Below are positions 1-64,000 of a stretch of DNA of 64,000 bases, piece by piece (position 1 is the stretch's first letter; each line of letters begins with the position of its first letter). Where the stretch lies: contig OZ024869.1 of assembly GCA_964017185.1 (NCBI GenBank), positions 5,230,501 to 5,294,500 on the forward strand, written 5' to 3'. This stretch comes from Rugalucina vietnamica (lineage: Eukaryota > Mollusca > Bivalvia > Lucinida > Lucinidae). The notes beneath the pieces were generated by a model that was given only the letters and a program-made list of their open reading frames with translations, ran no database searches and was not told where the DNA came from. Both the position numbers and the translations under genes were made by a program.

Positions 1-117
1 TGTTCCCTGACGTCCCCTTAATTAATGTCGCTACTATTCGACCACCTCACCGCTGTGGCAAATTACTGGTTGGTTGAATCCCCACACGGTGCTACATGAG
101 TATGGTGAGGGACACAA

Positions 118-611
118 GTCACACATACTCAAAAGCAGCGAAACGTACATAGCACATACGTAGCACATACGCCGTTGATACGCGAGATACGCCACACGTA
201 CGTCGCTGATATGCCGTAGAAACGGAAAGAGAGTCGAGGATACGCCACACATACGTCACACATACGCCACACATACGTAGCAGATATGAAAGGTACGTGG
301 TACATAATGCCACGGTTACGTGGCATGTTGACCGCTACGTATGTGAGGCGTATGAGCAGTATGAGCTACGTATCTATGGCGTACCTGCCACGTTGCTTTC
401 GTATGCGTGACGTATGTACGGCGTATTGGACCTGCCACTTAATTGCTACGAAGTGCATACATGAAAAACGTAGCACCTCGGCGTATGATAGTATGAGCTA
501 CGTATTGATGCGTATGTGCTATGTGTGTTCGCGTATGTACGACGTACGTGCGACGTACCATTCGTATCTTGACAAGCTGTTGATTCGCGAGTCGATTCGC
601 AATAGTGTGAC
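118..611. mobile_element. Foldback element F0, TACG-rich, GTCACAC termini
   Basis: It starts GTCACACATACTC and ends AGTGTGACAG, an inverted terminal match. The left half is built from CACATACGTAGC-like words and the right half from their reverse complements (GCGTATGTGCTATG). The interior is degenerate simple sequence dense in TACG. Termini match elements at 28991 and 32155. Overlapping open frames here are by-products of the simple sequence. Confidence 0.55.
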
Positions 612-1190
612 AGCCCTATAAATCTACAACGTAGATATATTCTGTCCTTTGACTAAAGGTCATCACTTGTAAAAACACCTGGCCACTCAGCAGATTTTAA
701 GTTTTAAGATGTTAGCTTCCTCGATTGGGCCTGTGATAATCGTCGGCTTTAATAATTTGTCATTAAATAGGATTACAAGTCATACTTGGAATCGCATTTT
801 TTTTTTTTTTTTTTTTTTAAAGACGGATGCTTGCCCGAACAAAAAGACAGCAAATGCAACAGAGATTATGCTTGGTAAAGCTATCGGTGACAAACTAAGA
901 TTACTATTTGTTAGTGTATCACATAATTGATGTTAGGAGCGATGCAGAAAAATCATGAAGTACATTCCTTTTGGTGTTTTGTCTCGAGAAGCGAACGTTT
1001 TATCAAATCAGGCGGCCAAGATAATCTAAGATCTTTTAACATGAAATGAGAAGCGTTGCCCCTTGACCATAAGAGGGTTACAGGGTGACCACAAATATAG
1101 GAGCAGGATAATTTTAATTTTCTGAACGCAAAGCAAGTAAAATTGAAAACATCAACAAAAGATAATTCAGTAAGCAGCTGTCTAGGACTT
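612..1190. other. Stretch with no gene recognised
   Basis: It contains a 22-nt poly-T run near 797-818 and ordinary AT-rich sequence. No exon, TIR or known repeat was seen. Confidence 0.6.
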
Positions 1191-1192
1191 GC

Positions 1193-1341
1193 CAGATTAA
1201 GTGATGGTCAATAACCATCGAAGTTTTAAGGATTAAGTGATGGTCAATAACCATCGAAGTGATGGTCAATAACCATCGGATTAAGTGATGGTCAATGAAC
1301 ATCGAAGTTTGTTTTACCGTATCACGCACAGCGGCGTAAAA
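1193..1341. repeat. Short tandem palindromic repeat GATGGTCAATAACCATC
   Basis: Four copies of a unit containing GATTAAGTGATGGTCAATA lie in tandem, each holding the small palindrome GATGGT-CAATA-ACCATC. The last copy continues into a 65-bp tail (TTTACCGTATCACGCAC) that recurs at 1903-1968. Confidence 0.8.
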
Positions 1342-1514
1342 AACGGACACTGTCGTGACCACCAATTAGGAAAGATGGTCGGTCGCAACTTTAACCTTCA
1401 TGAACGTTCTTTTAAAAATTCTAAAACGATGAATACATAACTAAAGTCTCTATCAGACATGACATTTTTATATCATTATTGTATATACGTGTATCGATGG
1501 CGATTTAAAGGATT

Positions 1515-1716
1515 GCAGTTGCCTAGTGGTTATCCCGTCGAACTCCACATCAAGACGTCGTAGTTTCGATCACCACTGAAACCGGATTATGTCATTGACC
1601 ATTAACTTCCAATGATTGATACTGGTTAGAATACCCTAGAAGCGATGTCTCTGTCCAGACATGACTGAAGAAACGTTGACTAGGACGTTTAACCAGAAAC
1701 TGACAAACTGACATTT
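1515..1716 (+). mobile_element. tRNA-headed SINE, degraded
   Basis: The head has an A-box-like TGCCTAGTGGTTA and, about 40 nt later, a B-box-like AGTTTCGATCACC. The body runs to GACGTTTAACCAGAAAC, a 3' motif also seen near 61880. There is no clear A-tail or target duplication. Confidence 0.5.
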
Positions 1717-1902
1717 TTCTGCACAGACCACGTAACCAACTCTTTGACGCCACTTTAAACACCGGAATAAGTGACGTTACTAGGAAGGAACGATGTCGTC
1801 ATGTGACTGAATTTTCATGATAATATCAAATTCGCACCAAAATATCTTTGGGGGGTATTAAACCTTTCAAAATTTGCATTTGGTGACGTATATCATCACG
1901 GT

Positions 1903-1968
1903 CGGATTAAGTGATGGTTAATAACCATCGAAGTTTGTTTTACCGTATCACGCACAGCAGCGTAAAAA
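1903..1968. repeat. Second copy of the 65-bp segment at 1277-1341
   Basis: It shares GGATTAAGTGATGGT, CATCGAAGTTTGTTTTACC and CACGCACAGC with the earlier copy in direct orientation. The two copies bracket about 560 bp. Confidence 0.75.
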
Positions 1969-1974
1969 GGAAAT

Positions 1975-2165
1975 GAGCCTTCTCAGGAGAAAACCAACAA
2001 TGTTGTTTCCGATCAGGTTGGACACAAATCAGGCTGTAGTCACAGAAAAGAGCTAGAAGCGGGAAATTTCGGATTTAAGAAGAACAGCTGTACTATCCGT
2101 CGAGCTAAAACAAAGTCGCTGATCAGTTCGCATATGCAGATTGTTTGTTTTCTCATGAGGCGGCT
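1975..2165 (+). mobile_element. Family-A MITE, copy 1
   Basis: Termini GAGCC..GAGAAAACC and TTCTCATGAGGCGGCTC are inverted repeats. The diagnostic middle (GGACACAAATC, CACAGAAAAGAGCTAG, GAAATTTCGGATTTAAG) is present. The right hairpin arm is deleted. The full-length family is about 235 bp. Confidence 0.85.
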
Positions 2166-2520
2166 CAAATGTGGCTTTGAATTTGCTCATCGGGTTATCT
2201 TTTACGCCTAAATTTTTGACGACATTAAGCCTCTTCAAACAAAACACTTTGAATACAAAGCTAATCATTTAAGCAGAAAGGCATTTGCTGTGATTGTATT
2301 AAAGTTCCTTTCTTGTCTTCACCTGAACAAGGGTAATGAGCGATTTCGAACCAGCTGGCTCCTCGTAACTGTATATATCTCGTCAATATCAAAATGTAAA
2401 TTCTATCATTAGACATGCTACTGGGCAGAGATGAACAAAGCCCTATAGATGTTTCGTTTAGGCATAGTTTCCCTTTTAGTTAAGAACTTCTAAAGCTGAA
2501 TATAAACCTTCAGTAAACAC

Positions 2521-2628
<108 letters not shown>

Positions 2629-3437
2629 GCCCGCGTGCACGCACGTATGCACACACGAAAACACGCATGCCTATACGCACGCACGCAGGTCTGCGAACAC
2701 GCAGATGCAAACACCCACGTTGCTCCCAAAGAGTCGGCACAACTTATTTTCCCTGGAATAATAACATGACCTTAGTCAATTAATTTATTTTGCGCTCACA
2801 CACACACATGCACGCACACTAAAATTTACGCAACTAATTGTAAGGATATCCTGTCTCCGTATCAAACATCAAATCATCTGCGAATCCAGGTGTAAATCTG
2901 ACCATATCTCCTAAAATAGATTTTATCTGTGTGCATCTAAAAATAGAGATCAATGAGTGTATTTAGGTAGTTTGTTTAATCAATACGACATCGCCTTTCA
3001 GCGATTGATAAAACCACAGAGTTTGCCCACACAATAGAAACTTTTCCCAGACAATAGAAAACAGCTATACATTGTAAACGAAGCAAACTCAAGGTCATCG
3101 ATCCAAAAATACTTCGTTGTCACTCTCTGGCTAAAAATAAATATAAGCGCGTATCAAGGTAAATTTAAGGTCGATCGATAGTTTAACGACGATATCGAGG
3201 GTATATTGAAAGTAAACAGAATTATTTCCTCAGGCTTATACAGCCCAGTGAACTGGAACTCAGTAACAATGCAATGGAATTACACGTTGGCTACATGGCA
3301 ACACACTAGGCACTGTTAGAACGACACTGAAATTCTGTGGCAGCACAGTGGAAATGATACTTGGTCTAACAGTGGTATAAACAGTCGGTCAAATCACTAA
3401 TTTTTGCTGAAAATACAAATGAGACACAACCCAGAAA
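2629..3437. other. Stretch with no gene recognised
   Basis: CA/CG-rich flank of the microsatellite and then unremarkable AT-rich sequence. No coding or element signature was seen. Confidence 0.6.
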
Positions 3438-3609
3438 CATGTGAGAAAACCAACAATTTGGATTCCAACCAGGTCCGACACAAACCAGGCTGTATAGTCA
3501 CAGAAGCAGGCTAGATGCTTGAAATTTTGGGTATAAGTAGAGGGGAAATTGTATTATCCACGTAGCGAAAAGAAAGGTGCAGATTGTTGTTTTTCCCATG
3601 CGGCGGCTC
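3438..3609 (+). mobile_element. Family-A MITE, copy 2 (hairpin deleted)
   Basis: It has both terminal repeats and the GACACAAACCAGG / CACAGAAGCAGGCTAG middle. The internal palindrome is reduced to AAAGGTGCAG. Confidence 0.85.
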
Positions 3610-3760
3610 AAATTCTGTCTCCTGAAAACATGCATATAGCAAATATAGTTTATGCTGTTGCTATTTTTATTTATTTTATTTTTATTTTTTACCAAATAAG
3701 GATGAAGACTGCTTCAAGTATATTTTATTTATAGAGAACCATTCTCTAGAGACAAGATTT

Positions 3761-3995
3761 GAGCCACCGCATGAGAAAACCAACAATCTGCATAGGCGAA
3801 AACAAAGGCGCAGATCAGCTTCGCGGTAACCGCGAAGCTGATCAGCGCCTTTGTTTTCGCTACACGGATAGTACAATTCCTCTACTTTCCAAAATCTGAA
3901 ATTCCCAGCCTCTGACCATCTTCTGTGACTGTACAGCCCGGTTTGTGTCGGACCTGGTCGGAACCCAAATTGTTGGTTTTCTCACGCACAGGCTC
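3761..3995 (-). mobile_element. Family-A MITE, copy 3 (full length)
   Basis: Left GAGCCACCGCATGAG and right CTCACGCACAGGCTC ends. A near-perfect hairpin at 3799-3861 has arms built on GATCAGCTTCGCGGT / ACCGCGAAGCTGATC. Confidence 0.9.
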
Positions 3996-4144
3996 ATTTG
4001 TCTTTATTGGATTCCAGGTTTGGATTTGTTCTGTTAATAATATGAAACCTGTGAATCGCCATAAAACCCAGAAATTACACCCAGAATCAGTATGTAGCAG
4101 ACAGGCAAGTATCAGGTAGCAATGTTGAAATCATAAAACCCGTC

Positions 4145-4345
4145 TTCAGGATTTCCAACTAGGTCCGACAAAAACCGGCCTGCACAGTCAAAGAGGAGAG
4201 CTAGAAGCTTGAAATTTTGGGTTTAAGAAGAAGAGGGATTTTACTATCTGTTAAGTGAAAATAAAGACATTGATCAGTTATACAGTTACTGCACAGCTGA
4301 TCTGCGTCTTTGTTTTCGCATATATGAAAATCTGGTTTACATGTG
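4145..4345 (+). mobile_element. Family-A MITE, copy 4 (end-truncated)
   Basis: Middle (TCCGACAAAAACCGG, AGCTAGAAGCTTG) and a weakened hairpin (GATCAGTTATACAG / CTGCACAGCTGATC). The left terminus is lost and the right one degraded. Confidence 0.75.
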
Positions 4346-4654
4346 ACGGGGCAAATATCAGGTAGCAATGTTTATTGCTCTCAATGTGTGGTCTCAGGGG
4401 GAAATTAAACGCCATGAAAGGAATTTACTCTTTGCTTTATATGCTTTGTACTGTATGACTTCCTATTTTTTTCTTATATCGTCAGGTGAATGCAAAACTG
4501 CGGTAACTCAGTTTTTGAAAACTTTTCAGGAGAGACAAAAAACTTTCTCATTTTGTTCATTACAGTCAAATTAAACTGAAATTCACAGAATTAGAAGCTT
4601 ACAGTGCAATGGAACAGTGGAAAGTGATATAAAACATAACAAAATATTGAAGTA

Positions 4655-5075
4655 GTAATTATTAACCAAAATCATAGTTACCGCATTCTTGCATTCAATT
4701 ATTACTATTATAGACAAAATATTTGAGTGCAAAACTATTGTATGTTGAGTTACCACAGTCTTGCGTTCAAATATTACCATTATAGACAAAAAATGTTATG
4801 CAAAACTGTTGTATCTTGAGTTACCGCAGTCTTGCGCTCAATTATTACTATGTATAAACAAAATATGTTAACGCAAAACTGTTGTATCTTGAGTTACCGC
4901 AGTCTTGCGCTCAATTATTACTATATATAAACAAAATATGTTAACGCAAAACTGTTGTATCTTGAGTTACCGCAGTCTTGCACTTAATTATAGCTGTTAT
5001 TTACAACAGTTTTGCAATTCATAAAGCTGTTGTTTGCTTATGAAAAAGTTAGTACAAGACTGTTGTATCTTAAAT
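4655..5075. repeat. 73-bp tandem repeat with palindromic core (family H)
   Basis: Successive units share TGTTGTATCTTGAGTTACC and CAGTCTTGCGCTCAATT, spaced about 73 bp. The core GCAAxACTGTTGTATCTT / AAGTTACCGCAGTCTTGC is self-complementary. Related units occur at 12590-12920. Confidence 0.85.
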
Positions 5076-5225
5076 TAAACCCCCTTTTTTCAATATTAAA
5101 GCATGATAATTTGATTTTTGTATTCAAAAAGCTAAGTAGCAGGAATAATTCTTTAAAACATGCACCCAATGGGGGTATGTTTACCCCTTGTATAACCCCT
5201 TACTAGTGCTACCATCACCATGCTA

Positions 5226-5469
5226 GCAGCCCCGGTGTCTGAGTTGTTAGGACGCTGGTTATCAGGGCTCTTTATCATACGCTCATCTTACAACTGTGGG
5301 TTCAAACCCCCAGTTGGGTCACAAGTGAGATAAGCCAAGTTCTGCTTACAGGTGTGGCAGGTGGTTTTTCCCAGGGTACTATCATTTTCGCTCCACTTCT
5401 GATTTGTATCGTCTCGATATGAGTGAAATGACCTTGACAGGAATGTAATACTGAATTTAAAAAAAAAAT
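5226..5469 (+). mobile_element. tRNA-headed SINE with A-tail
   Basis: A-box-like GGTGTCTGAGTTGTTAGG and B-box GGGTTCAAACCCC head. The body includes AAGCCAAGTTCTGCTTAC and CAGGTGGTTTTTCCC, ending ATACTGAATTTAAAAAAAAA. It belongs to the same family as the SINE at 36339, with which it shares the body. Confidence 0.85.
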
Positions 5470-6385
5470 CACCACCTTCAAGTCTCTGACCCCATCCCAC
5501 ACTCACTATGGTGCTTAGGAAAACTTTAGACTTACAATTACCACCAGGCCAAATATCAAATCAATCGAAGGGTCTTAGTATGTCAGAGGTATAATAATGT
5601 ATGTATACCAGACTCTCAAATGAAACTGTAGCTCTACCAAACATGTTGTAACACCACTGTTGGTGGAGCTAGACTAGACTGAGAAATGGTGGTGTGGATT
5701 AGGGTGGGATGTGGTTAGGATACTGTATGATATAATTTTGGATTTGATTTACTTAAGTTGTTTGTTACCGTTGAGCAGAGTAGGGAGTACTTGAGTTGGG
5801 TAGGGCATCTAAGCTAGTCTATGCAGTTAACAATTATTAGCATTTACCAATTTTGATTTACCAATTAAGGTATTTTAAAAACCCAAAATAGGATTGACAA
5901 TTTCCGACAAACATCGGAAAACATCATGATCTTCCTTTGCTACATGTATCTATGAAGTTTACAATAGAAGTTCACAATAGAAGTTCACAATGATGGCGGA
6001 TAAGAACCGGAGCTAAATACAGTATTACCACCTCTGAAGGAAAGAGCTAATGACCCGGCTTCCCTTGTTTGCTTGATTGTGACTCTTTTTGTATTGTACT
6101 TATTTCCGTAGTGAAATTGTGGGTGCTGATTGTATCAGTTCCTAGGCCTTGCTTATTCTCATTTACTTGGAAATGCTTTGGTATTTGTCAATCTTAGACC
6201 ATGTTAACTTATTAGTTAATATACTTCATCAGTTCATTACTAGTGTGAAATGTTCATCTATTGTTTAGGAATCTGAATAAAAAAACAAAAAGATTAATAC
6301 TTATGCTTTAACAGAAATCTTTGTTTTAATGTGAACGTTCAAAACTACCCCTTGTTCCATCTCATCCTGATCAACCCCATATCCC
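5470..6385. other. Stretch with no gene recognised
   Basis: AT-rich unique-looking sequence. No exon with matching phase to the host gene and no element termini were seen. Confidence 0.55.
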
Positions 6386-9300
6386 ATACTTAGTGCACTG
6401 TCCTGACAAACCATTTGTCCCTTTCAACCACCTTGACGTGACCAATCACTTGTTCTATTGTCTCGTCCTGACCAGAACCATGTCCCATTTCAACCATGCC
6501 TTCCTGATGTACTCCATGTCCCATTTCAACTATGCTGTCTCGACCTACCCCTTGTCACATTTCAACCTACCTTCCTTACCTACCCCTTGTCCCATTTCAA
6601 CCTACTGTCCTTACCTAACCCTTGTCCCATTTCAACCGTGCTGTCCTGATGTACCCCTGGTCCCATTTCAACTGGTTTGTCCTGGCAAATCACAAGTCAT
6701 GACTAATCACTTGTTCTGTTGTCTCTTCCTGACCAAAACCATGTCCCATTTCAACCATGCCTTCCTGATGTACTCCATGTCCCGTTTCAACGATGCTGTC
6801 TTGACCTATCCCTGGTTCCATCTCAACCGTGCTGGGGGTAGGTCAGGACAGCATGGTTGAAATGGGACAAGGTATAGGCCAGGACAGCACAGTTGAAATA
6901 GGACAAACCGTAGGTCAGGACAACATGGCTGAAATATGACAAAGGGTAGGTCAAGACAGCATACATGTAGTTTGAATGGGACAAGGGGTAGGTCAGGACA
7001 GCATAGTTGAAATGGGACAAGGGGTAAGTCAGGACACCACAATTGAAATAGGACAAAGGGTATGTCAGGACAACACAGTTGAAATAGGACAAAGGGTAGG
7101 TCAGGAAAGCATGGTTAAAATATGGGACAAGGAAAGGTCAGGGCAGCATAATTGAATGGGACCATGGACAGGTCAGGGCAGCATGGTTCAAATAGGACAA
7201 GGAGTTCGTCAGGACAGCACGGTTGAAATGGGACAACAGATTGGCCAGGACAGCATGGTTGAAAAAGGACAATGGGTAGGTCAAGACAGCAAGGTTGAAA
7301 TGGGACAAGGGGTAGGTCAGGACATTACGGATGAAATGTCAGGAGACAATGGTTGAAATGGAACCAGATACAGGTCAGGACAGCAGGGGTGTAATGGGAC
7401 CAGGGGTAGATCAAGACATCATGGTTGAAATGGGATACGCCAAGACAGACCATTAAAATGGGACAAAGGGTACCTCAGGACATCACAGTTGGTTGAAATG
7501 GGACAAGGGCCAGGTCAAGATAGCAAAGTTGAAATGGGGCAAGGGGTAGGTCAGGACAGCATGGTTGCAATAGGACAAGGGGAACGACAAAACAGCACAG
7601 TTGAAATAGGACAAGGGGTAGGTCAGGATTGTATGGTTGAAATGGGACAAGGGGTATGAGAGGACAGCAGAGTTGAAGTAGGACAAGGGCTAGGTCAGGA
7701 CAGCACGGTTGAAATGGGACAACAGATTTACCAGGACAGCATGGTTGAAATAGGACAAGGGGTAGGTCAGGACAGCACGGATGACATGGGACAAGGGGTA
7801 GGTCAAGACAGCATGGTTGAAATTTGAACAAGGGGAACAACATGACAACACAGTTGAAATAGGATAAGGGACAAGGGGATCAACATGACAACACAGTTGA
7901 AGTTAGATAAGGGGTACATCAGGACAACACAGTTGATATAGGACAAGGGGTAGGTAAAGACAACATGGTTTAAATAGGACAAGGGGTAGGTCAGGACAGC
8001 ACGGATGAAATTGGACAAGGGGTTGGTCAAGACAGCATGGTTAAAATGGGTTAAGGGGTATGTCAGAACAGCGTGGTTGAAATGGAACCAGTTATAGGTC
8101 AAATCAGCACAGTTGCAATGGGACAACGGCTTGGTAAGGACAGCACAGTTGAAATGGTACAAGGACTACCGGTAGGTCAGGACAGCATGGTTGAAATGGT
8201 ACAACAGATTGGTCAGGACAGCATGGTTGAAATAGGACAAGGGGTAGGTCAGGACAGCACTGTTGAAATGGAACAAGAACTAGGTCAGGACAACATGGTT
8301 GAAATAGGACAAGGGGTAGGTCAGGACAGCACACTGTTGAAATGGGTCAAGGACTAGGTCAGGACAGCATGGTTGAAATGGTACAACAGACTGGCCAGGA
8401 CAGCATGGTTGAAATAGGACAAGGGGTAGGTCAGGACAGCACAGTTGAAATGGGACAAAGGGTACCTTAAGACAGATCTGTTGAAATGGGACAAGGGGTA
8501 GGTCAAGACAGCATGGTTGTAACTGGTCAACGGGAACAACATTACAGCATAATTGAAATAGGACAAGGGGTACATCAGGACGATATAGGACAACAGATTG
8601 GCCAGGACAGCATGGTTAAAATAGGACAAGGGGGAGGTCAAGACAGCACGGTTGAAATGGGACAAGGGGTAGGTCAGGTCAGCATGGTTGAAATTGGACA
8701 AGGGGTAGGTCAGGACATCACGGATGAGATGGGACAAGGGGTAGGTCATGTCAGCATGGTTGAAATTGGACAATTTATAGGTCAGGACATCATAGGTAAG
8801 ATGGGACAAGAGGGAGGTCAAGACAGCAGGTTGAAATGGGACAAGGGGTAGGTCAGGACATCACGGATGAGATGGGTCTAGGGGTAGGTCAGGTCAGCAT
8901 GGTTGAAATTAGACAAGGGGTAGGTCAGGACAGCATGGTTGAAATAGGACATGGAGTACATCTGGAAGGCACAGTGACAGTTGAAATTGGACATGGTTTT
9001 GGTCAGGACAAGACAACAGAAGTGGTTAGTCATGACAGGCTGGGATATGCCAGGACAGACCATTGAAATGGAATCAGGGGTACGTCAGGACAGCACGGTT
9101 AAAATGGGACAAGGGATAAGTCAGGACAGCACAGTTGAAATGGGACAAGGGGAAGGTCAGGAGAGCACAGTTGAAATAGGACAAACGGTAGGTCAGGACA
9201 ACACGGTTGAAATATGACAAAGGGTAGGTCAAGACAGCATAGTTGAAATGGGACAAGGGGTAGGTCAGGACAGCACAGTTGAAATGGGACAAGGGGTAGG

Positions 9301-11450
9301 TCAGGACAGGACAGTTGAAATAGGACAAACCGTAGGTCAGGACAACATGGTTGAAATATGACAAAGGGTAGGTCAAGACAGCATAGTTTAAATGGGACAA
9401 GGGGTAGGTCAGGAAAGCATTGTTGAAATGGGACAAGGGGTAAGTCAGGACAGCATGGTTGAAATGGGACATTGGGAACAACAGTTGAAATGGGACAAGG
9501 GGTACATCAGGACAACACAGATGATATAGAACAAGGGGTAGGTCAAGACAGCCCCTTGTAACTGTGCTGTCTTGACCTATCCCTGGTTCCATTTCCACCA
9601 TGCTGTCCTGACCTACCTTGTCCAATTTTGGTCATGCTGTCTTGACCTACCCCTTGTCCCACTTCAACCGTGCTGTCCTGAGGTACCCCTTGTCCCAATT
9701 CAACCATGCTGCCCTGACCTGTCCATGGTCCCATTCAACAATGCTGCCCTGACCTTTCCCCATTCCTATTTCAACTGGTGTCTTCTGACATACCCCTAGT
9801 CCAATTTCAACTGGTCTGTCCTGACGTAGCCCTTGTCCCATTGGAACTGGGTTGTCCTTTCCTACCTCTTGTCCCTTTTCAATCATGCTGGTCTGACCTA
9901 CCCCTTGTCCTATTTCAAACATGCTGTCCTGACCTACCCCAACTGTGCTGTCTTGACCAAGCCCTTGTCCCATTGCAACTGTGCAGTCTTGACCTATCCC
10001 TGGTTCTATTTTAAACATGCTGTCCTTATTTACCCCTTGTCCCATTACAACCATGCTGTCCTGACCTACCCCTTGTCCCATTTCATCAGTGCTGTCCTGA
10101 GCTACCCCTTGTCCCATTTCAACCGTGCTGTCTTGACCTCCATCTTGTCCGAGATCAACTGTGCTGTCCTGATGTACCCCTTGTCCTATTTCAACTGTGC
10201 TGTCATGTTGTTCCCCTTGTCCTATAACAACCATTAGTACTGACCTACCCCTTGTCCCATTTCCTCGGTGCTGTCCTGACCTACTCCTTGTCCCATTTCA
10301 ACCATGCTGTTTTTTGGGTACCCTTTGTCCCATTTCAACCATGCTGTCTGGACCTACTTCTTGTCCTATTTAACCATGCTGTCCTGGCCAATCTGTTGTC
10401 CAATTTCAACCTTGTCCCATTTCAACTGGTGTGTTCTGACACACACCTCGTCCTATTTCAACCATGCTGTCCTGACCTACACCTTGTCCTATTTCAACCA
10501 TGCTGTCCTGACCTACATTTAGTCCGATTGCAACCGTGATGTCTTGACCTATCCCTGGTTCCATCTCAACCATGCTGTCCTGGCCTACCCCTTGTATGAT
10601 TTCATCCATGCTGTCTTGACCTACCCCTTGTCCCATTTCAACCAAGCTGTCTTGACCTACCCCTTGCTCTATATCAACCAAGCTGTCTTGACCTACCGCC
10701 TGTTCTATATCAACCATGCTGTCTTGACCTACCCCTTGTCCCATTTCATCCAGGCTGTCTTGACCTACCCATTGTCCCATTTCATCCAGGCTGTCTTGAC
10801 CTACCCCTTGTCCCATTTCATCCAGGCTGTCTTGACCTACCCCTTTGTCCCATTTCAACCAAGCTGTCTTGACCTACCCCTTGTTCTATATCAACTGTGT
10901 TGTCCTTGTCCCATTTCAACTGTACTGTCATGTTGTTCCCCTTGTCCCATTTCAACCATGCTGTCTTGACCTACCCTTTGTCCCATTTCATCTGTGCTGT
11001 CCTGACCTACTCCTTGTCCTATTTCAGCCATGCTGTCCTGGCCAATCTGTTGTCCAATTTCAACCTTGTCCCATTTCAACTGGTGTGTTCTGACATATAC
11101 CTTGTCCTATTTCAACCATGCTGTCCTGACCTACTCCTTGTCCCATTTCAACTGTGCTGTCATGACCTACCCCTAGTCCGATTGCAACCATGATGTCTTG
11201 ACCTATCCCTGGTTCCATCTCAACCGTGCTGTCTTGACCTACCCCTTGTTCTATATCAAATGTGTTGTCCTGATGTACCCCTTGTCCCATTTCAACTGTA
11301 TTGACATGTTGTTCCCAATGTCCCATTTCAACCATGCTGTCTTAACCTACCCCTTGTCCCATTTCATCCGTGCTGTCCTGACCTACTCCTTGTCCCATTT
11401 CAACCATGCTGTCTTGAGATACCCTTTGTCCCATTTCAACCCATCAGCCC
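6386..11450. repeat. 36-bp minisatellite, about 140 units, three blocks of alternating orientation (family I)
   Basis: The unit is approximately GGTCAGGACAGCATGG followed by TTGAAATGGGACAAGGGGTA. Orientation is reversed in 6386-6835, forward in 6836-9550 and reversed again in 9551-11450. Because 36 is divisible by 3, many units stay open on both strands, giving 12-residue repeat frames (about DSMVEMGQGVGQ, or CPDLPLVPFQPC on the other strand). These have no start, splice or codon evidence of being genes. A longer higher-order block (with a TAATCACTTGTTCT variant) recurs near 6440, 6700 and, inverted, 8950-9060. Confidence 0.95.
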
Positions 11451-11725
11451 CAGCATCTACCCTATAACCCCCAGAAATTCCTGGTCTGACGGCGGATCCC
11501 AAAAGATACCAGGAATTTTTAGTGTACCCCAAAAATATCTGAACTTACTGCAAAACCTTTAAAACAGTCTTTTTTCTACACTAAAACACCTTCCAACATT
11601 ATCAAAATTTGGTGGGACCCCAAAAATACCCACAAAAATCTACATACCCAAATAAATACTATTTTTTTCCAAAACCACAAAAATACCAATACATTTACTT
11701 ATAATTTTGACTGAGAAGTTTGGTT
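11451..11725. other. Short unassigned stretch
   Basis: It contains a small inverted repeat (AAATTCCTGGT at about 11474 and ACCAGGAATTTTT at about 11510) and A/C-rich sequence. Nothing coding was seen. Confidence 0.5.
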
Positions 11726-11938
11726 GAGCCACCTCATGGGAAAACAAACAATGTGGTTTCCTAACAGGTCTGACACAAACCAGGCTGTACAAGCACAGAA
11801 GATGGCTAGAGGCTGGAAATTTTGGATTTAGAAAGAAGTGGAGTTGTACTATCCATGTAGTGAAAGCAGTAAGTGCAAAGCTGATCTGTGCCTTTGGTTT
11901 CACAAATGCAGATTGTTGGTTTTCTCATGATGCAGCTC
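11726..11938 (+). mobile_element. Family-A MITE, copy 5
   Basis: Both termini (GAGCCACCTCATGGG, CTCATGATGCAGCTC) and the GTCTGACACAAACCAGG middle are present. The left hairpin arm is mostly lost. Confidence 0.88.
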
Positions 11939-12048
11939 AAATACACTTGATTTGCCTAAGTTCTGTTTTTAAGAAAATTTTCCCGGCTTTACAGCACCAT
12001 TTCAGTAATGATATTTCATGGTTTGAAACAAAAACAAATGTGGATCAG

Positions 12049-12228
12049 ACTGGCACAGGGGTAGAGTGGTTGAGTTTGGTCCCAGAGGTCCCGGGTTCAA
12101 TCCTCAGCCGGGGCGCTTTTCTGGTTGTGGCCTTGAGCATGTCACATTTCCACAGCTCTTGAGGCAATGGTCAGAAATTGATTAACTAAGTAAACAGTAA
12201 AAAAAAAAAAAAAAAAAAATAATAAAAA
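12049..12228 (+). mobile_element. Short tRNA-headed SINE with poly-A
   Basis: Head TGGCACAGGGGTAGAGTGG (A-box) and CCCGGGTTCAATCCT (B-box), a short body, then about 20 A plus A/T tail. It directly precedes the TA target of the element at 12233. Confidence 0.8.
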
Positions 12229-12232
12229 AATA

Positions 12233-12574
12233 CGTATTTGTTCTAATTAGCGCACACTGCGCTTAGCTTTTCAAAATAACTTAAAGTTAAGGCAACATCA
12301 TATTTTTCTAATTAGCGCACACTATGAAGGAAAACAACACATCAAAATGCTGAAACAACCATGTCAAATCTATCAATTGGTGATGTCATTTAAGTGCAAA
12401 GTATTTTTAATCATTTACGGTTAAGTTATAATGCGTCTAATGCGGTGCTAATGTGTAGAATAGGTGTAAAATACCAATAAACTACAATATATTCAAGTGC
12501 TTATGCACATGTTTTTCTGAAACAACCAGGGTGTGCGCTTATTGGAACATGTGCGCTAATTAGAACAAATAGGG
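12233..12574. mobile_element. TA-flanked MITE (family M), Tc1/mariner-superfamily-like
   Basis: Left end CGTATTTGTTCTAATTAGCG; the right end reverse complement reads CCCTATTTGTTCTAATTAGC. TA dinucleotides flank both ends (12231-12232, 12575-12576). An internal direct copy of CTAATTAGCGCACACT occurs near 12315. No transposase frame was found. Confidence 0.75.
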
Positions 12575-12589
12575 TACATCAATTCTGGA

Positions 12590-12925
12590 CTGCTTTAGTG
12601 AAGATACCGCTGTCTTGCGTTCAATTTTCTCCAAGAATCATATGGAACTGTAGTGCAAGACTGTTGTATCTTAGGATACCGCAGTCTTGCATTCAGTTTT
12701 TATCCTGAATCAAACTAAACTTGAATGCAAGACTGTTGTATCTTAAGATACCGCAGTCTTGCATTCAAAATTGAGATACCGCACTTTGCAAATATTAAAT
12801 ATCTTTATAAATATTTAGAATTGAGAGAAGAAATTTTGTCAGAACATGCATTATCATTAATACTTTTATTTTTTGCAAAAAAAGTATTTTTGATAAAATG
12901 TACAGTTACCACAGTCTTGCGTTAA
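12590..12925. repeat. Family-H palindromic repeats, second locus
   Basis: Units of GCAAGACTGTTGTATCTT joined to AAGATACCGCAGTCTTGC form near-perfect palindromes of about 36-44 bp, repeated three times with diverged spacers. Related to 4655-5075. Confidence 0.8.
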
Positions 12926-13131
12926 CCTGACGATATATTTACTTATTTGTTCATGACAACCATTTTACTAAAACCATAACAATCTACGTAAGGCAAAACA
13001 AGTGCAATGGATTTGTCCAAGTGTTTGTTCATGTAAAGAGACACCTAAATAGAACTTTAATTTTTTCTAAGAGTAACAGTATTTGAGAATAACTGCTCTG
13101 TTGGTATTCATGCCATTTTATGAAAATATAT

Positions 13132-13365
13132 GAGCCGCCTCATAATAAAACCAACAATTTGCATAGACGAAAACAAAGATGCAGATCAGCTTCGCAGTAA
13201 CCACGAAGCTGATCACGCCTTTGTTTTTGCTACACAGATAGTACAATCCCTCTTCTTCCTAAATCCAAAATTTCAAACTTCTAGCCATCTTCTGTGCTTG
13301 TACAGCTCGGTTTGTGTCAGACCTCGCCGGAAACCCCAAAGACCTGTTTTCTCGCGTCGTGCCTC
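13132..13365 (-). mobile_element. Family-A MITE, copy 6
   Basis: GAGCCGCCTCATAAT start. Hairpin GATCAGCTTCGCAGT / ACCACGAAGCTGATC. The end is degraded to CTCGCGTCGTGCCTC. Confidence 0.88.
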
Positions 13366-13420
13366 ATATAATGATAGTGTTGATGTTTTACTTGTAACAT
13401 GTTAGGAAACACCAAAGATA

Positions 13421-13458
<38 letters not shown>

Positions 13459-13737
13459 TTGTTGTTTTTTTCTTTATTTTTTGTCATTCTTATTTTTTCT
13501 CTTTTTTCTTTTTTTTTTTCTTCAACATAATAAATTGTGTTCTGGACTCTTCGTATTTGTTAGAATTTCCTTTTCCATATTTATTTATTTATTTAATTTT
13601 TATAATTTTTTTTCACATTCACCAGAAAAGAAGACACAACGTAAAAAGGTTGAATTCTATTCACTTCAGACAAACAAAATTTTAATATGGTGGATTTATT
13701 GTGGATTTGTGAATTACAAACAGCTTGGCCAAAAGAA
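13366..13737. repeat. Long poly-T and T-rich low-complexity tract
   Basis: About 37 consecutive T near 13421-13457, then TTTTTCTTT-rich sequence to about 13620. The open frame across it is low-complexity. Nothing else was seen. Confidence 0.8.
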
Positions 13738-13919
13738 ACCCAACCTGTACAGTCACAGAAGCAGGCTAGTGGCTTGAAATTTTGGATTTAAGGAGAAGAG
13801 GGATTGTACTATCCGTGTAGCGGAAACAAAGGCGCCGATCAGCTTCGCAGTTACTGCGAAGCTGATCTGCGCCTTTGTTTTTGCATATGCAGGTTGTTGG
13901 TTTTCTCATGAGGCAGCTC
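13738..13919 (+). mobile_element. Family-A MITE, copy 7 (left end lost)
   Basis: It begins in the middle module (CCTGTACAGTCACAGAAGC). Intact hairpin GATCAGCTTCGCAGT / ACTGCGAAGCTGATC and right terminus TCATGAGGCAGCTC. Confidence 0.88.
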
Positions 13920-14224
13920 AAATAATTATATGACGCAAACCAATTTTCCCACTTTTAAAGCCTAGGCAACCAAATGACCCTGGCATCTTTTGGACAAACG
14001 ACAGGTCTCCTCGTAAACTATGCCAGGTTTCAAGTCATAAGACTTCAGGTTCTGGTGAAGAAACCTTTTGAGCCATTGTTAGGCATGAAGGTAGGCATCT
14101 CGAGGTCATATATGTGTCGAATTCTAAGTCATATGCCCTTTAGTTCCGAAAAGAAATGTTGAAAGCTTTTTTTTATCAAAATCAAACTTATTAAGTTGGC
14201 TTGGCAGTCATGTACACGTCATGA

Positions 14225-14372
14225 GCAAACCAGATTTTTGTCTATTTGAAAACAAAGGCCCAGATCATCTGTGCAGTAAGCTTCTAGCCATCTTCTGTGA
14301 CTGCGCAGACCGGTTTATGTCATAGCTGGTCGGAAACCCCGAAGACCAGTTTTCTTGCATCGTGTTCATGTG
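14225..14372 (-). mobile_element. Family-A MITE, copy 8 (hairpin deleted)
   Basis: It has AAAACAAAGGCCCAGATCAT, then jumps to AGCTTCTAGCCATCTTCTG and GACCGGTTTATGTCA. Termini are poor. Confidence 0.75.
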
Positions 14373-14435
14373 ACCAAGAGACAATTATAGTTGACTGATG
14401 CTTTGTGAACTGTTCAATTAACCTCTGTGTTATGC

Positions 14436-15424
14436 GGCTTTCACACTAGAGCACGATCTGTTACGAATGCCACGATTGACAAATCGTAGCAAATCGGGAC
14501 ATTTGGTCAAAATTTGACGTTCTGTTGCGAGTCGTTGCGTTTTGATACGACCTGTTGTGATCCGATACGATAGGGTGGCGATCGGTCAAAATCTGGTGAC
14601 ACGATATTGGTCCCGGATAGATACGATTAGTTGCGATCCGATAGGATTATTACGATTAAGCCCCCGATCTTTATGAGATCTGACACGATTATCACGATAC
14701 GTGACCGCAATTTGATGCGAACTGATACGCGTAGATGCGTTCTGGTACGAGTCTCAAGAACTGATACGATGTGTTGCGATAGTTTACGATTTTTGGCTTG
14801 ACTTTTTGGTGACTGTGGTCACGATTGTGTCACAATGAGACCACGATTGGTATATATACTTCGAAAACAAACATATACCTCATTACATTTTTAATCAAAA
14901 ACAAAATTGATGATGGAGGAGCTGAGAATGACGAGAATGCGACATTTGCATTACTGCATGCTTATGATAAAGCCTTATCCTTTGCATTTCTAAACCTGTC
15001 TCTGCTGCCATTTCCTGGCATTCTTCAGATTTCGAATACCATGTAGATATTTACTTCTCTATTGTTGATCAAAGAATAAAAGTCATTTATCTTGCCCGAT
15101 GTATTTAATGTATTTATAATTCGTAACAGATCGTAAGCATCCGTGGCAAAAGTGTGGCTTCAACTGGCTTGTCGTGTCTCATCGCATTTACTCGTATCAG
15201 ATCGTATCCTATCGGGAGTCATTCGCATCACCTCGTAGGTAAATGGGCGTGGCAATTTTTCTCGAATCGTAACAGACCGTAACAATTCGTAGGAGATCGC
15301 AACTCATCTCAACAGATCACAGTGTTTTGGTCAATCCCGATCACCGCGATTTAGGAACAAGATGAGATACGATTTGTTGCGATTTGTTACGATGCCATAT
15401 GATCTGATGCGATGGTCACCGCCA
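14436..15424. mobile_element. Foldback element F1, TACGAT-rich, right end missing
   Basis: It starts GGCTTTCACACTAGAGC. The left part is made of TACGAT/TGCGAT words and the right part (15120-15320) mainly of their complements (ATCGTA, ATCGCA), with a non-repetitive middle holding a 73-codon open frame of unknown meaning. It breaks off where family B begins. It resembles F0 and F2 in design but uses different core words. Confidence 0.55.
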
Positions 15425-17611
15425 GACCTGAACTGGGTCAAGGTTGTCACAGGTCATGATTTAGATATACATTGTAGTACTTTAGCCATCGATGCTTCAC
15501 TCGAAAATTCATGGAAATTTGTCAAATGGTTCAGAGAAAAAGATTTATATGGGCATGGCAGCCATCTTGGTAATGTGACCTAGATTATTAATAAACACAT
15601 TGGTTCCCCCATCCTATAGATGCTTCAGATAAAATTTGGCTTTAATTGGCCAAGTGGTTTCAGAGGAGAAGAAGTTTGAATATTATGGTATTATACATGT
15701 ATATAGCCCCAGGGTGGGGGCATATGAGCCCTTGGGTCCATTTGTTGTTTTTTTCAGAATCATTAATATTTAATCCGGGTTCTGCCCATTTCCTGCAAGA
15801 TTTTCACCTCAAATGACTTTTTAAAAGTTTTCCCCATTCAAATACATTGGCAACCTATGTTGACCTTGTCGTAAAATAGGTCAAGGTCACCACAGTGTCA
15901 TGATTTATATACACATTGTAGTGCTTGAGCTATGTATACTTCATGCCAAGTTTTGTTGAAATCGGTCCACCAGTTCTGGAGAAGAAGATTTTTGAAGGTT
16001 TTCTACCATTATTGGCATGGCGGCCATCTTGGTAATGTGAACTAGATTATTTATACACACATTGATTCCCCAATTCTATAGACGCTTTATATAAAATTTG
16101 GCTTTGATTGGCCTAGCGGTTTCAGAGGAAAAGATATTTGAATATTATGGTAATTTACATGTATAATGCACCGGGGTGGGAGAAGATGAGCCCCTGGGGT
16201 CCCATTTTTCAGAATCATTAATATTCAGTCCTAAAGCCCATTTCCTGTAAGACTTTCACTTTATACTGTATGATATCTTTAAAGTTCTCCCCATTCAAAT
16301 GCATTGGTGACCTATGTTGACCTAGCCGTAAAAAAGGTCAAGGTAATCACAGGGTCATGATTTATATATACATTGTAGTGCTTGAGGCATAGATGCTTCA
16401 TGCCAAGTTTCGTTGAAATTGGTCCACCGGTTCTGGAGAAGAAGATTTTTGAAGGTTTTTTACCATATATGGGCATGGCCGCCATCTTGGTCATGTGACC
16501 TGGATTTCTTATATATACACTGGTTCCCCCTTCCTATTGATGCTTCACATAAAATTTGGCTTTGATTGGCCATGCGGTTTCAGAGGAGATGATGTTTGAA
16601 TATGATGGTAATGTACAGGTATATTGCTCCGGGGTGGGGGCAGATGAGCCCCTGGGGTCAAAATTTTTCAGAATCATCAATATTCAGTCCTACTGCCCAT
16701 TTCCTGCAAGATTTTCACTTTAAATGACATTTTAAAATTTTTCCCCATTCAAATGCATTGGTGACCTATGTTGACCTTGCCGTAAAGAAGATCAAGGTCA
16801 TCACAGGGTCACGATTTATATACACATTGTAGTGTTTGAGCCATCGATGCTTCATGCCAAGTTTTGTTGAAATCGGTCCATCAGTTCTGGAGAAGAAGAT
16901 TTTTGAAGGGTTTTTACCATATATGGGCATGGCGGCCATCTTGGTCATGTGACCTGGATTTCTTATTTACACATTGGTTCCCCCTTCCTATTGATGCTTC
17001 TTATAAAATTTGGCTTTGATTGGCCAAACGGTTTCAGAGGAGATGATGTTTGAAATATTATGGTAATGTACAGGTATATTGCCCCGGGGTGGGGGCAGAT
17101 GAGCCCCTGGGGTCAAATTTTTTTTCAGAATCATCAATATTCAGTCCTACTGCCCATTTCCTGCAAGACTTTCACTTTAAATGACATTTTAAAATTTTTC
17201 CCCATTCAAATGCATTGGCGACCTATGTTGACCTTGCTGTAAAATAGGTCAAGGTCATCACAGGGTCACGATTTATATACACATTGTAGTGCTTGAGCCA
17301 TCGATGCTTCATGCCAAGTTTCGTTGAAATCGGTCCACTGGTTCTGGAGGAGATTATTTTTGAAGGGTTTTTACCATATATAGGCATGGCGGCCATCTTG
17401 GTCATGTGACCTGAATTATTTATATACACATTGGTTCCCCCTTCCTACAGATGCTTCATATAAAATTTGGCTTTGATTGGCCAAGCGGTTTCAGAGGAGA
17501 AGATCTTTGAAATTGTGGACGGACGGACGACGGACGACGGACGGACGGACGGACGCCAGATCATGGCCATCCTATAAGCTCACCTTGTGAGCCTAACGGC
17601 TCAGGTGAGCT
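15425..17611 (+). mobile_element. Family-B core-repeat array B1
   Basis: About four to five copies of a ~456-bp unit. Recognisable blocks: GGCTTTGATTGGCCAAGCGG, GCCCCGGGGTGGGGGCAGA, CCATTCAAATGCATTGG, TTGACCTTGCCGTAAAATAG, GGCCATCTTGGTCATGTGAC. It closes with a GGAC/GGACG microsatellite (about 17517-17556) and the terminal hairpin CTCACCTTGTGAGCC...GGCTCAGGTGAGC. The 5' terminus is absent. Open frames on either strand are unit-periodic and not genes. Confidence 0.9.
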
Positions 17612-17824
17612 AACAATGTGGTTTCCCAACAGGTCCGACACAAACAGGGCTGTACAGTCACAGAATATGGTTAGAGGCTGGAAATTATGGATTTAGAAGG
17701 TAGAAGAATTGTACTATCCGTGTAGCGAAAACAAAGGCGCTGATCAGCTTCGCGATTACCGCAAAGCTGATCTGCGCCTTTGTTTTCGCATATGCAAATT
17801 GTTGGTTTTCCCATGGGCTGGCTC
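17612..17824 (+). mobile_element. Family-A MITE, copy 9, fused to the 3' end of B1
   Basis: It begins exactly at AACAATGTGGTTTCC, missing the first ~24 nt of the family, directly after the B1 terminal hairpin. The rest is intact, with hairpin GATCAGCTTCGCGAT / ACCGCAAAGCTGATC. The same junction occurs at 44882. Confidence 0.9.
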
Positions 17825-17924
17825 ATATTTTACAGCCTAATTCAGAAAAATCTGTCAACTTGATTTCTTACTTCAGCTCAAAAACTCAGAATCAACCAGA
17901 CAACCAATATCCTGTCTCACTCAC

Positions 17925-18523
17925 CTGAAATTTGATCTTTGATAAATCTAAGGTCATGTGTAAAAAGTAAACTTGACCTCGAGTATTCAAATAATTTCTA
18001 TTAACACTGTAAACTGTCTGTACATGTGTATCTACCAATTTTCAGGTCACAGGCTACAAAACTTTCAGTGTTTCCACTTTTTGTTTCCACTTTTTCACAT
18101 TGAAAAGCCTATGCGACCATATTTGACCTTGACATTAAATAGGTCAAGATCAACCAAATGTCATGATTTATACAAACTATGATACGCCAGAGTCCCAGAT
18201 GCTACAAACCAAATTTCATTGAAATCAATACACCCGTTTTAGAGATGACGATTTCTTAAGATTTTTACCATATATGGGCATGGCGGTCATCTTGGTCATG
18301 TAACCTGGACCATTTATATGTATATAAATTTGGATTCCCCCTTCTTAAGGCTACTACATGTAAAATTTGGCTTTGATTGGTCAAGCTGTTTCTGAGAAAA
18401 TAATATGTAAATGGCCTATGGCCTAGGTAAAAAAAATGACCCTGAACTTGAATACTCACATAACTTGATTGAGATGTTGTCTGTATTTACAAACTTTCAG
18501 GTCACAGGCTACAAAATTTCCTG
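17925..18523 (+). mobile_element. Family-B fragment B2 (diverged, no termini)
   Basis: It carries ACAGGCTACAAAA, a degraded TTGACCTTGACATTAAATAG block, CCATATATGGGCATGGCGG and TTGGCTTTGATTGG in family order. It lacks the microsatellite and terminal hairpin. Confidence 0.75.
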
Positions 18524-20010
18524 AACCAGAGGACCAATGGTCCTGCAAACGCTCACCTGAGACCTGAGATATATACCAATAAACTTGTTTGACTAGAATG
18601 GTAATATACATGTATATAACCCCAGAGCAACCTCTGGAGGCAATTTCTTTTTTAATCATATTGATTCAGTCCATTTGCAAATACTGCAAGTTTTGCCCTA
18701 ACAATTTTCCCCATTCAAATACATGGGCAACCTAAGTTGACCTTGCTGTAAAAAAGGTCAAGGTCATCCCAGGGTCATGATTTATATAAATTTTGTAGAG
18801 CTCCATTGCCTGATGCTTCAAGCCAAGTTTCATAATCATAGGCCTTCTGGTTCTGGAGAAGATTTTTAAAGGTTTTTACTATTTATACCCACAGTGGCCA
18901 TCTTGGTCATGTGACCTTGACCATTTATACAAACTTTCATTCACTCTTTCTAAGAATGCTCCACATAAAGTTTGGCTTTGATTGGCCAAGCGGTTTCAGA
19001 GAAGATGTTTGAATATTATGGTCATATACATGTATATAGCCCCGGGGCAGACAACCCTCTGGGCCCAAAATATTTTCATAACATAAATCTTTTGTCCATT
19101 TGCTCATTCCTAGCAAGTTTTACCATCAAATGACATTTTCCTTTTTTTTTTCCCAATCAAATGCATGGGCGGTCTAAGTCGACCTTGCAGTAAAAAGGTC
19201 AAGGTCATCCCAGGGTCATGATTTATATAAACTTTGTAGAGCTCCATTGCCTGATGCTTCATGCCAAGTTTCAAAATCATAGGCCTTCTTGTTCTGGAGA
19301 AGAAGATTTTCAAAGGTTTTTGCTATTTATAGCCATGGCGGCCATCTTGGTCATGTGACCTGGACCACTTATATAAACTTTCGTTCCCCCTTCCTAACAA
19401 TGCTCCACATAAAGTTTGGCTTTGATTGGCCAAGCGGTTTCAGAGAAGAATATCTTTGAATATTACGGTAATATGCATGTAAATTGCCCCGGGGTGGGGG
19501 CACACATACCCCTGGGTTCCAAATTTTTTTCAGAATCAGAAATCTTAAGTCCATTTGCCCGTTTCCTGCAAGTTTTTCTCTTAAAACAACATTTAAACAA
19601 TTTTCCCCATTCAAATGCATGGGCGGCCTAAGATGACCTTGCCGTAAAAAAAGTCAAGGTCATCCCAGGGTCATGATTTATATAAACTTTGTAGAGCTCC
19701 ACCCCCTGATGCTTCATGTCAAGATTCAAAATCATAGGCCTTCTGGTTCTGGAGAAGAAGATTTTTAAAGGTTTTTACCATATATGGGCATGGCGGCCAT
19801 CTTGGTCATGTGACCTGGACCATTTATATAGACTTTCGTTCCCACTTCCTAAGGATGCTCCACATGAAGTTTGGCTTTGATTGGCCAAGCGGTTTCAGAG
19901 CAGAACATCTTTGAAATTGTGAACGACAGACGGACGACGGACGGACAGACGCCGGAGCATGGGTACACTATAAGCTCACCTGTGAGCCTTCGGCTCAGGT
20001 GAGCTAAAAA
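18524..20010 (+). mobile_element. Family-B element B3 with both ends
   Basis: 5' end ACCAGAGGACCAATGGTCC (an internal GGACCAATGGTCC palindrome), about three core units, then a GACGGACG microsatellite near 19925-19952 and terminal hairpin GAGCCTTCGGCTC...GAGCT at about 19972-20008. Confidence 0.88.
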
Positions 20011-20426
20011 TCCAATGTTTTCACATTTTGCCATTGAAAAGCCTATGTGACCAAAATTGAACATGCCATAAAATAGGTCAAGGTGAACCCAAGGTCATGG
20101 TTTAAACAAGCTATAATGTGCCAAAGTTCCTGATGCTACATAACAAGTTTCATTGAAATCGGTCCACCAATTCCAGAGAAGATAATTTTTAAAGGTTTTA
20201 CCATATATGGGCATGGCGGCCATCTTAGCCATGTGACAAGAATCATTTACACAAACTTTAATTTCCCCTCCCTAAAGATGCTCCACATGAAGTTTGGCTT
20301 TGATCAACCCAGGATTTCAGAGGAATATGTTTGAACATTATGGACAACAACAACAACGACAATGACAATGGCGCATGGGTATACTATAAGCTCAACTTGT
20401 GAGCCTAACAGCTCAGGTGAGCTAAA
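20011..20426 (+). mobile_element. Family-B fragment B4
   Basis: One diverged unit in which the usual GACGG microsatellite is replaced by ACAACAACAACGACAATG, followed by hairpin GAGCCTAACAGCTCAGG. It abuts B3. Confidence 0.8.
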
Positions 20427-21438
20427 AAGGGGAAAATCTTTTACAAAGAAACAAACAAATTCACATGGGCCAAAACATGGAAACACCTGCTTTACGAAAA
20501 AGTTTTGAATCAGCAATCACTTTCATAGACTCTTTAGAATCGTTGCTGTCAACAGCTTTGATAGTTTAACATCCCAATGCTTTATTGAAAATGGAATAAT
20601 AAGACCATATGCAGTGAAGCAATTGACCAGCCACTTTGAACTACACCAGGTTTTTTAAAATCATTGAAAAAGCTTTTTCTCATGAGAAGAAACATAACTA
20701 AAGCCATGTAAAATCTGATCCATTAGCGACTACAATAATAAGCCGGGACAAAGCCGACAGATCCGTGTAATGGATTCCCCACGAGGACCTGTCCTACAAT
20801 TCTAACCAAACTTTGACAAAACCACTAAAAAGATCTATGTGCCCAGCAAAGACTCAGATTAGACTAGGCATTTGCCTAGTCTGATTCAAGTCTTTCCGGA
20901 GCACTTATAAGACAGGCAAGAACAAAGCATTCCTGATGCTCGAACCACATCAGGTAAATGCTTTAGCTGCTCTCTATCTTCTTTGACAAACAAGGTTGTT
21001 TTCTTGGATTGCTACCTTCCGGCTCATTTCTCAAGCAAGAAAATTTTCTTTGACTATAAATTCTCCGTAATCAGCTTAAAAAGCACTGACAGACAAGTTT
21101 GCCTCGTAGGATCTGTTCGGTAGAAGAAAATGCCACATGTTACTACAGGCTACACTTTGGAGATCTAAGAAATCAAAGCAACATTCCCCGGCCAAAATAT
21201 CAAAAGCTTTCTTTCATGATTTTCTTTGTACACTATTAATAATCATAAATAACATAATAATGAGTATTATTATTTTATAAGTACAACAAAAAAATCCTGG
21301 AATTCTGTTAGTTCTTCTTCGACCATTTTAATGACTGAAAGCTTTTAATGAATTTTACTATTTTTTTCAGCACAGTACAAGATTTTGTTGAAATATAATG
21401 TTATAATTTACATCAAAAAGTGTCCAAAATCTATAATT
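20427..21438. other. Stretch with no gene recognised
   Basis: Mostly unique-looking sequence. A 13-bp-arm hairpin (GACTAGGCATTTGCCTAGTC) sits near 20862-20881. I found no exon in phase with exon 5 for the host gene. Confidence 0.55.
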
Positions 21439-21510
21439 GAGCCTTGACACGAGAAAAGCAACAATGTGGTCTCCGACCAGGTCTGACACAAATCGGGCTG
21501 CACGTAGGCT
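21439..21510 (+). mobile_element. Family-A MITE, copy 10 (left third only)
   Basis: GAGCCTTGACACGAG, AACAATGTGG, GTCTGACACAAATCGGG, then similarity stops. Confidence 0.8.
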
Positions 21511-22102
21511 AAGAAAAAAGTTTGTGGACTTTGTCAATAAAATCAAAAGTACTGATACGATTTCTCTAAAATTTCTATATGTTTGCAGTCAATTTAATAC
21601 GAAAAAACATGAAAAGTTTCAGACAAATCGCTTGATAAACTTCGTTGCTATGACAATTTGTTTGATGCGTGTTAGTGCTACCTGGAGCACGCCAAGTCGT
21701 TAACGTCATATTTGACACCGGAATTTCTGTATACATTGGCCAAGTCAAAACTTCCTATAAAAACGTTATTTCTCATTCGACTTCAAGCAAATTTTTATAA
21801 CTTTATTTCCCATCCGTGAAGGATTACAGTCGAAAGTTTAAGGCAAATCGATAGAAAATTTTAGTTTTTATAACAATTTCTGCGACAGACATTAGGATTA
21901 TCCGGGGCATGCCATGACGTTTACGTTGTTTGACGTAGTTTGTTTGCTTATTTGTTGTATTTAACAGCTATTTCTTTATGACTAACACTCTGCACACCAT
22001 TGAACAATGTTGAATGTTTCCATTCTGATGAGTCTCTAGCTGTTTGTAACAAATTAAATGTTGCTGTAGGTTTTATCGGAAGTATCTCACAAATTTTATC
22101 AA

Positions 22103-23603
22103 TGTCACGGTGGGTAGCCTTAACGGAATCTATGGGATCGCTTTTTCCGGCGCCTACGGGATCAGCAACGGAGTCTACGGGAATTCTTTTGATGAAGTTG
22201 GCAATGAAGGCTACTTCAGCGGAAGATTTTTTTGAGAAAAAAGTAACATTATTGTATTATTCTATTTCACGGGACCCGGAACATATCAGGCATACTACTT
22301 TTGTACAGAAAACTGCAGTTCGAGACACTGAACCTGTTCAAAAACGGTACTTTTCCCCACCCTGCATGTCTACAGGCTAAAAGAGAGGGCCTTCAAAGTA
22401 TCAATTTTATTGCTTTTACCAATCAAAGACGGGAAAATTGATCAGAACATAGACTGTTGTTATATACTCTCCTGAAATAAAGGTAAATACTACATTCTTG
22501 TCCTTTATCTGACGCATATAGCACAAATTAGTGATCGTTCAAAAGAGTTTGTGGTGGAACGGATCCTACGGGATCCAGAAGAAACATGTGTTTTTTATGG
22601 CACCGGCCATAACCGGATCATTTGGCACCGGATCCTCAGGGAATTGTGTACAAAATGCAAATTACAATTATAACCTTGCATTGGTATATGGCGACAAAAC
22701 AATCTTATTTTTTGTATTTCTGTACAATATACTTTATGTGGATCTTTGAGCAAAAGTATACCCCTGCAATCCCACAATTCCTAATAAAAAGGTATTTATA
22801 ATATGCTTGCTAGCCTTGTGGTTATGGTACCCATAGACCATTATTCCAGTTACAATATAGGCCTATCCTTTCCGGTTACAAAAAGGAAAAAATGCTTTGG
22901 CTTTTCACCCCAAAGAGGAGAAAACTTGAACACCTGAACATCATGATCCAACAACGCTCATTTGTTCTCCCATACTAACTATCAAACCAACCTACAGTGA
23001 ACTAAGACATGCACCAAAAAAGGGGAAAACCACCCTTGAGAAGAGCAGAAAACGGAGTTCGGAGTTAGCTGCCCTTTAGCATTTGAAAACAGAACTCCAT
23101 AATACTTATAATGGAAAAATCCCCTTGGCTGTGGTGCCAGATTCCCCTAGGTGCCGGTCCTTCTTTGATTAGATTTTTGGGCAAATTCTTTTATTTTGAC
23201 CACAAACTATTGTGTCAATACATAAAGAAATTGAACTAAGAATCATTCTATTCAAAATAAAGGCGAACTTACTAGGAAGCCGGAATATAGAAGCTCAGCA
23301 TAATGCATTTTAGGGGCGGTCCGTCATTTTACACCACGATCGCAGCAAATAAATTGTCACGCAAGCAAACGCATCATACTGCACTAAATAACAATGCTGA
23401 TCAAAATTTTGTGCGATCTTTTAAAAGTCCCGTGCAATACTCATGTCTTTCCTGATTATTTTTTGTGTGAAACTACCTCGGAAAGAAAGCAACCTTTTGT
23501 AAAAATAAATAATAATCCCGTAGACTCCGTTGCTGATCCCGTAGGCGCCGGAAAAGGCGATTTGATCCCGTAGATTCCGTTAAGGCTACCCGCCGTGAAT
23601 GTG
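22103..23603. repeat. Long inverted repeat (family E) around 1.3 kb
   Basis: About 75-90 nt at 22103-22190 (TAGCCTTAACGGAATCTA, GGCGCCTACGGGATCAGC) reappear in inverse at 23515-23603. Degenerate CGGGATC/GGCACCGG words lie between. It could be a MITE with terminal repeats or a foldback. The open frames inside have no recognised domain. Confidence 0.7.
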
Positions 23604-24015
23604 CGAGTTTCCTCCATTTATCAGTAACATCATATTTACTGAATTTTTGCTTAGACTTGTCTTCCAAAAAGTGTCTATGTAGCGTTGTCTTTTGAATGCG
23701 AGGACTGAAATTTCACATTTCAAACCCAATTATATCATGATCAGTATTTCCATAATTTAAGGAGATTTGGATAGGACATTTTTATAAGATTTTTATATTT
23801 ATAAACATGTAAACAGAGGTTTTACGGAGTGCTACAGGGTAGTAAACCCAACGTGTTTGTCGAATTTAACCAATCAAAAATAAGATATGACAAATAACAT
23901 TTTACATGAATATTGACAATAGAATTTATTACACTTGTGAAAATACTAAAACAATCGGACGTCAGTTATGATGAAAGTTATTAAGAAAGTCCTCAAACTT
24001 TTTGCTTGCCCCTCA
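23604..24015. other. Stretch with no gene recognised
   Basis: AT-rich sequence. No repeat family or coding signal was seen. Confidence 0.5.
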
Positions 24016-24171
24016 TACAGTCACAGAAGCTGGCTAGAGGCTGGAAAGTAGAGGAATTGTACTTTCCATGTAGCGATAACAAAGGCGTGATCAGCTTCGC
24101 AGTTACTGCAAAGCTGATCTGCGTCTTTGTTTTCGCATATGCAGACTGTTGGTTTTCTCATGCAGTGGCTC
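24016..24171 (+). mobile_element. Family-A MITE, copy 11 (left end lost)
   Basis: It starts at CAGTCACAGAAGCTGGC. Hairpin GATCAGCTTCGCAGT / ACTGCAAAGCTGATC. Right end TCATGCAGTGGCTC. Confidence 0.85.
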
Positions 24172-24257
24172 ATTTGCAATCCAAGAGCAATTGCTACTGG
24201 TTTTGGAGCTGCATTTGACAATTAGCAATCAGAAAAGAACTACTTCTTACAGTCTTG

Positions 24258-24487
24258 TTAACTCATTTAAGCCTGGCGTCCCTTTCATGGGACATAGGCA
24301 AACAGAATAGCCCAAGATGTGACGCCGCAGAACGCGGCATCCCATCTGGGGCTATTCTGTTTGCTTAGAGAATTTTCATTGAAAAATTAAATAAAATTTA
24401 AAAAAATCACTCCTGATGCCCCTAAAAATGAAAGTGGACTCACCCAAATGATAAGGATGGGAAAATCCATTCGTCAAATATGGGTTA
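24258..24487 (+). mobile_element. Family-D MITE, copy 1
   Basis: Starts TTAACTCATTTAAGCCTGG and ends AAATATGGGTTAA, an imperfect inverted terminal pair. The inner block has CAAACAGAATAGCCC and its inverse GGGGCTATTCTGTTTG. It is about 77% like the copy at 33604 by eye. Confidence 0.8.
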
Positions 24488-24596
24488 AAATTTTAAATTA
24501 CAGTATGATTCCTAGGTCTTTTATTGCCAGTTCATTAAGGATCACTAACGAGAATTCATTACCGAAATAAATGAGACGTCTCACCAGATTAATGGA

Positions 24597-24772
24597 GGAT
24601 CAAGCATATGAGAAAACAAAGATGGAGATCAGTGCCACTTTTAACTGCACTTCTTCTTATATCTGAAATTTCGAGCTTCTAGCCGTCTTCCGAGACTGAA
24701 TGTAGAGGCCAGTTTGTGTCAGACCTGCCAAGGTCGGAAACCCAGAAGACCTGTTTTCTCATGTAGCAACTC
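24597..24772 (-). mobile_element. Family-A MITE, copy 12 (degraded)
   Basis: CATATGAGAAAACAAAG, GAGATCAGTGCC, TTCTAGCCGTCTTC, CAGTTTGTGTCAGACC. The hairpin is missing. Confidence 0.75.
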
Positions 24773-26304
24773 AAATCTGTCTGGCCCGTACACCCTCTTT
24801 CAATGTTCTCAATACTACAGTTGGGCCTATTAGGGCCTAAAGAAATAGATGTGCTGCTTGTGCCACTAGGCAAAGCTTCTAGACTACTGACAGACCATCT
24901 GAATACTGGTTAACTGTTCAGGTCTAAGCCTGCCCCGCAAAAGTGGTTCAAGTCAAACCATCCATACATATAAGCCTTATTGGCTTAGTTGGGTGGTTAT
25001 ATTTGAAGCACTTGTTGGATGTCATGACATCCTCATTTTGGGTAAAAGACCCATAAAATAGAGGCAACATCCAAACATGACCATAGCTGTTGACTGGGAC
25101 ATTAAGCATCAATTCAAACAAACCTATAGTTTTTGACTTAACATTATAAAGACAAATACAAGTTGTCTGAAGCACCACCCTTGCACACATAGAAATCATG
25201 GAGAGGTTTCAAAACAGTTTTTTGAAAAAATGCTCCATTGTCACCTATTGAAAGTCAGCGTCTTAATTTATCTATCTTTCATGCATCATGGACAGACAGC
25301 CTAACAGACAGCCACTGAAATCTGTTGAAGAGAAGTTGCATAGGTCGCCAATTGATAAATGATTAGTCATCTGATCAACGATTAAACTATTGTAAATCCG
25401 GAAATTTTTGCATGACTTTTATTTCACAAATTTTTATTTCTGAATTATTAGCGAGTTCTTGAATTCGAGGTGTGTACTCATTCAATCTATAAAGCGAGTG
25501 TGTACTCATTCAATCTATAAAGCTTTTAGTAAATCTTTATTAGCGAGAACTTAAAACTTGCTAGGAAATAAATTTGCGAATATCCGCAAAAAAATTTAAG
25601 TTCTCACGAATATTTGCGAATGCACAGTATATGCTAATACAGGATTAAAGAAGTTGCTCAGGTTTCATGGAGATCTAGCTATAGTTTGATGCAATGAAAT
25701 CAGTGGCAAACAGATTGTCAAGCAGTCCAAGCTGCTATGAGCTCGGATCCAATAAATCCCGAATAGGTAACTACGGTATATTTATGGTATTTATTGGAAA
25801 TATGTGGTCTCGCCTAGATTGTCAAAGCTGTAATTGATAAAGTTTAAAAGCTGATAATTTAATTATTTGAGCAAATATCCATGATATTTTTTCATAAAGC
25901 AATAGCCTAATATGTTAACTTTAATACAGTATCATTTTATTTCTGGAGAAACCAACATGTTCTGCACAATTCGTCAAGAAAACTTGGTATCAAATTTCAC
26001 TGTTTTCAGCTTTTTTGACAGAAAATCACCAGATTTTGGTAAAAATGAAGGGAAAAACTCCATTTGCATTCCAAGTAACTTAAATTTTTTTATCAAACAT
26101 GATAAAAACCTCTTATTAGAGCCTTACTTGTCACTTAAACTCATTTTAGACCATCCTATGTGTTTTGTGATACTTAAAATCAAGCAGAGACAACATGAAT
26201 TGACACTCGCTTTAGTGCCTTATCCGGTTTATTTTGGATCCGAGTTATGAGCAAACTCATGTAGTCATTTGATCCTTTAATAAACATATTAAGTTTATAC
26301 TTAC
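24773..26304. other. Stretch between MITE copy 12 and exon 5
   Basis: No repeat family was recognised except a short duplication of GAGTGTGTACTCATTC near 25469-25515. No exon carrying the expected transmembrane segment was found on the minus strand. Confidence 0.5.
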
Positions 26305-26384
26305 TAGCAAGTCTAGCAACAGTTGAAGCATTCACTGGGGCACCAGGGTCATCAATTTCAATCACCAGTTTACTCCCTTTCACC
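26305..26384 (-). CDS. Internal exon 5 of PTPRN/IA-2-like gene, strand 2 and helix 2 of SEA-like domain
   Basis: An 80-nt minus-strand exon lies between acceptor TATATTTTCAG and donor CTTGCTA|GTAAGTA. It enters in phase 2 and leaves in phase 1 (single A). The peptide VKGSKLVIEIDDPGAP is followed by VNASTVARLA. This mirrors the IA-2 family pattern of a V-x-G-x-x-L-x-F/I-x-I strand, a turn with a conserved N-hydroxy-T/S, and a helix beginning near it; NAS is also a potential N-glycosylation site. The exon lies 17 kb from exon 4. Two decayed copies of its 5' half lie just upstream in the intron. The next exon (end of the domain and transmembrane segment) was not found below this point. Confidence 0.85.
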
Positions 26385-26437
26385 CTGAAAATATAAAATC
26401 AAGTTGGCATTGACTAGTAAATTGTCATTGGGATTCT

Positions 26438-26483
26438 ACTATCAAGATTGTCAATCTCAATGGACAGACTGCTCCCTTTAACC
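26438..26483 (-). pseudogene. Decayed partial copy 1 of exon 5
   Basis: On the minus strand it reads VKGSSLSIEID-like, matching the first half of exon 5. The same TTTATATTTTCA tract precedes it, but the acceptor AG is now AT. It is about 99 bp upstream of the true exon, so a tandem duplication of roughly 100 bp is likely. Confidence 0.7.
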
Positions 26484-26554
26484 ATGAAAATATAAACCCA
26501 TGGTCATTTACTTGAAGATCTGTCATTGTCATCATGACCAGCCTCACTACTGGT

Positions 26555-26600
26555 GAAGAAATCTCAAATACCAGCTTACTGCCTCTTGATGACACTGCAA
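26555..26600 (-). pseudogene. Decayed partial copy 2 of exon 5
   Basis: On the minus strand it reads RGSKLVFEI, again the first strand of exon 5, preceded by a TTTAATTTTGCAG-like tract. It is more diverged than copy 1 and spaced about 115 bp beyond it. It probably belongs to the same ancient tandem duplication that runs into the 39-bp minisatellite. Confidence 0.6.
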
Positions 26601-27042
26601 AATTAAAGAGTTTATTTCATATAATTTAATTACATATGGCTTAACATGTAAATGGTTGCCATCAGAATGTTCCGGCATCACAAAAAACATTATGGCATTA
26701 AAAATTATAGGAACTTCATGCAATGTCATTGGTATTCATTCATACAGGAATTCCAGCAAGTGTAAATAGCAATGGTACTCATACAGGAATTCCAATAAGT
26801 AAAATTATGTCATTGGGACTCACACAGGAATTCTAACATGTGTGAATATCATTGGTGCTTATACAGGAATTCCAACAAGTATAAATGTCATTGGTGCTCA
26901 TGCAGGAAATCCAACAAGTATAAATGTCATTGGTGCTCATGCAGGAAATCCAACAAGTATAAATGTCATTGGTGCTCATACAGGAATTCCAACCAGTATA
27001 AATGTCATTGGTGCTCATACAGGAATTCCAATAAGAGTAGAT

Positions 27043-27270
27043 GAGCCGCAACGCAAGAAAATCGGTCTTCGGGGTTTCCGACCAGGTCTGACGCAAACTG
27101 ACAGTCACAGAAGCTGGCTAGAGGCTTGAAATTTGGGATTTAAGAAGAAGAGTGTTAGTACTATCCGTGTAGCAAAAACAAAGGCGCTGATCAGCTTTGC
27201 AGTTACTGCAAAGCTGATTTGAGCCTTTGTTTTGCATAGACGAAAATCCTGTTTTCTCATGATGCGGCTC
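27043..27270 (+). mobile_element. Family-A MITE, copy 13, nested in the minisatellite
   Basis: GAGCCGCAACGCAAG start and CATGATGCGGCTC end. Hairpin arms GATCAGCTTTGCAGT / ACTGCAAAGCTGATT, a CTTTGC/GCAAAG variant. Minisatellite units resume directly on both sides, so insertion post-dates the array. Confidence 0.92.
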
Positions 27271-27746
27271 AAATGTCACTGGAACTCTTTAAAGAATTCC
27301 AACTAGTGTAAATGTCATTGGTACTCATACAGGTATTCCAACAAGTGTTAATGTCATTGGTACTCATACAGGAATTCCAACTAGTGTAAATGCCATTGGT
27401 ACTCATACAGGATTTCCAACAAGTGTTAATGTCATTGATACTCATAGAGGAATTCCAACAAGTGTTAATGTCATTGGCATTCATACAGGAGTTCCAACAA
27501 GTGTTAACGTCATTGGTACTCGTACAGGAATTCCAACTACTGTAAATGTCATTGGTGCTCATACAGGAGTTCCAACAAGTGTAAATGTCATTGGTACTCA
27601 TTCAGGAACTCAAACAAGTGTTAATGCCATTGTTACTCATACAGGAATTCCAACAAGTGTAAATGACATTGGAACTCATAAAAGGAATTCCATGTAAATG
27701 GCACTGGTAGGAATTCCAACAAGTGTAAATGCCATTGGTTAAGGAC

Positions 27747-27878
27747 TGAAATTCAGATTTTAGCTTTCACTGGATGATGAAAAACATTAGGCTGTTTTAA
27801 TGTCTGTGAGGGCTTCTCGGAGACATTAAAACAACTAATGTTTTTCATCATCCAGTGAAAGCTAAAATCTGAATTTCA
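27747..27878. mobile_element. Near-perfect foldback, ~56-bp arms
   Basis: TGAAATTCAGATTTTAGC... is matched by ...GCTAAAATCTGAATTTCA across a short spacer (GTGAGGGCTTCTCGG). It interrupts the minisatellite together with a CpG-rich block to about 28205 that contains CACGTGAC and TGACGTCGC. Confidence 0.9.
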
Positions 27879-28205
27879 ATACTTATATTTACATTTTATA
27901 TTATCAATCAAGTATCAGATTTTTAATTGCACATATCATCGCTCATTTTCATGTTATTTGACTTTAAATCCGACTTAACGTACTTTTGAAACAGCCAAAA
28001 CGCCAAAGTTTCGCGCTTAACGTCATGGCGATGCGCGACCGACGTCACGCCAACAAGAGTAAACAAACAACGTCACTGGACAGGGTTTGACGTCGCCCCG
28101 CCCATAGGCGTGGCCTCTAGATCACGTGACTTATGTTTTTCATTGGGAAATGAAGAACATCAAGAAAGATACTTTCATCTAGGGCGATTGCAATAAAAAT
28201 GTAAA
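27879..28205. other. CpG-rich block beside the foldback
   Basis: It is denser in CpG than its surroundings, with GACGTCACGCC, CACGTGAC and CGCGCTTAACGTC. It lacks a convincing open frame. It could be part of the same inserted element as the foldback or a regulatory segment. Confidence 0.4.
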
Positions 28206-28400
28206 TATTAGGAATTATAACGAGTGTAAATGTTACTGGTGCTCCGAATTCCAACAAATGTAAATGTCATAGGTACTCATACAGGAATCCCAATGTGTAA
28301 ATGTCATTGATACTCATACAGGAATCCAACAAGTGTAAATGGCATTGGTACTCGTATAGGAATTTTAACAAGTGTAAATGACCTCACACAGGTAATAACA

Positions 28401-28990
28401 TATTGGCATTGGAACGAACAATTCTCACTGGTTCTTACACAAAATGGACATTGGTACTCATAGGACCATCTAGGTTGCTCATGTTAAATAGCACAAAGCA
28501 TTTCATAAAGCTTGGCTTCATTGTTGCAAACCTAATGGAACTTGAATATCTGAGTAGTTTCTTTGCCGATCTAAGAGCTGTCTTCAATACTGTCAGATGA
28601 TATTAGGTCAGTGTTACACATTACGATAATGAGTGCTTGATTTAATTTTGTGTCACTGTCAATATTACTCCAGTGATGTCCGCCATATGCCTTGTGGATT
28701 CTACTAGCCTTGAAGTAAAGGCATGGTAAATTCTGTCTGTTTTTGATATTTGATTATTAACATCCCAGTCAGCATTTTTACAACAGTGTGGGGACAGAGC
28801 CATCTTTCCAGGATACATAACCAGTACTGTGGGAAGTGTGTGTCTTACTCTAGGATATTACACAGCAGAGGTGGGTTTCGGATCCAGTACCTCTTACATT
28901 CCGAGTAGTATACCAATAGGCCAATGTGCTCCCATGAATCAATCTTTAGTCCCCTTAGATATGTACTTACAATGCAAATCAAAAGCTGTT
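28401..28990. other. Stretch with a possible minus-strand SINE head
   Basis: Near 28870-28925 the minus strand reads TTGGCCTATTGGTATAC and later TGGATCCGAAACCC, weakly A- and B-box-like. Nothing else was recognised. Confidence 0.35.
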
Positions 28991-31900
28991 AAAGGCCTGT
29001 CACACACTCACGAGTTGAAGCTACGACATGCTACAAGTTGGCACAAGTTATAAGTTGCCACTTGTCGCGGGAGATGCCACAAGTTAAGTTGGAAAAAAGT
29101 TAGAAGCCGTCACACACGAGCTGAAGCTACGACATGCTACATGTTAGCGTAAATCATAACTCGCAACCTGTCTCACGAGTTATAATGTCCTACGAGTTCT
29201 ACAGGACATTCCTACGGTATAAGTTGTGGAAACTCGTGGATAGTCATAGGCATGTCGTAGTAAACTTGCGAGATGTCGTAGTAACTTGCTAGAAGTTGCC
29301 TTAAATATCGTAGCAACTCGTAGGTAACTCGCCATATTTGACAAGATGCCGAGAACGCACGACATCCCACAACATAACTACGAGTTCTGTACGATAAGCT
29401 ACCAGATCAGTACGAGATAATCCCACACACGATCAGTACGAGATAATCCCACACACATGCTCCGCCCACTTTTAGACAGCGAGTTGCTACGAGAATTTTA
29501 AACCATTTAAAATGTTATTTCCATGACATGCTACGAGTTCCTACCAGTAGGGAAGACTTGTGTACGACAACCCCCGACATATGGCGAGTTCTCTACAAGT
29601 TGCTACGAGTTCACCAAACCAGAGGACCAATGGTCCTGTAAATGCTCACCTGAGATCTGCTGTATAAACGAATGTTATAGAAAATAGTCCCAGTATAGGG
29701 GCAGATGAAGCCCTTGGGCCATTTTTTTTTTTTCACAATAATCAATATACTGTCCATACAAGTTTTCCCCTTCAAATGACATCTTAACAGTTTACCCATT
29801 CAAATACATAGGCAACCGATGTTGACCTTGCCTTAAAATAGGTCAAGGTCATCACAGGGTCATGATTTATACATACATTGTAGTACTCGAGTCATCGATG
29901 CTTCATGCCAAGTTTCTTCAAAATCGGTCCACCGGTTCCGGAGAAGAAGATTTTTGAAGGGTTTATATCATATATGGGCACAGCGGCCATCTTGGTCATG
30001 TGACCTTGATTATTTATATACACATTGATTCCCCCAATTCTATAGATGCTTCACATGAAATTTGGCTTTGATTGGCCAAGCGGTTTCAGAGGAAAAGATG
30101 TTTGAATATTATGGAAATATACATGTATAATGCCCCGGGGCTGGGGCAAATGAGCCCCTGGGGTCCAATTTTTTTCAGAATCATTAATATTCAGTCCTAC
30201 TGCCTATTTCCTGCAAGACTTTCACTTTAAATGACATTTTAAAAGTTTTCCCCATTCAAATGCATTGGCAACCTATGTTGACCTTGCCATAAAATAGGTC
30301 AAGGTCATCCAAAGGTCATAATTTATTAAAACATTGTAGTACTTTAGTCCCCAATGCTTCATGCCAAGTTTTGTTGAAATCAGTCCATTGGTTCAGGAGA
30401 AGAAGAATTTTAAAGGGTTTTTACCATATATGGGCTTGACCGCAAATCTTGATCATGTGACCTGGACTATTTATAAACACATTGATTCCCCCTTCCCATA
30501 GATGCTTCCTATAAAATTGGGCTTTGATTGGCCAAGTGGTTTCAGAGAAGATCTTTGAATATTTTTGTAATGTACATGTATATTGCCCCGGGGTGGGGGC
30601 AGACCAACCCCTGGGGTCCAAATTTTTTTCAGAATTACCTACCTTCAGTCCATTTGCCCATTTCCTGCAAGATTTGCCTTTCAAATGACTTTTTAACAAT
30701 TTTCCCCATTCAAATGCATGGGTGACCTATGTTGACCTTGCCGTAAAATAGGTCAAGGTCATCCAAAGGTCATAATTTATAAATACATTGTAGTACTCTA
30801 GTCCCCAATGCTTCATGCCAAGTTTCATTGAAATTGGTCTAGTGGTTCCGGAGAAGAAGAAGTTTGAAGGGTTTTTACGATATATGGGCATGGTGGCCAT
30901 CTTGGTCATGTGACCTTGATTGTTTATAAACACATTGATTTCCCCTTCCCATAAATGCTTCATATAAAATTTGGCTTTGATTGGCCAAGTGGTTTCAGAG
31001 AAGAAGATCTTTGAATATTTTTGTAATATACATGTATATTGCCCCGGGGTGGGGGCAGACCAACCCCTGGGGTCCAAATTTTTTTCAGAATTACCTACCT
31101 TCAGTCCATTTGCCCATTTCCTGCAAGATTTACCTTTCAAATGACATTTTAACAATTTTCCCCATTCAAATGCATAAGCAACCTATGTTGACCTTGCCGT
31201 AAAATAGGTCAAGGTCATCCAAAGGTCATAATTTATAAACACATTGTAGTACTCTAGTCCCCGATGCTTCATGCCAAGTTTTGTTGAAATCAATCCAGTG
31301 GTTCCTGAGAAGAAGAAGTTTGAAGGGTTTTTACCATATATGGGCATGCCGGCCATCTTGGTCATGTGACCTGGATTATTTATAAACACATTGATTCCCA
31401 CTTCCCATAGATGCTTCATATAAAATTTGGCTTTGATTGGCCAAGTGGTTTCAGAGAAGAAGATCTTTGAATATTTTTGTAATATACATGTATAATGCCC
31501 CGGGGTGGGGGCAGACCAACCCCTGGGGTCCAATTTTTTTTCAGAATTACCTACCTTCAGTCCATTTGCCCATTTCCTGCAAGTTTTGCCTTTCAAATAA
31601 CATTTTAACAATTTTCCCCATTCAAATGCATGGGCGACCTATGTTGACCTTGCCGTAAAATAGGTCAAGGTCATCCAAAGGTCATAATTTATAAACACAT
31701 TGTAGTACTCTAGTCCCCAATGCTTCATGCCAAGTTTCGTTGAAATTGGTCCAGCGGTTCCGGAGAAGAAGAATTTTGAAGGGTTTTTACCATATATGGG
31801 CATGGCAGCCATCTTGGTCATGTGACCTGGATTATTTATAAACACAATGGTTCCCCCTTCCTATAGATGCTTAATATAAAATTTGGCTTTGATTGGCCAA

Positions 31901-32093
31901 GCGGTTTCAGAGAAGAAAATTTTTTGAAAATGGTGGACGACGGACAGACGGACGGACGGACAACGGACGACGGACGGACGCCGGATCATGGCCAACCTAT
32001 AAGCTCACCTTGTGAGCCTAACGGCTCAGGTGAGCTAAAAAGTGGTCAGAGCTTAACTTGTAGGTCCAACTCATGAGTGTGTGACAGGGGCTT
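28991..32093. mobile_element. Foldback element F2, split by a family-B insertion
   Basis: Left end AAAGGCCTGTCACACACTC; right end GAGTGTGTGACAGGGGCTT is its inverse. The left part (to 29614) is degenerate sequence of TACGAGTTGCTACAAGTT-like words. Family-B element B5 fills 29615-32037. The remaining ~55 bp complete the right terminus. Without B5 it is about 680 bp. Confidence 0.75.
29615..32037 (+). mobile_element. Family-B element B5 (nested in F2)
   Basis: 5' end ACCAGAGGACCAATGGTCC, about five units with an exact 456-bp spacing in the last three, a GGACGACGGAC microsatellite at about 31934-31982, and terminal hairpin GAGCCTAACGGCTCAGG. Periodic 142-residue frames come from the unit. Confidence 0.92.
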
Positions 32094-32154
32094 CAGAAAT
32101 AGATTTTTTGATTGCAAGTCATTGATTTGACTAAAATGTTGCTAGAATACTCTT

Positions 32155-32294
32155 TAAGGCCTTGTCACACAGGTACTCGACGTAGATTTGTCAAAATGAA
32201 TTATTGTTTTATTTATAGCTTTTTCTTTAGTCTTTTTCGCAATTAAACACAAGTCTGCGTCAAGGGATTTTCACTTACGTGTGATGAGGCCTTT
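32155..32294. mobile_element. Short element F3 with GTCACAC-type termini
   Basis: AAGGCCTTGTCACACAGG at the left and GTGTGATGAGGCCTTT at the right are inverted. The core is AT-rich, without the TACG words. It lies 62 bp from F2. Confidence 0.6.
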
Positions 32295-32656
32295 AAGGAC
32301 TGCTGAGAAGATGCAATAGAAACTGACAATATAAATATTTGTGATCTGCCTTAGACTTCATGTACTGCTTTGGTATCTTTTATATTCAAAGAAATGAACC
32401 ATCTCAATTCTAACATTGTATTCAAATATTGGGGTTACTTTACCGCTTCTATAAAATTTTGATGCCTTCTTTAACTGGGCATAACATCACAAAAACAGAG
32501 CCTGTTATTAGCTTACAACCTCAGCCACAACTGGAGCAAGTACATCCAGACTGCCTGCATGCTGATCTGCATCTTTCCAAGACTTATTAAGACAATTTTG
32601 ATCAGGAAACACCTAAATCATCTCTGAGAAAGAATTCCCTTAAGTCAGTGTCATTT
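32295..32656. other. Stretch with one weak exon-like segment
   Basis: On the minus strand about 32510-32590 is open (SWKDADQHAGSLDVLAPVV) and ends at GTT|GTAAGC. The acceptor side is poor, and the flanking exons already join in phase without it. I do not call it. Confidence 0.3.
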
Positions 32657-32891
32657 GAGCCGCTACGCAAGAAAACCGGTCTTCGGGGTTTCCGACCAGG
32701 TCTGACACAAACTGACCTGTACAGTCACAGAAGCAGGCTAGAAGCTTGAAATTTCGGATTTAAGAAGAAGAGAAATTGTACTATCCGTGTAGCGAAAACA
32801 AAGGCACTGATCAGCTTCGCAGTAACTGCGAAGCTGATCTGCGTCTTTGTTTTCGCAAAGGTAATAATCCCGTTTTCTCACGACGTGGCTC
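32657..32891 (+). mobile_element. Family-A MITE, copy 14
   Basis: GAGCCGCTACGCAAG start with the CCGGTCTTCGGGGTTTCC variant. Hairpin GATCAGCTTCGCAGT / ACTGCGAAGCTGATC. End CACGACGTGGCTC. Confidence 0.92.
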
Positions 32892-33027
32892 ATTTTTCTC
32901 TGTGCAGCAGGGAAGCTCAAATATTTTGGTTCATCTTAAACTTCATTAAAGCAGCCTTATTAGGCCTTTGGGTCATGGCATATGGTGTTATATTGTAAAA
33001 CTCTGCTTAAAATGTGCCGCACAAACT

Positions 33028-33262
33028 GAGCCACATCATGAGGAAACCGGATTTTTGCATATGCAAAAACAAAAGTGCAAATCAGCTGGGCAGTAACTGC
33101 ACAGTTGATCTGAGTCTTTGTTTTAGCTTCATGGATAGTACCATTATTCTTCTTCTTAAATTCAAATTTTCAAGCTTCTAGCCTTCTCAAGTGACTGTAC
33201 AGGCCAGTTTGTGTCAGACCTGCTCAGAAACCTTGAAGATTAGGTTTTATTGTCGCCGCACA
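33028..33262 (-). mobile_element. Family-A MITE, copy 15
   Basis: GAGCCACATCATGAG start. Hairpin AATCAGCTGGGCAGT / ACTGCACAGTTGATC. Right end decayed to GTCGCCGCAC. Confidence 0.82.
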
Positions 33263-33373
33263 AGCTGTCCCCAGGGCAACAGTAGGAGTTGATGATTGTG
33301 GGAAAGAAAATATGGCAAAGCACCTAATTAGATTGGGAACAAGAAAAAAGGATAAGTTTGCAAATTTATAAAG

Positions 33374-33605
33374 TTAGCCAAGTCAAGAAATAGCCTGTCT
33401 TCAGGGTCTCTGACCAGGCTGGATTCAAAGGGGGATATACAGTCACAGGTGATGGATATAGATTTGAAATTTTGGGTTAAAAGAGTGAAGGGATTGCACT
33501 CATGTACAAAAGTAAAGGCACTGATCAGCTGCACATTTACTGTGCAGCTGATCTGCGGCTTTATGTTCGCATATGCAAAAAGTGGATTTTCACATGATGC
33601 TGCTT
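33374..33605 (+). mobile_element. Family-A MITE, copy 16
   Basis: Left end TTAGCCAAGTCAAG is diverged. Hairpin arms CAGCTGCACA / TGTGCAGCTG, a fourth arm variant that still pairs. Right end CATGATGCTGC runs into family D. Confidence 0.85.
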
Positions 33606-33832
33606 AACTCATTTAAGCCTGGCCTCCCTTTTATGGGACAAAGGCAAACAGAATAGCCCCAGATGTGACGCCTCAGAATGCCCCATCACATCTGGGGCTA
33701 TACTGTTTGCTTGGAGGAATTTCATCAACAAATGGAATAAAATTTTAAAATCACTCCTAACACCCCTAAAACTGAAAGTGGACCCATCCAATTGATAATG
33801 ATGGGAGAATCCTTTTGTCAAATATGGGTTAG
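33604..33832 (+). mobile_element. Family-D MITE, copy 2
   Basis: TTAACTCATTTAAGCCTGG to AAATATGGGTTAG, with inverted CAAACAGAATAGCCCC / GGGGCTATACTGTTTG. It is adjacent to a family-A copy, as is the first family-D copy. Confidence 0.8.
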
Positions 33833-33982
33833 GTATATCTCAGATCTTTCATTACCCAGTTGTAGATTCCCAGTTGGAAAGAAAATGCACAGATGTGGCT
33901 TCATTTTACATTATGAAAACTTGCGCATGCACCAAACATACTTTTTTGAGCTTTAAAACTTGAAAATTTTCAGCTGAAAAAT

Positions 33983-34061
33983 TTTGATATTTTTCTTACT
34001 TTTGCTCAAAACATAGATTGTGGGGCCTTGTATAAACTTGTACCTAGACTGGCTCCAGTCG

Positions 34062-34104
<43 letters not shown>

Positions 34105-34316
34105 TATATTAAAAGAAAAAAAAATACTGAGTGGCAAAAATTTCTAACTGGCCCAACAGTAACTTGAGTTTCTGACTAGTAGGGGAGATTATATTATCAG
34201 AAAAGGGGTCAAGTAAGAGTCAAGTAAGAATTATTCACCTTTGCTAAAACTCAAGGCCTGGAGCCAGGCTAACTTGTACCCACAATCTATGTTTTGAGCA
34301 AAAATAAGAAAAATAG
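33983..34316. mobile_element. Family-G inverted-repeat element, copy 1
   Basis: TTTGCTCAAAACATAGATTG (left) and its inverse CAATCTATGTTTTGAGCAAA (right) are about 36-bp terminal repeats extending to GGCTCCAG. A ~34-nt poly-T lies inside. A 40-bp direct repeat (GTTGGAAAGAAAATGCACAG) flanks it at 33873 and 34400. Confidence 0.75.
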
Positions 34317-34776
34317 GTATACCCCTGCAAACCCCATTTTCTTTATAAAAAAAATGGGGTTTAAGGGGGTATTTATTGCTCAGGCATGTTTTCCTGATGA
34401 GTTGGAAAGAAAATGCACAGCTGTGGCTTCATTTTATTCCTGTCCTGATCTGTTATAATGCTTGTTTAAGATGAGTGCAGTTTAAAAGGGTGACTTAGTT
34501 TTAATGAAATGCACCACAAAAACGTCAAAAAAAAATGTTTCATAGATACGGCTTCAATCACATCTTCTGCCAACCTTAATAACTACCATCTGCCTGTCTC
34601 TCATCTATAAATTTGGATGATGTTAACTGGATGGCTACCTGGCTGGGAAAAGCTAGTCATCTTGCTTTTAATGGGTTGTTAAATGTTTGTGATGTCTTGT
34701 ATTGTCCATTCTTTCTGTGTGGAGACTTCTCTGTACATTTTGTCATTTGTTGCTATTAAATCTATCATTAAATTAT
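34317..34776. other. Stretch with no gene recognised
   Basis: It contains an AACCCCATTTTCTTTATAAA / ATGGGGTTT inverted pair near 34331-34363 and the second GTTGGAAAGAAAATGCACAG copy. No coding signal. Confidence 0.5.
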
Positions 34777-35010
34777 GAGCCGCCTCGTGGGAAAACCAAC
34801 AATGTGGTTTCTGAACAGGTCCGACACAAACCGACCTGTACAAGAACAGAAAAGAGCTAGAAGCTTGAAATTTTGAATTTAAGTAGAAGAGGAATTGTAG
34901 TATCCGAGTAGCGAAAACAAAGGCGCTGATCAGCTTCGCGGTTACCGCGAAGCTGATCTGCGCCTTTGTTTTCGCATATGCAAATTGTTGGTTTTCCCAT
35001 GAGGCGGCTC
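34777..35010 (+). mobile_element. Family-A MITE, copy 17 (near-consensus)
   Basis: GAGCCGCCTCGTGGG to CCCATGAGGCGGCTC. Perfect hairpin with GCTTCGCGGT / ACCGCGAAGC arms. The best full-length example in the window, 234 bp. Confidence 0.96.
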
Positions 35011-35191
35011 ATTTAATAGGTAGACTCTTGCAACATCATAAAATAAATGTTACCTATTTCTTTGAGGAGATTTGCTCCATTACTATTTAAATAAAAAGTT
35101 TTCCTTTAGGTTCATTACACTTATTATTCCTTATTTATTTCCTTTTGATGAAGCTTTCTTTATAGATTTTTCAATAAATGTAATTATATTT

Positions 35192-35429
35192 GAGCCGCGA
35201 CATGAGAAAATGGTCTTCGGGGTTTCCAACCAGGTCCGACACAAACCCGCCTATGCAGCTACAGAAGACGGCTAGAAGTATGAAAATTTCGGCTTCAAAA
35301 AGAAAAAGAGTTGTATTATATCTGTGTAGCGAAACCAAAAGCGCTGATCAGCTGTGCAGTTACTGCACAGCTGATCTGTGTGTTTGTTTTCGCATAGGCA
35401 AAAATTCGGTTTTCTCACGAAGCGGCTCA
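35192..35429 (+). mobile_element. Family-A MITE, copy 18
   Basis: GAGCCGCGACATGAG to CACGAAGCGGCTC. Hairpin variant GATCAGCTGTGCAGT / ACTGCACAGCTGATC pairs perfectly. Confidence 0.95.
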
Positions 35430-36325
35430 TTTATAAATTTCTAGTGGATTCTAGTTCCTTTGAAAAGTGAAATGCTTAAAGGAATAATCACATCAAAGAA
35501 CATCCTTTAACCAGCATCAAAACAAGCCAGCTTTTGAGCTAGTTTTAGTTGTTAGTATTGCTGACTTATATTCTGTCAAAACCCTGCGGTGAAGTCAGAG
35601 ACAATGGCTAGAGGCTTGAAAGGTTTGGAATGATTTTATCATAATGGTCAAGAAAATTGTATCTTTTTTGTTTTCAATGAGGTTTAAAAACTAGCTGTAG
35701 GCATACATTGTAAAATACAAATAAATGGAATAGTAGAGACCAGGCAAGCCTCCATTTAATTAACAAATTTGAATAGAAAGCAAATGCTACAGACAAAATG
35801 AAATAAAAAAAACGGCAACATTATTACGAAATGTCTAAAATGTCTGACAAAATCATTAAATCCCATTTCTTTTTTAAATAGCTTATCTGTCAGATCTTGG
35901 AATAGCTAATAAGGTTTCTTTTCTAATTTCATACCATTTTTCTTCTATCATTGATTTGTTTCCAAGTTTTCAGACAGATTTCTTGTTTAAGAGCTAGGAG
36001 GTATTTTTTAAAAAAAATAATTCCTAAACAATTTTTGCAATCACTTCTGAATCTTGATTATTTGTGTTGAATATTATGTGAATTTTATATGGGTATCAGA
36101 ATCTGTCCCTGAAGTAATGAGTATTAACTATTTAGTCCTTATAAAGCAATTCATAGCTAATGTTTATGATATGCAAGTTAAAATAAATTTTGACATGACT
36201 TTGTTTGGTATAGGTGGTTCTTTTAATATCTGAATTATTAAAGGACTTTGAGATATTCTGGGATGTGATACTATCACTATGCATCACTATATTAAGCCCC
36301 TGATAGTTATAGTATTGTGATAGTC
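35430..36325. other. Stretch with no gene recognised
   Basis: AT-rich, unique-looking. No repeat or exon was seen. Confidence 0.55.
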
Positions 36326-36337
36326 AAAATCTGGCAT
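36326..36337. repeat. Target-site duplication, left copy (AAAATCTGGCAT)
   Basis: The same 12 nt recur at 38357-38368, after the SINE and the family-B element. Confidence 0.85.
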
Positions 36338-36338
36338 A

Positions 36339-36588
36339 GGCCGCCCCATGGCTGAGCGGTTAAGAGTGCTGTTTCTTAATCACTTGATCATCTCACCCCT
36401 GTGTCTGGGGTGGGTTCGAGCCCCGTTCTGGCCACATGTGAGACAAGCCAAGTTTTGCTTGCGGGTGTGCCAGGTGGTTTTTCTCCAGGTTCTCCAGTTT
36501 TCGCCATACCTACTGACTGGCCCATCTCATATGAGCTGAAATAATCTTGAAAGGGACATTAAACTGAATAAATAAAAAAAAACAAAAA
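36339..36588 (+). mobile_element. tRNA-headed SINE with A-tail
   Basis: A-box CATGGCTGAGCGGTTAAG and B-box GTGGGTTCGAGCCCCG, then a shared SINE body (AAGCCAAGTTTTGCTTGC, CAGGTGGTTTTTCTCC) and tail GAATAAATAAAAAAAAACAA. The target duplication lies to its left here and beyond B6 on the right. Confidence 0.92.
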
Positions 36589-38352
36589 CAGAGGACCAAT
36601 GGTCCTGTAAACGCTCACCTGAGACCTGAGATATATACATGTACCAATAAACTTGTTAGACTAGAATGGTAAAATGCATGTATATAACCCTAGGGCAGGG
36701 TCAGAAAAACTCATGGAGTCAAAGTCTTTTTCCAATCATAAAAATTCAGTCCATTTGCCAATTAACTGCAAGTTTTGTCCTTCAAATGACATTTTAACAA
36801 TTTTCTCCATTCAAATGCATGGGCGATCTAAGTTGACCTTGCCGTGAAAAAGGTCAAGGTCATCCCAGTGTCATGATTTATACAAATTTTGTAGACCTAC
36901 TTTCCTTAATGCTTCATGCCAAGTTTCAAAATCAAAGGCCTTCTGGTTCTGAAGAAGAAGATTTTTAAAAATTTTTGCTATTTATAGCCATGGCGGCCAT
37001 CTTGGTCATGTGACCTTGACCATTTATATAAACTTTCATTTCCTCTTCCTAAGGATGCTCCACATAAAGTTTGGCTTTGATTGGCTAAGCAGTTTCTGAG
37101 AAAAAGCTGTTTGAATATTATAGTCATCTACAAGTATATAGCTCCGGGGCAGGGGCAGACAACCCCTGGGCCTAAAATATTTTCATAAGCATAAATCTTC
37201 TGTCCATTAAGTTTTCTGCCATTACATGACATTTTCCTATAATTTCCCATTCAAATGCATGGGAGACCTAAGTTGACCTTGCCGTAAAACAGGTCAAAGT
37301 CATCCCAGGGTCATGATTTATATAGAGAAGAAGAAGTTTGAATATTATGGTCATATACATGTATATAGCCCAGGGGCAGGGGCAGACAACCCCCTGGGCC
37401 CATAATATTTTCTTAAGCATAAATCTTCTGTCCATTTGCTCATTTCTAGCAAGATTTCTGCCATTTAATTACATTTTCCTATTTGTTCCCATTCCAATGC
37501 ATGGGAGACCTAAACTGACCTTGCCGTAAAATAGGTCAAGGTCATCCTAGGGTCATGATTTATATAAACTTTGTAGAGCTCTAGTCACTGATGCTTCACA
37601 CCAAGTTTCAAAATCATTGGCCTTCTGGTTCTGAAGAAGATTTTAAAACGTTTTTGCTATTTATAGCCATGGTGGCCATCTTGGTCATATGACCTTGACC
37701 ATTTATATAAACTTTCATTCCCCGTTCCCAAGAATGCTCCACATGAAGTTTGGCTTTGATTGGCCTAGTGGTTTCAGAGAAGATGTTTGAATATTATGGT
37801 CATATACATGTATATAGCCCCGGGGCAGGGGCAGACAACCGCCCAGGGGCTAAAATTTTCCATTAACATTAATCTTCTGTCCATTTGCCTATTCCAAGTA
37901 AGTTTTACCCATTAAATAGCATTTTACCATTTTTTCCCATTCAAATGCAGTGGCGACCTAAGTTGACCTTGCCGTAAAATAGGTCATGGTCATCCTAAGG
38001 TCATGATTTATATAAACTATGATGGGCCCGCTTCCCAGATGCTACATACCAAGTTTCGTGGAAATCGGCCCACTGGTTCTGGAGAAGATGATTTTTAAAG
38101 GTTTTTGCTATTTAAAGCCATGGCTGCCATCTTGGTCATGTGACCTGGACCATTTATATAAACTTTCATTCCCCCTTCCTAAGGATGCTCCACATGAAGT
38201 TTGGCTTTGATTGGCCCAGCGGTTTCAGAGGAGAAGATCTTTGACATTGTGAACGACGGACGGACTACCGACGGACGGACTACGGACGGACGGACGCCGG
38301 AGCATGGGTATTCTATAAGCTCACCTGTGAGCCTTCGGCTCAGGTGAGCTAA
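36589..38352 (+). mobile_element. Family-B element B6, inserted in the SINE tail
   Basis: 5' CAGAGGACCAATGGTCC, about three to four units of the GCTATTTATAGCCATGGCGG subtype, a GACGGACGGACTACGG microsatellite at about 38251-38297, and terminal hairpin GAGCCTTCGGCTCAGG. Confidence 0.92.
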
Positions 38353-38356
38353 TAAT

Positions 38357-38368
38357 AAAATCTGGCAT
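38357..38368. repeat. Target-site duplication, right copy (AAAATCTGGCAT)
   Basis: It matches 36326-36337 and dates the SINE insertion before that of B6. Confidence 0.85.
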
Positions 38369-38580
38369 GATAGTCAGCCCTATTGGACAGCTAACACCCT
38401 GAATTGGCATGCTGCTTATCGTCTCTCAATTTATTCCCTGTCACCTGTACTTACTCATACAGTTAATGACCACTGACTTGCATGTAGAGATATAATTGCA
38501 GACATCATCATTGGGACTTTATCTTACTGTATCAATCACTACAACAGAATAAAGCTTTTAAAATAATCGCAATGATAATT

Positions 38581-38845
38581 AAATCTGTTGGTGGTGATCT
38601 ACCATAGTCGTCCCAATATCGCCACAATAAATGAAATATTTCAGGGTATATGCAGAGCATGTATGAGCTAATCTGTTGGTGGTGATCTACCATAGTCGTC
38701 CCAATATCGCCACAATAAATGAAATATTTTAGAGTATATGCAGAGCATGTATGAGCTAATCTGTTGGTGGTGATCTACCATAGTCGTCCCAATATCGCCA
38801 CAATAAATGAAATATTTTAGAGTATATGCACAGCATGTATGTGCT
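38581..38845. repeat. 88-bp tandem repeat, three copies
   Basis: CTGTTGGTGGTGATCTACC recurs at 38585, 38673 and 38761 with nearly identical 88-bp units, so duplication is recent. Confidence 0.95.
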
Positions 38846-39444
38846 GAAACAAGTATTTTTGGCATTTGAATTAGATTTCAAACTTGATTCCTGGTCCAAA
38901 TTATTGTTGTATCAATTCTGCCAACACGACATTTTTCTCACCATAATAGCACATGTATACATACATGTGATACATCTAAGAAGCCAAATTTGAAATAGGG
39001 AGATGTATAAGTTATATAGGGAAATTTTGAATTTACAAATAGGGAGATTTGCTTAAAAATAAAATCCCTCCAAAATAGGAGATATCACATGTATGCATGT
39101 ATATGCATCTATCAGAAAGCAGCCGGGATGCAGTGGGGATTAGACAACAAAAATATCTCCACACATGGGGTGGGAAATTAACTTCTGAATTATTGATCAT
39201 TTTATAGTAAAGTTGATGAACCAAGGAAATTTGGACATTATGTGTTTATCCTGTGGTGGGCAACTAGACACTGAATTTTCATAACTGTAGAGTACCCCTG
39301 GGAATCCCACCTTTCCCTCTGGAGGAAACCATTGACAGGTGCCATTCTTTCCTATGTAAACTCGCAAATTTACCATGTGCTATTTAAAGTGTGCTTTAAT
39401 GTAGACAAAAATGTTTTTTTTAAGCCAATTCCTTAATTGGAAAT
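38846..39444. other. Stretch with no gene recognised
   Basis: AT-rich. No element termini or exons were seen. Confidence 0.5.
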
Positions 39445-39698
39445 GAGCCACATCCCGCAACCTGTTAAGCACATCATGAGAAAACCACATTTTTGCCTAT
39501 GCAAAAACAAAGGCGCAGATCAGCTTTGCAGTAACTGCGAAGCTGATCAACGCCTTTGTTTTCGCTACACGGATAGTACAATACCACCTCTTCTTAAATC
39601 CGAAATTTCAAGCTTCTATCCTTCTTCTGTAGCTGCACAGGCTGGTTTGTGTCGGACATAGTCGGAAACCCCTAAGACCGGTTTTCTCGTGTAGCCTC
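39445..39698 (-). mobile_element. Family-A MITE, copy 19
   Basis: GAGCCACATCCCGC start with an extra internal CACATCATGAG. Hairpin GATCAGCTTTGCAGT / ACTGCGAAGCTGATC. End GTGTAGCCTC. Confidence 0.9.
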
Positions 39699-39813
39699 AT
39701 TTCAGCCATGTCCAGCAACTTGCTAACATTGCATGATTAAGCAAATCAAAGGCACATGGTTCATTAGTGCATGTTTTTGCTGCAGATAAACCTAATCCCA
39801 TTGATTTTTAAAT

Positions 39814-40001
39814 GAGCCGCCTCATGGAAACCAACAATCTGCATATGCGAAAACAAAGACGCAGATCAGCTTCGCAGTAACTCTTCCTCTTCTACCTAAA
39901 TCTGAAATTTCAAGCTTCTAGCTCTTTTCTGTGCTTGTACAGGTCGGTTTGTGTTGGACCTTTTCGGAAACCACATTGTTGGTTTTCCCACGAGGTGGCT
40001 C
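39814..40001 (-). mobile_element. Family-A MITE, copy 20 (half hairpin)
   Basis: Both termini intact (GAGCCGCCTCATGG, CACGAGGTGGCTC), but the right hairpin arm is deleted after CAGCTTCGCAGTAAC. Confidence 0.9.
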
Positions 40002-40199
40002 AAATCATAAAGTTCAAACCCCAATGTGCCTGTGATAGTTGTAAGTCCTAAGACTACAGGAGACAGTGAGCGTTTCTCATGCTACGGCAAATCAAAGAGA
40101 GTCTTTTAGACATCTGAAGTGCATTAAAGCCGCAATTACGACCAGTCTGTGCTAAATTAGAACAATCCTCGGACAACACCACTGCTTTACTATACAATT

Positions 40200-40418
40200 G
40201 AGTCACATCATGAGAAAAACAACAACATGGTTTCTAAACAGCTCCGACACAAACGAAGCTATACAAGCATAAAAGATGGTTAGAGGCTGGAAATTTCTGA
40301 TTTAGAAAGTAGAGGAATTGTTCTATCTGTGTTGTGAAAACAAAGGCCCTAACTGCGAAACTTATCTGCACCTTTGTTTTTGCATATGCAAAATGTTGGT
40401 TTTCTCATGACGTGGCTC
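40200..40418 (+). mobile_element. Family-A MITE, copy 21 (half hairpin)
   Basis: GAGTCACATCATGAG to CATGACGTGGCTC. The left hairpin arm is missing before AACTGCGAAACTTATC. Confidence 0.88.
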
Positions 40419-40592
40419 AATTATGTCCAGGCACTGAAGAAAATCAAGACTGAAAGTGAAGCAATTACAATCTTTTGTTCAACTATCAAAGGAAATAGGC
40501 GAGTAGGTTAACATATAACAGAGCAATAGTCCTACATTTGTGCACACCAAAAACAAAGCTTATGATTTAATTCAACAAGGAAAGATATAAAT

Positions 40593-40797
40593 GAGCCGCC
40601 TCATGGGAAAACCAACAATCTGCATATGCGAAAACAAAGGCGCAGATCAGCTTCGCGGTAACCGCGAAGCTGATCAGCGCCTTTGTTTTCGCTACACGGA
40701 TAGTACATTTCCTCTACTTTCTAAATCCAAAATTTCAGGCCGGTTTGTGTCGGACCTGTTCGGAAACCACATTGTTGGTTTTCCCACAAGGTCGCTC
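40593..40797 (-). mobile_element. Family-A MITE, copy 22
   Basis: GAGCCGCCTCATGGG start. Perfect hairpin with CTTCGCGGT / ACCGCGAAG. About 25 nt of the middle are deleted after AAAATTTCAG. End CACAAGGTCGCTC. Confidence 0.93.
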
Positions 40798-40913
40798 AAA
40801 TGCTATCATTTCTTGTGGGTTCCTTTTAGAACTGCTTCGGACTCAGCTAAAATCGTCAGGAAAACATATCCTTGCAATGAATACTCCCTTAAACCCCACT
40901 TATATAAAGTTAT

Positions 40914-40982
40914 GATCCAAAACATAGATTGTGGGTACTCACAATCAATGTGTACCCACAATCAATGTTTTGAGCAAAAAAA
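40914..40982. mobile_element. Family-G element, copy 2 (short)
   Basis: CAAAACATAGATTGTGGGTA faces TACCCACAATCAATGTTTTG with almost no interior. Confidence 0.75.
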
Positions 40983-41104
40983 TTAAATATATCAAAATTT
41001 TCCTGATGAAACTTTCAATTTTTACAACTGAAAAAAATCTCTGTACATTGCATGGGCATTTTTTTTTTTCGTTATGTTGTTATGTTGTCCACGCCACATT
41101 TCTA

Positions 41105-43140
41105 GCCATTATCATGACAACAAAGACAATAGTAGTCCTGGATTAGATGAAACGAACCCAGCCTAACTCGACAACATCCCAGTCCCAACCTTAACTGACA
41201 ACAAAGACAATAGTAGTCCTGGATTAGATGAGACGTACCCAGCCTCTCGACAACATCCCAGTCCCAACCTTAACTGACAACAAAGACAAAAGTAGTCCTG
41301 GATTAGATGAGACGAACCCAGCCTAACTCGACAACATCCCAGTCCCAACCTTAACTGACAACAAAGACAATAGTAGTCCTGGATTAGATGAGACGAACCC
41401 AGCCTAACTCGACAACATCCCAGTCCCAACCTTAACTGACAACAAAGACAATAGTAGTCCTGGATTAGATGAGATGAACCCAGCCTAACTCGACAACATC
41501 CCAGTCCCAACCTTAACTGACAACAAAGACAATAGTAGTCCTGGATTAGATGAGACGAACCCAGCCTAACTCGACAACATCCCAGTCCCAACCTTAACTG
41601 ACAACAAAGACAATAGTAGTCCTGGATTAGATGAGATGAACCCAGCCTAACTCGACAACATCCCAGTCCCAACCTTAACTGACAACAAAGACAATAGTAG
41701 TCCTGGATTAGATGAGACGTACCCAGCCTAACTCGACAACATCCCAGTCCCAACCTTAACTGACAACAAAGACAATAGTAGTCCTGGATTAGATGAGACG
41801 AACCCAGCCTAACTCGACAACATCCCAGTCCCAACCTTAACTGACAACAAAGACAATAGTAGTCCTGGATTAGATGAGACGAACCCAGCCTAACTTGACA
41901 ACATCCCAGTCCCAACAAAGACAATAGTAGTCCTGGATTAGATGAGATGAACCCAGCCTAACTTGACAACATCCCAGTCCCAACCTTAACTGACAACAAA
42001 GACAATAGTAGTCCTGGATTTTATGAGATGAACCCAGCCTAACTTGACAACATCCCAGTCCCAACCTTAACTGACAACAAAGACAATAGCAGTCCTGGAT
42101 TAGATGAGATGAACCCAGCCTAACTCGACAACATCCCAGTCGAAACCTTAACTGACAACAAAGACAATAGTAGTCCTGGATTAGATGAGATGAACCCAGC
42201 CTAACTCGACAACATCCCAGTCCCAACCTTAACTGACAACAAAGACAATAGTAGTCCTGGATTAGATGAAACGAACCCAGCCTAACTCCACAACATCCCA
42301 GTCCCAACCTTAACTGACAACAAAGACAATAGTAGTCCTGGATTAGATGAGACGAACCCAGCCTAACTCGACAACATCCCAGTCCCAACCTTAACTGACA
42401 ACAAAGACAATAGTAGTCCTGGATTAGATGAGATGAACCCAGCCTAACTCGACAACATCCCAGTCCCAACCTTAACTGACAACAAAGACAATAGTAGTCC
42501 TGGATTAGATGAGACGAACCCAGCCTAACTTGACAACATCCCAGTCCCAACCTTAACAGACAACAAGGACAATAGTAGTTCTGGATTAGAAGAGGCGAAC
42601 CCAGCCTAACTTGACAACATCCCAGTCCCAACCTTAACTGACAACAAAGACAATAGTAGTCCTGGATTAGATGAGACGAACCCAGCCTAACTCGACAACA
42701 TCCCAGTCCCAACCTTAACTGACAACAAAGACAATAGTAGTCCTGGATTAGATGAGACAAACCCAGCCTAACTCGACAACATCCCAGTCCCAACCTTAAC
42801 TGACAACAAAGACAATAGTAGTCCTGGATTAGATGAGACGAACCCAGCCTAACTTGACAACATCCCAGTCCCAACCTTAACTGACAACAAAGACAATAGT
42901 AGTCCTGGATTAGATGAGACGAACCCAGACTAACTTGACAACATCCCAGTCCCAACCTTAACTGACAACAAAGACAATAGTAGTCCTGGATTAGATGAGA
43001 CGAACCCAGCCTAACTTGACAACATCCCAGTCCCAACCTTAACTGACAACAAAGACAATAGTAGTCCTGGATTAGATGAGACGAACCCAGCCTAACTCGA
43101 CAACATCCCAGTCCCAACCTTAACTGACAACAACGACAAT
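41105..43140. repeat. 81-bp satellite, ~25 units (family J)
   Basis: The unit contains AATAGTAGTCCTGGATTAG, GAACCCAGCCTAACTCGAC and CATCCCAGTCCCAACC, then TTAACTGACAACAAAGAC. One unit near 41921 lacks about 15 nt. The 81-nt period keeps a 27-residue repeat frame open for up to 426 codons on the minus strand (LRLGLGCCRVRLGSSHLIQD), with no splice or promoter support. The array meets exon 4's donor within a few bases, and its unit resembles the exon's 3' border. Confidence 0.96.
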
Positions 43141-43143
43141 TAC

Positions 43144-43227
43144 CTGGCATTAGCTAGTAGTCCTGGTTCTGCCGAGACTATCCTCTCCAGGGCAGCTATC
43201 AGTCTGGCACGAGCCTTGGTTGTCAAC
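43144..43227 (-). CDS. Internal exon 4 of PTPRN/IA-2-like gene, helix 1 of SEA-like domain
   Basis: An 84-nt minus-strand exon lies between acceptor TTCTATCTTCAG and donor GCCAG|GTAATT. It enters and leaves in phase 2 (CC+G gives Pro; final AG joins G of exon 5 to give Arg). The peptide is a clean amphipathic helix (LTTKARARLIAALERI) followed by VSAEPGLLANA. In PTPRN/PTPRN2 the corresponding segment after the first strand is a Pro-Leu turn, a long helix with a Leu-rich face, then a strand. This positional match is the main reason for the family call. The donor is followed within a few bases by a 2-kb array of an 81-bp repeat that resembles this exon's 3' end. Confidence 0.87.
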
Positions 43228-43356
43228 CTGAAGATAGAAGAACAAAGTCAACTCCATTAAATTCATAAGCTATGAGAAAGACAAGAACAAAATTCAAACA
43301 GTCTAAGAAAAGTAAAATTCTGCATTTAATTGTTAAAGTAATGATAGAAGATATAT

Positions 43357-43380
43357 GAGCCGCCTCGTGGGAAAACCAAC
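43357..43380 (+). mobile_element. Family-A MITE, copy 23 (left terminus only)
   Basis: GAGCCGCCTCGTGGG followed by AAAACCAAC, then family B begins. The rest of this MITE resumes at 44882. Confidence 0.92.
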
Positions 43381-44881
43381 CAGAGGACCAATGGTCCTGT
43401 AAACGCTCACCTGAGATCTGCTACATATTCCAATAAACATGTTTGAATATTATGGTATTCAACTCCAGTGCAGGGGCAGATGAAGCACTTGGGCCATTTT
43501 CTTTTTTCAGAATCTTCAATATTCTGTCCATTTGGCAATTTCCTGCTGGCTTTTCCCTTCAAATGACATTTTAACAGTTTTCCCAATTCAAATGCATAGG
43601 CAACCCATGTTGACCTTGCCATAAACTTGGTCAAGGTCATCACAGGGTCATGATTTATATATACATTGTAGTACTTTAGCCATCGATGCTTCAATCTAAG
43701 TTTCCTTGAAATCAGTTGATTGGTTTCAGAGAAGAAGATTTTTGATGGGTTTTTACCATATATGGGCATGGCGGCCATCTTGGTCATGTGACCTAGATTA
43801 TTTATATACACATTGATTCCCCCATTCTATAGATGCTTCACATAAAATTTGGCTTTGATTGGCCAAGCGGTTTCAGAGGAGAAGACATTTGAATATTATG
43901 GAAATATACATGTATATTACCCCGGGGTGGGGGCACATGAGCTCCTGGGGTCCAATTCTTTTCAGAATCATTAATATTCAGTCCTATTTCCCATTTCCTG
44001 CAAGACTTTCACTTAAAATTACATTTTAAAAGTTTTCCCCATTCAAATGCCTTGGCGATCTATGTTGACCTTGCCGTAAAATAGGTCAAGGTCATCATAG
44101 GGTCATGATTTATACATACATTGTAGTGCTTGAGCCATCGATGCTTCATGCCAAGTTTCTTTGAAATCGGTCAACCAGTTCTGGAGAAGAAGATTTTTGA
44201 AGGGTTTTTACCATATATGGGCATGGTGGCCATCTTGGTCATGTGACCTGGATTTTTATATACATATTGGTTCCCCCTTCCTATTGATGCTTCACATAAA
44301 ATTTGGCCAAGTGGTTTCAGAGGAGAAGACGTTTGAATATTATGGAGATATACATGTATATTGCCCCGGGGTGGGGGAACATAAGCCCCTGGGGTCCAAT
44401 TTTTTTCAGAATCATTAATATTCAGTCCTAATGCCCATTTCCTGCAAGACTTTCACTTTAAATGACATTTTAAAAGTTTTCCCCATTCAAATGCATTGGC
44501 GACCTATGTTGACCTTGCCGTAAAATAGGTCAAGGTCATCACAGGGTCATGATTTATATATACATTGTAGTGCTTCAGCCATTAATGCTTCAAGCTAAAT
44601 TTCATTGAAATCGGTCCACCGGTTCTGGAGAAGAAGATTTTTGAAGGGTTTTTACCATATATGGGCATGGCAGCCATCTTGGTCATGTGACCTGAATTTC
44701 TTATACATACATTGGTTCCCCCTTCCTATTGATGCTTCTTATAAAATTTGGCTTTGATTGGCCAAGCGGTTTCAGAGGAGAAGATCTTTGAAATTGTGGA
44801 CGGACGGACGCCGGACGGACGGACGCCGGATCATGGCCATCCTATAAGCTCACCTTGTGAGCCTAACGGCTCAGGTGAGCT
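43380..44881 (+). mobile_element. Family-B element B8, inserted into a family-A MITE
   Basis: 5' CCAGAGGACCAATGGTCC, about three units, a GGACGGACGCCGGAC microsatellite at about 44798-44830, and hairpin GAGCCTAACGGCTCAGGTGAGCTAA. Removing it restores an uninterrupted MITE with no duplicated bases. Confidence 0.93.
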
Positions 44882-45094
44882 AACAACGTGGTTTCCGAAC
44901 ACGTCTGGCACAAACTGGCCTATACAGCTACAGAAGCAGGATAACAGCTTGAAATTTTGGAGTTACGTAGAGGAGGAATTGTACTATCCGAGTAGCGAAA
45001 ACAAAGGCACTGATCAGCTTTGCGATTACCGAAAAGCTGATCTGTGCCTTTGTTTTTGCCTATGCAGATTTTTGGTTTTCCCATGGGGCGGCTC
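44882..45094 (+). mobile_element. Family-A MITE, copy 24 (right part of copy 23)
   Basis: AACAACGTGGTTTCC to CCCATGGGGCGGCTC. Hairpin GATCAGCTTTGCGAT / ACCGAAAAGCTGATC. Confidence 0.92.
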
Positions 45095-45242
45095 ATATAT
45101 GGGCTGCCCAATATAACACTATGGATAATGGATAATGTACAAGCATAAGGAGAAGTGTAAATTTCAAAATATCATTTTCAGATTTTTTATTTACAGATCA
45201 GGGCTAGACCATAAAGATTTCTCCATATACTATGTCCATGTA

Positions 45243-45387
45243 CAGTATAATTTCATTACAACACTATCTTTTGGGTCCATAGAAGACTGTGTTATAAGTG
45301 AAACCTAGTTATAACAAGGTAACTGACATGACCATGTTATATTGAAAAATGCATTATACTGAGGTGCGTAATAATGAGGTTGAAGTG
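45243..45387. mobile_element. Pogo-like MITE (family L), copy 1
   Basis: TA-flanked (45241-45242, 45388-45389). Left CAGTATAATTTCATTACAAC; right inverse CACTTCAACCTCATTATTAC. The CAGT-xAA-CCTC-ATTATAAC style is that of pogo/Tigger termini. Confidence 0.7.
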
Positions 45388-45441
45388 TACTACCAATTAA
45401 ATCAAAGCAGAATTTGAAAAGCTTAGTCAGTGTTAATAAGT

Positions 45442-45675
45442 GAGCCGCCTCATGGGAAAACGAACAATCTGCATAGGCGAAGACAAAGGCGCAGATCAGC
45501 TTCGCAGTAACTGCGAAGCTGATCAGCGCCTTTGTTTTCGCTACCCGGATACTACAGCTCCTCTTCTACTTAAATCCGAAAATTCAAGATTCTTGCTGTG
45601 TTCTGTGACTGTACAGGTTGGTTTGTGTCGGATCTGTTCGGAAACCACATTGTTGGTTTTCCCATGAGGCGGCTC
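45442..45675 (-). mobile_element. Family-A MITE, copy 25 (near-consensus)
   Basis: GAGCCGCCTCATGGG to CCCATGAGGCGGCTC. Perfect hairpin with CTTCGCAGT / ACTGCGAAG. Confidence 0.96.
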
Positions 45676-46051
45676 AAGTAGTAATACATGTACCACACAG
45701 ACACCGGCTAAGGTCAATAAAGAGACTTGTGTATTTACATTTGAAGCAACCAGTAGTTGTTGCATTCTGTATTTGCTGATCGAAAGGGAGTTCACGTCAC
45801 ATTTTCATTGTGACTTTTCAATCAGTCTAATACAGCAATTGTGCCGAGGAATTATTCCCTACAGAGAATATCTGTAGAAATTGACTGGCATAAAATGCTC
45901 TAAATAATCCCCCATTAAGCTGTAAAACCTAATGCTTTCTAAATGAAGCTCTCAGAGTAGCTCTCTTCTTCATCCATGGAGCTTTTCATAAAATGCTGTA
46001 AAACATCTAAATATTTGGACATATTCTTGACATTGAATTTAAACATTATTT
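45676..46051. other. Stretch with no gene recognised
   Basis: No repeat or exon signal was seen. Confidence 0.5.
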
Positions 46052-46257
46052 GAGCCACGTTATGAGAAAACCGAATTTTACCCATGCAAAAACAAAGACA
46101 GCTGATCAGCGCCTTTGTTTTTGCTACACAGACAGTGTAATCCATCTTCTTTTTAAATTCGAAATTTCAATGTTCCAGCCTATTTCTGTGACTGTACAGG
46201 CCAATTTGTGTGGGACCTGGTCAGAAGCCCGTAGACCAGTTTTCTCACTTCGTGCAC
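46052..46257 (-). mobile_element. Family-A MITE, copy 26 (hairpin partly deleted)
   Basis: GAGCCACGTTATGAG start. Only AGCTGATCAGCGCCTTTG of the hairpin remains. The right end is decayed. Confidence 0.82.
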
Positions 46258-46345
46258 ATCTTATTTTAAGTCAATTTCACAGAAAGCTCAAGCAACTTAT
46301 TTACCCCTTCTTTAAGTCAAGGATGTTGGCATTCTGTGGTCCTAT

Positions 46346-46442
46346 CCCAGCAGGCACATGACGTCAGAATGACGTCAGATCAACGTCGATGCGACGTCAT
46401 GACGTCACATCGACGTTGATATGACGTCATGTGCCCGCTGGG
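46346..46442. mobile_element. 97-bp palindromic MITE with TGACGTCA-type motifs
   Basis: CCCAGCAGGCACATGACGTC at one end and GACGTCATGTGCCCGCTGGG at the other. The interior (TCAACGTCGATGCGACGTCA) is also self-complementary, with ATGACGTCA/TGACGTCAT matches to the cAMP-response-element core. AT flanks both ends. Confidence 0.9.
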
Positions 46443-47146
46443 ATGTGGTTCAGGAGACCTGTAAATCTGGTAAAAACCTTGGGACAGATGACCGCTACCC
46501 TGCCACAACCTTTGGCCCGGATACAAACCAGGACCTCAGTGGTGATCCTCAATTTCAATACTTGATTTATTTACTGTTTATCTCAATTACCCAGCCTATC
46601 AATTTGTATCCAACTTGGACAGACAGTATGTGTTATACAATAATTCTTGCATAGATATCTATACACATGGCTGTTTGAATCCATTTTCGATTGGGCCAAA
46701 AGCCGTGCTCAAACAGCAAAACCCATGTTCAAATAATGAAATTCATGTGCTGTTTCAACATGGGTTTTGACGTCACTGTGTTCCATAGAAACAAAATGGC
46801 TGACGTTGAAGAAGCTCAGCGGTTTTCGATGCGTTTTTTTGTTAATGTTATTTTCAAGAGATTTTAAGTGTATTAGTGTGATAATGCAAGATCAGCGATC
46901 AACCATGTTTTTTTCAGTGCTCAAAACTTCAATGGTTCACGCAGACGGGATTTTAACATGCGGCCTTCGGCCTTGTGTTCAAACACCTTCCTCATGATCC
47001 ATCGAATGTTTGATCACTGAAAACCATGGTTGATCCCCAGATTATATCTGAAAATTCTGCAAGGCTAAAATTGATTCTTTCAACAAAATCAGTTTTCAAA
47101 AAAATCAGGCTACAAGGTTTAAGCTAAAAAAGTCACAATGCCATAC
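46443..47146. other. Stretch with inverted repeats and one short ATG frame
   Basis: ATGGCTGACGTTGAAGAAGC at about 46796 opens a 23-codon frame (MADVEEAQRF...) in a good start context, 25 nt after GACGTCACTG. GATCAACCATG (46895) is inverted at 47027 (CATGGTTGATC). It may be a mobile-element fragment or a start exon without a visible donor. Not called as a gene. Confidence 0.35.
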
Positions 47147-47342
47147 GAGCCACATCATGAGAAAACCAGCAATGTGGTTTCCCAACAGGTCTCAAACAAA
47201 CCTTGCTGTACAGCATAGAAGATGGCTAGATGGTGGAAATATTTGATTTAGAAATTAGATGGATTGTCCTACCTGTGTAGCGAAAACAAGCACCTTTGTT
47301 TTTGCATCTATAGCAAAATCTGTTTCTCTTAAGATGTGGCTC
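47147..47342 (+). mobile_element. Family-A MITE, copy 27 (hairpin deleted)
   Basis: GAGCCACATCATGAG to TTAAGATGTGGCTC. GCGAAAACAAG joins directly to CACCTTTGTTTTTGC. Confidence 0.9.
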
Positions 47343-47925
47343 ATAAAATCCAGCTTTTACCCACTGGTATCAAAATGACAATCACAGGTACAAGTAGTTG
47401 TCTTGCTGAACCACTTTTTACATCTGAACAGATTTTGAGCTCCATTGTTTTAAAAAACAATCATCATTTTAGGGGGCAATCGAAAAGTAATTGCTGCCGA
47501 TGGGCTACTTTCACTGCTAGTATCCTATTTTTTATTTAACATCGGTTTTGAATAGCAAGTAACATTAGATCGTGGAGCTATTTTCTGACAAAGAGCTATT
47601 TTCCGACAAGAATTGGTCATTTCAGGAGTGGCTGGTTGGTTCTGCTATGTTTGTAATTGTCCCCATTACCTTTATAACTATGACTAATTATTGGGTTTGT
47701 TTTATTTGAACTAAAGAAAAAACAGAAATTGCCCAAAAGAGAATCTAAAAAAAGAAGTTAATGATTTCGCCTCAGTATAATTTCAAACTAATATAATTAG
47801 GTTAAATTATACTTTTGTTCAGGAAAAATAATAATTACAATTCTTGAGAGAGAAAAAAAAATCTTTTTGTTAAATGTGCATGTTTCCTAAACTGATTGTC
47901 AGTCAGAGATTAGTAGAACACAAAC
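47343..47925. other. Stretch with no gene recognised
   Basis: AT-rich. No repeat or exon was seen. Confidence 0.5.
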
Positions 47926-48160
47926 GAGCCACCTCATAGGAAAACAAACCATCTGCATAGACGAAAACAAAGACGCAGATCAGCTTCACGGTAACCGCAA
48001 AGCTGATCAGCGCCTTTGTTTTCGCTTCTCGGATAGTACAATTCCTCTTCAACTTAAATCCGAAAATTTCAAGCTTCTAGCTTTTTTCTGTGCTTGTACA
48101 GCCCAGTTTGTGTCGGACCTGTTCCAAAACCACATTGTTGGTTTTCCCACGGGGCGGATC
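47926..48160 (-). mobile_element. Family-A MITE, copy 28
   Basis: GAGCCACCTCATAGG start. Hairpin GATCAGCTTCACGGT / ACCGCAAAGCTGATC. End CACGGGGCGGATC. Confidence 0.93.
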
Positions 48161-48439
48161 ATTTATCTCAGGCTCCAAGATTATAAAACATTTTTCATGC
48201 TCATTTGCATGTACATGTACTTTATGCATTTTATTACCAACATAAATTATAAATAGGAAAAAGCCATCTACAGTTGAGCTGAGAATGAAAGCAGCCTAAT
48301 AACCTTTATGAACAAGTTGCTTTGCTGCATGTATAAGTTTTGTTTTTGTTTGTATCTTGTTTGTACATGTTTAGAGGGCCTCTGGGAAGATTGGTTATGC
48401 CAACCGAGCTACCCTCTTTAAATAAATTACTTACTTGTA

Positions 48440-48626
48440 CAATTCAACCTCATTAGAACACGCCTCATTATAATGCGGTTTTCAATATAACACGACCATG
48501 TTATGGCTCCCAAAATGATTATTTTACTATATGTCTATTGTAAGCAGCCTCATTATAACACGGTTCACTTATAACACGGTCTGATTCTGCGGACGCCATA
48601 GATAGCGTTATAATGAGGTTTACCTG
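48440..48626. mobile_element. Pogo-like MITE (family L), copy 2
   Basis: TA-flanked. Left CAATTCAACCTCATTAGAAC; right inverse CAGGTAAACCTCATTATAAC. Repeated ATTATAACACGG words lie inside. Confidence 0.78.
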
Positions 48627-48807
48627 TAATTAGACTGAATGCCCTCATTTGAAGAATTTATGAGGATGAAGCTCTATTTCGCCTATCAATGTCTTTTTTT
48701 CTAGAAGGGGGAGCATCGAGGATACAGAAGCAATTAGACAATCAATAATTCTCAACCCCTTCATATAAGACAGAGCTTCAAGATCGGTGGGTAAGATCAA
48801 TGCTTAT

Positions 48808-48881
48808 GGTTGTTCAGTCTATACAAAGGCATAGCTCAGGTCCTACATATGTCAATGCAGGTTCATGGGTAGGGGTATGGT
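48808..48881 (-). pseudogene. Decayed duplicate of exon 3
   Basis: This 74-nt segment aligns with exon 3, sharing the core AAGGCATAGCTCAGGTCC (plus strand) and similar ends. The acceptor CACAG is kept, but the donor GTAAGT has become ATAAGC. The frame shifts and meets a TGA near the end. A 5'-truncated family-A MITE begins almost at the acceptor. It is most simply a tandem exon duplicate that died; use as an alternative exon looks impossible without a donor. Confidence 0.75.
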
Positions 48882-48883
48882 CT

Positions 48884-49087
48884 GTGAAAACCAACATTTT
48901 GCATATGTGGAAACAAAGACACAGATCAGCTGATCAGCACCTTTGTTTTCGCTACAGCGATAGTACAATTCCTCTTCTTTCTAAATCCAAAATTTCCAGC
49001 CTCCAGCCATCTTCTGTGCTTGTACAGCTCGGTCTGTGTTGGACCTGTTCCGATACCACAATTTTCGTTTTTCTCATGACGCGGCTC
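48884..49087 (-). mobile_element. Family-A MITE, copy 29 (left end lost)
   Basis: It starts GAAAACCAACATTTTGC directly at the acceptor of the dead exon copy. The hairpin is reduced to GATCAGCTGATCAGC. End CATGACGCGGCTC. Confidence 0.9.
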
Positions 49088-49148
49088 AAATGTACCTCAG
49101 GAGGGGTCAGGGGTTAGGGCTGTGGCTCTTAGAATGTCCTATACTTAC

Positions 49149-49227
49149 GGTTGATCCATCTGTATAAAGGCATAGCTCAGGTCCACTACTACAGTTTCGG
49201 CTGTCGTCGCAGGAGCTGGGGTACCGT
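49149..49227 (-). CDS. Internal exon 3 of PTPRN/IA-2-like gene, start of SEA-like domain
   Basis: A 79-nt minus-strand exon lies between acceptor TATATTTCACAG and donor CAACC|GTAAGT, a strong donor. It enters in phase 1 (AC completes GAC with exon 2's final G) and leaves in phase 2 (CC). The peptide is a short Thr/Ala/Pro linker (DGTPAPATTAE) followed by VVVDLSYAFIQMDQ. The latter has the shape of the first beta strand of the IA-2 mature ectodomain, where family members carry a GYIVTD-like strand followed by a P-L turn. Family-A MITEs lie roughly 60 bp away on both sides. A decayed duplicate of this exon sits about 340 bp further along the intron at 48808-48881. Confidence 0.85.
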
Positions 49228-49290
49228 CTGTGAAATATACAGTAAAATAATTAGATTTATGCAAGCGCAATGACTGCTGTAAATAACATA

Positions 49291-49440
49291 AAGCACCTTT
49301 ATTTTTGCCTCTCAGATATAACACTTTCTTGTCTTAAATCCAAAATTTCAAGCTTCTCACCTGCTTCTGTGACTGTACAGACTGGTTTTTGTCAGACCTG
49401 GTCGGAAACTTCAAAGACCAGTTTACTCATGTTTTGGCTC
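49291..49440 (-). mobile_element. Family-A MITE, copy 30 (left half lost)
   Basis: GCACCTTTATTTTTGCC, then TAAATCCAAAATTTCAAGC and CTGGTTTTTGTCAGACC. End CATGTTTTGGCTC. It lies 63 bp upstream of exon 3. Confidence 0.85.
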
Positions 49441-49498
49441 ATTTCATACACCCCCATTGTTTTTGACTGAAAACCTACCATATTTCAATCAACTAAGC

Positions 49499-49644
49499 TG
49501 AAATTGTGAATTTAAGAAGAAGAGGGAAAGCAAGCCCCATGAAGCAAAAGCAAAGGCACTGAACAGCTGTGCAATTACTAATGGCTGATCTACGTATTTG
49601 TTTTTGCATATACAAAAAAAAAACGTTTTCTTATGATGTGGCTC
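49499..49644 (+). mobile_element. Family-A MITE, copy 31 (left half lost)
   Basis: GAATTTAAGAAGAAGAGGG, AAAGGCACTGAACAGCTGTG, and end TTATGATGTGGCTC. Confidence 0.83.
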
Positions 49645-49992
49645 ATGTGGGGCAGTATTTCAAAAACCCATTTAACCAATCTGTAAAGAAGCCTCACAAA
49701 AGCCGAGAACCGGAGAAAGGAAGCCATATTTGTCGTAATGAAGAGAGAGCAGATCTATTTTGTCTGACTTGCAAATGTAACTTAGAGCCTTTTTCAAGAT
49801 ATTCCAATTTTGCTGATAACTCAAATTTTAGTTTACTGCGATGGCATGCTGTCGAAAATCAGTTGTTGTCTAGTTAGTGCTTTATCTACGAATCCAACAG
49901 CAAAGGTCATGTTATCCTAGCCTCACTGTTCCTGGGCAACCCTCCTCTGTGCAAATTTCCAGCACTAAGCCTGTATTTCCTTCAACACTTAC

Positions 49993-52900
49993 TGAACCAG
50001 AGGACCAATGGGCCTGTAAACACTCACCTGATTTCTGCTATATATACCAATAAACATATTTGAATATTATGGGATATAGCCCAGTGCCAGGGCAGAGGAA
50101 GCCCTGACGTCCTTTTTTTTTTCCACATAAAATTTCACTTTGATTGGCCAAGCAGTTTCAGAGAAGATCTTTGAAAAGTGTGTATGGACGGCAGACTGGC
50201 CAAGGTCAAGAGATGACCTTGACCTAAATTAATCACATATCTTCATCTACTCCATTAGTTGTTTGCAGGTCTCATGCTGCAACAGTTTTCAAATAAAAGC
50301 TCTGCAGGCATGCATGATACCCCGCCACGCAAATTTAATTTAGCAAAAATGTTTGTCAATAAATTCTCAAGATGAAGAGCAGAACAAAATTTTGTCATAT
50401 ATGAAGGACCATAACTCTGTATACATTGACGAAATTTATCCATCTTCAATCCCAAACCACTACTTCCTAATTTGAACTTTTATACAAAGTTGGAAGAAAA
50501 TTGGTTGATAAATGCACAAAACAGAGGCAGGAAACAAAATCTTAATGTAATTCATGGGCCATAACTCTGTACTTATTTGACGAAATTTACCCATCTTCAA
50601 TCCCAGACCACTCCTTCCTGTTACTCCTATACAAAGTTTGAAGAAAATCGGTCGATAAATGCTCAAGATAGAGCCCAGACTCAAGATAGAGCCCGGAAAC
50701 AAAATTTTTACGTAAATCAAGGGCCATAACTCTGTACTTATTTGACGAAATTTACCCATCTTCAATCCCAAATCGCTCCTTCCTGGTATAAACTCCTATA
50801 CATAGTTTGAAGAAAATCGGTCAATAAATGCTCAAGATAGAGCTCAAGATAGAGCCCGGAAACAAAATTTTAACGTAAATCAAGGGCCATAACTCTGTAC
50901 TTATTTGACGAAATTTACCCATCTTCAATCCCAGACCACTTCTTCCTGTTACTCCTATACAAAGTTTGAAGAAAATCGGTCAATAAATGCTCAAGATAGA
51001 GCCCGGAAAAAATTTTTTAACGTAAATCAAGGGCCATAACTCTGTACTTATTTGACGAAATTTACACATCTTCAATCCCAGACCACTCCTTCCTGTTACT
51101 CCTATACAAAGTTTGAAGAAAATCGGTCAATAAATGCTCAAGATAGAGCCCGGAAAAAAAGTTTTAACGTAAATCAAGGGCCATAACTCTGTACTTGTTT
51201 GACGAAATTTACACATCTTCAATCCCAGACCACTACTTCCTGTTACTCCTATACAAAGTTTGAAGAAAATCGGTCGATAAATGCTCAAGATAGAGCCCGG
51301 AAACAAAATTTAACGTAAATCAAGGGCCATAACTCTGTACTTATTTGACGAAATTTATCCATCTTCAATCCCAAACCACTACTTCCTAATTTGAACTTTT
51401 ATACAAAGTTGGAAGAAAATTGGTTGATAAATGCACAAAACAGAGGCAGGAAACAAAATCTTAATGTAATTCATGGGCCATAACTCTGTACTTATTTGAC
51501 GAAATTTACCCATCTTCAATCCCAGACCACTCCTTCCTGTTACTCCTATACAAAGTTTGAAGAAAATCGGTCGATAAATGCTCAAGATAGAGCCCAGACT
51601 CAAGATAGAGCCCGGAAACAAAATTTTTACGTAAATCAAGGGCCATAACTCTGTACTTATTTGACGAAATTTACCCATCTTCAATCCCAAATCGCTCCTT
51701 CCTGGTATAAACTCCTATACATAGTTTGAAGAAAATCGGTCAATAAATGCTCAAGATAGAGCTCAAGATAGAGCCCGGAAACAAAATTTTAACGTAAATC
51801 AAGGGCCATAACTCTGTACTTATTTGACGAAATTTACCCATCTTCAATCCCAGACCACTTCTTCCTGTTACTCCTATACAAAGTTTGAAGAAAATCGGTC
51901 AATAAATGCTCAAGATAGAGCCCGGAAAAAATTTTTTAACGTAAATCAAGGGCCATAACTCTGTACTTATTTGACGAAATTTACACATCTTCAATCCCAG
52001 ACCACTCCTTCCTGTTACTCCTATACAAAGTTTGAAGAAAATCGGTCAATAAATGCTCAAGATAGAGCCCGGAAAAAAAGTTTTAACGTAAATCAAGGGC
52101 CATAACTCTGTACTTGTTTGACGAAATTTACACATCTTCAATCCCAGACCACTACTTCCTGTTACTCCTATACAAAGTTTGAAGAAAATCGGTCGATAAA
52201 TGCTCAAGATAGAGCCCGGAAACAAAATTTAACGTAAATCAAGGGCCATAACTCTGTACTTATTTGACGAAATTTACACATCTTCAATCCCAGACCACTC
52301 CTTCCTGTTACTCCTATACAAAGTTTGAAGAAAATCGGTCGATAAATGCTCAAGATAGAGCCCGGACTCAAGATAGAGCCCGGAAACAAAATTTTTACGT
52401 AAATCAAGGGCCATAACTCTGTACTTATTTGACGAAATTTACCCATCTTCAATCCCAGACCACTCCTTCATGGTATGAACTCCTATACAAAGAAAATCGG
52501 TCTATAAATACTCAAGATAGAGCCCGGAAACGAAACGCTGATGGACGGACGGACGCACAGACGGACGGATGGACACTCGAACGCCAATTTTTTTTTTAGG
52601 GTATAACATATTACCCTGCACTTTTTTAAGTGGCGGGGTATAAAAATCCACAGTTTTCACTTTTCCCATGTAAAAGCCAAAATTGAAATTGCCGTAAAAT
52701 AGGTCAAGGTCATCCTAGGGTCATCATTTGATCAAACTATGATGGGCTGGAGTCCCAAATGCTACATACCAAGTTTCATGAAAAACGGCCTGCCGGTTCT
52801 GGAGAAGATTATTGAGTGGTTTTTACTATATATGGGCGTTGCGGCCATCTTGGTCATGTGACCTGGATTTCGCGATCAAACTTTCGTCTCCCCTACCTAT

Positions 52901-53096
52901 GGATACTCCAAATAAAATTTCACTTTGATTGGCCAAGCAGTTTCAAAGAAGAAGATCTTTGAAAAGTGTGTATGGACGACAGACAGGCCAAGGTCAACAA
53001 GAGATGACCTTGACCTAAATTAATCACATACCTTCATCTACTCCATTGGTTGTTTGCATCTACCACTTTTCAGGCCTCAGGCTGCAATAGTTTTCA
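49993..53096 (+). mobile_element. Family-B element B7a, interrupted by core-repeat element C1
   Basis: 5' ACCAGAGGACCAATGGGCC at 49993. It continues to GCAACAGTTTTCAA at about 50292 and resumes after C1 at AAAATCCACAGTTTTCAC (52644). This subtype carries GACAGACAGGCCAAGGTCAA and CTTCATCTACTCCATTGG blocks. Confidence 0.85.
50293..52643. mobile_element. Core-repeat element C1 (~150-bp units), nested in B7a
   Basis: The inverted terminal pair ATACCCCGCCAC (about 50318) / GTGGCGGGGTAT (about 52631) brackets about 14 units of GGGCCATAACTCTGTACTT, ACGAAATTTACCCATCTTC, GAAGAAAATCGGTC. A GATGGACGGACGGACGC microsatellite lies near 52540-52578. The layout (core repeats, GACGG microsatellite, hairpin-like end) is Pearl/CvA-like. 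Bases 50428-51346 and 51347-52265 are a 919-bp tandem duplicate with no difference I could see. Confidence 0.9.
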
Positions 53097-55211
53097 AACC
53101 AGAGGACCATTGGTCCTGAGAACGCTCACCTGAAGCCTGATCTTGGAGTATTAAGTCATAATGAAATGACCTTGACCTTGAATACTCACACACCTTTACT
53201 GACTTCATAAGTTGTCTGCATGTGCAAAGTTTCAGGTCTCAGGCTGCAATAGTTTCCAAACCCAGTGATTTCTGAGAAAAACATTTTAATTTTGATATTT
53301 AAATGACCTTGGGCCAAGGTCAAAACATGACCTTGGCCTTCATTAATTACTTACCTTCATTGACTCCATTAGTTGTCTGCATCTAGCAACTTTCAGGTCT
53401 CAGGCTGCAACAGTTTGTTTTCCCTTTTCCCATGTGAAAGCCTATGTTTCCAAAATTGACCTTGCCGTAAAATAGGTCAAGGTCATCATAGGGTCATCAT
53501 TTCAACAAACTATGATGGGCTGGAGTCCCAAATGCTACATACCAAGTTTCATGAAAATTGGCCTGCCGGTTCTGGAGAAGAAAATTTTTGAAAGGTTTTT
53601 ACCATATATGGGCGTGGCGGCCATCTTGGTCATGTGACCTGGATTTCGCGATCAAACTTTCGTCTCCCCTACCCATGGATGCTCCACATAAAATTTCACT
53701 TTGATTTGCCACGCAGTTTCAGAGAAGATCTTTGAAAAGTGTGTATGGACAACAGACTGGCCAAGGTCAAGAGATGACCTTGACCTATATTAATCACATA
53801 CCTTCATCTACTCCATTAGTTGTTTGCATCTACCACTTTTCAGGCCTCAGGCTGCAATAGTTTTCAAAAAATCCATAGTTTTCACTTCTTCCTATGTAAA
53901 AGCCTATGTTTCCAAATTTGACCTTGCCGTAAAATAGGTCAAGGTCATCCAAGGGTCATCATTTTATCTAACTATGATGGGCTGAGGTCCCCAATGCTAC
54001 ATACAAAGTTTCGTGGAAATCGGCCCACCGGTTCTGGAGAAGAAGATTTTTGAGTGGTTTTAACCATATATGGGCGTGGCGGCCATCTTGGTCATGTCAC
54101 CTGGATTTCGCGATCAAACTTTCGTCTCCCCTACCCATGGATGCTCCACATAAAATTTCACTTTGATTGGCCGCGCAGTTTCAGAGAAGAAGATCTTTGA
54201 AATTTGTGTATGGACAACAGACTGGCCAAGGTCAAGAGATGACCTTGACCTAAATTAATCACATACCGTCATCTACTCCATTAGTTGTTTGCATCTACCA
54301 CTTTTCAGGCCTCAGGCTGCAACAGTTTTCAAAAATTCCATAGTTTTCACTTTTTCCCATGTAAAAGCCTATGTTTCCAAATTTGACCTTGCCGTAAAAT
54401 AGGTCAAGGTCATCCAATGGTCATCATTTGATCAAACTATGATGGGCTGGAGTCCCAAATACTACATACCAAGTGTCATGAAAATTGGCCAGCCGGTTCT
54501 GGAGAAGAAGATTTTTGAGTGGTTTTTACCATATATGGGCTTGGCGGCCATCTTGGTCATGTGACCTGGATTTTGCAATCAAACTTTTGTCTCCCCTACC
54601 CATGGATGCTCCACATAAAATTTCACTTTGATTGGCCAAGCAGTTTCAGAGAAGATCTTTGAAAAGTGTGTATGGACGACAGACTAGCCAAGGTCAAGAG
54701 ATGACCTTGACCTACATTAATCACATACCTTCATCTACTCCATAAGTTGTTTGCATCTACCACTTTTCAGGCCTCAGGCTGCAATAGTTTTCCAAAAATC
54801 CATAGTTTTCACTTTTTCCCATGTAAAAGCCTATGTTTCCAAATTTGACCTTGCCATAAAATAGGTCAAGGTCATCCCAGGGTCATCATTTTATCAAATT
54901 ATGATGAGCTGACATCCCCAATGCTACATACCAAGTTTCGTGGAAATCGGCCCTCCGGTTCTGGAGAAGAAGATTTTTGAGTGGTTTTTACCATATATGG
55001 GCGTGGCGGCCATCTTGGTCATGTGACCTGGATTTTGCGATCAAACTTGAAATGCCACTGCCCAAGGAGGCTCCACATAAAATTTCAACTAGATCGGCCA
55101 AGCGGTTTCAGAGAAGAAGATCTTTGAAATTGTGGACGACGACGGACGGACGGACGCCGGATCATGGCTATCCTATTAGCTCACCTTGTGAGCCTTGGGC
55201 TCAGGTGAGCT
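53097..55211 (+). mobile_element. Family-B element B7b
   Basis: 5' ACCAGAGGACCATTGGTCC, about four units of the TATGATGGGCTGGAGTCCC subtype, a GACGACGACGGACGG microsatellite at about 55135-55156, and hairpin GAGCCTTGGGCTCAGG. Confidence 0.9.
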
Positions 55212-56088
55212 GAAAATCCATAGTTTTCACTTTTTCCCATGTAAAAGTCTATATTTCCAAAATTGACATTGCCGTAAAATAGGTCAAGGTCATCCTATGG
55301 TCATCATTTGACCAAACTATGATGGGCTGGAGTCCCAAATGCTACATACCAAGTTTCATGAAAATCGGCCAGCAGGTTCTGGAGAAGATTTTTTAGTGGT
55401 TTTTACCATATATGGGCGTGGTGGCCATCTTGGTCATGTGACCTGGATTTCGCAATCACACTTTCGTCTCCCCTACCCATGGATGCTCCATATAAAATTT
55501 CACTTTGATTGACCAAGCAGTTTCAGAGAAGAAGATCTTTGAAAAGTGTGTATGGACGACAGACAGGCCAAGGTCAAGAGATGACCTTGACCTAAATTAA
55601 TCACATACCTTCATCTACTCCATTGGTTGTTTGCATCTTTCAGGCCTCAGGCTGCAATAGTTTTCAAAAAATCCATAGTTTTCACTTTTTCCCATGTAAA
55701 AGCCTATGTTTCCAAATTTGACCTTGCAGTAAAATACGTCAAGGTCATCCAAGGGTCATCATTTTATCAAATTATGATGGGCTGAAGTCCCCAATGCTAC
55801 ATACCAAGTTTCGTGGAAATCGACCCACCTGTTCTGGAGAAGAAGATTTTTGAAGGGTTTTTACCATATATGGGCGTGGCGGCCATCTTGGTCATGTGAC
55901 CTGGATTTCACAATCAAACTTGACATGCCACTACCCAAGGAGGCTCCACATAAAATTTCAACTAGATTGGCCAAGCGGTTTTAGAGAAGAAGACCTTTGA
56001 AATTGTGGACGACGACGACGGACGGACAGACGACGGAACATGGCCATCCTATAAGCTCACCTTGTGAGCCTTCGGCTCAGGTGAGCTA
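55212..56088 (+). mobile_element. Family-B element B7c
   Basis: Two units of the same subtype, GACGACGACGGACGGAC at about 56008-56030, and hairpin GAGCCTTCGGCTCAGG. The 5' terminus is missing. Confidence 0.88.
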
Positions 56089-56756
56089 ATTATATGGGCA
56101 TTGCGGCCATCATGGTCATGTGACCTGGATTATTTATAACCACATTGGTTCCCCGTTTGACAGCTTCATATTAAATTCATATTAAATTTTGTTTTATTTG
56201 GCCAAGCCATCTCAGAAATGAAAATCTTTCAATATTAGGGTAATATACATCGTTCTGGGGCAGGGGCAGACTAACCTTAAAAGATCCAAATTTTTTCAGA
56301 ATCATGTATCTTCCGTCCATATGCCCATTTCCTGTAAGCTTTCACCTTCAAATCATGAATGTCATTTTATCAGTTTTCCCCATTTAAATGCATAAATTGG
56401 CTTATGGTGACCTTGCCATAAAATAGGTCAAGGTTATCCCAGGGTCATGATTTATAAATACATTGTATTACTCTAGTCATCAATGCTTCATTAGGCCAAG
56501 TTTCGTTGAAATCGGTCCACCGGAGAAGACGATTTTCGAAGTTTTTTTTACCATATATAGGCATGGTGGCCATCTAAGTCATGTGACCTACATTATCTTT
56601 AAACACATTGGTTTCCCCTTCCTATAGCTGCACCATGTAAAATTTGACTTTGATTGGCCAAGCAGTTTCAGAGATGAAGATCTTTGAAAATGGACGACGA
56701 CGGATGACAGACACCGAATGCCTGCCTATCCTATAAGCTCACCTGAGGCAAAGGCT
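56089..56756 (+). mobile_element. Family-B fragment B7d (diverged)
   Basis: Starts in the GGGCATTGCGGCCATCATGG block. One full unit, a short GACGACGGATGACAG run, and a broken hairpin (AGCTCACCTGAGGC). Confidence 0.8.
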
Positions 56757-56865
56757 TATATTTAATGCTCTCCTTGAACCAGAAATTACATAAAAGATAT
56801 ATGCCTGATCTGAGTATCAATCATTGGTCCCCTAAGTTAGGAATCAGACACACTCACTGTACGCT

Positions 56866-56934
56866 GATTTGTTTCTTTGCCTTTATGTATGCAAAAATAA
56901 AGAGAGAAAAAAAGTGTTTCATATGACATGGCTC
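56866..56934 (+). mobile_element. Family-A MITE, copy 32 (right end only)
   Basis: TACGCTGATTTGTTTC, CTTTGCCTTTATGTATGC, and CATATGACATGGCTC. Confidence 0.6.
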
Positions 56935-56978
56935 AATTAAATTTTTCCTTAAATTTTAGATGTTTATCAATTTCAAAT

Positions 56979-57247
56979 GAGCCGCGTCATGAGAAAACCG
57001 GATTTTAGCCTATGCGAAAGCAAAGGCACAGATCAGCTGTGCAGTAACTGCACATACATGTATTACCTTTCTGTGCAGTAACTTCACAGCTGATCAGCGC
57101 CTTTGTTTTCGCTACATGGATAGAACAAATTCTCTTCTTCTTAAATCCGAAATGTCGAGCTTCTAGCCATCTTCTGTGGCAGTACAGACCGGTTTGTGTC
57201 GAACCTGGTGGGAAACCCCATAGATTGGATTCCTTGTGTCGCGGCTC
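56979..57247 (-). mobile_element. Family-A MITE, copy 33 (expanded loop)
   Basis: GAGCCGCGTCATGAG to TTGTGTCGCGGCTC. Hairpin arms GATCAGCTGTGCAGT / ACTTCACAGCTGATC are separated by an extra ~30 nt that includes a 19-nt copy (57055-57073) of exon 2's donor junction (57255-57273). Confidence 0.93.
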
Positions 57248-57266
57248 ATATATGTACATGTATTAC

Positions 57267-57389
57267 CTTTCTGCTGTTCGTCCCCTTTAGTTTCACTATC
57301 CTTTTGCTCTTGGTTGTTCCTACTGGCATCAAACTGTCCCTCATTCTGCACCATGTCTTCAGCCCGTGCAGCATCCAGAGGGTAGTCAT
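57267..57389 (-). CDS. Internal exon 2 of PTPRN/IA-2-like gene
   Basis: A 123-nt minus-strand segment lies between acceptor TGATACTCACAG and donor GAAAG|GTAATAC. It is phase 1 at both ends. The peptide starts DDYPLDAARAEDMVQ and ends in a Gln/Glu/Lys/Asp-rich, probably disordered linker ending DEQQK. Its entering AT completes an Asp codon with the G left by exon 1, and its final G completes Asp with AC of exon 3. The composition (acidic, no hydrophobic core) fits a flexible luminal linker before the folded membrane-proximal domain; that role is inferred from position. A family-A MITE ends 19 nt beyond the donor, and a 19-nt copy of this donor junction occurs inside that MITE. Confidence 0.8.
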
Positions 57390-57483
57390 CTGTGAGTATC
57401 AGGAAAACATGTCCGTGAAATGTATATCCCCACTTTGACATCATAAAACTGGGGTTTACAAGGGCAAACAAGTTTTCTTATTT

Positions 57484-57563
57484 TGGATCCAAAACATGGA
57501 TTGTGGGTACATGTTAGAACGGCCTCGCACATGTTCCCACAATCCATGTTTTGACCAAAAATA
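57484..57563. mobile_element. Family-G element, copy 3
   Basis: CAAAACATGGATTGTGGGTA faces CCCACAATCCATGTTTTG around a 30-nt loop. The A-to-G change in the left arm (CATGG) is matched by C in the right arm (CCATG). Confidence 0.78.
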
Positions 57564-57800
57564 TTAAAATATCAAAATTTTCAAATTTACAACTAAGGAA
57601 ACATTTGTTACATGAGCGTGTTTTCGTAATGGCAAATATGGATGTTACACTATCATTGTTTTCATTATAGTTTGATTGTGGCTTACCTTTTTTGTCAACA
57701 ATTTTTCAATTGTCTTTTTTCATGCATAAACATTTTTCATGGCTCTAGAAAATTTGGAGTACTAACAGACTTTGCGAATGTAAATTCATTGAAACAAATA

Positions 57801-58749
57801 CGTGGGGTGATCGGAAAGTACGTATAAAAATGTTGTCATTTCTTTATCTTTTGTTATTTCGAGATAAAATTTCATCAAATAATGCAGCAATATATATGCA
57901 ATCAATCCATTGCAATAACGCATGCATAAAACGCGCATGTGCGTTGCAGCTGCCGTTATGGAAACACCGCCTAACGCTATGCGGCACAACGTAACGTCAA
58001 AATTTTATTCTTATTTCAAAATACTTCTTAGTTGAAAGTATTGTAACACCCGTTTTGATTGCGTATGCCCACATTTTATTACTGCAAAGTACATGGCTTA
58101 TATTTGTAAAGTTATGAGGTTGTTTATCGAATGGATTTGTCTGTAGAGTCTTGCAAATACCGACTGTGTCAAATAGATAAAACTGTTAAGATTTTCGAAA
58201 ATGTTGCATTTTCGGGAAGTCATTATTTTAAAAGTATATATTTACTGCAAGGTCGAAACATATCTATTCTTGACATTGTCTCTACTACTTATAGTTTTTG
58301 CCAGTCTTTTATCATTTCGTTAAACATCGGCCAGAAAACAAGGTATTGAATTTAAGTTTACAAAATGAAATCGACGTTCTTGCATATTTTACGCTAAACT
58401 GTTGCATTCAATTTCACCGTATTAGTAGATAAAGCATCAGAATGCCATATATTTTCGAAAAATGGTCAATTAGTGTTAGAAAATTAGTTTCCAGTAAAAA
58501 ATGTCGACCAACTTTCCCAACCCCATCAAATACACTAACAAAGTCAACACAGGGGTACAGGTGCGCCGGGTCACGTGAAGTGACGTCATTACGCTGCCTC
58601 GTGCATGAACGTCTGACGTCATTGTTTTAAAATGAGAACGGCATTTAATTACAAAAGGACCAGTGTTTATTCGTACTAAATTTCATATCAATCGGTTGAC
58701 GCAAACTTATTTTACAGCATTTTTATACGTACTTTCCGATCACCCCTCG
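57801..58749. mobile_element. 949-bp mariner-type MITE (family K) with 32-bp TIRs
   Basis: Left CGTGGGGTGATCGG; the right reverse complement CGAGGGGTGATCGG continues identically through AAAGTACGTATAAAAATG. TA lies at 57799-57800 and 58750-58751. Only short frames (72 and 62 codons) occur inside, with no recognisable DDE/D domain, so it is non-autonomous. The right part has TGACGTCA and CACGTGA motifs. Confidence 0.88.
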
Positions 58750-58917
58750 TATGTGGTTGTTTTTCTTGCATTTTTACAATGATTCAATGAATATACCTAT
58801 TAAAATAACTTAACACAATGTCAAAATTCACAGAAAATAAACAAAGAATTTACTACGATGATGCCCAACGGGAATAAATTTACTCCTTATTGCCGCTTAC
58901 TGACTTCATCTTCTTTA

Positions 58918-60271
58918 CAACGCCCCTCACTATAGTGTGGTTTCAATATAACACCACCAAGCCATGGCTCCCAAAATGATTATTTTGCTATATGTCTATT
59001 GTTAATAACCTCATTATAACATGGTTTCACTTTTAATGTGGTCTGCTTCCATGGACCCCAAAAATAGCGTTACTAGAAGGAGTTTTCAGAGGAAAACATA
59101 TGTCCCCACTCTCTGCCCCAACCCACTTTTAATTTTGTAAATTTTTACATATAACCCTGAAAAGTATATACCAACAGACATTTTAAATTAAAACCAATAT
59201 ATACCAACAGACATTTTAAAATATCACGTTTCAGCTTTCTATATTTATAAAGTTTGAAGTTTCACCAAATTTACCCATCTACAATCCCAAACCAATCCAT
59301 GCCGGTATCAACTAATATGCAAAGTTTGAAGAAAATCGGTAAAAAAATACTCAAGTTAGAGAGCGGAAACGAACAAAATGCAATTTTTAACCTCAATCAA
59401 GGGCCATAACTCTAAGGTCATTTGACGAAATTTACCCATCTACAATCCCAAACCACTCCTTGCCGGTATCAATTCATATGAAAAGTTTGAAGAAAATCGG
59501 TCAAAAACTACTCAAGTTAGAGAGCGGAAACGAACAAAATGCAATTTTTAACATCAATCAAGGGCCATAACTCTGAGGTCATTTGACGAAATTTACCCAT
59601 CTACAATCCCAAACCACTCCTTGTCGGTATCAACTCATATGCAAAGTTTGAAGAAAATCGGTCAAAAACTACTCAAGTTAGAGAGCGGAAACGAACAAAA
59701 TGCAATTTTTAACCTCAATCAAGGGCCATAACTCTAAGGTCATTTGACGAAATTTACCCATCTACAATCCCAAACCATTCCTTGCCGGTATCAACTTATA
59801 TGCAAAGTTTGAAGAAAATCGGTCAAAAACTACTCAAGTTAGAGAGCGGAAACGAACAAAATGCAATTTATAACCTCAATCAAGGGCCATAACTCTAAGG
59901 TCGTTTGACGAAATTTACCCATCTACAATCCCAAACCACTCCTTGCCAGTATCAACTAATATGCAAAGTTTGAAGAAAATCAAACTACTCAAGTTAGAGA
60001 GCGGAAACAAATGGAGACACCTGGCTTTTCAAACAGTTAATTGACCTTTGTGACCTTGAAAATTAGGTCAAGGTCACCGAAATCTAATCACTCCATTCGG
60101 CTGTCCCAATGAAGTTTCTGTGCCAGTTTGGTCTAAATCCATTCAGTGGTTTAGGAGATATTGTGCAGACAAAAAGCTACACCGCCGACGCTGACGCCGA
60201 CGGGATCCACACCAAAAACAATATGTCCCCCAACTCCTTCGGAGGGGGGACATAATAATGAGGTTGGCCTG
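58918..60271. mobile_element. Pogo-like MITE (family L), copy 3, split by C2, overlapping exon 1 donor
   Basis: Left CAACGCCCCTCACTATAG; right inverse CAGGCCAACCTCATTATTA. It shares GCTCCCAAAATGATTATTTT with copy 2. Flanked by TA (58916-58917, 60272-60273). The right TA supplies positions +2 and +3 of exon 1's splice donor. Confidence 0.8.
59074..60254. mobile_element. Core-repeat element C2 (~160-bp units), nested in the pogo-like MITE
   Basis: Ends ATGTCCCC (about 59100) and GGGGGGACATAA (about 60245) are inverted. About five units share GGGCCATAACTCTAAGGTC, AATCCCAAACCACTCC, TACTCAAGTTAGAGAGCGG. The 3' part has GACGCTGACGCCGACGGG and the hairpin CCCCCAACTCCTTCGGAGGG. Confidence 0.88.
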
Positions 60272-60274
60272 TAC

Positions 60275-60418
60275 CTTGATATGGAATTTCTTCCCCTATC
60301 CCCAGGCGACCTGGATTGTCCATCTCCTCTTTGTTTCGTAGACGTAGTAACATATTTTCAATGTACGGCCGTAGAATGTCCATTTCTTCATCTGTAAGAT
60401 TCTGGGGCTTGATCTCAT
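60275..60418 (-). CDS. Internal exon 1 of PTPRN/IA-2-like gene (host gene)
   Basis: Read on the minus strand, a 144-nt open segment lies between acceptor TTTCTTTACAG and donor CAAG|GTACAG. It starts and ends in phase 1 (enters with AT, leaves with G). The peptide contains NLTDEEMDILRPY and ENMLLRLRNKEEM, followed by a Gly/Pro-rich stretch. It is acidic with an amphipathic helix and lies N-terminal to the SEA-like module encoded by later exons. The outgoing G joins AT of the next exon to give Asp, so phases agree. A family-A MITE ends 16 nt upstream of the exon, and the donor overlaps the target site of a pogo-like MITE. On its own this peptide is not diagnostic; the gene assignment rests on the downstream exons. 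Upstream exons (signal peptide, N-terminal luminal part) are expected beyond the window. Confidence 0.8.
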
Positions 60419-60434
60419 CTGTAAAGAAAGAATT

Positions 60435-60670
60435 TGAGCCTCTGCATAAGATAACCAGCAATATGCATCGGCGAAACAAAGGCGCAGATCTGGTTACTGC
60501 ACAGCTGATCAGAGTCTTTGTTTTCACTACACAGATAGTACAATCCCTCTTCTTCTTTAATCCGAAATTTTAAGCTTCTAGCATGCTTTTGTGATTGTGC
60601 AGGCTGGTTTATGTTGGACCTGGTAGAAACCCAAATGGCCAAATTGCTGGTTTTCTCATGTGAAAAGCTC
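60435..60670 (-). mobile_element. Family-A MITE, copy 34
   Basis: GAGCCTCTGCATAAG to CATGTGAAAAGCTC. The hairpin is shortened (GCAGATCTGGTTACTGCACAG). It ends 16 nt from exon 1's acceptor. Confidence 0.88.
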
Positions 60671-61690
60671 ATTTGTAGAACTGTAAAACTCCCTCTGAGT
60701 TACTGTTTTGGTTTGGTATTATTAACTTCAAAGTCAAAGTTTTTTTTTTTTCAGGTATGTCAATTAAAACTGTCTTGCACAAGGTCACTGGAACACTCAC
60801 TACATGACTGAGGCAATTATTAAACCCAGGACCTCTCGCTCTACCACTAAGCCCACAATCTTTTCACTCCAGACCTTGCAATAAATTCACAATGCAAAAA
60901 AAAGAAGCCATTCTGTACAGTCTTCTTGTACATGTATGGACAAACAAAGCATAAGGGGACCAGTGATTGATCAAAAATAGCTATGTTTGATAAATTTTTG
61001 GATAAGCCATGCACTGGAGAATGCATGTTTGCATTCTCCATGTTTTACAATATGTCAGTTTATGACTCCATGACATCATTTTAACACAACCACCATCGTA
61101 CAGTGTGAATCAGGGTCAGGTGGACCAGTGATCAATCACCTTCTTTCTCTCTTCAAAGCAGTGGCTAACCTAAGGTATTTACTTTTTTAGAAAGAATAAT
61201 TATTTTTTCGGCGTGAGCCGTCTAAGCTAAGTATTGACCTAATTTCATTGGCACTATTTCATTGGACAAATTATGGGTCATATGTAAATTAGCCGCGAGA
61301 TTTAGACGAACCGTGAGATTTAGACGAGATCTACTGAGGATCTTTACTGGAATGGACCGGAATGGACATAATTACCGGAATGGACTACCGGAATGGACAC
61401 AATACCGTAGCTTTGAGTGCTTTAACTGTATTTTATCTGCATAAAATGTACTTTTGGAGACAAATTTATAGTTTGTAAATGATAAATTTCATCTTAGTAT
61501 AGCAAAATTGACTTCCCATCTTGGTTAGGATAGCTTTGTGGTGGTTCCGCGAAGGGGCCACTGTTCAGGTAGCTACTTTGCTACATTTTGGTAATACGTT
61601 TAATTTATGATAGCACAGCTGCATCACATATCTCCAGTTATAAGCACATGTGTTAAGCTGCCAAGCTAAGCTTATAGTATAGCAATGTTT
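60671..61690. other. Stretch with a minus-strand SINE head and no gene
   Basis: On the minus strand 60785-60865 reads GGGCTTAGTGGTAGAGCG then GTCCTGGGTTTAATAATT, an A-box/B-box pair of a SINE fragment. ACCGGAATGGAC is repeated near 61348-61398. No exon was seen. Confidence 0.5.
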
Positions 61691-61910
61691 CGACAATTTA
61701 AGCTCACCAGAGCCGAAAGTTCACCAGGTGAGTTTTTAGTAAACCATGCTCTGGCATCTATTGTCTTCATTCACAATTTTAAAGTTCTTGTACTAATAAC
61801 CCACAGAACTAATCACAAAATCAAACTTCATGTGAAGCATTCTCAGAAAGAGGACTGAAAATTGTTGAACAGGACGTTAAACCAAAACAAACTAAACTTT
61901 TTTCCAGTAA
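61691..61910. repeat. Orphan hairpin and SINE 3' tail fragments
   Basis: AAGCTCACCAGAGCC with CACCAGGTGAGTTTT (about 61699-61740) resembles a family-B-type terminal hairpin without its body. At 61875-61900 GACGTTAAACCAAAACAAAC matches the 3' motif of the SINE at 1515. Confidence 0.45.
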
Positions 61911-62800
61911 GGTTGCCTATTACATGTAGTGTTTTAAAATGTTTTAAGTTCAACCTGTATAAAGCAGGCATATAAGCCTGTGACCACACAGTTTTATTAT
62001 GTTCGAGTCAAAACGCAGAACATATTATAACCCACATCCATTTAAAGCACGCCGGTTATCTTTTTAAAGATACTTCTTGTTATCTCTAGCCATGAAACAC
62101 AATTTGTATATTTTCAGTGAGTTTAAAGAAATAAAGCAGCAAAGGGAGGCGGTAAAAATGCAAAATCGCCTTTAGAAACAATGGAAAACTGTTGAAAAAA
62201 TTGCTTGAAAATCGCAGAAATTGTCCACGAGTCGCAACATTATCCTACACAGTTTGGAATGTCGATCATATTTGTTTAGTGTGTAGTGAAGTTAAATAAT
62301 TTAGCTAGTTGAAATAAATGCAGATCTTTTCATCTTGGAAAATTTATTGAAAAGTCATCGCTTTTAAGCAGTGCAACTAAGACCCCCTCTTGGTAAAGTG
62401 CTAGAAAATGCAAGGTAGAAGCACTTTTCAAATAAATTCATATTAAGTTTGAAAGGTAATATAATGCTCTTTAAGTTGAGACTAGCATAAGATCCTTTGG
62501 GAATTAATAGCTGATAACCGCTAGGTGATCGATCACTGGTCCCTGATCACTGGTTGCCTTACGCTACCAGTATAAACATTTTCTTGCGGAATAGAGGATT
62601 CATTTAAGACAACTACTGAGAACCTTGCCGAAACTGTCTGATATTTTAGAATAATTATGGTAATTAGCTACAAATTCCTTGCAACTCAAACCAGTCTTTT
62701 ACCAAAGAGAGAGAGAGCAATTAAAGTAATTGCAACAATTTTCCAGCAATTGACATCTGAATTCTTGTCTGTAGGTCCACAAGTCTCTCAGCCCTTCTAT
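61911..62800. other. Stretch with no gene recognised
   Basis: AT-rich. No upstream exon ending in phase 1 could be picked out for the host gene. Confidence 0.5.
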
Positions 62801-63023
62801 GAGTCGTCTCGTGAGAAAACAAACAATGTGGTTCTGAACAGGTCCGACACAAATCAGGCTGTGCAGTCATAGCAGCAGGCTAGAAGCTTGAAATTTCGGA
62901 TTTAAGAAGAAGAGGAAGTGTACTATCCATGTAGCGAAAAAAAAGACGCTGATCAGCTTCGTGGTAACATCTGCATCTTAGTTTTCGCATACACAGTTTG
63001 TTGGTTTTCTCTTGAGGCAGCTC
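62801..63023 (+). mobile_element. Family-A MITE, copy 35
   Basis: GAGTCGTCTCGTGAG to TCTTGAGGCAGCTC. The right hairpin arm is deleted after GATCAGCTTCGTGGTAAC. Confidence 0.92.
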
Positions 63024-63035
63024 ATATATTTTTAG

Positions 63036-63286
63036 GAGTCTTGACTCGAGCAAAAGAGTCTTCATGATATTCGACCAGGTACGACACAAACCGCGCTGTA
63101 AAGCCTAGGAAAATTGCTAGAAGCTTGAAATTTTGGATTAAAGAAGAAGGAGTATTGTACTATCTGAGTTGTAATAACAAAGGTGCTGATCAGCTGTGCT
63201 GTAAATCAGCTTTGCAGTTACTGCACAGCGGATCTGCGCCTTTGTTTTCGCATAGGCAAAAAGCCTTTTTTCTCATGATGCAGCTC
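63036..63286 (+). mobile_element. Family-A MITE, copy 36 (duplicated hairpin centre)
   Basis: GAGTCTTGACTCGAG to CATGATGCAGCTC. The centre reads GATCAGCTGTGCTGTAAATC then AGCTTTGCAGTTACTGCAC, two arm types side by side. Confidence 0.88.
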
Positions 63287-63330
63287 ATATAAGACTTTTT
63301 CCCTAATAAGTGTAGTGATTAGAACTAATT

Positions 63331-63564
63331 GAGCCAAGTCTTAAGAAAATCTGTCTCTGAGGTTTCCGACTGGCTCAGACACAAACCTAGCTGCACTGTC
63401 TTAGTAGATGGTTAGAGGCCTGAAATTTCAACCTTAGGTAGATATGAGAATTTACAACACTAGAAACAAAAACAAAGGTGCTGATCTGCTGTGAGTTAAT
63501 ATGTAGGTGAGCTGCACATTTCTTTAAGAATATGCAAAACTTCAGTTTACTCGTGATGCTGCTC
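63331..63564 (+). mobile_element. Family-A MITE, copy 37
   Basis: GAGCCAAGTCTTAAG to CGTGATGCTGCTC. The hairpin is degraded. Confidence 0.85.
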
Positions 63565-63633
63565 AACTTTGGGAGTCAGTTTAATTGGATGAGAAGACTG
63601 CAGGACAACCATAATTGGAGCCCAATCATAATG

Positions 63634-63873
63634 GAGCCCCTGAACCAGAATACCAGCAATCTGCATATGCGAAAACAAAGACGCAGATCAGCTTTGCAGT
63701 ACCTGCAAAGCTGATCAGCATCTTTGTTTACGCTATACAGATAACGCAATCCATGTTCTTCTTATATCAGAAATTTCAAGCTTCTATCCTGCTTCTGTAT
63801 CTATACAGACTGGTTTGTGTCAAACCTGGTTTGTGTCAGAAACCCCGAAGACTAGTTTTCTTGCATCACAGTT
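63634..63873 (-). mobile_element. Family-A MITE, copy 38
   Basis: Left end decayed (GAGCCCCTGAACCAG). Hairpin GATCAGCTTTGCAGT / ACCTGCAAAGCTGATC. A short duplication of CTGGTTTGTGTCA lies at 63810-63838. Confidence 0.88.
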
Positions 63874-63912
63874 CATTTGAGCCCAATCATGAAGATCATC
63901 TTTTCGTTCTTG

Positions 63913-64000
63913 AAGATTGGAGCAGTGGTTAAGTGTAAGACTCTGACTTAAGAGTCCTGGGCTAACATAACCATATTTTTCAGAAAAGGTGTTTCAGATT
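63913..64000 (+). mobile_element. Possible SINE head running off the window
   Basis: GATTGGAGCAGTGGTTAAG is A-box-like and is followed by CTTAAGAGTCCTGGGC. The B-box region and body are not resolved before the end. Confidence 0.4.

Follow-up and report, generated by a model that had tools for sequence, protein, structure and literature searches.

Internal tandem repeats at exon-intron boundaries have been described in human duplicated genes; that report (PMC2812944) gives an average of four copies of a 30-bp unit, attributes the repeats to expansion in place and states that they can form new introns. Intron gain by tandem genomic duplication, in one case across the boundary, is described in two further reports (PMC4974935, PMC2891723). 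Here we analyse an array in the lucinid bivalve Rugalucina vietnamica that, measured against these accounts, we rate as a member of the known exon-border tandem repeats, set apart by its copy number and by the missing donor. As in the human cases, the repeat is of minisatellite size and its unit includes exon-border sequence; it differs from them in comprising about 25 units of 81 bp, in being intronic and in having copies without the donor. With the intron-gain cases it would share a tandem duplication that either spans the boundary between exon and intron or turns duplicated exon sequence into intron. Unlike them, it shows no evidence of having created an additional intron or exon, its copies lack one of the splice sites, and it has many more copies.

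The array lies within a stretch of 64,000 nucleotides (C1:5230501-5294500, hereafter the window) of a 1.09-Gb genome assembled in 47 contigs (Table 1). Repeat detection gave a period of 81, 25.2 copies and 95% matches over 41115-43140. Unit starts are 81 nt apart in 22 of the 24 spacings; one of the others is 79 nt and one is 149 nt, the latter corresponding to a full unit followed by a unit minus 13 nt. The 22 full-length units diverge pairwise by 2.9% on average, and the edge copy next to the exon carries a C on the plus strand where the inner copies have A (G in one of them). A BLAST search of the genome with the unit returned 12 matches, all within the array, and two 34-letter unit patterns, allowed up to three mismatches, matched 25 and 23 times genome-wide, again exclusively inside the array, with no genomic match for the reversed control patterns; repeat counts from these searches are lower bounds. 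An 81-bp unit in 25.2 local copies lies within the minisatellite range (local tandem arrays of units of about 10-100 bp), whereas satellite DNA is abundant, at many loci or in very long arrays, and we found a single locus of about 2 kb in 1.09 Gb. The repeat is thus a local, single-locus minisatellite, and the label "satellite" used in a preliminary description of this DNA is not borne out. That description had named wide occurrence of the unit in the genome as evidence against its reading; our searches located the unit in this array alone, and they lend no support to an origin from a widespread repeat.

Table 1. Positions of the exon border, the array and comparable loci. Bare numbers are window positions; C numbers denote contigs.
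Feature	Position	Strand	Description
15-nt block missing from the units	43140..43154	(-)	Last 11 exon nt (GCTAATGCCAG) plus donor GTAA
12-nt exon segment identical to the unit	43155..43166	(-)	CCAGGACTACTA on the gene strand, TAGTAGTCCTGG on the plus strand; codes PGLL
Coding exon, 84 nt	43144..43227	(-)	1 nt at start and 2 nt left of a codon; LTTKARARLIAALERIVSAEPGLLANA; predicted first part of the Receptor_IA-2 domain
Remaining exon part	43167..43227	(-)	Agrees with the unit at 30/61 in-register positions; may be part of a whole-exon seed
81-bp minisatellite array, ~25 copies	41115..43139	(-)	Intron directly downstream of the 84-nt exon
Edge copy of the unit	43126..43139	(-)	Intron positions 5-18; TTGTCGTTGTTGTC on the gene strand, GACAACAACGACAA on the plus strand
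Next coding exon (VKGSKLVIEIDDPGAPVNASTVARLA)	26305..26384	(-)	Joins the 84-nt exon in phase
Degenerate copies (two) of the next exon's acceptor and about its first 30 nt	26412..26640	(-)	Just upstream of exon 26384-26305
Candidate upstream coding exon (DYPLDAARAEDMVQNEGQ...)	57267..57389	(-)	Out of phase with 43227; another exon needed between
Candidate upstream coding exon (EIKPQNLTDEEMDILRPYIENMLLRLRNKEE...)	60275..60418	(-)	In phase with candidate 57267..57389
L045 array	C7:21566600-21570200, sense positions ~1864-2770	minus	46-bp unit: 3' end of a phosphatase-domain exon plus donor; intronic
L051 array	C6:27967900-27971500, L051:1855-3509		58-bp unit with acceptor and first bases of a phosphatase-domain exon; upstream of the exon
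L035 copies	C10:23966300-23969900, L035:705-2331		Upstream of the intact exon, at a period of ~170: two truncated copies including the acceptor, plus a fragment of a third
L078 copy	C10:4134010-4135131, L078:54-152		One degenerate partial kinase-exon copy near the intact exon; score 46.5, shuffle maximum 16.0

On its minus strand the array stays open for runs of 427 and 264 codons; they are expected without selection from a 27-codon unit with one open frame, and a coding role for the array was rejected. Read-through from the exon into the intron in the exon's own frame meets an immediate stop (AGG TAA). Elsewhere in the window, a large 36-bp minisatellite of more than 4 kb with divergent units, its consensus listed in both orientations, occupies 6835-11440, and the lists of open reading frames contain a dispersed repeat family with frames like MSRLMGKPTICICENKGADQLRGNREADQRLCFRYTDSTIPLLLKSKIS at many places (for example 40591-40720, 34860-35012 and 13769-13954).

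On the gene strand, exon 43227-43144 ends in CCAGGACTACTA-GCTAATGCCAG and its intron starts with GTAA followed by TTGTCGTTGTTGTC (TTGTC...), while in the unit CCAGGACTACTA is followed directly by TTGTCTTTGTTGTC (TTGTC...), without the 15 nt in between. The shared 12-mer sits in exact array register once these 15 nt are skipped, and neither half of the 15-nt block was found inside the array. On the minus strand, the first base of the array is the fifth of the intron; the preliminary description had the array abutting the exon. The match after removal of 15 nt with the donor, likewise claimed there, holds: with the array continuation predicted in phase, 12 of 12 letters agree at the border and at most 6 at 12,260 control positions (plus strand, every 5 nt, outside the array, continuation sought 0-30 nt ahead), although this control fixes the phase and not the freedom that arose because the border was spotted by reading a long window with many chances. 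If one mismatch is tolerated, the window contains 26 matches to the 12-mer, of which 25 belong to the array and one is the exon segment; shuffles lead one to expect 0.12 matches. A profile built from 19 unit pairs also placed the border first among the six window hits at E up to 100 (E 0.012, the next 4.2), with the 15 nt carried as an insertion; the array was masked up to 43125 in this search, and 14 nt of the border hit are the edge copy, making the result partly circular.

The 84-nt exon is predicted to belong to a PTPRN/IA-2 receptor-type phosphatase-like gene. It ranks second on the minus strand of the window in a simple exon scan based on splice matrices and amino-acid frequencies. The scan was widened with neighbouring DNA to about 144 kb, and nine candidates resembling parts of one gene were picked among the best 60. 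Exons 43227-43144, 26384-26305 and C1:5209487-5209417 form an in-phase chain; joined, with one junction residue entered as X, they match the Pfam family Receptor_IA-2 (PF11548) at 33.7 bits, above the cut-off of 29.7 (E 3.9e-8). A phmmer search with the same three exons returned the PTPRN chains 3n01, 3n4w and 2qt7 (E about 0.007) and PTPRN2 (4hti, E 0.067), followed in the PDB list by eight CheA chains at E 0.26-0.72. The alignment to PTPRN and PTPRN2 stays gapless where the 15-nt block contributes its 11 exon bases to the protein. The 84-nt exon and the next exon alone hit no Pfam family, their read-through version scored 13.5 bits, below another family, and Pfam and PDB searches with exons taken one at a time or joined differently failed to identify the gene. 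Searched against the genome, PF11548 missed the split domain of this gene; its sole hit was a sub-threshold match with two stops at C7:56544462-56544677, possibly a decayed second copy or a chance match. No paralogue of the 84-nt exon was found at E up to 10, at the DNA or protein level, with a tool that scores only candidates passing a loose first look.

Upstream, three candidate exons are mutually in phase and the last of them is out of phase with the 84-nt exon, so that either one or more exons between them are lacking or the candidates do not connect to it. For the candidate at 60275..60418 the scan had scored a longer version to 60213, which we ended at a nearer donor. With five upstream candidates, whose order and links are unproven, the 84-nt exon is probably not the fourth coding exon, as it had been numbered. 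Two of the upstream candidates, out of phase and joined by hand, may resemble the RESP18-like N-terminal region expected of such a gene, but gave no Pfam family. Downstream, where a gene of this type would be expected to encode a transmembrane helix and a tyrosine-phosphatase domain, a candidate exon with a hydrophobic stretch (C1:5174466-5174242) matched no Pfam family over its cut-off, and phosphatase-domain matches on the same strand (C1:5136625-5136834 and 5134200-5134376) may belong to such a gene.

Since the 15-nt block is aligned without gaps in the PTPRN and PTPRN2 homologues and is missing from the unit, protein homology indicates that the exon is older and that the units lost the block and donor by deletion. 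The reading we prefer, with a probability of roughly 0.8, is that this minisatellite arose where it now stands, within the intron, from the 3' border of an old PTPRN/IA-2-type exon. A segment of about 96 nt across this border would have been duplicated in tandem; it would have included, at a minimum, the 24-29 exon nt that precede the block, then the block itself with its donor, and the beginning of the intron. The copy that founded the array would then have dropped 15 nt, the last 11 exon bases and the donor GTAA. Slippage or unequal exchange would have multiplied this 81-nt form into about 25 copies, to be homogenised subsequently, while the terminal copy at the original position would have retained the working exon and donor. 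We infer the duplication step, the order of deletion and amplification, and neutrality. The seeding from the exon border proposed in the preliminary description is supported, and its direction, from exon to repeat with 15 nt lost, draws support from the resemblance of the exon to the IA-2 ectodomain.

How much of the exon served as the seed can be read in either of two ways, about 30 nt of it or the whole. In the latter case, which we place somewhat short of even odds, the seed would have been the whole exon, its 73 nt from the acceptor edge onward together with the block, plus the opening bases of the intron, and the array would be an expanded tandem exon duplication whose units are decayed exon copies. 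The weaker match into the exon (GAGAC) pointed out in the preliminary description is real, and is part of a longer similarity: without gaps and in register, exon and unit agree at 42 of 73 exon positions, or 30 of 61 outside the 12-mer. This phase is the best of all 81 (the next gives 23), and of 123,500 segments of the window only 17 had at least 30 identities outside the 12-mer, as did 2 of 20,000 codon shuffles of the exon. The first 14 nt of the exon contribute 10 of 14 identities (fraction 0.0003) and the 17 nt beside the 12-mer contribute 10 of 17, but the middle 30 nt carry no signal (10/30, fraction 0.19). Freely aligned to its downstream flank, the exon gives an alignment running from the acceptor edge with a score of 16.0, against a maximum of 13.5 for 60 control stretches; this flank, however, supplies 25 variants of the unit, and when 20 flanks of ten candidate exons were treated alike, 4 beat their controls, including those of two other exons that narrowly beat all 60 (17.0 versus 16.5 and 17.5 versus 16.0) for no apparent cause. 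A two-rate whole-exon model has a higher likelihood than a border-only model (lnL -42.3 versus -49.8), with more parameters, and the next exon also has two truncated duplicates. Against the whole exon as the seed, a free local alignment of the exon minus the 12-mer to the unit lacked significance, being equalled by 373 of 1500 shuffles with one gap setting and by 1368 with another, and the clear parallels in the same genome, L045 and L051, are border seeds. The 12-mer is perfect, while the 12 positions beside it already include 5 differences and all 61 exon positions outside it include 31; neither a border-only nor a whole-exon seed accounts for this step in a simple way. Outside the 12-mer, identities are in excess at second codon positions (15/20), for which we have no explanation that we trust; upstream past the acceptor (intron 43228-43400), similarity to the unit was not above that of shuffles. 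The comparison of exon and unit is further confused by an internal duplication within the 81-bp unit, equalled by 9 of 3000 shuffles.

The reverse direction, in which the array came first and its outermost copy turned coding after acquiring 15 nt that included a donor, is very improbable. Array edge copies tend to be the most diverged, the similarity peaks beside the array, and the 84-nt exon is a whole number of codons, all of which would suit such an origin, but the exon appears to code the start of a Receptor_IA-2 domain that aligns without gaps to PTPRN and PTPRN2 through the 15-nt block, and the genome search found the unit nowhere besides the array. We give equally little credence to a coincidental 12-mer beside an unrelated array. 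The border was found by eye across a long window, and near-equal gapped alignments exist elsewhere in it (14.5 versus 15.0, although none of 17,610 segments reaches 15.0); on the other side stand the fixed-phase control, exceeding six letters at none of its 12,260 positions, the start of the array at the fifth intron base and the parallels in the same genome. Slightly less improbable, though still unlikely, is that selection keeps the array to tune splicing of the exon, for example through acceptor-like motifs repeated beside the donor. Scored with splice-site matrices, the array holds 46 acceptor-like sites of 7.0-8.0, compared with 11.0 for the true acceptor, and its best donor-like sites score 5.3 (23 sites) and 6.1 (2 sites), compared with 7.9 for the true donor, which is in the top 2% of GT sites in the window. 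Pyrimidine-rich units, however, yield such sites for free, and tandem arrays span 31% of the window; the array is probably without function. Intron gain, which takes new splice sites from the duplicated segment, does not describe this locus: the donor block is absent from the units, and no donor-like site in them exceeds 6.1.

We compared the array with other exon borders in the same genome, using 60 exon loci: 40 with phosphatase-domain matches (flanks of about 1.7 kb), taken mostly from the top of the match list, several sharing a gene or cluster and two coming from this gene's own stretch, and 20 kinase loci (flanks of 450 bases). The phosphatase loci were tested for arrays, the kinase loci for arrays and single copies. 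With the exon taken as the matched segment extended by 25 nt, arrays reach into it at three of the 40 phosphatase loci (L045, L051 and L035), and at none of the 20 kinase loci was an array found at the border within the 450-base flanks. Two of the 60 sampled exons (L045 and L051) have many-copy arrays holding their own border, which weakens the earlier view that an origin of this kind would be unusual, and two of the 60 have one or a few truncated exon copies, single copies having been sought at the kinase loci only. In the gene studied here, the two degenerate copies upstream of the next exon score 30 and 18, where the highest values from 1000 shuffles each were 21 and 17. We also considered whether the 39-bp array at 26740-28380 is connected with that exon or its copies, and dropped the idea, 42-394 of 1000 shuffles being as good in five comparisons.

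One of the two clear parallels is L045, which is likewise intronic and whose unit combines the terminal (3') part of a conserved coding exon with the first part of the intron. It differs in its 46-bp unit and in having kept its donors, and it looks younger, the 15 units compared differing from the exon copy at 0-6 of 46 positions. The exact sequence GTAG/GTAAGT occurs at 17 sites, the true donor and 16 further intact donors, and the duplication junction can be placed on AAGTC, present in both exon and donor. The preliminary description had the donor deleted so that copies are not spliced; a view in which donor loss lets such copies persist is not supported, because the L045 array persists with intact donors, and we treat donor loss in the 81-bp units as incidental, or at most mildly favoured. 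The L051 array is also intronic and holds an exon border, but on the acceptor side (the 5' border) and with a 58-bp unit; it has about 28 copies according to TRF, and TTTCTAG/TG[CG]GGG is exact in 11 copies besides the exon.

These loci raise the possibility that exon borders in this genome repeatedly seed intronic minisatellites, on both the donor and the acceptor side, by way of direct repeats within the splice consensus, with some arrays keeping decoys and others having lost them. Short direct repeats between exon and intron, such as the AAGTC that the L045 exon shares with its donor sequence gtAAGTC, may start the duplication. We advance these two suggestions jointly and tentatively, and doubt them more than we believe them. 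Array coverage amounts to 7.6% in the 40 phosphatase loci and to 31% in the window, and at the phosphatase loci there is no sign of array enrichment at exon borders (about 3 of about 80 borders in arrays, versus 7.6% coverage). Birth anywhere, combined with selection that keeps one intact border at the array edge, therefore suffices.

At this locus the order of events, from an old coding exon to a repeat, can be read, which is hard where the seed is unique noncoding sequence. Because this genome also contains L045, an array that has kept its donors, comparing it with the donor-less array allows splicing amid many copies of an exon border to be tested. If exon borders do seed such arrays repeatedly, decoy-keeping arrays like L045 and decoy-losing arrays would form a natural series for the tolerance of splicing to repeated copies of its own signals.
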